This document shows positions 1-45,198 of a stretch of DNA of 45,198 bases, piece after piece. Source of the DNA: Natronobacterium haloterrestre. GTDB lineage: Archaea > Halobacteriota > Halobacteria > Halobacteriales > Natrialbaceae. Within the stretch, counting starts at the first letter, position 1; every line of letters begins with the position of its first letter. Where the stretch lies: NCBI RefSeq assembly GCF_900112205.1, contig NZ_FOKW01000016.1:1-45198 (forward strand). Reading direction: 5' to 3'. The position numbers and the translations under genes are program-made. The notes beneath the pieces are model-generated. The model was given only the letters and a program-made list of their open reading frames with translations, had not been told where the DNA came from and made no database searches.

Positions 1-205
1 GTGTACCGGTTGTCCGAGAGGGCACGTGCCGGGCAGCCACGCACCACGGGGTAAGAGCTGAACGCATCTAAGCTCGAAACCCACCTGGAAACGAGGAACC
101 ACTGAGGCCACTCTTAGAAGAAGAGTTCGATAGACTCGGGGTGTACGCGCCAAGGCAACGAGGCGTTGAGCCCGCGAGCACTAATCGGCCGAGCCACACA
201 CTCAT
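1..205 (+). rRNA. 23S ribosomal RNA, 3' end (partial)
   Basis: The first ~200 nt match the conserved haloarchaeal 23S 3' terminus as I remember it: a GTAAGAGCTGAACGCATCTA block near 50-70, then GATAGACTCGGGGTGT, then GAGCACTAATCGGCC near the end. The gene starts outside the window. The 3' boundary is estimated because mature-end processing cannot be seen. A 5S gene follows in the same orientation after a spacer of ~125 nt with no tRNA, so this is the tail of an rrn operon. Confidence 0.93.
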
Positions 206-331
206 ACCGCATTCTCGGAACTGGAGCCCGGAGACGGGTCCAGGCGCGAACTGGACTACACGTAGACACGGTTGCCATCGTCAGACCGATCCTGGCCTGG
301 TGTTGCGACGGTTCGATTCCGTCGATCGGCG

Positions 332-453
332 TTAGGCGGCCACAGCGGCGGGGGTCCTCCCGTACCCATCCCGAACACGGAAGATAAGCCCGCCTGCGTA
401 TCGGCAACTACTGGAGTGGGAGACCCTCTGGGAACGTCGATTCGCCGCCCCAC
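332..453 (+). rRNA. 5S ribosomal RNA
   Basis: About 122 nt beginning TTAGGCGGCC and ending with the complementary CGCCGCCC segment, so the 5' and 3' ends form helix I. It contains the conserved CCCGTACCCATCCCGAACAC region of archaeal 5S rRNA. It lies downstream of 23S rRNA and just before a terminator-like hairpin. Ends are estimated to within a few bases. Confidence 0.94.
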
Positions 454-478
454 TCATACTTCATACTAAGCGATCGAG

Positions 479-515
479 AGCCACAGGTCCCGTCCGGTGC
501 CTGTGGCTTTTTCTC
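479..515 (+). terminator. rrn operon terminator-like hairpin
   Basis: A 9-bp perfect inverted repeat (479-487 AGCCACAGG with 500-508 CCTGTGGCT) is followed directly by a T run (508-512) and further T-rich sequence. It sits 25 nt after 5S rRNA and is probably the transcription end of the rRNA operon. Confidence 0.7.
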
Positions 516-549
516 GTTATAGGCTCCCGTCGTCGAGCCGTACCGCTAT

Positions 550-557
550 GCTTAAAC
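550..557 (+). promoter_or_regulatory. TATA-like box for tRNA-Cys
   Basis: An AT-rich GCTTAAAC lies about 30 nt upstream of the mature tRNA-Cys 5' end, the usual archaeal TATA spacing. This suggests the tRNA has its own promoter after the rrn terminator. Confidence 0.5.
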
Positions 558-582
558 GAACGCAGTGATAACTTTCGAACGC

Positions 583-658
583 GCCAAGGTGGCAGAGTCC
601 GGCCGAACGCAGCGGCCTGCAGAGCCGCCTACCGCCGGTTCAAATCCGGCCCTTGGCT
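583..658 (+). tRNA. tRNA-Cys (GCA)
   Basis: A 76-nt cloverleaf: acceptor strands GCCAAGG (583-589) and CCTTGGC (651-657) pair fully, and T658 is the discriminator. The anticodon stem GCGGC/GCCGC (612-616/624-628) encloses CTGCAGA, giving anticodon GCA at 619-621. The T-loop is GTTCAAATC. CCA is not fully encoded. It is the usual haloarchaeal companion of an rrn operon. Confidence 0.95.
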
Positions 659-896
659 TCCAATTTCCTCCAACGTTCTCTCGCGTACCTTCCGGATACT
701 GCCGACGGGTAGTCGGCCACGTGATCGTTTTTCGTCAGCTGTCTTTTTGCCTTCTATCTGCTCGACAGCGACGCGTGAGGAAATCGAACTGATTCCATCC
801 CGTCGAGTCGGTTCCGTATCACGCGAACTATCCCCTGGCCTTCATTTACTCCGCTCGAGATCGTAACTCCGACTGGGAGGGTCATAGCCCTCCGGA
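659..896. other. Intergenic stretch, no gene seen
   Basis: Between tRNA-Cys and the convergent broken rhodanese/MBL gene I see no ORF with acidic haloarchaeal composition and no tRNA or clear repeat. The only open frame here is a shadow running out of the tRNA. Confidence 0.5.
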
Positions 897-2026
897 CTAG
901 TTGGCCGCACACCGGTTCGGCCCTCGTTCGAGCGTCGACAATTCTTCCTCGAGGGGATTCGTTACGCCGGTGTTCGCGCGCTTGATCCGCTGAAAGTTCG
1001 GCGGATGGTCAGGGATATCGGAGGTGAGTGCGTCGACGAGTGTCGAACGAGTGCGCCGTAGATCCGCGTTTCGGGGCGCGATGTCCGAGAAGCGGGCGGC
1101 GACCGGCGGCTCCGGGGAACCGGGGTCGTGGGCCGGGAGGATTACCGGATCGGCGTCTCGTCCGCGGAGACGCCGTAGGCTTTCGTACAGTTTCCCGGCG
1201 TTCTCAGCGGCCGAACTGCGTTCGAGTCCGGCCGTAACACCGAGTTCGACCCGACCGACGCTCTCGTGGAAGAGGGTGTCGCCGGTGAGCAGCGCCTCGG
1301 TCTCGAGTTCGAACGTTACGCCTCCAGGGCTGTGCCCGGGCGTGTGAACGACGCCGACGTAGTCGTTACCGACGTCGAAACTCCGGCCGTCGATCAACGC
1401 TGTGGCGTCGACCCCGTGGGCGTCGTGGGGGTGAAGGTAGTACGGGACCTCGTGGCGATCGGCGAGCCGTCGTCGTCCCGAAGCCGTCGTCCTCCCGAAA
1501 CGTGATCGGCGTGTGCGTGCGTGTCGAAAACGCCGACGAGATCGGCATCGTACTCGTCGATGATCGATTCGTACTCCGAGACGTACTGTGAGGGGTCGTA
1601 GACTGCCGCCTCGCCGTCCGAGAGCAGGACGTGAGAGAGACAACCCGTGCCGGGACGTGCGACCTGGACGAGCGTACCGTCGATATCGATGCCGACCGGG
1701 GTGCGTCGATGGAGGCGACTCCACCCCTGCATTCCGTCGACGAGTGTCTTGGCGTCGTACCCGATCGTTCTGAGGCGATCGGTCGCCTTCTGTGAGACGA
1801 CCCCGGCCGCGCATACGGTGACGATCTCCGCGTCTCTCGGGAGAGTCGAGAGGGCAGGATCGGCCGCTCCGGGATCCTCCGTCAATAGATCGTAAATCGG
1901 GATGTTTTCGCTACCGGGGATGTGCCACGCTTCGTACTCCTCTTCCGGCCGGATATCGAGGACGAAGATACCGTCGTCTTCGTCAGCGAGTCGATCAGCG
2001 AGTCGGTCGGGCGTGATTTCGGTCAT
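897..2026 (-). pseudogene. Rhodanese + metallo-beta-lactamase fold hydrolase, frameshifted
   Basis: The start ATG is at 2024-2026 (MTEITPDRLAD). The N-terminal rhodanese domain (~residues 1-100) has a CAAGVVS active-site loop. It is followed by a metallo-beta-lactamase domain with the THAHADH metal-binding motif. Just after this motif the frame is lost, and the rest of the MBL domain (HTPGHS metal motif, TGDTLF, then LPAHDPG) continues in another frame to a stop at 897-899. The break lies exactly at a 17-bp tandem duplication (1466-1499). Removing one copy restores HADHVSGGRRLADRHEVPYY, a normal family sequence. The intact protein would be about 370 residues. Members of this fusion family are often called persulfide dioxygenase or sulfur-transfer-like, but the substrate here is unknown. 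It could be a sequencing error, although a clean duplication argues against that. Confidence 0.87.
1466..1499. repeat. 17-bp tandem duplication causing a frameshift
   Basis: Two adjacent 17-mers, 1466-1482 and 1483-1499, differ at one base (G at 1475 against C at 1492). Because 17 is not a multiple of three, the extra copy shifts the reading frame of the minus-strand rhodanese/MBL gene within the region just after its HxHxDH motif. Confidence 0.9.
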
Positions 2027-2353
2027 CACGTGGAGGTCATGGGCCCGGACCCCCGAAGCCCTGTTTCCGGGTCCACTGGGGGCGTTTATGACGGCCGGTT
2101 CTAATGGAGCAGTCCGGTGGAGTGTCCGTTCGACGGTCGATCGGATCGATGCGGTCACGAACGGAGGACAGTTCCGATCGATCGATGGCAGTACGATCGC
2201 CGCGCAGTCGTAACCCGGCAGCCATTTGTCGGATCTCCCCGGCCGAGTCGCGAACGTGGCGATCCGACGCATCCGCCGTCAGGTAAACTCGCCTAGCAGG
2301 GTGGGGGTGAAACCGACGGTAGAGCCGGCTGTACGATGGGGTGCGGTGATACC
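2027..2353. other. Divergent intergenic region
   Basis: A 327-nt spacer between the broken MBL gene (minus) and the membrane protein (plus). A TATA-like CATAAACG on the minus strand at ~2087-2094 lies ~60 nt upstream of the MBL start, with a short GGACCC/GGGTCC dyad in between. I see no convincing small gene. ORFs here are Arg-rich, unlike real haloarchaeal proteins. Confidence 0.4.
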
Positions 2354-3022
2354 ATGAGTGCACCCAGCAAGACGAAACGGATAGGAAAGACGGGTAACCA
2401 GCAGGAGAGTTCCGGCGTGGTTCGGCGTCTCGTCCTGTTCGGCGGGCCGGTCGGTGCGGCGGTCGCGATGTGGTTCCACCCACATGCTGGCCACGACGTC
2501 TACGCGAGCCTGTCGGCCGTCGCAGACACCTTCGTTGTGATACACGTCCTGTTGTTCGCATCGTTAGCGACGATCGCCATGGGCCTGTACTTCCTCTCGA
2601 GCGGCTACCGGGGACTGTCGGCGACGCTCGCTCGAGCCGGGACCGGTGTGTTCGGGTTCTTCTATCTCGGCTACGTCGCTATCGTCGGTGTCGCCAAGGG
2701 GTTGTTGATTCGCGAAGGGCGGACCCTGCCGGCCGAACAGCAGGCAGGCGTCGCGGAAGCCGTACAGTACCTCCACACGGAGCCGCTGCTGTTCGCCGCC
2801 GGCGTCATCGGTGCCGTGGGCTACCTCGTGGCCGTCGGTGCGCTCGCGGTCGTCCTCTATCGTGCGGATGCACCGCGTGTCCCGCTCGCGTTGCTCGTCG
2901 CCTCGAGCGTCGCGATCGGTGCCCATCACGGACCACTGGCCGTGGCCGGCATGGGAAGCTTCGTCGTCGCCGTCGGCTGGCTCGAGTTCGGCTGGAGCCG
3001 AGCGACGGACTGGCCGGAGTGA
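2354..3022 (+). CDS. Haloarchaeal multi-pass membrane protein, unknown function
   Basis: About 222 residues. A short Lys/Arg-rich N-terminal tail is followed by five or six hydrophobic segments, the first near VVRRLVLFGGPVGAAVAMWF. Two conserved-looking His clusters (WFHPHAGHD near residue 42, AHHGP near the end) sit at membrane edges. I chose the ATG at 2354 (MSAPSKTK) over 2336 because the six extra codons contain an odd Cys and add nothing. I do not recognise a family. The composition and codon use are native, so it is probably real. No operon partner is evident. Confidence 0.72.
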   Translation: MSAPSKTKRIGKTGNQQESSGVVRRLVLFGGPVGAAVAMWFHPHAGHDVYASLSAVADTFVVIHVLLFASLATIAMGLYFLSSGYRGLSATLARAGTGVFGFFYLGYVAIVGVAKGLLIREGRTLPAEQQAGVAEAVQYLHTEPLLFAAGVIGAVGYLVAVGALAVVLYRADAPRVPLALLVASSVAIGAHHGPLAVAGMGSFVVAVGWLEFGWSRATDWPE

Positions 3023-3136
3023 CTCGATAGCCGGCAGCAGTGGATCGGTTTGTCGTCAGGGAAGACCTTCTCTACCGGCGATACTGGCGGGTGTCGTGGG
3101 CGAACCGTTTTGTGGGGGTGTCGAGTCTAGTGACGT

Positions 3137-3781
3137 ATGCGGGAAGCTATCATCAACCTCACCGACGAGGAGATCGAGGCCATGGGGTACGGGGAGCTGG
3201 TCTCGCTGTGTCGGGAGGCGGGTGTTCGAGAACTCGAGTTGCTGGAAGACGAGGGGACGGGCGGAGTCTCGCAGATCGAGGTCGAGACGCGATTCGACGA
3301 GGACCGGCTGGATCGTACCGAGAGCGTCGAAGACTGGGAGTTCATCACCGAGAAGGAGGACTCGTATCTCTACCTCCTCGAGGTGACGGCGCTCGAGATG
3401 CCCGAGACGGCGTCGGTCGACCACGACGACCTGGTGGGAATGTGCGATCCGACGGTAAGCGACCGTGGAATGTTGCTGTCGCTGGTCGGGTCCCAGGAGT
3501 CGATTCGAGCGATGCTCCGCAACTTCGAGGAGGCTGGGATCGCGCCGGACCTCCACAAACTCGGTGAGTACGAGGGTGGCCAGCGGACGCTCGACGCGCT
3601 GACCGATCGGCAACTCGAGGTTCTCCAGACCGCCTACGACATGGGGTTTTACGAGGTGCCCCGGGAGGCGTCGATCGACGAGATCGCCGACGAGATGGGG
3701 CTCGACGGCGGCACGATCTCCGAACACCTCCAGCGGGCGGAACGGAACCTGCTCACCCAGCAACTCGCGGTCCAGGACTGA
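3137..3781 (+). CDS. Bat-type HTH_10 transcriptional regulator
   Basis: 214 residues. The C-terminal ~60 residues (LTDRQLEVLQTAYDMGFYEV, then EIADEMGLDGGTISEHLQRA) are the bacterio-opsin-activator HTH domain (HTH_10), a helix-turn-helix common in haloarchaeal regulators. The first ~150 residues are acidic and resemble the small ligand/partner domain that precedes this HTH in other members, with no visible PAS or GAF motif. The downstream 320 nt carry no gene, so it is probably monocistronic. The effector and targets are unknown. Confidence 0.85.
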   Translation: MREAIINLTDEEIEAMGYGELVSLCREAGVRELELLEDEGTGGVSQIEVETRFDEDRLDRTESVEDWEFITEKEDSYLYLLEVTALEMPETASVDHDDLVGMCDPTVSDRGMLLSLVGSQESIRAMLRNFEEAGIAPDLHKLGEYEGGQRTLDALTDRQLEVLQTAYDMGFYEVPREASIDEIADEMGLDGGTISEHLQRAERNLLTQQLAVQD

Positions 3782-4105
3782 CCCGCTCTCGAGGGGTCGG
3801 TCCCCTCCTCATCCATCGGACCTCGGGAAGCCTTTCGGTTCGTCCCATTCCTCGGTTACCGACTCGGGGGCTCGAGCACAGCGGACAGCGATAGCGACAT
3901 CGTGATGAGGTCGTCTGTACGATCTCTCCACACCTCGCACGCCCGTTCGTCGTCGACCGCGACCGCTGCCAGTCGGCGAGCGTTTCGGGCGTCTCCTTGA
4001 CATCTTCCTACCCCTGAAGGGGTGGGCTTTCGCTCGCTATGTGTCATAAACGCACCCCGCGGGCTAGGAGGTACCGAGAGGGAGCTATCCCTCGTGAACC
4101 GGTGT
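3782..4105. other. Gene-free stretch with an IS200/IS605 end relic
   Basis: Between the regulator and the MFS gene I find no coding region with native composition; minus-strand ORFs here are basic and lack family features. The notable object is the element end at 3997-4031. A TATA-like CATAAACG near 4047-4054 may serve the MFS gene. Confidence 0.45.
3997..4031 (-). mobile_element. Solo right-end relic of an IS200/IS605 (TnpB-type) element
   Basis: Read on the minus strand this gives GAAAGCCCACCCCTTCAGGG followed by GTAGGAAGATGTCAA. It is the typical haloarchaeal IS200/IS605 right end: GAAAGCC, a GC-rich hairpin (4007-4014 with 4019-4026, loop TGAA/TTCA), then GGAnGATGTCA. In such elements tnpB would lie upstream on the minus strand (higher coordinates), but that space now holds the MFS gene, so only the end remains. 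The family assignment is from memory of the element ends. Confidence 0.6.
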
Positions 4106-5533
4106 ATGGCGGATACCCCGGTTACGAACACGAATACGAACACGAACGAACCTGGCGAACGGACGGAACGGGAGTCGACGTCGGCCGGTCGACTCTCGGG
4201 ACTCGATCGGTGTCACCGGCGGTTTCGACGCGGATCGGTAGCCGACGGCGGGCAGGGCCGTCTCGCGTCCAGATTGGGCGTGAAGCCACAGGTGTTGGTC
4301 CTGGCGCTCGCCCGGATGGCCGAGGCGGTCGGAAACTCGTTTCTCATCGTCGTCCTCCCGCTGTTTATCGCGAGCGACTTCGTCGGGGGCGGCTCGTTCG
4401 GGCTGGCAGAGGTCACCATTACCGGGATCGTCCTCGCGCTGTTCGGGTTCGTCAACAGCCCGTTGCAACCGATCACCGGCCGACTGTCCGACCGAACCGG
4501 CCGTCGGAAGGTCTTCCTCCTCGCAGGGCTGGGGCTCCTGAGCGTCTCGAGTCTCGGGTACGCGATGGCATCGACGTACTGGCACCTCCTCGCCCTGCGC
4601 GTGTTGCAGGGGGTCGCCGGCGCGCTGATCGTCCCGACGTCTATCGCCCTCGTCAACGATTTCGCGACCGACGACGACCGCGGCGGAAACATGGGGATCT
4701 ACAACGCGTTCAGGCTCGTCGGGTTCGGCGTCGGTCCGATCGGCGCAGGAGCCGTGCTCGCGGCCGGCCCGTACTCGCTCGCGTTCGGCGAAGTCGGGGT
4801 CAACTTCACCGGATTCGAAGCGGCGTTTTCCTTCGCAGCCGTGACCGCAGTGATCGGGGCCTCGCTCGTCCTGTTGTTCGTCTGTGATCCGGCGATCGAT
4901 TCGGCCGGTTCCGAACCCGAGGCCGCCGCCGACGGCTTCGTCGTGTTCGACCGGACCGGCGGCAACCTCTTCGATCCGGTCTTCGCGCTCGGCGCCGTCT
5001 CGTTCCTGATGGCGGTCGGCATCGCGATGTTCGCCACTCTGGGCGACGTCATCAACGCCCGTCTCGAGCAGGGGGCACGCATGTTCGGGCTCCAGTTCGC
5101 GGCGTTCGTCTTCGCACACATCGTGTTGCAGGTGCCGATCGGCCGCGCAACCGACTTTTACGGCCGCAAGCTGTTTCTGGTCGCCGGCGCGGTGCTTTTG
5201 ATCCCGACGACGGCCGTCCAGGGCTTCATCCTCGACTCCTGGGTGATGTTCGGGGCACGGTTCGCCCAGGGAGCGGCCGGGGCCATGGTGTTCACGCCGG
5301 CGCTCGCGCTCGCTGGGGATCTCGCGCCCGAGGATGGCTCCGGGTCGACGCTTTCAGTGTTGACGATGGCGTTCGGTCTCGGAATCGCCGTCGGACCGTT
5401 GCTCTCCGGGGTTCTGGTCAGGTTCGGTTTCCCGGTGCCGTTCGTCGTCGGCGCTGCCCTGGCCAGCATCGGCGTCGTGCTCGTCGCGACCCAGGTCGAG
5501 GATGTCGTCTCCCCGCAGCGCCGCCCGTTCTAA
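4106..5533 (+). CDS. MFS transporter
   Basis: 475 residues with about 12 hydrophobic segments beginning near residue 70. The hallmark MFS loop GRLSDRTGRRKVFLLAG follows TM2, with a related GRATDFYGRKLFLV in the second half, as expected from the internal duplication of the family. The first ~60 residues are hydrophilic, with an Asn-Thr repeat (NTNTNTN) encoded by a 6-bp repeat. The start ATG 4106 (MADTPV) is preferred over the upstream 4022 frame start, whose codons overlap the IS end relic. It resembles drug or small-molecule efflux MFS proteins; the substrate is unknown. Confidence 0.9.
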   Translation: MADTPVTNTNTNTNEPGERTERESTSAGRLSGLDRCHRRFRRGSVADGGQGRLASRLGVKPQVLVLALARMAEAVGNSFLIVVLPLFIASDFVGGGSFGLAEVTITGIVLALFGFVNSPLQPITGRLSDRTGRRKVFLLAGLGLLSVSSLGYAMASTYWHLLALRVLQGVAGALIVPTSIALVNDFATDDDRGGNMGIYNAFRLVGFGVGPIGAGAVLAAGPYSLAFGEVGVNFTGFEAAFSFAAVTAVIGASLVLLFVCDPAIDSAGSEPEAAADGFVVFDRTGGNLFDPVFALGAVSFLMAVGIAMFATLGDVINARLEQGARMFGLQFAAFVFAHIVLQVPIGRATDFYGRKLFLVAGAVLLIPTTAVQGFILDSWVMFGARFAQGAAGAMVFTPALALAGDLAPEDGSGSTLSVLTMAFGLGIAVGPLLSGVLVRFGFPVPFVVGAALASIGVVLVATQVEDVVSPQRRPF

Positions 5534-5614
5534 CTCGAGCGGAGAGCGGTCGGGGGAAGGTTCGCCGATACGTTCGAGTCGAGGGCTTCGCTCGCGAGAC
5601 TGCGCTTTCCCTGC

Positions 5615-5665
5615 GTTCAAATCGCGGGGCCGTTTTGCCACTCACGGATTTGTTCGTGGCAAAAG

Positions 5666-5686
<21 letters not shown>
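5615..5686. repeat. Inverted duplication of the tRNA-Lys 3' end
   Basis: The plus strand 5615-5641 reads GTTCAAATCGCG, GGGCCG, TTTTGCCAC. The minus strand of 5656-5686, which is the T-loop, acceptor stem and trailer of tRNA-Lys, reads GTTCAAATCGCG, CCCGGCCCGC, TTTTGCCAC. The arms differ mainly by a 4-nt length change in the acceptor part, and the spacer is 14 nt. The inner arms TTTTGCCAC/GTGGCAAAA (5633-5641/5656-5664) could also work as a tRNA terminator hairpin. Confidence 0.75.
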
Positions 5687-5739
<53 letters not shown>

Positions 5740-5765
5740 TGTGCTTACCACTATCCGTGAGTGGT

Positions 5766-5773
5766 GGTTAAAC
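5766..5773 (-). promoter_or_regulatory. TATA-like box for tRNA-Lys
   Basis: The minus strand GTTTAACC is centred about 30 nt before the mature tRNA-Lys 5' end. It is the only AT-rich box in the 100 nt upstream. Confidence 0.5.
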
Positions 5774-5849
5774 GTTTTCTTTCGACGCCGGGACTGCGGC
5801 CGGTTCGGTTCGATTCGGTTCGGTCCGGTTCGGGGACAGCAGTACGAAA

Positions 5850-6689
5850 CTACTCGAGGTACTCACGGAGCGCGTCGGTCACGATCCGTCCGGGATCGAC
5901 ATCGTCGATGGAGGCGCGCCGCCGGAGGTCGCGGTACGTCTCGGGCGGCAGCCGGAGTTCCAGTTCCCCGAGCGCGACGTCGCAGTCGGCGAGGGCACGC
6001 TCGATCGACGTGCCGTCGTTGACGGCGCTGGCGACGCTGCGAACCTCCCGGACGGTGAGGTCGCCGTCGAGGATGGCCCAGGCGAGCAGGAGTCGAGCTT
6101 CCCCGCTGACTCGAGCGATGTGCTTGGCGGCCGTGGGGGCGATCTCGCCGATCGCGACCTGCTTGCGGACGGACCGCGGGAGGTCGTGGACCCGGGCCCA
6201 CTTTCGAATGAACGAGACGGTCACTTCGCTGCCGGCGCGTTCGGCGGCTGCCTTGTAGGAGCCTTCGGCACGAACGAGCGCGGCACAGGCAGCGGCTCCT
6301 CGGAGCATGAAGAGGTGGTCGTCGCCGCCGCTGTCGCTCGCGAACGTCCGGACCGTTTCGGCGGCCTCCTCGAGGCTGTCGGGATCATCGGGATCGAACT
6401 GGACGGCCTCGCGGGCGTGGGGTCCGGCGACGGATTCGTCGCCACGGATGACCGGCGCGCCGACGGGGGATTCTCGATCGGTGGGAATCGACGCGTCCCG
6501 GGCGCGGCCGTCGTCGGGGTCGCGCTCGCGGGACCGCTCGCCGTCGGTGGAACGGTCACCTGCCCCGCCGCCGTCGGTTCTCGGGATCCGGTTTCTCTCT
6601 CGGTCGGGTGTGTCGCGACTCTCGTGGGTGGGGGAACCGTCGTCCCCATCGCGCTGATCGGGTGGCTCCCCGGACCGATCGGTAGTCAT
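5850..6689 (-). CDS. Haloarchaeal conserved protein (DUF7119-like)
   Basis: 279 residues from ATG 6689 (MTTDRSGE). The first ~100 residues are a charged, probably disordered tail. The conserved core begins near FDPDDPDSLEEAAETVR and is helical, with SYKAAAERAG, FIRKWARVHDLPRSVRKQVA and APTAAKHIARVSG, a pattern reminiscent of ParB/KorB-type helix-turn-helix segments. The last ~45 residues (ELRLPPETYRDLRRRA, then VTDALREYLE) look like a ribbon-helix-helix motif, suggesting DNA binding. The frame stays open upstream to 6995, but that part is Ser/Arg-rich shadow sequence opposite another gene. The family name is from memory. Confidence 0.82.
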   Translation of the reverse strand: MTTDRSGEPPDQRDGDDGSPTHESRDTPDRERNRIPRTDGGGAGDRSTDGERSRERDPDDGRARDASIPTDRESPVGAPVIRGDESVAGPHAREAVQFDPDDPDSLEEAAETVRTFASDSGGDDHLFMLRGAAACAALVRAEGSYKAAAERAGSEVTVSFIRKWARVHDLPRSVRKQVAIGEIAPTAAKHIARVSGEARLLLAWAILDGDLTVREVRSVASAVNDGTSIERALADCDVALGELELRLPPETYRDLRRRASIDDVDPGRIVTDALREYLE

Positions 6690-6798
6690 GCACCGCGGTA
6701 GGGACTTCGAACGCAAAAAGGTCGCTACTGTGGCGAATCTCTCCCCTGACGCCGGATATCCTCGCCGTGAGAGGAGAGCGGCCGCCGGTCCTGTCCGG

Positions 6799-7026
6799 TC
6801 AGGACTGGTCGTCCGACCGGCTCTCGGAGAGGCGTTCCCAGATCTCCACACAGCCCGCACCGTCCTCGACGTCGATCTCGAAGTCGGATCCTGGATCGCG
6901 TTCCTGCTCCCGCTCCCGTTCCCGCTCGGAATCGTCGCTGCCGTCGTCGTTCCCATCTTCGGCCCCTTCGGACCCGTCGGATTCGGGTCGTTCATTGTCG
7001 TCCAGGGGATCCTCGGGTGCGGTCAT
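6799..7026 (-). CDS. Small acidic haloarchaeal protein
   Basis: 75 residues from ATG 7026 (MTAPEDPLDD). The N-terminal two thirds is low-complexity Asp/Glu/Arg/Ser with an (ER)n run. The C-terminal core FEIDVEDGAGCVEIWERLSE is a compact block with one Cys and one Trp that I associate with a small haloarchaeal conserved family. It lies about 110 nt upstream of the DUF7119-like gene on the same strand, so the two may be cotranscribed. Function unknown. Confidence 0.68.
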   Translation of the reverse strand: MTAPEDPLDDNERPESDGSEGAEDGNDDGSDDSEREREREQERDPGSDFEIDVEDGAGCVEIWERLSESRSDDQS

Positions 7027-7283
7027 GGACGCGATTCGCCTCTGAAGCGTATAAGTCATGCTCCGACATCGTTCGGCCGTCGGCTCCGGTTCGGACGTGG
7101 ACGTGCCGGGGAAGTCAGGGCTCGCACTCGCACTCGCGGTCGCCGTCGTCCGGGTTGGCCGCCTGTAGCTACGGGGAGAGATTATGCGGAACCCGGGCTC
7201 CGAAACCCCTCGCTGCCGGCCGTTCGCCTGCCGTCGCAGGCTCGTCGCTTTTTCTCGCGGCTGGCGAACCGCCGCCCGGAGAC

Positions 7284-7778
7284 ATGAGCATGGACACGAT
7301 TCAGGACCTGTTCGAACACGGCCTCGAGGACATCTACCACGCCGAGCACCAGCTCGTCGACGCGCTCGAGGACCTCGAGGAGAACACCGAACGGGACGAG
7401 ATCGCGGAGGCGTTCGCCGAGCACCGCGAGGAGACGCAGGGACAGATCGATCGCCTCGAGGAGGTCTTCGAGATGTTCGGGGAGCCACCCGAGAAAGAGG
7501 AGTGTGAGGGCATCGAGGGACTGATCGAGGAGTACGAGGAGTTCGAGTCGATGGATCCCGCCCAGGAGGTCATGGACTACCACAACATGGCCGCCGCGGA
7601 GAAGACGGAACACTACGAGATCGCCGCCTACGGGAACCTGATCCCGCTTGCCGACCAACTCGGGATGGACGAGGCGGCCGACCTCCTCGAGGAGAACCTC
7701 CGCGAGGAGCAGGACGCGCTCGACGAACTGAAAGAACTAACCGAGACCTACGCGATGGACGCCATTCCGGCGGAGTGA
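7284..7778 (+). CDS. DUF892 (YciE/YciF-like) ferritin-like protein
   Basis: 164 residues, all-helical. Motifs match the DUF892 family: QDLFEHGLEDIYHAEHQLVD at the N-terminus, then EAFAEHREETQGQIDRLEEVF, DYHNMAAAEKTEHYEIAAYG and LLEENLREEQDALDELKEL. The Glu and His residues spaced along four helices are the likely di-iron ligands, as in other ferritin-like proteins. Family members are linked to stress responses in bacteria. The start ATG 7284 (MSMDTIQ) gives the normal family length; the frame upstream is non-homologous. A very acidic small ORF follows after 5 nt. Confidence 0.92.
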   Translation: MSMDTIQDLFEHGLEDIYHAEHQLVDALEDLEENTERDEIAEAFAEHREETQGQIDRLEEVFEMFGEPPEKEECEGIEGLIEEYEEFESMDPAQEVMDYHNMAAAEKTEHYEIAAYGNLIPLADQLGMDEAADLLEENLREEQDALDELKELTETYAMDAIPAE

Positions 7779-7783
7779 TTTCG

Positions 7784-7966
7784 ATGGGAACCAACGAAGG
7801 CGAAGGCGAAGGCGAGGGCGAGAGCGAGAGCGAGGACGCGAACGAAGAGTCTCAGACACAGTACGGCGGGACGGAGGACGAGCAGCCGACGACGACCATC
7901 GACGAGGCGGACGAAGGCGAAAGCGAAGGCAACGAAAACGGGGACGAAAGCGAGAACGACGCCTGA
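7784..7966 (+). CDS. Small very acidic protein, hypothetical
   Basis: 60 residues, mostly Glu, Gly, Ser and Asn, with a 6-bp repeat-encoded (GE)n stretch near residues 5-15. It has a slightly more varied core (SQTQYGGTEDEQPTTTIDEA). It begins 5 nt after the DUF892 gene, so it could be the second gene of that operon. There is no recognisable domain and it is probably disordered. The acidity fits haloarchaea, but low complexity means it may be a chance ORF. Confidence 0.45.
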   Translation: MGTNEGEGEGEGESESEDANEESQTQYGGTEDEQPTTTIDEADEGESEGNENGDESENDA

Positions 7967-8030
7967 GACGATAATGCAGGCGACGAGGTTCGAGGACGGA
8001 ACCGACGACGGGAGAGGGAGGCGAACAGTT

Positions 8031-8038
8031 CTTTTATC
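8031..8038 (+). promoter_or_regulatory. TATA-like box for rimI
   Basis: CTTTTATC is centred about 25 nt upstream of the GTG at 8060. This supports a leaderless transcript starting at that GTG rather than at the in-frame GTG at 8045. Confidence 0.5.
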
Positions 8039-8059
8039 TCGCGGGTGCTACACGCGTCC

Positions 8060-8533
8060 GTGACCGTCCAGTTCCCGACGGATCGCGGCGGCGACCTCTC
8101 GATTCGGCCCGCGGAGCGTGCCGACCTGCTGGCAGTCGTTCGGATCGAGAACGCCTCGTTCTCACAGCCCTGGCCGTACGACGCGTTCGACCGCTTCCTC
8201 GGTGAACCCGGCTTTCTCGTCGCCGTCGACGACGGGCGGGTCGCCGGGTACGTCGTCGCCGACGTGAGTTCGAACGTCGGCCGCCGCATCGGCCACATCA
8301 AAGACATCGCCGTCCACCCCGACCACCGCGGCAACGGGATCGGCTCGGCCCTGCTGTCCCGGGCGCTCGCGGTGATGGCGGCCCACGGCGCGGACAGCGT
8401 CAAACTCGAGGTCCGCAGATCTAACGATAAGGCAAAGCGGCTCTACCGGGAGTTCGGCTTCGAGCCGCTCAGGCGGGTGCCGGACTACTACGACGACGAG
8501 GACGCGATCGTCATGATCCGGAAGTTGGACTGA
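8060..8533 (+). CDS. rimI: RimI-type GNAT N-acetyltransferase
   Basis: 157 residues from the GTG at 8060. It is a full GNAT domain: SIRPAERADL at the start, the NASFSQPWPYDAF segment typical of RimI (peptide N-terminus binding), then the acetyl-CoA loop VHPDHRGNGIGSALL, and NDKAKRLYREFGFEPLRRVPDYY near the end. It would acetylate the N-terminal alpha-amino group of ribosomal or other proteins; archaeal homologs are the general N-terminal acetyltransferases. Start choice rests on the TATA box at 8031-8038. Confidence 0.9.
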   Translation: MTVQFPTDRGGDLSIRPAERADLLAVVRIENASFSQPWPYDAFDRFLGEPGFLVAVDDGRVAGYVVADVSSNVGRRIGHIKDIAVHPDHRGNGIGSALLSRALAVMAAHGADSVKLEVRRSNDKAKRLYREFGFEPLRRVPDYYDDEDAIVMIRKLD

Positions 8534-8599
8534 CCCCGACGCGACGTTCTTCCGCCGCGGGACGGCGACGTTTTACCGCTCGCGGCGTATCGGTCGAAC

Positions 8600-9091
8600 A
8601 TGGGATACGCCTGCCCCGTCTGCGACGCCGAACAGGCCGACGCGGCCCACCTCGCGAATCACCTCGCCATCACGGCCTCGCTCGGTCGCGAGGACCACCG
8701 GGAGTGGCTCGAGGACCACGCCCCCGACTGGAGCGACCGCGATCCGGAGAGTCTGGGTGAGGTCGTCGCCGAGTACGCCCCGGAGATCGAGACGCCGGAG
8801 TTCGAGGACGGGCACGGTCACGGGCACGGGCACGGGCACGCAAGCCCCGGCCGTCCGGACGCACTCGAGGACGGACTCGCTCGCCAGACCCGCCAGACCG
8901 GACGCGGCTCGCTCACCTCGGAGGCGGAAAGCGTGCTCCGGGAAGCCCAGGAACTGACGCGACGGATGCACGAGGACGCTGACGAGACCTCCGGGGACGG
9001 GGCCAGCGGAACGGGAGACGGTGGTCTCGAGGAGGGGAAGGACGGAGACGACGGGGACGACAGAGACGACGGGACCGGCGACGACGCGTAA
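8600..9091 (+). CDS. Haloarchaeal zinc-finger-like protein (DUF5810-like)
   Basis: 163 residues. The N-terminus YACPVCDAEQADAAHLANHL has a CxxC-x(n)-HxxxH pattern of a single C2H2-like zinc finger. Next comes a short helical region (EWLEDHAPDWSDRDPESLGE), a (HG)n repeat at about residues 71-80 that could bind metal, and a disordered acidic tail. The next gene (9124) is a partner I remember as adjacent in many haloarchaea. The family names DUF5810/DUF5809 are from memory. Function unknown. Confidence 0.8.
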   Translation: MGYACPVCDAEQADAAHLANHLAITASLGREDHREWLEDHAPDWSDRDPESLGEVVAEYAPEIETPEFEDGHGHGHGHGHASPGRPDALEDGLARQTRQTGRGSLTSEAESVLREAQELTRRMHEDADETSGDGASGTGDGGLEEGKDGDDGDDRDDGTGDDA

Positions 9092-9123
9092 CAGGTAACA
9101 GGCTGCCGCCGACATTCTCCGCT

Positions 9124-9540
9124 ATGCACACGGTCGGAACGTTCTCGCCGTCGTCGGTCGAGGACGCACGAGCGCAGTACGAGACGGTCGGCCCCGCGGC
9201 CCAGACGGTCGTCCGCGAGGTCGCGAAGGCCATGGAGTTCGACCGCGAGGAGTACGACGACCGCGTCACGGGCGAGGTCGTCGAGACCGCACGCGACGCC
9301 CTGTTCGCGAGCCTGCTCGAGGTACGGGTCGGCTCCCGGGAGGAGTACGAGGCCTGGCGGGAGTCCTACGACGGCGAGGTGACGACCCTCGGCCACGAGA
9401 ACGTAGAGCGGGTCGTCTGGCACGCCGGTCCCGAGGGGGAAGCCGTCGCAGCCACCTTCCAGAACGAGGAGGACGCGGCGGTCGCGACCCTCCGCCGGCA
9501 GGCGTTCGGCCGGCTGTACCGCGAGCACCTCTCCGGATAG
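9124..9540 (+). CDS. Haloarchaeal conserved protein (DUF5809-like)
   Basis: 138 residues, no membrane segments. Recognisable blocks are HTVGTFSPSSVEDARAQYE at the start, then VVREVAKAMEFDREEYDDRV and VWHAGPEGEAVAATFQNEED near the C-terminus. It lies 32 nt downstream of the DUF5810-like gene on the same strand and they probably form an operon. No catalytic motif is visible and the function is unknown. Confidence 0.82.
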   Translation: MHTVGTFSPSSVEDARAQYETVGPAAQTVVREVAKAMEFDREEYDDRVTGEVVETARDALFASLLEVRVGSREEYEAWRESYDGEVTTLGHENVERVVWHAGPEGEAVAATFQNEEDAAVATLRRQAFGRLYREHLSG

Positions 9541-9594
9541 CTCTGCGGGCGGGCATCGCCACCTATTCTTCCATCGAGGGCGGAGCGTTCGCCG

Positions 9595-10275
9595 ATGACG
9601 CCATCGCCACCATCATCGTCAGGGGATCGTGAGGGAGACCGGGACCCGGACCCGGACCCGAACCCGGATCCTCACCCGGACGCGAACACGCCCGACGACT
9701 GGAGGCTGCTCGAGGAGGTCACCGAGTACGAGACCGACTGGTACGACGGCGGTTACGACCGCGTCGAACAGCCAGACGGCACGGAGAAACGCTACTACTG
9801 GGCGGACCTACCGCCGGCGGTCGTCGTGGTGGCCCGGATCGACGGGAGCGTCCTCGAGACGGTCGACGGATCGGGCGCGTCCGATGAGGACACGGACGGC
9901 GACCGGCTCCTGTTCGTCGAACAGTACCGTCCGACGATCCGGGAGACCCACCTCGAACTCCCCGCGGGGATCGTCGAGGACGGCGAGTCCTACACGACGG
10001 CCGCCACGCGGGAACTCGAGGAAGAGACCGGGTTCCGCCCCACGAGTACCGCCTTGCTCCAGGAGTACGCGGTCGCGACGGGCGTGCTCCGACACGACCG
10101 CGGGATCGTCTACGCGGAGGGGCTCGAGCCCGGCCAGCGCGAACTGGACAACAACGAGTTCCTCGAGGTGACGACGGTCTCGGTCGACGAGGCGCTCGAG
10201 CGCGCCCGCGAGCAGCCGGCCAACGACTCGACGATGACGGCGTTGCTGCTGGCGAAGGAGGACGGGTTGCTCTGA
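9595..10275 (+). CDS. Nudix hydrolase, ADP-ribose pyrophosphatase-like
   Basis: 226 residues. The Nudix box is complete: it starts at GIVEDGES around residue 122 and ends RELEEETGF, matching G-x5-E-x7-REUxEExGU, so the Mg-binding glutamates are present. RLLFVEQYRPTIRETHLELPAG just before it is typical of ADP-ribose or nucleoside-diphosphate-sugar pyrophosphatases. The first ~35 residues are a low-complexity Asp-Pro repeat coded by 6-bp DNA repeats. It probably hydrolyses ADP-ribose or a related compound in the cytoplasm; substrate not proven. Confidence 0.9.
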   Translation: MTPSPPSSSGDREGDRDPDPDPNPDPHPDANTPDDWRLLEEVTEYETDWYDGGYDRVEQPDGTEKRYYWADLPPAVVVVARIDGSVLETVDGSGASDEDTDGDRLLFVEQYRPTIRETHLELPAGIVEDGESYTTAATRELEEETGFRPTSTALLQEYAVATGVLRHDRGIVYAEGLEPGQRELDNNEFLEVTTVSVDEALERAREQPANDSTMTALLLAKEDGLL

Positions 10276-10321
10276 GGCGCCGAGCCGCTCCCGTTCGGCG
10301 GCGTAGACCTGCTCTTTCCGT

Positions 10322-10765
10322 CTACGAGTCGGCTCGATCGGCACACTCGAGTTCGAGAGCGTCGCGTATCCGCTCGTAGGGACGGTCGAACTTCCCCTCC
10401 CCTTCGTCGTATCCGCTCGCCGGCCAGAGATCCAGCCCGTCGTCGGCGCGCCGCGGCGCGACGTGCAGGTGGAAGTGTGACACCGACTGCTGGGCGGCCT
10501 CGCCGCTGGCGTGGAGGAGGTTCGCGCCGTCGAAGTCGGCGTCGCGGAGCCGTCGAACGATGCTCCGGGCGTGGGTCGTCACCTCGGCGAGCGTCTCCGC
10601 CGGGATGTCGAACAGGCTCTCGTAGTGCGTTTTCGGGACGACGAGCAGGTGCCCCTCGGAAACGGGGTCGAGGGGTACGAACGCGATCGTTTCGTCCGTT
10701 TCCTCGAGGACGAGGGTGTCTCCGTCCCCGTCACCGTCGACGATGTCGCAGAACGGACAGGTCAC
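10322..10765 (-). CDS. HIT family nucleotide hydrolase
   Basis: 147 residues starting at GTG 10765 (MTCPFCDIV). The N-terminal CxxC (CPFC) and the catalytic histidine triad HFHLHVAPR near residue 99 identify a HIT domain protein of the Hint/Fhit-like group. It would hydrolyse AMP-lysine, AMP-NH2 or dinucleoside polyphosphate-type substrates through a covalent His-AMP intermediate. A (GD)n run near residue 11 is a small low-complexity insertion. It converges with the upstream Nudix gene, another nucleotide-cleaning enzyme. Confidence 0.92.
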   Translation of the reverse strand: MTCPFCDIVDGDGDGDTLVLEETDETIAFVPLDPVSEGHLLVVPKTHYESLFDIPAETLAEVTTHARSIVRRLRDADFDGANLLHASGEAAQQSVSHFHLHVAPRRADDGLDLWPASGYDEGEGKFDRPYERIRDALELECADRADS

Positions 10766-10853
10766 GGCGAGATATCGTCGGCAAAACTGAAAACAGCGTC
10801 GCTCGAGGTCGTCGTGTAGAGGGGCGCTCGAGCGGGGAGGCGGCTATCGGAGG

Positions 10854-12305
10854 TCAATGATCGTGATCGTGGTCGTGGTCGTGGTCGTGATCGTGATCGT
10901 GATCGTGCCCGTGCGAGTGGCCCCCGTCGCTGGCCTTCCCGATGTCGCCGCCCGCGACGAGCGCGTCGTGGTCACCCTCGATCATGTCCATGTTCTTGAG
11001 GTTGTCCCGCTCCTCGAACTCCTCGACGGCGTTTAGCAGGTCTTCCTGGGTCAGCGTCGTCCGATCTTCCGTCAGCGCCTCTAGCACCGCCTCCCGGAGC
11101 ACCATCCGGAGGTCGCTGCCGGTCAGGCCCTCGGTCGCCTCGGCGATCAGTTGCGGGTCGAACTCCTCGATTCTCATCTGGCGGGTGATGACCTGGAGGA
11201 TGTCCGCCCGCATGTTGTAGTCGGGCTTGGGGAAGTTGATGATCTCGTCGAAGCGGCGCCAGGCGGCGTCGTCGAGTTGATCCGGGTGATTGGTCGCGCC
11301 GATCAGCAACACGTCGTCCTCGATCAGCGAGATGTTGTCGATGCTCTTGAGCAGCGTGTTGACGGCCCGCTTGAGCGCGGCGTGTTCGTCGCTGCGGCGC
11401 GTCTTCGCGACGAAGTCGAACTCGTCGATGAACAGAATGCAGGGCGAGAGCCGCTTTGCGACCTCGAAGGTCTTGTCGACGTTTTTCGCCGTCTCGCCGA
11501 GGTACTGGGAGGTGATCATCGAGAGTTTGACCTCGACGAACGGCAGGTCCATATCGCGGGCCAGCGCCTGCGCGGTCGAGGTCTTCCCCGTTCCCGGCGG
11601 GCCGACGAACAGCAGTTTCCCGATCTCCCGCAGGCCGATCTGGGAGAGATAGTCGCGGTGTTCGATCGCCTTCGCGATCTTGTCGAGTTCGTTCTCCTGG
11701 TCGTCGGTGAGCACGAGGTCGTCGAGCGTGATGTCGACCTCCTCGGGTGCCCGGACCTCGACGAGGTCGAGCATGTCCTCGTCTTCCTCCTCGTCGAAGT
11801 ACTCCTCGAGCAGGCCGTCGATCCAGGCGCGGTCGGCCTGGATCGGCCGGTTGCGCTCGCGGGCCTCCTCGTGGGTCGCGTCGCCGTCGTAGGCCTCGTG
11901 GTCCTCGAAGTGTTTCGCCAGGGTGGGGTTCTCGAGGAGCCGTTGGTCGTCGACGCGCTCGAGGAACCACTCCTCGGCCAGGTCCCGCTGGGTCAGCGTG
12001 ATCGTCCCGGAGAACTCGTCGCGTTCGGTGAACATGAGGTCCGAGACGGCTTCCCAGGGCCGTTCGACGCCGGTCGCCTCGCGCGTCGTGGCGTTGGTCG
12101 CCGAGAGCGGCCGGGTGATCCCGGCACGGCGGCGACCGCTCCCGTCGTCGTCGTCGTCCGATCCGGCGTCGGAACCGCCGCTCCCACCGGTCCAGAACAC
12201 CTGTCGGAACGACGGCGGCAGGTCGTTCTCGTCTAACGTCCGGTCGTCCGAGTACACGCTCGTCGTGAGCAGGAACTCGACGACATCGAGCGCCGCATCA
12301 CTCAT
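10854..12305 (-). CDS. AAA ATPase with a His-Asp C-terminal tail
   Basis: 483 residues from ATG 12305 (MSDAALDVVEF). One AAA domain in the C-terminal half: Walker A GPPGTGKTSTAQ, Walker B CILFIDEFDFV, sensor-1 LIGATNHPDQ, arginine-finger region AAWRRFDEIINFP. The N-terminal half (~240 residues) is acidic and helical, with a variable Gly/Asp/Ser segment near residue 50, and probably binds substrates or partners. The last ~24 residues are almost only His and Asp, encoded by 6-bp repeats at 10857-10910; this could bind metal. Single-AAA-domain proteins of this type are common in haloarchaea. Whether it remodels proteins or has another role cannot be told. Confidence 0.87.
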   Translation of the reverse strand: MSDAALDVVEFLLTTSVYSDDRTLDENDLPPSFRQVFWTGGSGGSDAGSDDDDDGSGRRRAGITRPLSATNATTREATGVERPWEAVSDLMFTERDEFSGTITLTQRDLAEEWFLERVDDQRLLENPTLAKHFEDHEAYDGDATHEEARERNRPIQADRAWIDGLLEEYFDEEEDEDMLDLVEVRAPEEVDITLDDLVLTDDQENELDKIAKAIEHRDYLSQIGLREIGKLLFVGPPGTGKTSTAQALARDMDLPFVEVKLSMITSQYLGETAKNVDKTFEVAKRLSPCILFIDEFDFVAKTRRSDEHAALKRAVNTLLKSIDNISLIEDDVLLIGATNHPDQLDDAAWRRFDEIINFPKPDYNMRADILQVITRQMRIEEFDPQLIAEATEGLTGSDLRMVLREAVLEALTEDRTTLTQEDLLNAVEEFEERDNLKNMDMIEGDHDALVAGGDIGKASDGGHSHGHDHDHDHDHDHDHDHDH

Positions 12306-12464
12306 TCGTTCGACGTAACGCCCACACGCTCTTAACAGCGTCGTCCTGCTGCGCTGGCGAACGCGATTCACGTCCGAATGCGGGCCCGTGAATGGACGCC
12401 GACGCGGACGACCGGTTCGACAGCGGCATAACGGTTTTCGTGCGTCGGCGCAACACCTGTTCGT

Positions 12465-12833
12465 ATGGACGTACTGATGGGTCTCGGGGGCAGCGACGAA
12501 TCGATAAAGACGCTCCGCCGGACGATCGAGCGGACCAGGGAAGTCGACGACGATCTCACCGTCGCCATCCTCGAGAAACCGGAGTCGAAACGCTCGCAGG
12601 AGGAGATGCGCGAGCAGGCAGAGGAGCTACTCGACGGCACTGACATCGACGCCGATATCGTCGAACTCGAGGGCGATCCGGGAAGCGCGCTCGTCGACTA
12701 CGCGGAACAGGGCGAGTTCGACCAGCTGGTCATCGGCGGCGGCACCCTGAGTCCGATGGGGAAGATCCAGCTGGGGCCGATCACCGAATTCGTTCTGCTG
12801 AACGCGCCGACGACCGTCAAGCTGGTGCGATAA
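12465..12833 (+). CDS. Universal stress protein family, short
   Basis: 122 residues with the alpha/beta order of UspA: MDVLMGLGGSDESIKTLRR, then DDLTVAILEKPE, DIDADIVELEGDPGSALVDY and FDQLVIGGGTLSPMGKIQLG near the end. The ATP-binding signature G-x2-G-x9-G is only partly present (GGGTLSPMGKIQLGPIT), so nucleotide binding is uncertain. It is followed after 2 nt by the GNAT gene 12836, a probable operon. Confidence 0.85.
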   Translation: MDVLMGLGGSDESIKTLRRTIERTREVDDDLTVAILEKPESKRSQEEMREQAEELLDGTDIDADIVELEGDPGSALVDYAEQGEFDQLVIGGGTLSPMGKIQLGPITEFVLLNAPTTVKLVR

Positions 12834-12835
12834 CG

Positions 12836-13426
12836 ATGTCGGGTACGCGCGTCTACCCGGACGAACCATCGGGCCCGTTCCCCTCGCCGCCGTCGACGTT
12901 CGAGGACGGCGAGGGCCGTACGATCGAGGTCCGTGCGCCGGACTCGTTCGAGGAGGTTATCGACGACGTCGTCGAGATGTACGACGCCTTCGACCCCACC
13001 GACCGCGCCCAGGGGATCCCGCCGACCGGTGAGGAGCGTATCCGGGGCTGGCTCGAGACGATCGCCGACGAGAGCATCAACGTCGTTGCACGACACGACG
13101 GGAACGTGGTCGGACACGCCATGCTGGTTCCCGATGCGGACGATCCGCCGTCGATGGACGGCGAGGGTGACGACGCCGACGGTCCCGGCCCCGGCGACAT
13201 CGAGTGGGAACTCGCGATCTTCGTCCTCCAGGAGTACCAGCGGGCCGGGATCGGCACGGTCCTGCTCGAGCAGTTGCTCGGGCACGCGAGCGACGTGGGG
13301 ATCACCCGCGTCTGGCTGACCGTCGAACGGTGGAACAAGCCGGCGATCGCGCTCTACAAGCGGGTCGGGTTCGAGACGACCGGTGGGGAGAGCTTCGAAC
13401 AGGAAATGGCGATCCTGCTAGACTGA
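12836..13426 (+). CDS. GNAT family N-acetyltransferase
   Basis: 196 residues. The acetyl-CoA binding region LQEYQRAGIGTVLLEQLLGH and the C-terminal WNKPAIALYKRVGFETTGG are diagnostic of GNAT. The first ~60 residues are an extra N-terminal segment; an insertion of Asp/Gly/Pro (~residues 102-122) interrupts the domain before the beta-strand WELAIFVL. It resembles acetyltransferases often found beside universal stress proteins; the target is unknown. The start overlaps nothing (2 nt after the usp stop). Its end overlaps the convergent 13418 gene by 9 nt. Confidence 0.88.
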   Translation: MSGTRVYPDEPSGPFPSPPSTFEDGEGRTIEVRAPDSFEEVIDDVVEMYDAFDPTDRAQGIPPTGEERIRGWLETIADESINVVARHDGNVVGHAMLVPDADDPPSMDGEGDDADGPGPGDIEWELAIFVLQEYQRAGIGTVLLEQLLGHASDVGITRVWLTVERWNKPAIALYKRVGFETTGGESFEQEMAILLD

Positions 13427-13882
13427 AAGGACCGGCTGGCTCGCGTAGGAGAGGACGTACTCGGCGGCTTTCTCGAGGACTTCGGCCGACGGTTCGGTGA
13501 CGGGCTCCCGCGGCAAGACGATGAAGTCGGCGTCGAGTTCGTCGGCGGTGTCGAGGACGACGTTGCCGGGGTGGCGGGTCTTGCGTGTCTGGGAGAAGCC
13601 GTCGTCGACGGACGTCGACAGCGCCACGTCGTAGTCGTCGGCGATCGATCCGATATCGTTGAAAAAGCCCTGGGTCTTCTCGGCAACGTCGTCCTCGTCG
13701 ACGGTGCCGGCATCCAACCCGCGTACGACCCCGCGACCGAGCACGAAGAGCGCGTGAACGTCGGCGTCGTACCGGTCCGCGACGGCGACGGCGTACTCGA
13801 CTGCGGTGGCGGACTCGTCGCTGCCGTCGACCGGCGCGAGGACGGTATCGACGGTAAACTGCTCGCTGTCGTCCTTACCCAT
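13418..13882 (-). CDS. Universal stress protein family
   Basis: 154 residues from ATG 13882 (MGKDDSEQ). VDTVLAPVDGSDESATAVEY is the standard UspA beta1-alpha1 opening. DADVHALFVLG and LDADFIVLPREP match the later strands. The ATP-binding glycine loop is replaced by LPREPVTEPSAEVLEK, so it is probably a non-nucleotide-binding Usp variant. It converges with the GNAT gene, overlapping it by 9 nt. It belongs to a group of three Usp genes in 2.1 kb. Confidence 0.87.
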   Translation of the reverse strand: MGKDDSEQFTVDTVLAPVDGSDESATAVEYAVAVADRYDADVHALFVLGRGVVRGLDAGTVDEDDVAEKTQGFFNDIGSIADDYDVALSTSVDDGFSQTRKTRHPGNVVLDTADELDADFIVLPREPVTEPSAEVLEKAAEYVLSYASQPVLSV

Positions 13883-14009
13883 ACGGCTCAGTCTGTGCCG
13901 CGACCAAAAAAACCCTCCCCCGTGGTCTCGAGCGCCGCCGCCCTCTCTCCGGTTTCGTCCCACCCTCGAGTGGGCCGTTCAGTTCCCGGAGACGGTCCGC
14001 TTTCGGTGG

Positions 14010-14017
14010 TATTTAAG
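14010..14017 (+). promoter_or_regulatory. TATA-like box for the universal stress gene at 14042
   Basis: TATTTAAG is centred 28 nt before the ATG at 14042 in GC-rich surroundings, a typical leaderless haloarchaeal promoter. Confidence 0.6.
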
Positions 14018-14041
14018 CGGTTACGGGCGTAACGACTGGAT

Positions 14042-14557
<516 letters not shown>

Positions 14558-14692
14558 TCGGCCAGGGAGTCGGACTCGAGTGCTCGAGTGCTTGAGTCCG
14601 TGTCCGTGTCCGGACCCGAACTCGAACCCGAATCCAGGTCGAACGCTCCCGAGACCGGCGCTTACTTCCCCCGTCGTCCCCCATCGAGGGAC

Positions 14693-15946
14693 ATGTACGA
14701 CGAACTCATCGACAGCGGCGATCTCCCGGTCGCCCGCAAGTCAGTCCTCCCGGGAACCGGCTTCTTCCTGCCTGATTCCCTCGAGGAGGACCTGGAGGAC
14801 GAACGGACTGCGGCCGCCCTCGAGGGGGCCGACGTCGCGGTAATCGCCGATCCCGACGCCGACGGGCTGGCCTGCGTCGCCTTGCTTCGGGAGGCCTACG
14901 ACGACGTTCGGGCGGTGCCGGAGCCCGACGACGAGGACGACGACGAAGCCCCCTCCCCCGAAGGCGACGACGCCCCCGCCGGCGGCGAGGAAGAGGGCGA
15001 AACGCTCGATCTCCCCGGCGACGACGCCGTCGAGGCCCCCGAACCCACGCCCCACGAGGTCGCGCTGGTCCCCGCCAGCCCCCACGACGTCGAGGACGCC
15101 ATCCAGCGGGTCGCCGACCACGCCGAACCCGGGATCGACCTCTACGTCTGTGACCTCTGTCCCGACCGCTACGAGTACGTCGAGGACGAACTCGAGGCCG
15201 CCCTCGAGACCGCCGACTCGGTTGCGTGGTACGACCACCACCAGTGGGACGACGCGGTCGCCGAGGCGGTTCGGGAGGCCGGCGTCGACCTCGTCGTCGG
15301 CGACTCCGACGAGGAGTGCTCGGCGGACGTGGTCTATCGCTCGCTCGAGTACGACTTCTCCCCGATGTACGAGGAACTCGCAGCCGTCACGCGGGACCAC
15401 GACCTCTGGCTGCAGGAGGATCCCCGCAGCGACGACCTGGCGGACTACGCCTACTGGACCAACCCCGCGGAGTACGTCGAGGTCGTCCGCGAGTACGGCG
15501 TCGACCTGCCCGACTGGGTCCGGGAGTTCATCGAGGAACGCCGCGTCGAGAAGGAGGCGCTGATCGACCGGGCGATCGCCCGGGCGGAGTACCGCGAGAT
15601 CGGCGACTACACGGTTGGCGTCACCTACGGGCGCTGCTCGCAAAACGAGGTCGCGGAAGCGATGCGCGAGGAAGGGGCGGACGCATCGGTGGTCGTCAAA
15701 CCCGCCGGCTCGGCCTCCATCCGTGGGACCGAGGCGTTCGACCGCTGTCACGAGGTCGCAGGGAAGGTAAACGGCGGGGGCCACCCGAAGGCCGCGGGCT
15801 GCAAGCCCGACATCTACGACGACATGCTCGACTACGCGAATCACTGGACCTCGCGCGGCGCGGTGACGAAGCAGGTCATCCTCGACGCGTTCCGCGAGGT
15901 CATCGAGGACGAAGGCGAGGAAGACGAACCAGCCGAGGACACGTAG
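14693..15946 (+). CDS. DHH family phosphoesterase
   Basis: 417 residues from ATG 14693 (MYDELIDSGD). Catalytic motifs are in order: DPDADGLA (motif I), then the signature WYDHHQWDD (DHH motif), then GDSDEECSADVVYRSL, and the C-terminal DHHA1 region ending VNGGGHPKAAGCK (GGGH). These residues bind two Mn/Mg ions. It resembles the RecJ/NrnA-like exonuclease or oligoribonuclease superfamily. An acidic disordered insertion (~residues 80-115) follows motif I. The exact substrate (DNA, small RNA, pAp or cyclic dinucleotide) cannot be told. An upstream in-frame start at 14588 is less likely because it adds a low-complexity stretch. Confidence 0.9.
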   Translation: MYDELIDSGDLPVARKSVLPGTGFFLPDSLEEDLEDERTAAALEGADVAVIADPDADGLACVALLREAYDDVRAVPEPDDEDDDEAPSPEGDDAPAGGEEEGETLDLPGDDAVEAPEPTPHEVALVPASPHDVEDAIQRVADHAEPGIDLYVCDLCPDRYEYVEDELEAALETADSVAWYDHHQWDDAVAEAVREAGVDLVVGDSDEECSADVVYRSLEYDFSPMYEELAAVTRDHDLWLQEDPRSDDLADYAYWTNPAEYVEVVREYGVDLPDWVREFIEERRVEKEALIDRAIARAEYREIGDYTVGVTYGRCSQNEVAEAMREEGADASVVVKPAGSASIRGTEAFDRCHEVAGKVNGGGHPKAAGCKPDIYDDMLDYANHWTSRGAVTKQVILDAFREVIEDEGEEDEPAEDT

Positions 15947-16013
15947 CCGGTCGGGCACACTGCGTGGCGCGGCTCGAGAGCCCTCACGTTCGCCGATCCG
16001 TCTGAACCTGCTG

Positions 16014-16400
16014 TCAGTCGAGGCGTTCGACGACCTCGATGTCCCCCGCTTCGTTCACCGCGACGATTCGCTCCGCGTCACAGCCCTCGATTTCGCCGGG
16101 GCCGGTTACGGCTTCGTCCGCGGTTCGGACCTCCTCGACGGGGTCGTCGGTCTCCGGGAGCCCACACATTACGCCGACCGTCCCCGGATCGGTCGACAGA
16201 ACGAGGATCGTCCCGTCCGATTCGATCTCGACGTCCGCGTTCGGCGGCCGCGCCAGGTCGGAGACCGTTTCGTCGACTGTCTCAGTCGCTTCCTCGTTGA
16301 CGTCTTCGGTCATGGCTTCCAGTTCCCCGGTACAGCCTGCTATCGCGCCTATCGAGGCTGTACAGATCGACGTCAGCCACTGGCGACGGTCCATCGTCAT
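16014..16400 (-). CDS. Small lipoprotein, unknown
   Basis: 128 residues. The N-terminus MTMDRRQWLTSICTASIGAI is a twin-arginine-type signal, and the lipobox IAGC gives a Cys at residue 22, the usual haloarchaeal Tat lipoprotein pattern. The mature part is acidic, with two more Cys (MCGLPE, EGCDAE) that could pair. There are no known domains. The TATA-like box at ~16425-16433 in an unusually AT-rich stretch is ~28 nt before the start. Confidence 0.75.
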   Translation of the reverse strand: MTMDRRQWLTSICTASIGAIAGCTGELEAMTEDVNEEATETVDETVSDLARPPNADVEIESDGTILVLSTDPGTVGVMCGLPETDDPVEEVRTADEAVTGPGEIEGCDAERIVAVNEAGDIEVVERLD

Positions 16401-16586
16401 CAGTCCTCAGTTTCCAGTTATATCAAATAAACGTAGTGGCCATTGTAGTATAGTTTCCGTCGATAATCGTTTCTATGGGATATTTTATGGTATTTGATGG
16501 ATAGTGACATCAGAAATATACGCTGTATTACTTTTGATCCGAGTCGAGAAAGAGCGGAGACTCGAGTGCGGACCGTCCGTCGACGG

Positions 16587-17285
16587 CTACTCCTGGGAGG
16601 CGAAATACCGCATCACGAGCTGGAGGACGTGGACGAAGACCCCGGCGACGGCGATGTAGACGCCGATGATCTGCAGGCCGGTCGAGACGTCGCGGCGGTC
16701 CCTGACCTGCCAGATCTCGTAGCCAAGCCGAAGCACGAACCCGAGGAACACCAGGACGAACCCGACCAAAAGCAGGGTCGGCAGGACGAACGAGCCGACG
16801 GCGATGACCCCGATCCCGCCCAGGAACGCGTAGTTCGCGAACCGGCCCCAGTGCTCGAAGGTCGTCGAGCGAGCGTAGACGTAGCCGGTCACGAGGGCAG
16901 TCATGACCGCGGTGACGATCGCCGTGATCCCGAGGATCGTGAGGCGGGACTCCGGCGATGCGAACCGGAGGACGCCGGCACCGAAGACGCCGAACGCCAC
17001 CTGCAGGAGGACCATCCCGACGAAGGCCGTTCCCATGTCCCCGTTCTCGACGCCGCGTTCGGCGATCAACTCGCCGACGAAGATCACCGCACCGTAGACG
17101 AGCACGCCGAGGATCGGCGCGGTCCCGAACAGGAGATCGTTGACGGTCGCGAGCGGCGTCGCCACGAAGACGTACATCAACGCGACGGTAAGCGCCATCA
17201 GCGCGCTCGCGCCACCCATCACGCGGCCTTCCCGGCCCGTCAGCGCGAACCGTTCCGTCTTGTGCGGGGTGTCAAAGGAACTCAT
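16587..17285 (-). CDS. Seven-TM membrane protein, Bax inhibitor-1/YccA-like
   Basis: 232 residues with about seven hydrophobic segments (for example ASALMALTVALMYVFVAT, ILGVLVYGAVIFVGE, AFVGMVLLQVAFGVFGAG, LPTLLLVGFVLVFLGFVL). The C-terminal helix with VYIAVAGVFVHVLQLVMRY is like the last TM of archaeal YccA/BI-1 family members. The assignment is moderate: I do not see the family's C-terminal Asp pair clearly. It would lie in the cytoplasmic membrane. Confidence 0.68.
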   Translation of the reverse strand: MSSFDTPHKTERFALTGREGRVMGGASALMALTVALMYVFVATPLATVNDLLFGTAPILGVLVYGAVIFVGELIAERGVENGDMGTAFVGMVLLQVAFGVFGAGVLRFASPESRLTILGITAIVTAVMTALVTGYVYARSTTFEHWGRFANYAFLGGIGVIAVGSFVLPTLLLVGFVLVFLGFVLRLGYEIWQVRDRRDVSTGLQIIGVYIAVAGVFVHVLQLVMRYFASQE

Positions 17286-17347
17286 TGGCCGCGACTACCT
17301 TCCGGGCGCTGAAAAGGATATTCCTTACTCCTGACCGGTCCTGCCGG

Positions 17348-17827
17348 TTACGCCTCGAGGTCGGTGCCGGGGTCGCCCGCATCACCAGGGTTCCACCGAT
17401 CCGAGTACGCCACCCCACAGGAACACTGCGCGTAGGCGTGGACGACGTCGCCCTCGGCGTAGATGCCGCCGACGTCCTCGTTCTGCTCCTCGGTGAACGC
17501 GAAGACGAACTGCACCTCGTGGTCTCCGGCGTCGTCGCCCGGGGTCTCCGGGCAGGTGCCGCCGGCGAGGTCGGCGTCGACGATCCCCTCGTGTTCCATC
17601 GCCGATTTGGCGAACTGCATCGCGCCGGTGCCGGTCGCGGCCTGGAACGCGCTTCGGCCGCGCTCGCCGTCGACGACGATCAGGACGCCGCCGTCGACGT
17701 CCTCGCCGAACTCCGCCAGCCGGTCGTCGGAGACGTAGGAATCGGCCAGAAAGAGGGCGACGTCGTCCGGTCGGTCGCCCGCCAGAAACTCCTCGCGCGC
17801 GGGAAACTCGCTCTCGTCTGCGGTCAT
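17348..17827 (-). CDS. Haloarchaeal conserved protein (DUF5807-like)
   Basis: 159 residues, acidic. FLAGDRPDDVALFLADSYVS and GGVLIVVDGERGRSAFQAAT near the N-terminal half suggest an alpha/beta domain. Toward the end there are several Cys (GGTCPETPGD, then YAQCSCGVAYSDRWNPG), which could form a small metal site. The domain order resembles a haloarchaeal family I remember as DUF5807. It is followed on the other strand by the chemotaxis cluster. Function unknown. Confidence 0.75.
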   Translation of the reverse strand: MTADESEFPAREEFLAGDRPDDVALFLADSYVSDDRLAEFGEDVDGGVLIVVDGERGRSAFQAATGTGAMQFAKSAMEHEGIVDADLAGGTCPETPGDDAGDHEVQFVFAFTEEQNEDVGGIYAEGDVVHAYAQCSCGVAYSDRWNPGDAGDPGTDLEA

Positions 17828-17975
17828 GGCCCGCTATCGGCCTTCGAGCGGGATAAAAGCCGCGACACCGCCCGATATCGGCGACTCGGTTCGGTATCCG
17901 CTCGAGTCGGTCGCCCGGATGCTCGCACATGAAGATTACGGCCATCGGCCGTCAGAAGCGGTCTCGCTGCAAAAA

Positions 17976-17985
17976 CACTTATCTG
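17976..17985 (+). promoter_or_regulatory. TATA-like box upstream of cheW, with a short leading ORF
   Basis: CACTTATCTG is centred ~27 nt upstream of an ATG at 18008, which opens an 11-codon ORF (MSGTDGFRARP, stop 18041-18043). cheW starts 155 nt further on at 18198. A hairpin with 8-bp arms (18070-18077 with 18090-18097) lies in between. This looks like a long leader rather than the usual leaderless arrangement. Confidence 0.45.
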
Positions 17986-18197
17986 TGTTACCTCCCCTTT
18001 CACGACTATGTCCGGAACCGACGGGTTTCGCGCTCGCCCCTGACAGGGGAAGCCACGCCCGTCCGCACACCCGGCCGACGGCCGTACGACGGCCGGGGGA
18101 CGGTTCCGAACGCAGTCGCTCGGTAAGCTCGTCGCCGAACGGGGGTCGACCCGGGCCGCGACGCGACCGCGAGCGACCGAACGGAACGAACCTGACC

Positions 18198-18644
18198 ATG
18201 GCCACGACGAACCAGACCACCACGGACGCGGATTCGGACGGCATCACCACCCACGTCCTCGAGTTCAGCCTCGGGGAGAACCGCTACTGTGTCGACATCG
18301 GCTACGTCGCCGAGATCGTCAACACGGAGGAACTGACACCCGTGCCGAACACGCCGGATCACATCGAGGGCGTCATGGACCTGCGCGGGGAGACGACCAA
18401 GATCGTCAACCTGCGGATGATCTTCGGCGACGAGGAGCCGTCGCTTGGCAACCGAATCATCGTCTTCAAGCGGAAACGCGGCTCCGACGAGCGGATCGGC
18501 TGGCTCGCCGACGAGGTTCACCAGGTCGAGCAGATCGACGTCGACGAGGTCGACACCTCCGTCGAGGGCGAAGGAATCGCCGGCGTGATCCGCCGGGGCG
18601 ACGAGTTCGTGCTCTGGATCGATCCGACCGACGTTCGCGTCTAA
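18198..18644 (+). CDS. cheW: CheW chemotaxis coupling protein
   Basis: 148 residues. A CheW domain spans nearly the whole protein: HVLEFSLGENRYCVDIGYVA, EIVNTEELTPVPNTPDHIEG, VMDLRGETTKIVNLRMIFG and IGWLADEVHQVEQI are the diagnostic segments. CheW links transducers to CheA in the chemosensory array. The start ATG 18198 (MATTNQTTTD) gives a short disordered N-tail. It is the first gene of the chemosensory block, followed by convergent sensor genes. Confidence 0.95.
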   Translation: MATTNQTTTDADSDGITTHVLEFSLGENRYCVDIGYVAEIVNTEELTPVPNTPDHIEGVMDLRGETTKIVNLRMIFGDEEPSLGNRIIVFKRKRGSDERIGWLADEVHQVEQIDVDEVDTSVEGEGIAGVIRRGDEFVLWIDPTDVRV

Positions 18645-18738
18645 CTCCTGGCAAGTCCGTCCTTCGTCGTTCGCGTTTTCCGTCGACGCTCGAGCGAAGC
18701 CGACTGTCGAACCCGATCGTGCGGGAGACGACGCCGTC

Positions 18739-21021
18739 TCAGTCGACGACCGGAAGTTCGACGACGAAGACGCTTCCTTCCGGTTCGTTATCGACGATTC
18801 GAACGTCGCCCTCGTACCGGTCGACGAGGGTTCTGACGAGGTAGAGACCCAGTCCCGTTCCGTCGCTGTCGAGTCCCTTCTCTCCCTCCTGGAAGATCCG
18901 TTTCTTCTCCTCGTCGGGAATACCGGGACCGTCGTCCGCGATCCGGACCCGGACGGTTTCGTCGTCGGCCTCCGCCGAGACGGTAACCGTCGGCACGTCC
19001 TCGTCGTTGTGGAGGATCGCGTTGGAAAGCAGGTTCCGGAACACCGATTCCAGCAACTCGTCGGCCAGCACCGTGACGTCCGGAAGCGATCCCTCGACGG
19101 TGAGCAACGCGCGTTCGTGGTTCGAGCGGACGTCGTCGACCTGGTCCCCGAGGACGGGCCGCAATCGCACGGGGGAGCGGTCGACCCCGACCTGCAACAG
19201 CACTTCCGTGACGTCGCGGGCCGTCTCCGTGATGTCGACCGCCTCGCGAGCCGCCTCCAGTACTTGCTCGACGTACTCCTCGGTTCCTTCGTCGACGTGT
19301 TCCCGGAGGAGTTCGGTGTAGGCAAGCACGAGCTGGAGGTCGTTGCGAACGTCGTGGCGGACGACCTGGTTGAGCAACTCGAGGTTGTCCCGCTGTCGCT
19401 CGAGCGTACGTTCGTACTCCTTGCGCTCGGTGACGTCCCGGGCGTAGCCGAGCACGGCGTCGTCGCCGCTGCCGGACACCTCGTAGGGGATCTTGACGGT
19501 GCGGAACGTCTTCGTCTCGCCGTCGGCGGTCGTCAACTCCTCTTCGGGGATCGATTTGGGCTCGCCCGACTCGATGACCTCGAGGTCGTCGGACCGGAAC
19601 TGTTCGGAATCCTCGGCCGCGGGAATGACCTCGGACTCCGTGCTGCCTTCGACGTCCGCGGGCGTCGTGCCGTACGCCTCGGCGGTCGCCTCGTTCGCCA
19701 GCAGATACTCGCCGTCGCGATCCTTGACGAAGATCAGGTCCGGAATGAGGTCGATGATCTGGCGGAGCTCCTCGTGGGCCTGCTCGATGGCCGCTTCGTA
19801 CTCGGTGCGTGCGGTGACGTCGCGATAGACCCAGAGGCGACCGTATCGCCGCTCGTCGTCGACGACGGGGGTCGAATAGAACTCCAGGGTGCGCCCGTCC
19901 TCGAGCCGGATCTCCTCGCCGTGGACCTCGTCGGGGCGGTCGTACAACCGCTCGATCGTGGCGGCGAATCGTTCGGGCTCGGGCTCCTCGATCACGTCGA
20001 GGGCGTCCGCCAGCAACGCTTCCCCGTCGGTCGGGACCTCGTCTCGATCGGCCAGCCCCCACAGTTCGAGGAACCGGTCGTTGTAGTGGAGGACTGTCCA
20101 GTCGAGATCGGTGACCAGCGTCCCGTCCTTGGTCGCCTCCGTGACGGCCTCGAGCAGCGAGGACTGGCGCTGCAGTCGCTCCTGCTGTCGCTTCCGCTCG
20201 GAGACGTCCGTCGAGACCCCACAGATGGCCTCGACGTTCCCGTCCTCGTCGGACACCGGCGACTTCCGCGTCAGCCGCACGGTCTCCCCCTCGGCAGTCG
20301 GGACCGTCTCCTCCGTTTCGATCGACTCGCCGGTCTCGAGGACGCGTCGATCCTGCCGCCGATAGTCGGGCAACCGATCGGCGGGAAACAGATCCTCGTC
20401 GGTCAACTCGGTGACGTCCACGTCCGCGTCGATGCCGAACAGGTCCCGACACGCCCGGTTCATCAGCAGGTAGCTGCCGTCGGTATCTTTCAGAAACACC
20501 GCGGCGGACATGGTCTCGAGCACGGTTTCGAACCGACGGTGCATGCGGTTCAGCGTCCGTTCCCGCTTCTTTCGTTCCGTCACGTTCCGCGAGGTCCCGA
20601 CGATGCCGCTCACCTCGCCGTCCTCGAGGATCGGCGTCAACTTCGTCTCCCAGCAGGTCGTGCCAGCACCGAACGGCAGGGTTTCCTCGTACTCGATCGG
20701 CTCGGCCCGTTCGACACAGCGCCGGTAGTTCTCGGCGACGGTCGCCCCCTGTTCGTCGCCGAGGAGTTCCCGCGGCGTCTGTCCCCGGAGTTCGTCCTCC
20801 GAGAGGCCGGTCTGGTCCCGGTGTGAGGCGTTGTTCCGTCGGAACGTGAACGTGTACCCTCCACCCCCGTCGCTGCCGTCGTCCGTCCGCTCGACGTCGA
20901 CCAGAAACACGGCGTCGTCGATGGCCCGAAAGATCGTCTCGTAGACGTTCTCGGCCCCGGAATCGATCGCGCCGAGCGAGTCGGTATCGTTATCCGTGGC
21001 TGTCTCGGGATCGTCGTTCAT
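18739..21021 (-). CDS. Multi-PAS sensor histidine kinase
   Basis: 760 residues, no membrane segment. There are four PAS domains in tandem (about residues 27-150, 157-275, 283-400 and 410-530), each ending with the typical DVTERK/DVTARTE linker. A histidine-kinase module follows: H box VVRHDVRNDLQLVLAYTELL (phospho-His), N box NLLSNAILHNDED, G1 DDGPGIPD, G2 GTGLGLYLV. It is a soluble sensor kinase of a type abundant in haloarchaea, often without a neighbouring response regulator. The ligand or redox sensing of the PAS domains is unknown. Its 5' region shares an 11-bp motif with the transducer gene upstream. Confidence 0.93.
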   Translation of the reverse strand: MNDDPETATDNDTDSLGAIDSGAENVYETIFRAIDDAVFLVDVERTDDGSDGGGGYTFTFRRNNASHRDQTGLSEDELRGQTPRELLGDEQGATVAENYRRCVERAEPIEYEETLPFGAGTTCWETKLTPILEDGEVSGIVGTSRNVTERKKRERTLNRMHRRFETVLETMSAAVFLKDTDGSYLLMNRACRDLFGIDADVDVTELTDEDLFPADRLPDYRRQDRRVLETGESIETEETVPTAEGETVRLTRKSPVSDEDGNVEAICGVSTDVSERKRQQERLQRQSSLLEAVTEATKDGTLVTDLDWTVLHYNDRFLELWGLADRDEVPTDGEALLADALDVIEEPEPERFAATIERLYDRPDEVHGEEIRLEDGRTLEFYSTPVVDDERRYGRLWVYRDVTARTEYEAAIEQAHEELRQIIDLIPDLIFVKDRDGEYLLANEATAEAYGTTPADVEGSTESEVIPAAEDSEQFRSDDLEVIESGEPKSIPEEELTTADGETKTFRTVKIPYEVSGSGDDAVLGYARDVTERKEYERTLERQRDNLELLNQVVRHDVRNDLQLVLAYTELLREHVDEGTEEYVEQVLEAAREAVDITETARDVTEVLLQVGVDRSPVRLRPVLGDQVDDVRSNHERALLTVEGSLPDVTVLADELLESVFRNLLSNAILHNDEDVPTVTVSAEADDETVRVRIADDGPGIPDEEKKRIFQEGEKGLDSDGTGLGLYLVRTLVDRYEGDVRIVDNEPEGSVFVVELPVVD

Positions 21022-21038
21022 CGTATGTCTTCTCGAGG

Positions 21039-21049
21039 TGAACGTCTAG
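21039..21049 (-). promoter_or_regulatory. Shared 11-bp motif, copy 1
   Basis: TAGACGTTCAC (minus strand) lies 18-28 nt upstream of the histidine-kinase start codon. An identical copy at 22701-22711 lies 11-21 nt upstream of the transducer start, hinting at a common regulator or common leader element. Confidence 0.35.
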
Positions 21050-21148
21050 ACGAGCGACGGTGATATGCTTCGCGGCCGTCCGAGGGAGCGTTCGCAGCGC
21101 CGCGTCCGCGGGAGGGGAGTCGCCGCTATCGGCTATCGGGCCCGCGGC

Positions 21149-22690
21149 CTACCGCTCGTCCACGTCCGTCTCCGTCCGTAGCTCGTCGACTTCGTCCACC
21201 AGCTGATCGATCGTCTGCTGCTGGTGGTCCGTCGCCGCGACGACCCGCTCGGCGGCCGCCTCGCTCTCGTCGGAGCGATCCCGGACCGTCTCCATCGTCG
21301 ACGTGAGCTCTTCGACGCTGGCCGTCTGGTCGTCGACGACGCGTGCCACCTCCGAGATGCCGTTCGTCGCTTCCTGGACCGATGCCGAGATCCCCTCGAG
21401 GGCGTCCAGGACGGCCTCGATCTGCTCGTCGGCGTGGTCGATCCGCCCGTGGGAGCGTTCGACCGCGTCGGCCGTCTCGTCGGTCTGGGCCTGGAGTTCC
21501 TCGAGGCTGGTCGATATCTCCTCGGTGTGCTGTTGGGTTTCGTCGGCCAGCGTCTTCACGTGGTCGGCCACGACCGCGAAGCCGTCGCCGCTCTCGCCCG
21601 CGCGGGCGGCCTCGATGTTGGCGTTGAGCGCGAGCAGGTTGGTCTCGTCGGCCACGTCCGAGATCACCTCCACGACGTCGCCGATCTCGTCCATCCGCGC
21701 GGAGAGGGCGTCGACGCTCTCGACGAGTTCGTCGCCGATCTCGACGACGTCGGCCATCGCCTCGCGTGCGTCCTCGCCGGCCTCGAGGCCGTTCTCGACC
21801 GCCTCGCTGGCGTCCTCGGCCGCCGAGTCGACCTCGTCGGCCTGGGCAGCCAACTCCTCCATCCCGGCCGCGAACGACTGCATCTCGTCGACCGAGTCCT
21901 GCAAGAGCGCGTGCTGCTCGGAGACGTTCCCCGAGATCTCGTCGGCCGCGCCGGTCGCCTCGTCGACGGCGGCCTCCATCTGCTCGGCGCGCTCGGTAAC
22001 GCGTCCGGTCAGGGTCTCGAGGGTGTCTGCCATCTCGTTGACGTCGTCGATAACCGCCGTCAGTTCCGACTCGAGCGCTGCGAACTCCTCGCGGCGGCTG
22101 GCTCGCGCCGTGAGGTCGCCGCGGCCGATCCGGTTCGCCGTCGCCTGTATCTCGCGGACGAGGTCGGCAGTGGCGTCGCGCTGGTTCACGACGTCCGTTC
22201 TGTCGACGACGACCTCGATCACCCCCACGAGATCGCCGTCTTCGTACAGCGGCGTCGCCGAGAAGTCGATGTGCTTCTCGTCGCCGTGGCGGTCGACCAT
22301 CGTACTGCTGTCCCCGTACCGGTTGCGCGACGGGTCCCGAAGTTCGACGTCGAACTCCCGGTGGGCCCGGTCTGGCGCTTGCAGGACCTTGTCGGCGAGG
22401 GTGTCCGCACGGCGGCCGTCCGGGTAGAACAGCTCGGAGACGTGTTCGTGGCCGATCGCCTCCTCGCGGTCGACGCCGGTCAGTTCGACGATGGCCGCGT
22501 TCCACTCGCGGACGCGGCCGTCGGCGTCGAGCACGAACGTCGGCACGCCCGTCCCGTCGAACAGTTGCTGGTAGCCGGCGCGACGGAGCGTTCGGTCATC
22601 GGTCGTGTCCCCAGTTCCCGCGAGCTCGGGTTCGTCGTCCGTCCCCACCGTCTCTCCACGGCCCCTTCGGTCGACAGTCCGTTCACTCAT
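21149..22690 (-). CDS. Soluble PAS-domain methyl-accepting transducer (Htr)
   Basis: 513 residues from ATG 22690 (MSERTVDRRG). One PAS domain (~residues 46-165: GTGVPTFVLDADGRVREWNA through LVGVIEVVVDRTDV), a short HAMP-like linker (NRIGRGDLTARAS), then a long coiled coil with the conserved signalling tip VEVISDVADETNLLALNANI followed by EAARAGESGDGFAVVADHVK. Methylatable Glu/Gln pairs flank the tip. There is no membrane segment, so it is a cytoplasmic sensor. It would signal through CheW to CheA. The TATA-like box at ~22722-22728 lies ~35 nt before the start. Confidence 0.94.
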   Translation of the reverse strand: MSERTVDRRGRGETVGTDDEPELAGTGDTTDDRTLRRAGYQQLFDGTGVPTFVLDADGRVREWNAAIVELTGVDREEAIGHEHVSELFYPDGRRADTLADKVLQAPDRAHREFDVELRDPSRNRYGDSSTMVDRHGDEKHIDFSATPLYEDGDLVGVIEVVVDRTDVVNQRDATADLVREIQATANRIGRGDLTARASRREEFAALESELTAVIDDVNEMADTLETLTGRVTERAEQMEAAVDEATGAADEISGNVSEQHALLQDSVDEMQSFAAGMEELAAQADEVDSAAEDASEAVENGLEAGEDAREAMADVVEIGDELVESVDALSARMDEIGDVVEVISDVADETNLLALNANIEAARAGESGDGFAVVADHVKTLADETQQHTEEISTSLEELQAQTDETADAVERSHGRIDHADEQIEAVLDALEGISASVQEATNGISEVARVVDDQTASVEELTSTMETVRDRSDESEAAAERVVAATDHQQQTIDQLVDEVDELRTETDVDER

Positions 22691-22700
22691 TCGTATCACT

Positions 22701-22711
22701 GTGAACGTCTA
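22701..22711 (-). promoter_or_regulatory. Shared 11-bp motif, copy 2
   Basis: TAGACGTTCAC (minus strand) is the outer part of an imperfect inverted repeat GTTCAC (22681-22686)/GTGAAC (22701-22706) that spans the transducer start codon. The exact 11-bp word also occurs at 21039-21049 upstream of the histidine kinase. Confidence 0.35.
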
Positions 22712-22870
22712 ACCTGGGGTAGTTAAATCTCGTGGCAGATCGGCCGTTTCGAGGCTGTTTCGTCGGGAACTGCGCTCCTGTTTCGAGTTTCCGTTTCGGT
22801 TCGATACCCGCTCGTCGCCGACCGGGGCGGCTCGGGTCGTCGTCCGTCGGGTACGGGCCGTCGGCACTCG

Positions 22871-22912
22871 CGGCTACGGCGACGCGGCTACGGCGACGCG
22901 GCTACGGCGACG
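22871..22912. repeat. Three 14-bp tandem repeats between genes
   Basis: CGGCTACGGCGACG occurs three times in tandem without mismatch at 22871-22884, 22885-22898 and 22899-22912. It lies between the transducer start and the 3' end of the CheW-like gene, outside coding sequence. It looks like a recent tandem duplication. Confidence 0.9.
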
Positions 22913-22964
22913 CGGGCCGGTGACACGGGCCAGCGACGAGAAGAAACGACGTTCGGTCCCGGCG

Positions 22965-24107
22965 TTACGCGTCCGCCGCCGGCGTGTGCTCGGTCGAGAT
23001 GTTGTCGATGATCTCGTCGACGTCCAGCCACGTGACGAGGGTCGTCTCCCCATCGGTGTTTTTCTTGACGATCCCCTCGACGAACTCGTGTTGGGCGCCG
23101 ACGTCGCCGTCCATCGCGCTGTTGGGGTCGTCGATCTGGGACTCCCGGTAGGTGACCGCCTGGGAGACGTCGGTCACGCGCACGCCGAGTTTCTGCTTGT
23201 CGTCGTCGCGCTCGAGGACGACGATGTAGTGTTCTTCCGAGAGTTCGTTGCGCTCGATATCGAGCATGGCCGTCGGATCGAGGACGCCGGTGATCTCGCC
23301 GCGGAGGTCGGTGACGCCGTCGATCGCGTCGGGGCCGCGGGGGAACCGCGTGATGTCTTTCATCTCGACGATCGCGCTGACCCGGTCGATCTCGATCGCG
23401 TAGCGGCTGTCACGCAGGTAGAACTCGAGCATCTGGATCGTGTCCGCCTGGTTGTGGGTCGAGGCGATCAGCGAGTCGCCCTGCTCGAAGACCTCCTTGC
23501 TGCGGGTAAGCGTCGCGTCGCCGTACCGATCGCCCTCCTGACCGACGGCAGAGGCGTCGACGGTGGCACCGTTCCCGAGGTCAACGTCGCCTCCGATGCC
23601 GGCGATCGCGCCGCGCAAGGCGGGGTCGATCCCCTGTTCGGCGGCTTCCTCGTCGGCGGGGCGTTCGACCATCGCCTCGAGGCCGTCGTCGTCTGCGTCC
23701 GCGACGGCTGGCGTGGGACTGGACTCGGCTTCGGGATCGAGTTCGCCTTCGGTGTCTGCGTCTGCTTTCGTCTCGTCCTCTGCGTCGACGATCTCCGATT
23801 CGTCGTAGGAAACCGTCTCTCCGCCGCTCGAGTCGTCGTTCGTGTCGCCGTCGTCGGTGTCGTTCGTATCGACGTTCGAGTCCGTAGACTCCTCGGAAGT
23901 CTCGGCGTCGTCTCCCCCCTCGGCTGTGGCGTCGCTGGACCCCCCGTCGGTCGCTTCCGGTTCCGAGTCGGCCCTCTCCATCTCGTCAGTCGATTCGGAC
24001 GCCGATTCCTCGTTCGTCCCCGTCTCGTCGCCGGATCCGCCCTCGCCGTCCCCACGACTCGAACGGTTGCGCATCTCCCGGATCCGCCGGGCTCTGTCGT
24101 CGGTCAT
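22965..24107 (-). CDS. CheW-like protein with long disordered N-terminus, coupled to ParA
   Basis: 380 residues from ATG 24107 (MTDDRARRIREMRNRS). Residues 1-16 are strongly basic, followed by about 200 residues of very acidic, Ser/Thr/Glu-rich, probably disordered sequence. The C-terminal ~165 residues are a CheW domain (QMLEFYLRDSRYAIEIDRVS, then GPDAIDGVTDLRGEITGVLD, and KLGVRVTDVSQAV). The start codon overlaps the parA stop in an ATGA arrangement, a sign of coupled translation. The layout matches bacterial ParP (disordered N-terminal part plus CheW-like C-terminal domain), the partner of the ParA-like ParC in polar localisation of chemotaxis arrays. By inference it links the array to the ParA ATPase, with the basic N-terminal peptide as a possible ATPase-stimulating contact. 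It could instead be just a CheW variant. Confidence 0.9.
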   Translation of the reverse strand: MTDDRARRIREMRNRSSRGDGEGGSGDETGTNEESASESTDEMERADSEPEATDGGSSDATAEGGDDAETSEESTDSNVDTNDTDDGDTNDDSSGGETVSYDESEIVDAEDETKADADTEGELDPEAESSPTPAVADADDDGLEAMVERPADEEAAEQGIDPALRGAIAGIGGDVDLGNGATVDASAVGQEGDRYGDATLTRSKEVFEQGDSLIASTHNQADTIQMLEFYLRDSRYAIEIDRVSAIVEMKDITRFPRGPDAIDGVTDLRGEITGVLDPTAMLDIERNELSEEHYIVVLERDDDKQKLGVRVTDVSQAVTYRESQIDDPNSAMDGDVGAQHEFVEGIVKKNTDGETTLVTWLDVDEIIDNISTEHTPAADA

Positions 24108-24922
24108 GCCGATACCTCCAGTCTGGTACTGGTGAGTCGTTCGTCGAGTGTCTCGGCCATCGAAGCGAATACCTCTCGCATGTCGTTTTCCTCCTCGACC
24201 GCGAAGATCGAACTCCCGGCGGAAAACGCCCGCTGGAAGGCCACCCGTTTTCGGACCCGGTAGAGCGGCGTCTCCGGCAGCGCGTCCTCGAACCACTCGA
24301 GCATCTCGTCGGCCGCGTTCGTGTTCTCGATCCGGTTTGCCACGAGCGCCTGCGGTTCGATCTCGACGTCGTGATCCATCTCGAGCGCGCCGACGTAGTC
24401 GAACAGCAACTCGAGCGAGCGCTTGCTCGTGGGCTCGGCCAGCGCCGGAATCACGAGGTTCTGGGCCGCGACCAGCCCGTTGTCGGTTACCGCGCCGAGG
24501 TGTGGGGGACAGTCCACGACGACGAAGTCGTAGTCGACGTCGACGTCGGCGCCGGCGTCGCTCTCGAGCGACGTCAGCAGCCGGTCGAGTCGTAGTTCAG
24601 CGTCGTCCTCGGCGGCCAGCGTCGAGGCGGCGGCGTTCATGTCCACGTTGCTCGCGACGACGTCCATCTCCTCGTGGTCGTAGACGATCTCTTCGCGGGG
24701 GACGCCCTCGGGGTCGACGAGCGCGTCGAGCAGCGTCGGCGGCTCCGCGTCGTAGGCCTCGAGCAGCCCGAGTCCCTCCGTCGCGTTCCCCTGGGGGTCG
24801 AGATCGACGAAGAGTACGTCCCGGCCGCGGTCGTTCAGCGCGCCGGCGAGGTTGATCGCGACGGTCGTCTTTCCGACACCTCCCTTCTGATTTGTCACAC
24901 ACAGCCGAGCGGGTTCCGCCAT
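24104..24922 (-). CDS. parA: ParA-family ATPase
   Basis: 272 residues from ATG 24922 (MAEPARLCVTNQKGGVGKTT). The deviant Walker A KGGVGKTT near residue 14 with both Lys residues, Walker A' DLDPQGNATEGLG and Walker B VVVDCPPHLGAVT are complete, so it should bind ATP and form the sandwich dimer of ParA/MinD proteins. Its 3' end overlaps the CheW-like gene by 4 nt. It lies in a chemotaxis cluster and no parB gene is visible. I infer a role in positioning or segregating the chemosensory array rather than DNA; a chromosome or plasmid partition role is the alternative. The TATA-like GAGTTATGTG lies ~31 nt upstream. Confidence 0.93.
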   Translation of the reverse strand: MAEPARLCVTNQKGGVGKTTVAINLAGALNDRGRDVLFVDLDPQGNATEGLGLLEAYDAEPPTLLDALVDPEGVPREEIVYDHEEMDVVASNVDMNAAASTLAAEDDAELRLDRLLTSLESDAGADVDVDYDFVVVDCPPHLGAVTDNGLVAAQNLVIPALAEPTSKRSLELLFDYVGALEMDHDVEIEPQALVANRIENTNAADEMLEWFEDALPETPLYRVRKRVAFQRAFSAGSSIFAVEEENDMREVFASMAETLDERLTSTRLEVSA

Positions 24923-25030
24923 TCTCTCGTGAGATTTCAACTCTGCCCACATAACTCACACGGCCAACCGACCGCACGACGGCCTCGAGACGGGTTAGGC
25001 GACGGGATTTTGCGGTCCGAAACGATCCGT

Positions 25031-25080
25031 GGGGATCCGAAGTCCTTCGAAATCCTTCGAAGTCCTTCGAAGTTTTCCGA
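25031..25080. repeat. Phased 10-bp repeat array
   Basis: Reading from 25031 there are five 10-bp units: GGGGATCCGA, AGTCCTTCGA, AATCCTTCGA, AGTCCTTCGA, AGTTTTCCGA. Three of the central units share at least 9 of 10 bases with AGTCCTTCGA. The spacing of one helical turn puts all copies on the same DNA face. It lies ~110-160 nt upstream of parA and ~360 nt upstream of cheB, so it could be an operator, or a centromere-like site for a ParA system. Confidence 0.75.
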
Positions 25081-25213
25081 ACCACCGGCGAACGAGTCCC
25101 GCTCCAACCCCGGCGGGGACCCGTCGTCGATCGTCCCCGTCGGTCGACGTCGAACGGACCTCCTCGAGACCGGATTCGCCGTCGTCGGCGGGCGACGTGT
25201 CGAATCGGCCGAA

Positions 25214-25221
25214 TTCTTTAT
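25214..25221 (+). promoter_or_regulatory. TATA-like box upstream of cheB
   Basis: TTCTTTAT lies 26-33 nt upstream of an ATG at 25247 and 220 nt upstream of the cheB start. This suggests the cheBA transcript has a long leader, or a short ORF at its 5' end. Confidence 0.4.
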
Positions 25222-25442
25222 CAGTCGAACATCGCAATTCAGTTCCATGGCAGGGAACGTATCGTCCGCTGAGTATACTGGCGGCCGACCGCGGCGGTCG
25301 CGAAGAGCGCGAACGAGTACCTGACAGCTATGAGCACTATTTTCTCTCCGAAAACCGGACGACGACAGCACCGACGGACCGACGCCGTCGGGCAGGTATC
25401 GAGCGTGATTCACACCCGCGAGCGCCAGTTTCGGTGTCACTG

Positions 25443-26510
25443 ATGGTCAGGGCAGTCATTGCGGACGACTCTGCCGTCATGCGGGAAACGCTCGGCAAGA
25501 TCCTCGAGGACGCCGGAATCGACGTCGTCGCCCGCGCCAAGGACGGGACCGAGGCCGTCGAGCAGATCACCCGCCTCGAGCCGGACGTCGCGACGATCGA
25601 CATCCAGATGCCCGGCCTGACGGGCCACGAGGTGATCGAGCAGGTGATGGCCGAGCGGCCGACGCCGATGCTGGTCATCAGCTCCCAGACGACGAAAAAC
25701 GCCGAGGCGACGTTCGAGGCCCTCGAGGCCGGCGCGGTCGACTTCATCGCGAAACCGAGCGGCGACAACTCCGTCCCGATCTGGTCGAAGCAAGACGAGA
25801 TCGTCGATCAGGTCCGGGCGGTCGCCGCGGCGGACGTCTCCGGATCCGACGCCGGGACGTCACGCTCGACGCGCGAGGAACCCACCACCGTCGACGTCGG
25901 CGCGACAGAGGAGTTCCCGAACGATCCGACGCTCGTCATCGGCGCATCGACCGGCGGCCCGCGGGTCGTCGAACGAGTGCTGTCCGAACTGCCCGAGCGA
26001 GCAGGGTTGCGAATTGTGATAGTTCAACACATGGCTGATCACTACACCGAACGCTTCGCGACGCGTCTCGACGAACGAACCGACTACGAGATCCGAGAAT
26101 CGACCGGCCGCGACACGATCGGCCCCGGGGAGGGCGTCCTGGCGAAGGGCGGCTACCACCTCGAGGTGACGAGCCTCCGGAACGGACGGCTCACCGTCGC
26201 CCACGACGACGGGCCGGAGCGACACAACGTCAAGCCGGCCATCGACGTCACGATGGAGACCGCGGCCGAGACGATCGGCCGGCGGGGCAACCTCGCCGGC
26301 GTCGTCCTCACCGGAATGGGTGCCGACGGCGCGGACGGGCTCGCAGCGATCAAAGATGCCGGCGGCAAGGCCATCGCACAGGACGAATCGACTTCGCGAG
26401 TCTACGGGATGCCCAAGGAGGCCGCGGACCGGGTCGACCTCGACATGGTGTTGCCCAAGGATCGGATCGCTGAGGGCGTCGTCAACGCCTTCCGGGGGTG
26501 GTCCTCGTGA
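25443..26510 (+). CDS. cheB: CheB protein-glutamate methylesterase
   Basis: 355 residues. The N-terminal receiver domain has MVRAVIADDSAVMRE, phospho-acceptor Asp53 in ATIDIQMPG and Lys at FIAKPSG. A ~45-residue linker follows. The C-terminal methylesterase domain has the catalytic triad Ser in GASTGGPR, His in VQHMADHYTERF and Asp in TGMGADGADGL. It deamidates and demethylates transducers in response to CheA phosphorylation. Its stop overlaps the cheA GTG start by 4 nt (GTGA). The start follows TGATG, where a short upstream ORF would end. Confidence 0.96.
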   Translation: MVRAVIADDSAVMRETLGKILEDAGIDVVARAKDGTEAVEQITRLEPDVATIDIQMPGLTGHEVIEQVMAERPTPMLVISSQTTKNAEATFEALEAGAVDFIAKPSGDNSVPIWSKQDEIVDQVRAVAAADVSGSDAGTSRSTREEPTTVDVGATEEFPNDPTLVIGASTGGPRVVERVLSELPERAGLRIVIVQHMADHYTERFATRLDERTDYEIRESTGRDTIGPGEGVLAKGGYHLEVTSLRNGRLTVAHDDGPERHNVKPAIDVTMETAAETIGRRGNLAGVVLTGMGADGADGLAAIKDAGGKAIAQDESTSRVYGMPKEAADRVDLDMVLPKDRIAEGVVNAFRGWSS

Positions 26511-28534
26511 GCGACCCGACCAGCACCTTCGTCCAGGAGAGCAAAGAGGACGTCCGGAAACTCAACAACGCCCTGCTGGAACTCGAGGAGGCCGCGACCC
26601 CCGAGGAATCCGACGCGATCGAGACGGTGTTCCGGGTCGCGCACAACCTGAAGGGCAACTTCGGCGTGATGGGCTATACGAAGGCGAGCAACCTGGCCCA
26701 CGCCATCGAGGACCTGCTCGACTGCATCCGCGACGGCGAACTCGCGGTGACCGGCGAGCGGATGGACCTGATCTTCCGGGGCGTCGACCTCCTCGAGCAG
26801 ATGGTCAACGAGATCTCCGACGACGGGGAGACGAAGACGAACCCCGAGGGAACGATCTCGGAGATCCGCGATTCGATCGAGGAGAACACCGGTTCGGACG
26901 CGACCGAGGACGACGGCAACGGTCCGAACGACGCCGGGGGCGACGAACTCACCGCCACCCACGACGTCCCCCTCGAGCACCTCCGCGAGACGGTCGACCT
27001 CGAGGAAGGCGAGGACCTGTTCCGGGCGACCGTCGTCATCGACAACGACGAGTCCCCACAGGTCGACGCGATGTTCGTCATCGACGCGACCGAGGACGAG
27101 TACGATCTCGCCGAGACCGTCCCCGAGGACGAGGTCCTCGAGTCCGAGGAGTTCGGCGGGGAGTTCGACGCCTACCTCCGGACCGACGCGAACGTCACGG
27201 CCGGTGACGTGGCGGGCTTCTACGAGGACAACCGCTACGTGGCGGAGGCGACCGCTGAACGGCTGACGGACGAGGTGGCCGGCGATGCGGACGAGAGCGG
27301 TGGCGACGACGTGACGGCCGACGGCGACGACGCGACGGACGAAGACGACGCGGACGGGGGCGAGTCCGGATCCGACCTCTCGCACAACACCCAGGAGGTC
27401 GAATCCATCCGCGTCGACGTCGAACAGATCGACCAGCTCTACAACCAGGTCGAGGAGATGGTCACCAGCCGGATCAAGCTCCGGAAGATCATCGAGGAAC
27501 ACGACCTCGTCGAGGCCGAGGACGAACTCGAGGAACACGGCAAGATCACCTCGAGCCTGCAGGATACGGTCCTCGAGATCCGGCTGGTCCCCCTGAAGAA
27601 GATCGTCGGCAACTTCCCGCGGGTCGTTCGTGACCTCTCGCGCAAGCAGGACAAGGAGATCGACTTCCGGATGGAAGGCGTCGACATCGAGATGGATCGC
27701 TCGATCCTCAACGAACTGGGCGATCCGCTGATGCACCTCATCCGGAACGCGGTCGACCACGGGATCGAACCCCCCGAGGAGCGCGAGCGGAAGGGCAAAC
27801 CCCGCGAGGGGACGATCAAGCTGATCGGCGAGCGCGAACGCGACCGGGTCTCGGTCACCGTCGAGGACGACGGCCGCGGGCTCGACGTCGACGAACTCCG
27901 CGAGAAGGCCGTCGAGCAGGGAGTCAAGACCGAAGAGGAGATCAAGGTGCTCGACGACTCGGAGGTCTACGACCTGATCTTCCACCCCGGCTTCTCGACG
28001 ACCGAGGAGGTCACCGAGGTCAGCGGCCGCGGCGTCGGAATGGACGTCGTCAACCAGGTCGTCCGCGGGGTCGACGGCTCGATCAACGTCGAGAGCGAAC
28101 CCGGCGAGGGGACCGCGATCACGCTCATGTTGCCGGTCAGCGTCGCCATCGTCCGTGTCCTCTTCGTCACCGTCGGCGACGAGCAGTACGGCGTCCCCAT
28201 CAAGAACATCGACGAGATCTCCGAACTCGAGGACGTCACCGTCGAGACCGTCGAAGGACGGCCGACCGTGACCCACGACGACCGCGTCTACCCGCTGCTT
28301 TCGCTCGGCGACCGGCTTGACGTCCCCGACGCGGAGCACGCCGAGGACGACATGGTCGTTCGCATCAAGGACAACGTCCGCCAGGTCTGTCTGCGCTGTT
28401 CCGACGTCGTCGGACAGGAAGAGGTCGTCATCAAGCCGTTCGAGGGCGTCCTCAGCGGCACGCCCGGGATCAGCGGGGCGTCCGTGCTCGGCGAGGGCGA
28501 GGTCGTGATGATCCTCGACGTCGAGACGCTCTAG
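26507..28534 (+). CDS. cheA: CheA chemotaxis histidine kinase
   Basis: 675 residues; the GTG start at 26507 overlaps the cheB stop. Domains in order: P1 (phospho-His46 in AHNLKGNFGVMGY), acidic linker, P2 region (~residues 150-265), P3 dimerisation helices (DVEQIDQLYNQVEEMVTSRI), P4 ATPase (N box LMHLIRNAVDHGIEPPEERE, DDGRGLDVDELREKAV, GRGVGMDVVNQVV), and P5 CheW-like regulatory domain at the C-terminus. It takes signals from transducers via CheW and phosphorylates CheY and CheB. Length and order match other haloarchaeal CheA. Confidence 0.96.
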   Translation: MSDPTSTFVQESKEDVRKLNNALLELEEAATPEESDAIETVFRVAHNLKGNFGVMGYTKASNLAHAIEDLLDCIRDGELAVTGERMDLIFRGVDLLEQMVNEISDDGETKTNPEGTISEIRDSIEENTGSDATEDDGNGPNDAGGDELTATHDVPLEHLRETVDLEEGEDLFRATVVIDNDESPQVDAMFVIDATEDEYDLAETVPEDEVLESEEFGGEFDAYLRTDANVTAGDVAGFYEDNRYVAEATAERLTDEVAGDADESGGDDVTADGDDATDEDDADGGESGSDLSHNTQEVESIRVDVEQIDQLYNQVEEMVTSRIKLRKIIEEHDLVEAEDELEEHGKITSSLQDTVLEIRLVPLKKIVGNFPRVVRDLSRKQDKEIDFRMEGVDIEMDRSILNELGDPLMHLIRNAVDHGIEPPEERERKGKPREGTIKLIGERERDRVSVTVEDDGRGLDVDELREKAVEQGVKTEEEIKVLDDSEVYDLIFHPGFSTTEEVTEVSGRGVGMDVVNQVVRGVDGSINVESEPGEGTAITLMLPVSVAIVRVLFVTVGDEQYGVPIKNIDEISELEDVTVETVEGRPTVTHDDRVYPLLSLGDRLDVPDAEHAEDDMVVRIKDNVRQVCLRCSDVVGQEEVVIKPFEGVLSGTPGISGASVLGEGEVVMILDVETL

Positions 28535-28667
28535 TTACGATCACGCCGTCGTTATTCCGCGCGTAATATAGATTGAATTTTCAGCTCGCGTTCGGATTCA
28601 ACAGCTGTACGAACGGCCGTTCCGTCGTCCCGTTTGCTACGAATACGACATCGAATCGGTCAACATC

Positions 28668-28675
28668 ATTAAGTC
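28668..28675 (+). promoter_or_regulatory. TATA-like box for cheY
   Basis: CATTAAGT is centred ~27 nt upstream of the cheY ATG (28698) in a spacer with lower GC than its surroundings. It suggests cheY-cheC are transcribed separately from cheBA and start leaderless. Confidence 0.55.
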
Positions 28676-28697
28676 ATCCGGGTGTATTCACTCCCCT

Positions 28698-29054
28698 ATG
28701 GACGTATTGATCACAGACGATTCCGGGTTCATGCGGGATCTTCTTCGCGAAATCCTCGAGGAAGACCACACCATCGTCGGTGAGGCCGAAAACGGCGTCG
28801 AGGCCGTCGAACTCTATCAGGAAGAGGAGCCGGATATCGTCTTTATGGACATCGTGATGCCGATCAAAGACGGGATCGAGGCGACCGACGAGATCACGGA
28901 TATGGATCCGAACGCGAAGGTCGTCATGTGCACCAGCGTCGAGCAGGCCGAGCAGATGAAAGACTCGATCAAGGCCGGCGCGGAAGGCTACATCACCAAA
29001 CCGTTCCAGAAGGAAAGCGTGCTCGAAGAACTCAACAGCATCGCTGCCGGGTAA
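28698..29054 (+). CDS. cheY: CheY response regulator
   Basis: 118 residues, a single receiver domain. The acidic pair Asp7/Asp8 (LITDDSGFMR), phospho-acceptor Asp51 (VFMDIVMPIKDG), Thr79 (VMCTSVEQ) and Lys101 (YITKPFQK) are all present. Archaeal CheY-P acts on the archaellum motor through CheF. It lies 6 nt before cheC, probably an operon. Confidence 0.97.
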   Translation: MDVLITDDSGFMRDLLREILEEDHTIVGEAENGVEAVELYQEEEPDIVFMDIVMPIKDGIEATDEITDMDPNAKVVMCTSVEQAEQMKDSIKAGAEGYITKPFQKESVLEELNSIAAG

Positions 29055-29060
29055 CTCGCC

Positions 29061-30287
29061 ATGGAGATCGACATCCGCGAACTCGAGAACTACCAGCAAC
29101 TCGCCCACGACGGTGCACAGTCGGCTGCCGACTCGCTGTCCCAACTGACCGGTATCCAGACGAACGTTCAGATCACGAACGTCTCGTTGATGTCCTCCAC
29201 GGACCTCAAACAGGAATTCATCGGCAGCGAGTTCGCCGGCGTCAGCGTCGATCTGAACGGCGAAATCTCCGGTGAGGTCGCCCTGGCGTTCGACGAGAAG
29301 GGGCGACGAGCGATCACCGACAAGCTCGTCCCGGCCGACGACCCCGAGAAGAAGAAAAGCAGCATCGAGGAAGTCGGCAACATCATGTCAAGCGGCTTCG
29401 TCGACGGCTGGGCCAACTACCTGAACGCCAGGATCAAGAGTTCGCCACCGACCTACATCGAGGGAACGGGGACCGACGTCTTGCCCCAGTCCGCGACCGA
29501 AGGTGACGGCCACCTGTTCGTCTTCCGCAGCCGTGTCGAGGCCGGCGACGGCGTCGATAACGCCGTCGACTTCCGAATCCTGCTCGTCCCCGACTCCACC
29601 TCGCTCGAGCGGACGATGCAACCGCAGACGGCGGGGGGCATCTCCTTCGAGAAACTCGAGGTCTTCACGGATATGACCAAGGAGGGGGCCGAGAAGGCCG
29701 CGACCAACATCACCTCGATGACGGGGATCGACACCGCCGTCAACGTCAGCCGCCTGACGCTGGTGCCGATCGAGGACATCCCGAAGGCCGTCGGCAGCAA
29801 ACGCTACGTCGGTACCGTCATGGAGTACGAAGGGAAGATCAGCGGCTTCCTCGTGATCCTGTTCGACCAGCCCTCCGGACGGGCCGTCGTCGACTCGCTG
29901 GTACCGATGGAGACCGACGAACAGTGGGGCGACGTCGAACAGGAGGCGCTCAAGGAACTCTCGAACATCATGACCAGCGGGTTCGTCGACGGCTGGGCCA
30001 ACGTGTTAAACGCCGAGATCAAACACAAGCCGCCGCAGTTCGTCGCCGACACCGGTGCGTCGGTGATGAATCCGGTTACGGCTCGCATCGGCGAGACCGA
30101 CGATCACGCGTTCCTGCTGGACTCGAGCATCGAAACCAACAGCGATCAGGTATTCACCTGTCAGATGCTCGCCCTGCCGCGGCGCGACGAACTCGAGCAG
30201 GCCCTGGACGACCTGCTGGTCGAGAACTCGGAGAACACGCGGGTCGATCCCGAAGAGCTGTTCGAGCAGCAGAAAAACGGCGACTGA
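29061..30287 (+). CDS. cheC: CheC phosphatase, tandem two-domain form
   Basis: 408 residues made of two CheC-like repeats (about residues 1-195 and 205-408). Each carries the phosphatase signature: SIEEVGNIMSSGFVDGWANY near residue 95 and EALKELSNIMTSGFVDGWAN near residue 300, with the ExxN residues and the later Pro (SSPPTYIEG, KHKPPQFVAD) needed for CheY-P dephosphorylation. Both sites look active, so the protein could bind two CheY-P. It follows cheY by 6 nt. cheD, its usual partner, is not in this window. It is convergent with cheF. Confidence 0.95.
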   Translation: MEIDIRELENYQQLAHDGAQSAADSLSQLTGIQTNVQITNVSLMSSTDLKQEFIGSEFAGVSVDLNGEISGEVALAFDEKGRRAITDKLVPADDPEKKKSSIEEVGNIMSSGFVDGWANYLNARIKSSPPTYIEGTGTDVLPQSATEGDGHLFVFRSRVEAGDGVDNAVDFRILLVPDSTSLERTMQPQTAGGISFEKLEVFTDMTKEGAEKAATNITSMTGIDTAVNVSRLTLVPIEDIPKAVGSKRYVGTVMEYEGKISGFLVILFDQPSGRAVVDSLVPMETDEQWGDVEQEALKELSNIMTSGFVDGWANVLNAEIKHKPPQFVADTGASVMNPVTARIGETDDHAFLLDSSIETNSDQVFTCQMLALPRRDELEQALDDLLVENSENTRVDPEELFEQQKNGD

Positions 30288-30397
30288 GTCGGTTCGAGCT
30301 TTCGGTTCCGTTTCCGTTTCCGTTTCCCGTTCCCGCCGTCCTCGTCGCACTCGAGGGTCCCTGCCCGTCGATACGCTCGACCCGAATCAGGGCTCCA

Positions 30398-31294
30398 TCA
30401 GGCGTTGACGTCCTCGATCCGTTCGCTGACGATGATCCGCCCTTTCGGCGTCAGCGAGATCTCGTCGCCGCTCTCGACGATCAGGTCCTTGTTTCGAACC
30501 GAGTTCAAGACGTTGGTCACGTAGGCCGGATCTCCGTCCAGCATGTTCGTGAAGTCGATATCGCCGCCGGTTGCGTGGACGCTGACGAGGACGCGCTTCT
30601 CGGGGTCCGAGAGGTCGATGTCGTCGACCTCCTCGCGGAGTTCGTCGAACTCGAGGCGGAGGAATCGTGCGAGCAGGTTGACGTACTGGCTCTTCGAGGG
30701 CGCGATCAGCGACGTCTTGGTCAGTCCGGAGTCGTCGTCGATGTGCTTGACGACGAGGGTCACCCGGTCGTCGCTCTCGCCGATCTTGTTTCCGCGGTCG
30801 ATCGACATCACTCGCTCGACGTCGAAACTGAAGTTCTCGCCTTTGGTCTGGACCTCGATCCGTCGGTTCTTGATTCGGAGTTTTCCCGGGACGACCGGCG
30901 TGTCCTTGACGCGGCCGCCGACGCGGGCGGGGTGTTTCACTGCGACCTTCCGCCCGTTCAGCAGGCAGCGAAACAGGATCGCGACGAACTTCTCGGCAAT
31001 CTCGCCCTCGCTTTCGATGACCGCGCTCCTGGTCGACCCCTCCTCGTCTCGGTAGCCGATCGTCACCGTATCGTTGAAGAACTGCTTGACGTGGTTCGGC
31101 ACGCTCCCCACGTTGACGTCGACGACCCGCGAGAGCGGGATCGTTTCCTTCCCGTCCGACGACGCGAGTACGACCCGCCGTTTCGTCATGATGATCCGAC
31201 CGTTCACCGGCTTCCCCCCCGATCCGCCGTCTCCACCGCCTGACTGTCCGAGAAAGAAGTGACCGGTGAAGTCGGCGACGATGTCTTCGTTCAT
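30398..31294 (-). CDS. cheF: CheF, archaeal CheY-archaellum adaptor
   Basis: 298 residues, no membrane segment. It matches the archaeal CheF (DUF439) family, with motifs ADFTGHFFLGQ at the start, RRVVLASSDGKETIPLSRVV, VAVKHPARVGGRVKDTPVVP, and a helix-turn-helix-like C-terminal third ending VLNSVRNKDLIVESGDEISL. CheF binds CheY-P and the archaellum C/D/E complex to switch rotation direction. It lies at the 3' side of the arlI gene on the same strand. It could have its own promoter (AATAAG near 31350). Confidence 0.94.
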   Translation of the reverse strand: MNEDIVADFTGHFFLGQSGGGDGGSGGKPVNGRIIMTKRRVVLASSDGKETIPLSRVVDVNVGSVPNHVKQFFNDTVTIGYRDEEGSTRSAVIESEGEIAEKFVAILFRCLLNGRKVAVKHPARVGGRVKDTPVVPGKLRIKNRRIEVQTKGENFSFDVERVMSIDRGNKIGESDDRVTLVVKHIDDDSGLTKTSLIAPSKSQYVNLLARFLRLEFDELREEVDDIDLSDPEKRVLVSVHATGGDIDFTNMLDGDPAYVTNVLNSVRNKDLIVESGDEISLTPKGRIIVSERIEDVNA

Positions 31295-31409
31295 GGTCGG
31301 TCGTTCTGAATGCCGTACTGTAGCGGTTTCGTCGTCATATTCGTTTCCATTGACTTATTCGATCGGTGGTGGGGGTGCTGGCGCGGGCGCGAGCGTGAAA
31401 CGTCAGTCG

Positions 31410-33083
31410 TCAGTCCTGCCGGGTGATGTGGAACGGCAGCCCTTCGACCCCGTCGCGCTGGAACGACTCGATCGCCGAGTTTACCTCGTGGTACTCGAGG
31501 ATGTTCTCCTGGATCATCCGCTCGATGATGTCGGCCCGGAACTGCAGGTCGTCGTAGATGTCCCGGGTTTCGGCGTACCCCAGCAGGGTCGCGATCTGTT
31601 CCTCGAGGACGTAGGAGTTGTTCATCCCCTGGAAGATGATCTCGTCCTCGACGGGGTCCCAGTAGAACACCTGCCGGGTGACGACCCCTTCCATCTCCTC
31701 GGAGTAGCCCTCGATCTCCTGGACGCTCGTCACGCGGCGCAAGACGTCGTCGCCCTGCTTGACGCGGTTCTGGAACAGCGCGACGTCGGCGTTGTCCATG
31801 AACGTCTCCGGGACGTTGATGGGGTCTCCCGTAAAGCGCTGGATCATCGAGACGATGTCGCTGGCGTGGAAGGTCAGCATGACGGGGTGGCCGGTCTGGG
31901 CCGCCTGGAACGCCATCCGACCCTCCTCACCACGGACCTCACCCACGACGATGTATTCGGGGCGAGAACGCAGCGCGGCCTCGACCAGGTTGAACATGTC
32001 GACGTCGGCGCTGTCGTCGCTGCGACTCTCGCGGGTCAGGAGTTGCTGCCAGGTGTCGTGGGGCGGCAGCACCTCGGCGGTGTCCTCCGCGGTGTAGATC
32101 TTCGAGTCCCGCGGGATGAACGTCATGATGGAGTTCAGCGTCGTCGTCTTCCCCGACGCGGTCTCACCGACGACGAACACCGTCCGCTCGTTCTCGAGAC
32201 AGAGCCAGAGGTAGGCCGCGAGTTGCGGTGAGAGCGTCCCCCAGTTCGTAATCTGGGTCACCGACAGCGGGACCTCGTCTCCCTGACGGATCGTCAGCGA
32301 GGGCCCTTTCACGCTGACGTCGTCGCTGTAAATGACGTTCAGACGCGACCCGTCGGGCAGGGTGGAGTCGATGATCGGCTCGGCGTCGGTCATCGGGTTG
32401 CCGATCCGTTCGCCCATGTTCGAGAGCCACTGGTCGAACTCCTCGGGAGTGCCGAAGTCGACGGAAGTCTCGACCAGCCCGAAAACGCCGTGGTCGACGT
32501 AACACTCGTTGGGGCCGATCACGTGGATGTCCTCGTTCTCCGGGTCGCGCATGACCGGCTCGAGCGGCCCGAGGCCGACGATGTCGCGGTTGAGCCGGTA
32601 ACGGATGTTCTCGTAGGTCTCCTCGGGGATCTCCTGGATGCCCGGGTGGAACTTGACCTTCAGCCGGTCGATGAGGCTGTCGAGTTCGTCGTCTTTGATG
32701 TGGGTCGTCTCGTTGAGTAACTCCTCGATACGGTCGTCGTACTCGGCTTCCTTCTCCGGGGCCTTCTTCGTCGCGCTCCGGCGCAGCAGGGAGTCTTTGA
32801 TCTTCTCGAAGACCTCCTGTTCCTCCTGGGAAAGGGTCGGCTCCACGGCGAAGTACTGCATCTTCGTCCCGACGTCGCCGTAGACGTGGCTGTAGATCGG
32901 TCCCCCGACGGGGTAGAGCACGTTCGGATGGTTGACTTCGTGTTCGGCCGTCGGCTCGTCGACTAACATCGGGAACTCGCCGGTGATCTGGCGGAACTTC
33001 TTGAGGTGTTCGCGCAAATGCGGTCGGCGAGCTGCAAGCTCCTGAAGCTCGTCCGACGGCTTGGGCGTCCCCATTTCCGTCAT
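31410..33083 (-). CDS. arlI: ArlI (FlaI) archaellum motor ATPase
   Basis: 557 residues. A type II/IV secretion ATPase: Walker A GETASGKTTTLNSIM, the Asp-box region KIYTAEDTAEVLPPHDTWQQ, Walker B-like PEYIVVGEVRGEEG, and the His box near GHPVMLTFHASDIVS. The N-terminal ~250 residues (LRRSATKKAPEKEAEYDDRI) form the usual extra domain. It powers filament assembly and rotation. A 15-nt gap follows arlH, a probable operon. Confidence 0.96.
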   Translation of the reverse strand: MTEMGTPKPSDELQELAARRPHLREHLKKFRQITGEFPMLVDEPTAEHEVNHPNVLYPVGGPIYSHVYGDVGTKMQYFAVEPTLSQEEQEVFEKIKDSLLRRSATKKAPEKEAEYDDRIEELLNETTHIKDDELDSLIDRLKVKFHPGIQEIPEETYENIRYRLNRDIVGLGPLEPVMRDPENEDIHVIGPNECYVDHGVFGLVETSVDFGTPEEFDQWLSNMGERIGNPMTDAEPIIDSTLPDGSRLNVIYSDDVSVKGPSLTIRQGDEVPLSVTQITNWGTLSPQLAAYLWLCLENERTVFVVGETASGKTTTLNSIMTFIPRDSKIYTAEDTAEVLPPHDTWQQLLTRESRSDDSADVDMFNLVEAALRSRPEYIVVGEVRGEEGRMAFQAAQTGHPVMLTFHASDIVSMIQRFTGDPINVPETFMDNADVALFQNRVKQGDDVLRRVTSVQEIEGYSEEMEGVVTRQVFYWDPVEDEIIFQGMNNSYVLEEQIATLLGYAETRDIYDDLQFRADIIERMIQENILEYHEVNSAIESFQRDGVEGLPFHITRQD

Positions 33084-33098
33084 CGGGCAACCACCGCG

Positions 33099-33846
33099 TT
33101 AGGCGACGCTCCGGTTCTCGATAACGATACCTGTTCCGGATCGGACCGAGTACCCGATCCGGTCGCCCACCTGTTCGCCCATGCCAGCGAAGCGCTTGAT
33201 GAACAGCTGCCGGCGAATGTCGTTGCCGACCTCGATCATCTCGAGTTCGATGAAGACGTCGGCGATCGACCGGAACGGCCCGATCGCCTCCTCGCCGACG
33301 GTCGAGGGGTCGACGGTCAGGATGACGACTTTCCCCTGCGAGATGATGTCTCGAAGGAACGAGATGATCTCGAGGGCGGCCTGGCGCTCCTCGTTTTCCC
33401 TGACCAGCGCCTCGAACTTCGGATCGTTACGGAGGATGGCGTCGAAGGTGTCGATAATGATGACGTCGGCCGACCAGATCGTGTCTTCCTCCATCAGGTC
33501 CGTCAGGAGGTCCTGGCGCTGTTGTTCCTCGTCGGAGGAGAGAACGCCCCCGCTGTCGAGGTCGCCGTGCAGGAACAGCATGTTCTCGAACAGCAGGTGT
33601 TCCTCGACGTTGTAGTTCAGCGAATCCATCTGCTCGATGAACCCCTTGACCTCGAGTTCCGTCGAGAGGAAGGTAACGGACTTGCCGGTTTCACAGAGGC
33701 CGTACGCGAACCGCTGGGAGATCGCGCTCTTGCCGGCCCCGTAGTCGCCCTCCATCAGGACGATACTCCCGGTCGGGATGCCCCCGCCGAGTTCCTTGTT
33801 CAGCCGATCCCGGTCGTCCAGTCCGATCGAGAAAATATTGTTTAAC

Positions 33847-33854
<8 letters not shown>
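33099..33854 (-). CDS. arlH: ArlH (FlaH) archaellum RecA-like protein
   Basis: 251 residues. A KaiC/RecA-like fold: Walker [21 protein letters not shown] near residue 35, Walker [14 protein letters not shown] near residue 128. It partners ArlI and is controlled by nucleotide binding and phosphorylation state in other archaea. Its first 8 nt overlap the end of the upstream large arlCDE-like gene, so the two are probably translated in a coupled way. Confidence 0.95.
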
Positions 33855-36375
<2,521 letters not shown>

Positions 36376-36659
36376 GGTGACGTATCGTTCGAGTGGCTCG
36401 TTCCTCCCACAGCCCCGGCCGGCGACCGCTGTCGCCGGAACCCGCTCTCGTTGCCCATCCGATCGAGGCTGTGACGAGTCGTCATCTGTGAATGCTTTGC
36501 AATTCGATGTATTAAGTAATTCTGGCCGCGTTCGATCCTCCGATCCGGTCACGTCCAGCCGGCTGACAGTAGATATTCCGCCCGTTTCGAGTTCCCAACA
36601 GGTCCGTTTGAGCGAAGGTTTCTTTTTCCGTGATCCCGAACTACGCGTATCGGTCCGCA

Positions 36660-37433
36660 ATGACAGAACGTAACGAGGACGGGAACCCGAAAGACAACGC
36701 GGACGTGCCGCCGGTCCTGCCGAGCGAACAGTCCTCCTCGGAGGCCGGGAGCGTCCTCTCGCCCGAGGACCTGGACATCTCCGACAGTCCATACGTCAGC
36801 GAGATCTCCGAGGGCCGGTACGTCGTGTCGGCGGACAGGTCGCCGCCGAACGCACCCGACAAGAGCGACTCGCTTCCCACGCGGGAGTCGCCGTCGGCGG
36901 GTTCCGGGCCGGACGAGGAGACCGACCTCGAGGCGAGGGGCGGGAACGGGAACGGGGGCGCTCGCGAGGGACGGCGTGGGCAGGGTCGAGGCCAAGGTCA
37001 AGGACAGGGACACGGACATCCTTCCACCCACAACGCGCCAACCGAACCCAACGCCGGAGCGTCGTCGCCCCGACGCCAGCCCCAGCAACAGCACCAACCC
37101 GTCCAGAGCCCCGAGACCGCCCGTTCCATCCTCGCGGACGAACTCGGCCGGGTCGACGCCCGCTACGCCGTGGACATCGTCTCCCGGTTCGGCGACGAAA
37201 CCGTCCGCCACCGGATGACCTCCGACGACGTACTCGATACGTTCAACAGCCTCGTGTTCTGGTACGCCCGGAACGTCGCCCGCGACACCCGCACGGACCG
37301 GGCCGCCTCGCTTCTGTTCGCCAAATCCGACTTCGACGCTCCGCTGTCGGAACCACAACTGCGGGCCGCGCTTCGGGAACACGACCTCGACGAATCGAGT
37401 TCGATCGGCGAACTGCTCGAGGCCCTCGAGTGA
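36660..37433 (+). CDS. Haloarchaeal conserved protein (DUF7500-like)
   Basis: 257 residues, plus strand, within a block of minus-strand archaellum genes. The N-terminal part has a short conserved-looking segment LDISDSPYVSEISEGRYVVS, then a low-complexity Gln/Gly/Arg stretch (coded by GGTCAAGG-like repeats). The C-terminal part is ordered and helical (ETARSILADELGRVDARYAV, then DDVLDTFNSLVFWYARNVAR and LREHDLDESSSIGELLEALE). The family name is from memory. Its position in the archaellum locus suggests a link to motility, but this is not shown. Confidence 0.78.
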   Translation: MTERNEDGNPKDNADVPPVLPSEQSSSEAGSVLSPEDLDISDSPYVSEISEGRYVVSADRSPPNAPDKSDSLPTRESPSAGSGPDEETDLEARGGNGNGGAREGRRGQGRGQGQGQGHGHPSTHNAPTEPNAGASSPRRQPQQQHQPVQSPETARSILADELGRVDARYAVDIVSRFGDETVRHRMTSDDVLDTFNSLVFWYARNVARDTRTDRAASLLFAKSDFDAPLSEPQLRAALREHDLDESSSIGELLEALE

Positions 37434-37576
37434 TACGGGTTACTGACCGTCAGTTTCGGCACGCCCGCCGCCCGGGTCGCGGTTGTACCGGTACATCGGG
37501 ACAGGGATCCGTATGAGTCGACGGTCGACTCGGTCGTAATTCATTGCCCTTGCGCTGCCGACTCAGGTATCGACGT

Positions 37577-37732
37577 TCAGTGGCCCGTCCCGTTCAAGAA
37601 GATGACGCCGGCCATGAAAATCGAGAGGACGATCGTGAAACCGAAAAGCAACAATGCGCTATGGGCCGACGCGATCGCCCGGTCCAGGCGAGGGTGCGAA
37701 TCGGAGTCAGCGTCGGTGTACTCGAGCAACAT
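37577..37732 (-). CDS. Small single-TM protein in the archaellum locus
   Basis: 51 residues from ATG 37732 (MLLEYTDADSDSHPRLDR). One clear TM helix, SALLLFGFTIVLSIFMAGVI, is followed by FLNGTGH at the C-terminus. It lies 65 nt downstream of arlJ on the same strand, so it may be the last gene of the arlFG-CE-J transcript. No known family recognised. The TM and its acidic N-terminal tail make it a plausible gene, but it is short. Confidence 0.6.
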   Translation of the reverse strand: MLLEYTDADSDSHPRLDRAIASAHSALLLFGFTIVLSIFMAGVIFLNGTGH

Positions 37733-37797
37733 CGTGACCGGATGTTGCCGGTCAGGTATTAACGGTTTTACGGCCGTTCGCGTTCGATCGGTCGCCG

Positions 37798-39525
37798 TTA
37801 TAGATCGACCGAGATCAGCATATCGACCAGTCGGTTCGTCACCGCCCCGGTGACGGCCCCGAGCCACAGCAACGCGGTGAAGTGGATGTAGGAGTTGCCG
37901 AAGTGTCCGCCGTCGGAGACGCGGATCACCATCGAGGAGATGAACGCGTTGAAGATCAACACGAGGATGAGCAGGTACCGGAGCATGAGCACGTCGTACT
38001 GGTCGGTGTAGATCAGCGAGCCGCCGGCGATTTCCCCGCCCATATCGATGTCGAAACTCGAGAGGAGCACCGCGAGTTCCAGGCCGATGAAGAAGGCGAA
38101 CGCCGATGCGGCGGTGATCCCGTAGACGACACCGATGAGCGTCGTCGTCTGCTGTTTCCGCTCCTCTCGCAGGTTGATCATCTCGTTCATGTTCTGGCTG
38201 ATGAGTTCGCCGAGCTTTTTCGGGCCACCCCCCATCTCGCGGCCGATCAGATACATCTCGCTGAACTTCTGAATCAGGAAGGAGCCGGCGTCGCCGGTGA
38301 AGTATCGCCAGGATTTCTCGGTGCTCACCCGCATGTTCAGTCGCCGGTAGAGGTCGTCGACGTTCTCGGTGAGCGCACCGAAGTTCTTGTCCCGCAACGT
38401 TGCGAGCACTTCCGAGGTCGTGCTCTGTTTCGCGCTCTCGCTGGTCCCGAGCGCCCGGATGAAGTTCGGGAACTGCCGGTCACGATCGAACACCTGCCGC
38501 TCCTGGTGCCAGAAGACCAACCCCGGAATCAGCAACGGCGTCGTCGCGATGGGCATGTACAGCAAAAGCGGGATGGATCTGATCGGCACCTGCCTCGCAC
38601 CCGGAACGAGTTTGAAGAAGATCAGCGTCATCACGACGATGAAAAGCAGGCTCAGGCCGTGGCCGACGACCGTCGAGCCGAGCAGCAGTTTCTTCGTCGT
38701 GGTACGGTATCCCTCCTCGAGGAACCAGATCGGGTCGTCGGGAACGATGGCCCGGATCACGAACAGGAACCCCATCTGGACGCAGATGAACAGAACGATG
38801 ACGAGCGAGACGGTCAGTGTCGGATCGTTCCCGGTCAGCAGGGGCAGGACGATCGCGAACACCAGCCCGAACGTCATCGAGATGATCAGCGAGAGGTAGA
38901 GGTCTTTCAGCACGTCGAGGTTGGTCAGGGACTGCTTGTACACTGTCGCGTACTCGTCGACCAGTACGTCGTGTTCCTGGACGAGGAACTCGTCTAAGTC
39001 CTGGCCGGCCCCGAGCGTGTAGGCCATGCGCTCGAAGAGGTCGGCGACCGATTCGCTGGGGACGGCTTCGGCCCGCCGGCGACACGCGTCGTCCAGGCTC
39101 ATATGCCAGACGTCGACGAGGTCGACCACCCGCTGTACTTCGTTCGCGAGTTCGCCGTACTCCTCCTCCCGGGCGAGCTGGCGAAGCACCTCCATCCGGT
39201 CGATGTTCGTCGTCGAGAGGATCGTCATGTGGGTCACGAACAGATGAAACCGGTTCTCCATCTCGACGCGGCGCCTGTCGACGGCCAGGCGGGGGTAACC
39301 GATCGCCGACGCGAGAATCAACAGCCCGAAGACCGGAATGAGAACCCGAACGAGAAAGAACACGTCGAGTACGACCGCAGCCACGATCGTCGCGAAGAAG
39401 ACGAGAACGGACGGAAACAGGATCCCGAGGACGTACAGCCGCGTCGGGACCTCCATCTCGTCGTACGCACGGATGATGGATCTCCCGGCGTCGGCTGCTG
39501 ATTCCGTGTTCCCAACGACACTCAT
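37798..39525 (-). CDS. arlJ: ArlJ (FlaJ) archaellum membrane platform protein
   Basis: 575 residues with about nine membrane segments and two type II secretion F (T2SSF) domains. The N-terminal domain contains MENRFHLFVTHMTILSTTNI and the C-terminal one FPNFIRALGTSESAKQSTTS, the expected positions before TM clusters. It forms the inner membrane base on which ArlI acts. In most archaea arlJ directly follows arlI; here it precedes arlH and arlI by several kb. Confidence 0.95.
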   Translation of the reverse strand: MSVVGNTESAADAGRSIIRAYDEMEVPTRLYVLGILFPSVLVFFATIVAAVVLDVFFLVRVLIPVFGLLILASAIGYPRLAVDRRRVEMENRFHLFVTHMTILSTTNIDRMEVLRQLAREEEYGELANEVQRVVDLVDVWHMSLDDACRRRAEAVPSESVADLFERMAYTLGAGQDLDEFLVQEHDVLVDEYATVYKQSLTNLDVLKDLYLSLIISMTFGLVFAIVLPLLTGNDPTLTVSLVIVLFICVQMGFLFVIRAIVPDDPIWFLEEGYRTTTKKLLLGSTVVGHGLSLLFIVVMTLIFFKLVPGARQVPIRSIPLLLYMPIATTPLLIPGLVFWHQERQVFDRDRQFPNFIRALGTSESAKQSTTSEVLATLRDKNFGALTENVDDLYRRLNMRVSTEKSWRYFTGDAGSFLIQKFSEMYLIGREMGGGPKKLGELISQNMNEMINLREERKQQTTTLIGVVYGITAASAFAFFIGLELAVLLSSFDIDMGGEIAGGSLIYTDQYDVLMLRYLLILVLIFNAFISSMVIRVSDGGHFGNSYIHFTALLWLGAVTGAVTNRLVDMLISVDL

Positions 39526-39624
39526 AGTACGTATCTCCCGGACGACCAGTCCCTCGAGCGGAGCCCGAGCGTACCCGCCACGTAGTTATGCCCGCTATAC
39601 AAAGTTTCTGGGCGCGTCACCGGC

Positions 39625-40980
39625 CTACTGCCCCGGGGGAGGGGGATCGGGTTCGGACTCGGACTCGGACTCGGACTCGAGTTCGGATTCGGACCCAGAC
39701 TCGAGTTCACGTTCGGATTCAGGTTCGTCGGTCGCAGGCCCTCCAAATTCGTCACCGAGCGGCTGTGGCGCACGTTCCGGCGTCGCAATCCACGCGATGT
39801 ACTGGAGGCTCCGCTTGTGGTCTTCGGTCCCCAGCACCGATCTCGGCTCGGGCGCTTCGTCCGGGTCGACCGTCGGTTCGTCCGTGAACCCACGCAACAT
39901 CGACTGCAGGTAGGTTTCGACCGGCTCCGAAATCCAGCCGATCGACTCGTAGTAGGCGATGGTTCGTGCGGCCCCGCGTGCACCCGCTTCCTCGACGAGA
40001 AACTGGAGCCACTCGAGGGTCACGAGTTCGGCGTCGGTCCGGGACGGGTGCCGGGCCAGGTAGGGGGGGTCGTCCAGGTCCCCGTTCTGTGGGAGGGCGT
40101 CGGCGTCCTCGGCGTCCTCGGCGTCCTCGGCGTTTTCGGCCTCCTCGTGTTCGGTTTCGGCTTCGTTCTCGGGTTCAGGTTCGACCGAGTCAGTATCGGT
40201 CTCGAGTTCAGATGCGGGTCCGGCGTCGGCCTCGAAGTCGGCTTCGGATTCGACGTCGGACTCGAGGTCGTCGGCATCGTCGAACCCGTCCTCGAGGTCG
40301 CCGTCGTCCCCGTCCTCCTCGAGCGGATCTGCGAAGTCGTCGTCTGCCTCCAGCTCGTCTTCGCCGTCGTCGAAGTCGTCCTCGAGTCCGCCCATCCCGT
40401 CGTCGAAGTCGTCCTCGACCTCGTCGGTCCCGTCGACGTCTCCGAGCCCGTCGTCGAACCCATCGTCGAAGCCGTCTTCGTCCTCGTCCTCGTCCTCGTC
40501 TTCGAGGTCGTCGTCCAGGAACTCGTCGGCTTCGGCTTCTATCAGGTCGTCGTCGATCTCGCCCTCGGGGTCGCTGCCGAGCATGCCGCTCTGTCCAGTC
40601 GCCGACTCGAATGCGCTGCCGATCTCCTGGTCGCCGACGAACGGGTTGATCCCCTGGGTGACGATCTCGTACATGTCGACGAGTTTGTCGACGTTCTGCT
40701 CGACCGTCTCGATCGAGTCGCTGATCTTCTCGTTTTCCCCGCGGACGGTTTCGACCTTGCTCTCGAGGCCGTCGACTTCCTTCTCGACCTCGTCGAGGCG
40801 ATAGGAGAGTTCCTGCTCGTCGTCGTCGCCGTCGTCGCCGTCGTCGAACAGCGAGTCGTCGTTCATCAGGCTGTCTTCCGCGCCGCCCATGAGGTCGTCC
40901 GCGGCATCGGCGTCGCCGTCGGTGTCTTCCCCGTCGCCGTCGTCGCCGAGTTCGCCGAACAGTTGTATCAGTAGTGTCAT
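39625..40980 (-). CDS. arlCE: ArlCE-type archaellum protein
   Basis: 451 residues. Acidic N-tail, a coiled coil (EKEVDGLESKVETVRGENEK, then EQNVDKLVDMYEIVTQGINP) matching ArlC, an acidic linker, then the ArlD/E-type domain (PYLARHPSRTDAELVTLEWL, TIAYYESIGWISEPVETYLQ, LGTEDHKRSLQYIAWIATPE) at ~residues 300-410. It ends in a Ser/Glu repeat tail coded by 6-bp repeats. The start is 2 nt after arlG. It is a shorter paralog of the 33847 protein. Confidence 0.92.
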   Translation of the reverse strand: MTLLIQLFGELGDDGDGEDTDGDADAADDLMGGAEDSLMNDDSLFDDGDDGDDDEQELSYRLDEVEKEVDGLESKVETVRGENEKISDSIETVEQNVDKLVDMYEIVTQGINPFVGDQEIGSAFESATGQSGMLGSDPEGEIDDDLIEAEADEFLDDDLEDEDEDEDEDGFDDGFDDGLGDVDGTDEVEDDFDDGMGGLEDDFDDGEDELEADDDFADPLEEDGDDGDLEDGFDDADDLESDVESEADFEADAGPASELETDTDSVEPEPENEAETEHEEAENAEDAEDAEDADALPQNGDLDDPPYLARHPSRTDAELVTLEWLQFLVEEAGARGAARTIAYYESIGWISEPVETYLQSMLRGFTDEPTVDPDEAPEPRSVLGTEDHKRSLQYIAWIATPERAPQPLGDEFGGPATDEPESERELESGSESELESESESESEPDPPPPGQ

Positions 40981-40982
40981 GA

Positions 40983-41456
40983 TCAGTAATAGAAGTCGAT
41001 CGCGTCTTCGTTCCCGTTGACGATGATCGCCACCTCGGTATCCCCGCTTATCTCCCTGTCCGTGGTGTCGATCTCGATCTCGACGACCCCGTTCGGCCCC
41101 CAGTTTCCGGTGTCGCTGTCGACGCGCTCGACGCGCTGGACGTTCGTATACGACCCGTCCACGAGCGCGTCGACGGCCCCCGGATAGGCGTCGATACTCT
41201 CGTCGCCGATGTTCTTCACCAGCACGGTGATCGCGACCACGTTCCCGTCCGCGTCCTCCTCGACCATCGCGTTCGGCTTGGTCTCGTCGCTGATGATCTC
41301 GATTTCGGTGTCGATCTCCTCCGCGACCGCCGATCCGCGGGTCTCGATCGAACTCCCCACTTCCGTCACCTCCATGATGACCGTCCCCGCCACGGCGGAG
41401 GCGACCACGAGGCTCGCGACGAACATGATCAGGTGGGTGGCCGTGACGCTCGACAT
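40983..41456 (-). CDS. arlG: ArlG (FlaG) archaellum protein
   Basis: 157 residues. The N-terminal hydrophobic helix THLIMFVASLVVASAVAGTV is followed by a beta-rich extracytoplasmic domain (DGNVVAITVLVKNIGDESID), as in other archaeal ArlG. ArlF and ArlG form the stator-like complex around the filament. The ATG directly abuts the arlF stop (TAG-ATG). Confidence 0.9.
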   Translation of the reverse strand: MSSVTATHLIMFVASLVVASAVAGTVIMEVTEVGSSIETRGSAVAEEIDTEIEIISDETKPNAMVEEDADGNVVAITVLVKNIGDESIDAYPGAVDALVDGSYTNVQRVERVDSDTGNWGPNGVVEIEIDTTDREISGDTEVAIIVNGNEDAIDFYY

Positions 41457-41951
41457 CTAGCTCCCACCTCCGCCGACCTCGACTCGGTCGGCGATTCCGT
41501 TCTCGGTCGTGATCCGGACGCTGTCGTCGTCGCCGGTGACCTCGTACTCGGTCTCGAGGTCCGCGTTGTCGATCGTGATCTCGAGGACGGTTCCCGGCGT
41601 CCAGACGTCGCTGTCGGGACGCTCCTCGCCGTCGCGGATCACCGCTGTCCGGTCGTCGTCGCCTTCCACGTGGTAGTACGCGCCGTTGACGACGACGTCG
41701 GTCTCGGCGACCGACAGCGCCGTCGCACCGTCGTTGGTGACTCGGACGGTCGAGACGTCCGCGTCGCTATCGTAGGTGAACGACTCGACGGTGATCGCGG
41801 TGTTTTGCTGGTCCCGGAACTGTTCGTTCTGTCCGGAGAACGCATCACCGGTCGCGGCGGTGACCTCGAAGAGGGTCGGAACGACGGCGCTGACGGCGAT
41901 GAGTACGCCGATCAGGATGACCGCGACAGCGCCGCTCGTACTGAACCCCAT
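41457..41951 (-). CDS. arlF: ArlF (FlaF) archaellum protein
   Basis: 164 residues from ATG 41951 (MGFSTSGAVAVILIGVLIAV). An N-terminal TM helix with a beta-rich mature domain (STVRVTNDGATALSVAETDV). ArlF binds S-layer protein and interacts with ArlG. A TATA-like box at 41974-41982 puts the predicted transcript start at its ATG, so it heads its own operon. Confidence 0.9.
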   Translation of the reverse strand: MGFSTSGAVAVILIGVLIAVSAVVPTLFEVTAATGDAFSGQNEQFRDQQNTAITVESFTYDSDADVSTVRVTNDGATALSVAETDVVVNGAYYHVEGDDDRTAVIRDGEERPDSDVWTPGTVLEITIDNADLETEYEVTGDDDSVRITTENGIADRVEVGGGGS

Positions 41952-41973
41952 TGTGTGTTGGGAGGGAGGTAAC

Positions 41974-41982
41974 TTGTAAAAG
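41974..41982 (-). promoter_or_regulatory. TATA-like box for arlF operon
   Basis: The minus strand CTTTTACAA is centred ~27 nt before the arlF ATG, a typical leaderless arrangement. It separates arlF and the downstream genes from archaellin transcription. Confidence 0.6.
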
Positions 41983-42023
41983 TGCTCTGGCCACCCGGAT
42001 CGCGTCGTGCGAACGTGTCTCGC

Positions 42024-42051
42024 GGATCGTAAGTCGTGGATCGTAGGTCGT
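42024..42051. repeat. Two 14-bp tandem repeats
   Basis: GGATCGTAAGTCGT and GGATCGTAGGTCGT lie directly in tandem, one mismatch, in the spacer between arlF and the second archaellin. Possibly a recent duplication; function not evident. Confidence 0.7.
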
Positions 42052-42129
42052 AGATACCAGTGGGGGTGGTCGTTCGGGACGCTCGAGGGGGTTACTGAGG
42101 GGCGTCGCCACTCGAGGGGATCGGACACG

Positions 42130-42160
42130 CCGAGAAAAAATGACCGCTCGAATCGGTTCG
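42130..42160 (-). terminator. Possible terminator after archaellin genes
   Basis: On the minus strand a short stem (ACCG...CGGT around 42142-42157) is followed by TTTTTT (42140-42135), 20-40 nt after the second archaellin stop. It could limit readthrough from the strongly expressed archaellins into arlF. Confidence 0.45.
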
Positions 42161-42176
42161 GGTCGGTGCGTCTCGC

Positions 42177-42836
42177 TTAGAGACGGACCGCTTCGCCGTC
42201 CTCACTGAAGAGGTCGGGCGCGGTCAGGTCGACCTGAGTCGTTGCGGACGACGGGGAGACGATGTCCAGCGTGGACTGGTCACCCTCGCCGAACGGTTCA
42301 GTAGAGGACCCGAACGGTGCGTCTTCTGGGTTGAAGACGAGCGTGAAGTCGTCGTTGTCGTCGTCGAGAACGGCGTTCGAAGCCTGGATGTACTCTCCTT
42401 CATCGTCTTCGGCGACGAAGGTGCCGTCCAGAGCGTTCCCATCCGAATCTGTCGGTTCGTTGTTGAGGCCACCGACATTATCATCGTAGACTAGGTTTTC
42501 CTGTCCATTTGGCCCGACGACTTGAACGACGGTATCTCCGAGTGCGATATCGTCTGCTCCGGGTGCAGCAGTGATGCCGACGCGAATTTCCTCGAGTTCA
42601 CCATTATCTGCGCCACCAGGATCAGCGACGATACCGACTGCACTCGTCGTATCGATCCGTTCGGATACCAGATCGGTACTCTCTTCGCCAGTCGCTTCCG
42701 CCTGTGACTGCAGAAGCCCTGCAGTGTTGATCAGGACGCCCGCGGCGATGGCGGCGACCAGTACCATCGCGATGAACACGATGAGCGTACCGATCCCGAC
42801 CTGACCGCGGTCGTCGTTAGTAATTGTCTCGAACAT
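42177..42836 (-). CDS. arlA: Archaellin (flagellin), second gene
   Basis: 219 residues. The N-terminal class III signal DDRGQVG followed by [20 protein letters not shown] is cut by the prepilin-like peptidase after the Gly. The conserved hydrophobic helix is followed by a beta-rich surface domain ([19 protein letters not shown]) and the standard archaellin end [12 protein letters not shown]. It directly follows the first archaellin (2-nt spacer), so they are cotranscribed. Confidence 0.95.
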
Positions 42837-42838
42837 TG

Positions 42839-44089
42839 TTACAGCCTCACCGATTGATCATCCTGCGTGATCGTAGTTGGGACGCGAAGTTCCGTTTCGG
42901 TTGTCGCGCCGGAATCAGTCGTGAAGACGGCGGATAACCGTTCGTCTTCAGTTAATTCAGCGTATCCGTCAAGATCTTCGACCACCGAGAAAGAAACTTC
43001 AGCCCGGTCAGTACTCTCTGTCAGAACGCTATCAGTAACGCCCTGGATATTTTCAACATGACTGCTATCGACTGCGATCGTATCTTCACCCTGCTCCCCA
43101 ATAAATTGGACAGATGTCTGCTTCAGGTCGATGGGGTCTGAACCGGGTGATGTTGCGACCACAAACTGAATCCCGCTTACTCGATTATCAGTCACACCGA
43201 AATTAACACCACTGAATGACTTGTCAGAGGTAGTACCAGCTCCATCTGCCACTGTTACGGTGTCTGCTTCAACTGTGGTACTGCCGACAACCTCCACTGC
43301 ATAGTCACCGGTTGCGACTTCATCGTTCGGGAGGGTGTACTCTAACGTGTCTTCTGCACTAATTTGATCAAACGCGAGCTCTGTTCGATCTTCGTCAGTC
43401 AACCGAACTGTCAGGTCTTCCTTCGCCTTCGTTCGGCCTTCTTCATTGTCAGTAACCCCTTCATTATCAAGGTTCACAGTAGTTGTGAATCCATTTGTGG
43501 ACCCACCATCATCGGGATCAGCCGTCGGAGCTGCAAGGTCACTGTAGGAGACCGTATGATCGTTATTGGCGTCAAGTGAACTGCCATCAAGCGTTTCAGT
43601 TGATGCTCCGATGTTCTCTCCGTCAACAGTCACATGGAGGGGACTCGTAAGCTCATTTGGATTTGGCAAGTTCGTGAAGACAACTTCTGAAGAGTCGTCC
43701 TCTATCACCGTTGTCTTCACTTCCTCAAATCCAGCTGCTCCGCCCGTTGCAGCAGTTATGGTCACTTCTTCTCCCTGTACGTCGTCTCCGCCGTTGGTAC
43801 CATCAGTGTCGGTAAAGTCAACGGTCAGGTCTCCAGCATCACCCGGATCATCGTCTCTCACTTCTGCAACTGTGTCTACACTCCCCGACGAACTCACTAT
43901 CGAGATCCTGTCACTCACCTGTTGGGTCGATTCCTCACCGGTAGCCTCCGCCTGCGTCTGCAGGAGGCCAGCGGTGTTGATTAGCACACCTGCGGCGATC
44001 GCAGCGACCAGCACCATCGCGATGAACACGATGAGGGTGCCGATCCCCACTTGGCCGCGTTCTTCCTCGTCTGTTACTCGTTCGAACAT
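42839..44089 (-). CDS. arlA: Archaellin (flagellin), long form
   Basis: 416 residues, nearly twice the length of the second archaellin. The N-terminal signal ERGQVG and helix [20 protein letters not shown] are almost identical to those of the next gene, and the C-terminal DDQSVRL is equivalent. In between lies a ~300-residue insertion-like region of extracellular beta-sandwich appearance (Thr/Asp/Ser-rich, [20 protein letters not shown]). Sampled lines in the middle have GC of 40-48%, far lower than the surroundings. It is first in the operon, so it may be the more abundant subunit or a cap-like variant. Confidence 0.93.
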
Positions 44090-44179
44090 GATTGGGTTGC
44101 CTGCTCCAGCAGTCCATGACCGCCCGAACCGGGGGTTCAGTCGCTGCTGGAACGTATGCCACGATTCCGACTACCCAGC

Positions 44180-44291
44180 CTTAAATCTACTCGCCAATCT
44201 GACACTATATAAGCCTAATTGCCAACAGGAGATCGACTTAAGCCTTCTTGCCGATCCGAAGATATCCCACTTAACTCTACTTGCCGAACCC
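44180..44291 (-). promoter_or_regulatory. Four promoter-like direct repeats upstream of the archaellins
   Basis: Four ~22-nt units on the minus strand at 44291-44270, 44258-44237, 44229-44208 and 44201-44180, spaced by 28 to 33 nt. Each has TTGGCAAG/TCGGCAAG-like sequence, then AG, then a TATA-like TTTAAG/CTTAAG/CTTATA. The proximal unit is ~91 nt before the first archaellin ATG, implying a leader of ~65 nt if it is the active TATA box. The repeated unit could be a core promoter with an activator site. Confidence 0.65.
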
Positions 44292-44447
44292 TCCGCTCCT
44301 ATATACTGTCCCCTCGAGTCACCGTTCGGAAGCGACCCTCGAGCGTCGACGGTCGCAGGCTCGAGTCGGCTCCACTCTCTCGAGACCAGTCAGGTGGGTG
44401 TCACGCCTCGAGAACCCCGGGGCCGATCGCCCGCCCGCGGCCGGGAC

Positions 44448-44454
44448 ACTTATT
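44448..44454 (+). promoter_or_regulatory. TATA-like box for the 44480 gene
   Basis: ACTTATT is centred 29 nt upstream of the ATG at 44480, a leaderless arrangement in GC-rich surroundings. Confidence 0.55.
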
Positions 44455-44479
44455 CCGTCCCTCTCCCGAACCCAATAGC

Positions 44480-44689
44480 ATGGAAATCATCGACGGCGAC
44501 AAGGTAGAGTGTAGCCGCTGTGACGAGCTCCTCTCGCTCGACGACGCGAACGTCCTCGGCAAGACCAACAACCGGTCCTACGCGAAACCGATCTGTGGCG
44601 ACTGTCTCGAGAAGGTGGGGGTTCCGCAGGGGTACGAACTCGAGCGCGACGTCAGCTACCTCAAGCAGGATTCGAAGGCGACCGAGTGA
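44480..44689 (+). CDS. Small zinc-ribbon protein
   Basis: 69 residues. Two CxxC pairs (VECSRCDELL near residue 12 and PICGDCLEKV near residue 39) form a zinc-ribbon-like site. The protein is acidic at the C-terminus (ELERDVSYLKQDSKATE). Similar one-domain zinc-ribbon proteins are common in haloarchaea; the function is unknown. A TATA-like box at 44448-44454 supports the ATG start. Confidence 0.8.
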   Translation: MEIIDGDKVECSRCDELLSLDDANVLGKTNNRSYAKPICGDCLEKVGVPQGYELERDVSYLKQDSKATE

Positions 44690-44803
44690 CCGACGGCGAC
44701 GGACAGCATCGCAGCGTCCGCCCGATTCGTTTCGAGGCACTGCTCTTCTCTCATCGTTCCAGCTACTCACCGGCGCTCCGAGCGGTCGAAAACACTGCTC
44801 GAG

Positions 44804-45109
44804 TCACACGGATTCTGGGTCGATCCGTTCGACGATACCGTCAAAATCGTCGTCGAAACTCATGACGGCGTCAATACCGTGGCGCCGACAAAGTGCAACC
44901 GTCGTCGCGTCCGTGAAACTCAACGCCTGGTCGTCGTAGCGTTCGAATAGGTCCACGGCATCGTCGAATATGACCGCTGATACTCGAACCAGTTCGTATA
45001 CCTGCGGGTACGGATCGACACCACGAATCTTTTCACCGATCCGTTGTGCCGGTGTGAATGCCTGACCCCGTTTGAGCGTGAGCGTAACGACCTCGTCGTA
45101 AATGTGACC
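44804..45109 (-). pseudogene. PIN-domain (VapC-like) toxin, 5' end lost
   Basis: The minus-strand frame reads HIYDEVVTLTLKRGQAFTPA, later LFERYDDQALSFTDATTVAL, RRHGIDAVMSFDDDFDGIVE and ends RIDPESV at 44804. The central and last acidic residues of the PIN nuclease (DE at the start, D in FTDA, D in FDDDF) remain, but the N-terminal part with the first catalytic Asp is missing. The gene stops abruptly at about 45104-45109 at an IS200/IS605-type right end. It was probably an RNase toxin with a partner antitoxin outside the window; here it looks disrupted. Confidence 0.8.
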
Positions 45110-45198
45110 TCCTCCTCGCCGTAAACGGCGAGGCTTCCCACGGCACCGTGCCGTTGAGTTGGGATATTTGCTGGTTCACGACCTGTCGGCATGACAGG
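45104..45198 (-). mobile_element. IS200/IS605-type element right end (partial)
   Basis: On the minus strand the window edge reads through a GTGGGAAGCCTCGCCG hairpin (45133-45126 pairing with 45121-45114) and ends GAGGAGGTCAC at 45104. This is the same layout as the 3997-4031 relic and as haloarchaeal IS200/IS605 (TnpB-type) right ends. The rest of the element lies outside the window. A short open frame running through it may be the end of tnpB, but this is not certain. Confidence 0.7.

Follow-up and report, generated by a model that had tools for sequence, protein, structure and literature searches.

A short tandem array, very probably a neutral minisatellite, between the divergent core promoters of parA and the che operon in Natronobacterium haloterrestre, and a decayed cheY that may lead ribosomes into cheB

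The window analysed here is a stretch of 45,198 nucleotides from Natronobacterium haloterrestre, a haloarchaeon of the family Natrialbaceae (contig NZ_FOKW01000016.1). It contains a chemotaxis and archaellum cluster, in which CheW, CheB, CheA, CheY, CheC/CheX, CheF and archaellum proteins were identified by Pfam. Within this cluster parA, which encodes an AAA_31/CbiA ATPase (24104–24922, minus strand, from the conserved start), and cheB, which encodes a receiver and a methylesterase (25443–26510, plus strand, from the conserved start), are divergently oriented, and the spacer between them holds a 10-bp tandem array (25031–25080, without assigned strand).

A sequence-only reading had described the array as five 10-bp units in exact helical phase, lying outside any gene about 110 nt upstream of parA. 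The array is real, but it is smaller than this. In register, the units beginning at 25031, 25041, 25051, 25061 and 25071 match AGTCCTTCGA at 5, 10, 9, 10 and 7 of 10 positions respectively. The signal is carried by a strong core of three near-identical 10-mers (25041–25070) rather than by five units, and both ends are weak: the unit at 25071 (7/10) is a poor copy and the one at 25031 (5/10) does not rise above the level of a loose match. Tandem Repeats Finder places the repeat at 25038–25073, with a period of 10, 3.6 copies and a score of 65. The helical phase stands, with three TTCGAA at exact 10-bp steps (25046, 25056 and 25066), and so does the distance, 109 nt when parA is taken to start at 24922.

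To compare the array with chance, we shuffled the sequence while keeping its dinucleotides. A period-10 array with a score of at least 50 was obtained in 0 of 2000 shuffles of the spacer and in 0 of 60 shuffles of the window, while a repeat of any period with a score of at least 65 was obtained in 4 of 2000 and 6 of 60 respectively. The array consists of tandem copies of a short unit, more than chance gives. Across the window the unit has 11 matches with one mismatch or fewer, where 6.9 are expected, and the only ones in tandem are the array's own three.

The array lies outside any gene if cheB begins at the conserved start at 25443, but no stop codon interrupts the cheB frame as far upstream as a GTG at 25029. 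It is very improbable that cheB is read from this GTG and that its coding sequence takes in the array, even though the frame runs open from 25029 into cheB, a crude gene caller based on codon composition took the array as coding, and the stop-to-stop frame is long both in the window genome (G000, 503 aa) and in its sister G001 (637 aa). The array comes before the TATA element of the che operon, it contains a 1-nt indel in G001, and what precedes the conserved cheB start in the orthologs is a cheY-like or leader ORF read in another frame. The extension of cheB to 25029 was rejected for these reasons.

A DNA search within the genus shows that the array is inside a lineage-specific spacer (about 24970–25206) that separates the two core promoters. 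Among five genomes of the genus this spacer is common to G000 and G001 only. In G002–G004 the promoter-proximal parts of the interval alone match, and G004 has two weak spacer matches elsewhere (E = 8e-5 and 3e-4). The parA–cheB interval of G004 is identical to that of Halobiforma nitratireducens (L061). We also considered the spacer as a mobile element or dispersed repeat and rejected this, as its best other match in its own genome is 36 bp long (E = 0.0016). A search against plasmids gave nothing convincing (two Rhodococcus plasmid matches of 37–47 bases), and a search against phages gave no match.

The parA core promoter element (GGCCGTGTGAGTTAT, 24951–24965, minus strand) is positioned 29 nt before the parA ATG, and the che core promoter element (GGCCGAATTCTTTAT, 25207–25221, plus strand) is 26 nt before a leaderless ATG. 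A distance of 26–29 nt before the ATG is the spacing of leaderless haloarchaeal promoters. The array is 65 bp from the parA element and 126 bp from the che element, which comes after it. Both elements have GGCCGNNTNNNTTAT in common. This pattern was defined after both sites were seen, and in the 4.5-Mb genome it has exactly two matches, both here; the reversed control also has two, so the count is no more than chance and the positions alone speak for the element. A longer form containing GGCCG, with one mismatch, has 8 matches where the reversed control has 9, and thus shows no genome-wide enrichment. Looser forms of the promoters are present in 27 of 30 distinct loci for parA and in 28 of 30 for che. 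Among the exceptions to the shared letters are GGCCA (L007) and, at several Natrialba loci, GGCCGAACGC; L077 has a variant of the che promoter that was judged by eye. It is possible that the shared GGCCGNNTNNNTTAT is a pathway-specific promoter element. Transcription of parA and che is most likely dependent on the elements at 24951–24965 and 25207–25221 and not on the array. One other candidate was the CsmR motif of Haloferax, given as TATCA-N4-TGATA in the accessible text of PMC13286277; with up to 2 mismatches it occurs at 6 places in the window against 2.4 expected, none of them at either promoter, and it was rejected. One of these CsmR-like places is at 25397, inside the second leader ORF described below.

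To determine how widely the array is distributed we searched 80 relatives for ParA. Matches were found in 77, and 17 loci, including the window, are close, with an identity of at least 67%; cheB is divergently placed beside parA in 16 of the 17. A scan of named genomes gave 18 further close parA loci (L061–L078), for a total of 35, of which 30 are distinct. Five repeat loci already counted: L061, L062, L066 and L078, whose intervals are identical, and L070, which was judged to be the same genome as L017. In the 30-locus parA set L022–L027 were looked at and showed no cheB motif, while L028–L034 were left out, as were the 62 distant loci (L079–L140) of the 80-locus named-genome set. L017 (and L070) has no cheB beside parA, the cheB of its genome (G025) being on another contig (L249). 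In this genome the parA that stands apart from the che operon keeps its promoter element, and the leader frame that overlaps the cheB start is also kept.

Upstream of parA, TTCGAA occurs three times in the window, twice in G001, once in L064 and not at all in the rest of the 35 loci (30 distinct). The only other period-10 repeat at these loci is in L069, with two copies of a different unit. Across 125 genomes of the family, three exact TTCGAA at 10-bp steps are found in one, the window's own. The array has no counterpart in the other orthologous parA–cheB intervals examined, with G001 keeping a remnant that has two TTCGAA. The sequence-only reading had proposed a cooperative operator or a site used by a ParA-type system, and had named the lack of a similar array near orthologous parA genes as the result that would refute it; this lack is what we find among the loci examined, so that neither reading is supported, and even in the sister the array has diverged to 33 of 50 identical positions. 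Repeats beside parA are a feature of plasmid partition loci, and the nearness of these repeats to a parA gene is what would suggest that the ParA-type ATPase is loaded here, at a centromere-like (parS) or other site. The chance of this is slight in the extreme, as the parA in question is within a chemotaxis cluster (cheW, cheB, cheA, cheY, cheC/cheX and cheF), no match to the ParB family was found among 29 window proteins scanned (Pfam, E ≤ 0.001), and the array is in no orthologous parA locus examined beyond G000 and G001.

The spacer is carried by two genomes only, which narrows what their comparison can tell. The array is 33/50 identical between G000 and G001, while its flanks are 460/473 identical (left 107/111, right 353/362; Fisher p = 1.4e-11), and it changes faster than the flanking DNA between these close relatives. 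Over the 50 columns the two sequences differ by 16 substitutions and a single gap of 1 nt, so that in the two genomes compared the lengths are 1 nt apart and the number of units is the same. CGAA is kept in G001 at four homologous positions, 10 bp apart; in this phase 18 of 20 columns are conserved, with a permutation p of 0.029 for a phase that was chosen post hoc.

These four CGAA positions, kept while other bases changed, would fit a lineage-specific cooperative operator, confined to G000 and G001, at which a dimeric regulator would bind CGAA or TTCGAA on one helix face at 10-bp steps and govern parA, the che operon or both. The exact 10-bp spacing and the location between two divergent promoters would fit it too. 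We nevertheless regard such an operator as unlikely. The array is missing from the other orthologous intervals, its region diverges faster than its flanks, and both core promoters are conserved in genomes without the whole spacer. A scan of the genome for a further array, or for another site of a regulon, using three TTCGAA-N4 units with up to 2 mismatches, gave one other place only, and this had two mismatches.

To better understand the origin of the array we examined other tandem arrays in the genome and the family. Of 125 genomes, 13 have four CGAA-N6 units in succession, at 16 places in all (26 overlapping rows); the reversed control has one hit. These places include the array and its G001 counterpart, their units differ, and some are not clear tandem copies, such as those in G111, G123 and G153. 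The two other places in the window genome are 10-bp tandem arrays of 4.3 copies (L150, 1501–1543) and 7.3 copies (L160, 1472–1544). G001 has the 4.3-copy array in an eroded form, about 20 nt shorter, and has 6 nt in place of the 137-nt stretch that holds the 7.3-copy array, with intact flanks. A third case is a 14-bp array of 3.4 perfect copies within the window (22869–22915), which has a transducer gene on one side and cheW on the other. In G001 it lacks exactly two of these units (28 bp), with 18/47 identical positions against 242/262 in its flanks.

A comparison over 400 kb, in which intergenic status is that of a crude ORF caller, gave a similar picture. Identity to G001 is below 80% for 12 of 18 intergenic arrays, compared to 35 of 226 random intergenic segments, and for 21 of 83 coding arrays. 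Where the flanks are at least 93% identical, the proportions below 80% are 7 of 10 intergenic arrays and 4 of 118 controls. Six of the 18 intergenic arrays keep an identity of at least 80%, so not all are unstable. Placement needs both flanks to be located in the other genome, which left 18 of 20 arrays and 226 of 300 controls for G000, and 19 of 25 and 255 of 300 for G001. Arrays discovered in G000 tend to look less perfect elsewhere, an ascertainment bias, and the reverse test with arrays found first in G001 is weaker (7/19 against 24/255, or 3/8 against 5/153 with good flanks).

The sequence-only reading had also allowed that the repeat may be a simple slippage product, and the behaviour of the genome's other arrays, three of which were looked up singly and are contracted, eroded or missing in G001, supports this. 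We hold it highly probable that the array is a short, lineage-specific, neutral intergenic minisatellite derived from slippage or template switching. In the variable spacer that separates the core promoters of parA and che, replication slippage or template switching would have multiplied a 10-bp unit with the palindrome TTCGAA into head-to-tail copies. The presence and rarity of the array, its absence from the other orthologous intervals examined, its fast divergence from G001 and the like instability of other arrays of the genome are direct observations, while its slippage mechanism and its lack of function are what we infer. Two observations go against plain slippage: the change from G001 is by substitution with the number of units unaltered, which is unusual, and CGAA is kept at 10-bp steps. 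Both could come from template switching, with the copies exchanging at the TTCGAA/CGAA they share, or from a binding site confined to this lineage. The case calls for caution, as phased short repeats in haloarchaeal spacers resemble operators and are often unstable between sister species.

On the other side of the spacer, between the che element and cheB, are two short frames. Leader ORF1 (25 aa, 25247–25324, plus strand) is probably a relic of the 5' end of a cheY-like gene. Leader ORF2 (37 aa, 25330–25443, plus strand) begins 5 nt after ORF1, and its stop overlaps the cheB start (TGATG, 25441–25445). To place these frames we compared 31 distinct loci in which cheB is in such an arrangement, a set that includes L249 and L252 (from a CheB search, the promoter being checked in neither) and L077 (judged by eye). 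All 31 have the TGATG/TAATG stop/start overlap at cheB. An intact CheY-like ORF (119 aa) begins at the ATG after the che element in 8, including L077 and L252; in 17, L249 among them, the CheY sequence is gone and a frame of 27–156 aa is open from the corresponding ATG to the stop that overlaps cheB; and in 6, including the window, the first frame ends prematurely and is succeeded by a second. In L064 the leader is 106 aa long and, by eye, CheY-like at both ends, which may mark a gene that is only partly decayed.

Thus 17 of the 23 degenerate loci are open to the overlap. Shuffling with a random frame expects 3.0, and 17 were reached in 0 of 2000 simulations; with the frame as given 9.1 are expected. 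These loci are related, and so the figures overstate the evidence. The 17 open frames suggest a leader retained for translational coupling. In a ParA tree, in which L077 carried no CheY label, the intact-CheY label changes at least three times, with two of the changes forced by well-supported branches, and the cheY-like gene that follows the conserved che promoter has apparently decayed in Natrialbaceae more than once. Among 13 more distant cheB loci (L252–L264), 8 have directly before cheB a CheY that is closer to the window's second CheY, L252 has the other kind of CheY and 4 show none. The second cheY of the window follows cheA (28698–29054). It is also found after cheA in all eight of L223–L228, L230 and L232, and was not found in the 8-kb stretch examined at L220, L221, L229, L231, L233 and L234; the stretch of L222 was too short.

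The remnant of the decayed cheY may lead ribosomes into cheB, the surviving frame, or in the window the two frames 5 nt apart, delivering them to the cheB start. Taken as a whole, the proposal that the protein was lost while the leaderless start and the stop overlap were kept as a ribosome-delivery leader coupled to cheB is one that we favour slightly on the patterns of frames and overlaps. The interval would then offer a natural series of stages in which a gene gives up its protein but keeps its reading frame, and with such a series one could test directly, in an archaeal operon, the demand of a downstream gene for ribosome traffic.

Several known systems can be set beside this locus. Cooperative operators are built of direct repeats in helical phase, and the array shares their exact 10-bp spacing; unlike them it is not in the other orthologous intervals examined, and the genome has no second such array. 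The likeness to parABS loci is in the repeats beside a ParA-type gene, while the differences are that no ParB was found among the 29 window proteins scanned, that parA is in a chemotaxis cluster and that the array is not conserved with parA. In the part of a taxis interaction study that was available (PMC3579733), no mention of ParA was found. The closest likeness of the array is to prokaryotic satellites and minisatellites as described in the available text of PMC6749651, with which it shares a short unit and head-to-tail copies. The threshold of that survey is at least 4 repeats of 10–200 nt, and it describes the satellites of Halobacteria as apparently for the most part segments of genes, with repeats whose lengths are divisible by three. 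By comparison the array is intergenic and, with a 10-bp unit in about 3.6 copies, falls under the threshold. In titles and the opening lines of abstracts, no report of a decayed cheY acting as a leader was found. According to the accessible text of PMC10666635, coupling at stop/start overlaps is established in Haloferax volcanii, and a distance of about 20 nt almost abolishes it. In the putative coupling here the upstream frame differs in being a decayed cheY with no conserved protein content, but the leader shares with the termination-reinitiation of Haloferax volcanii, as given in the accessible parts of PMC10666635 and PMC6728339, the 1-nt overlap of stop and start in TGATG/TAATG.
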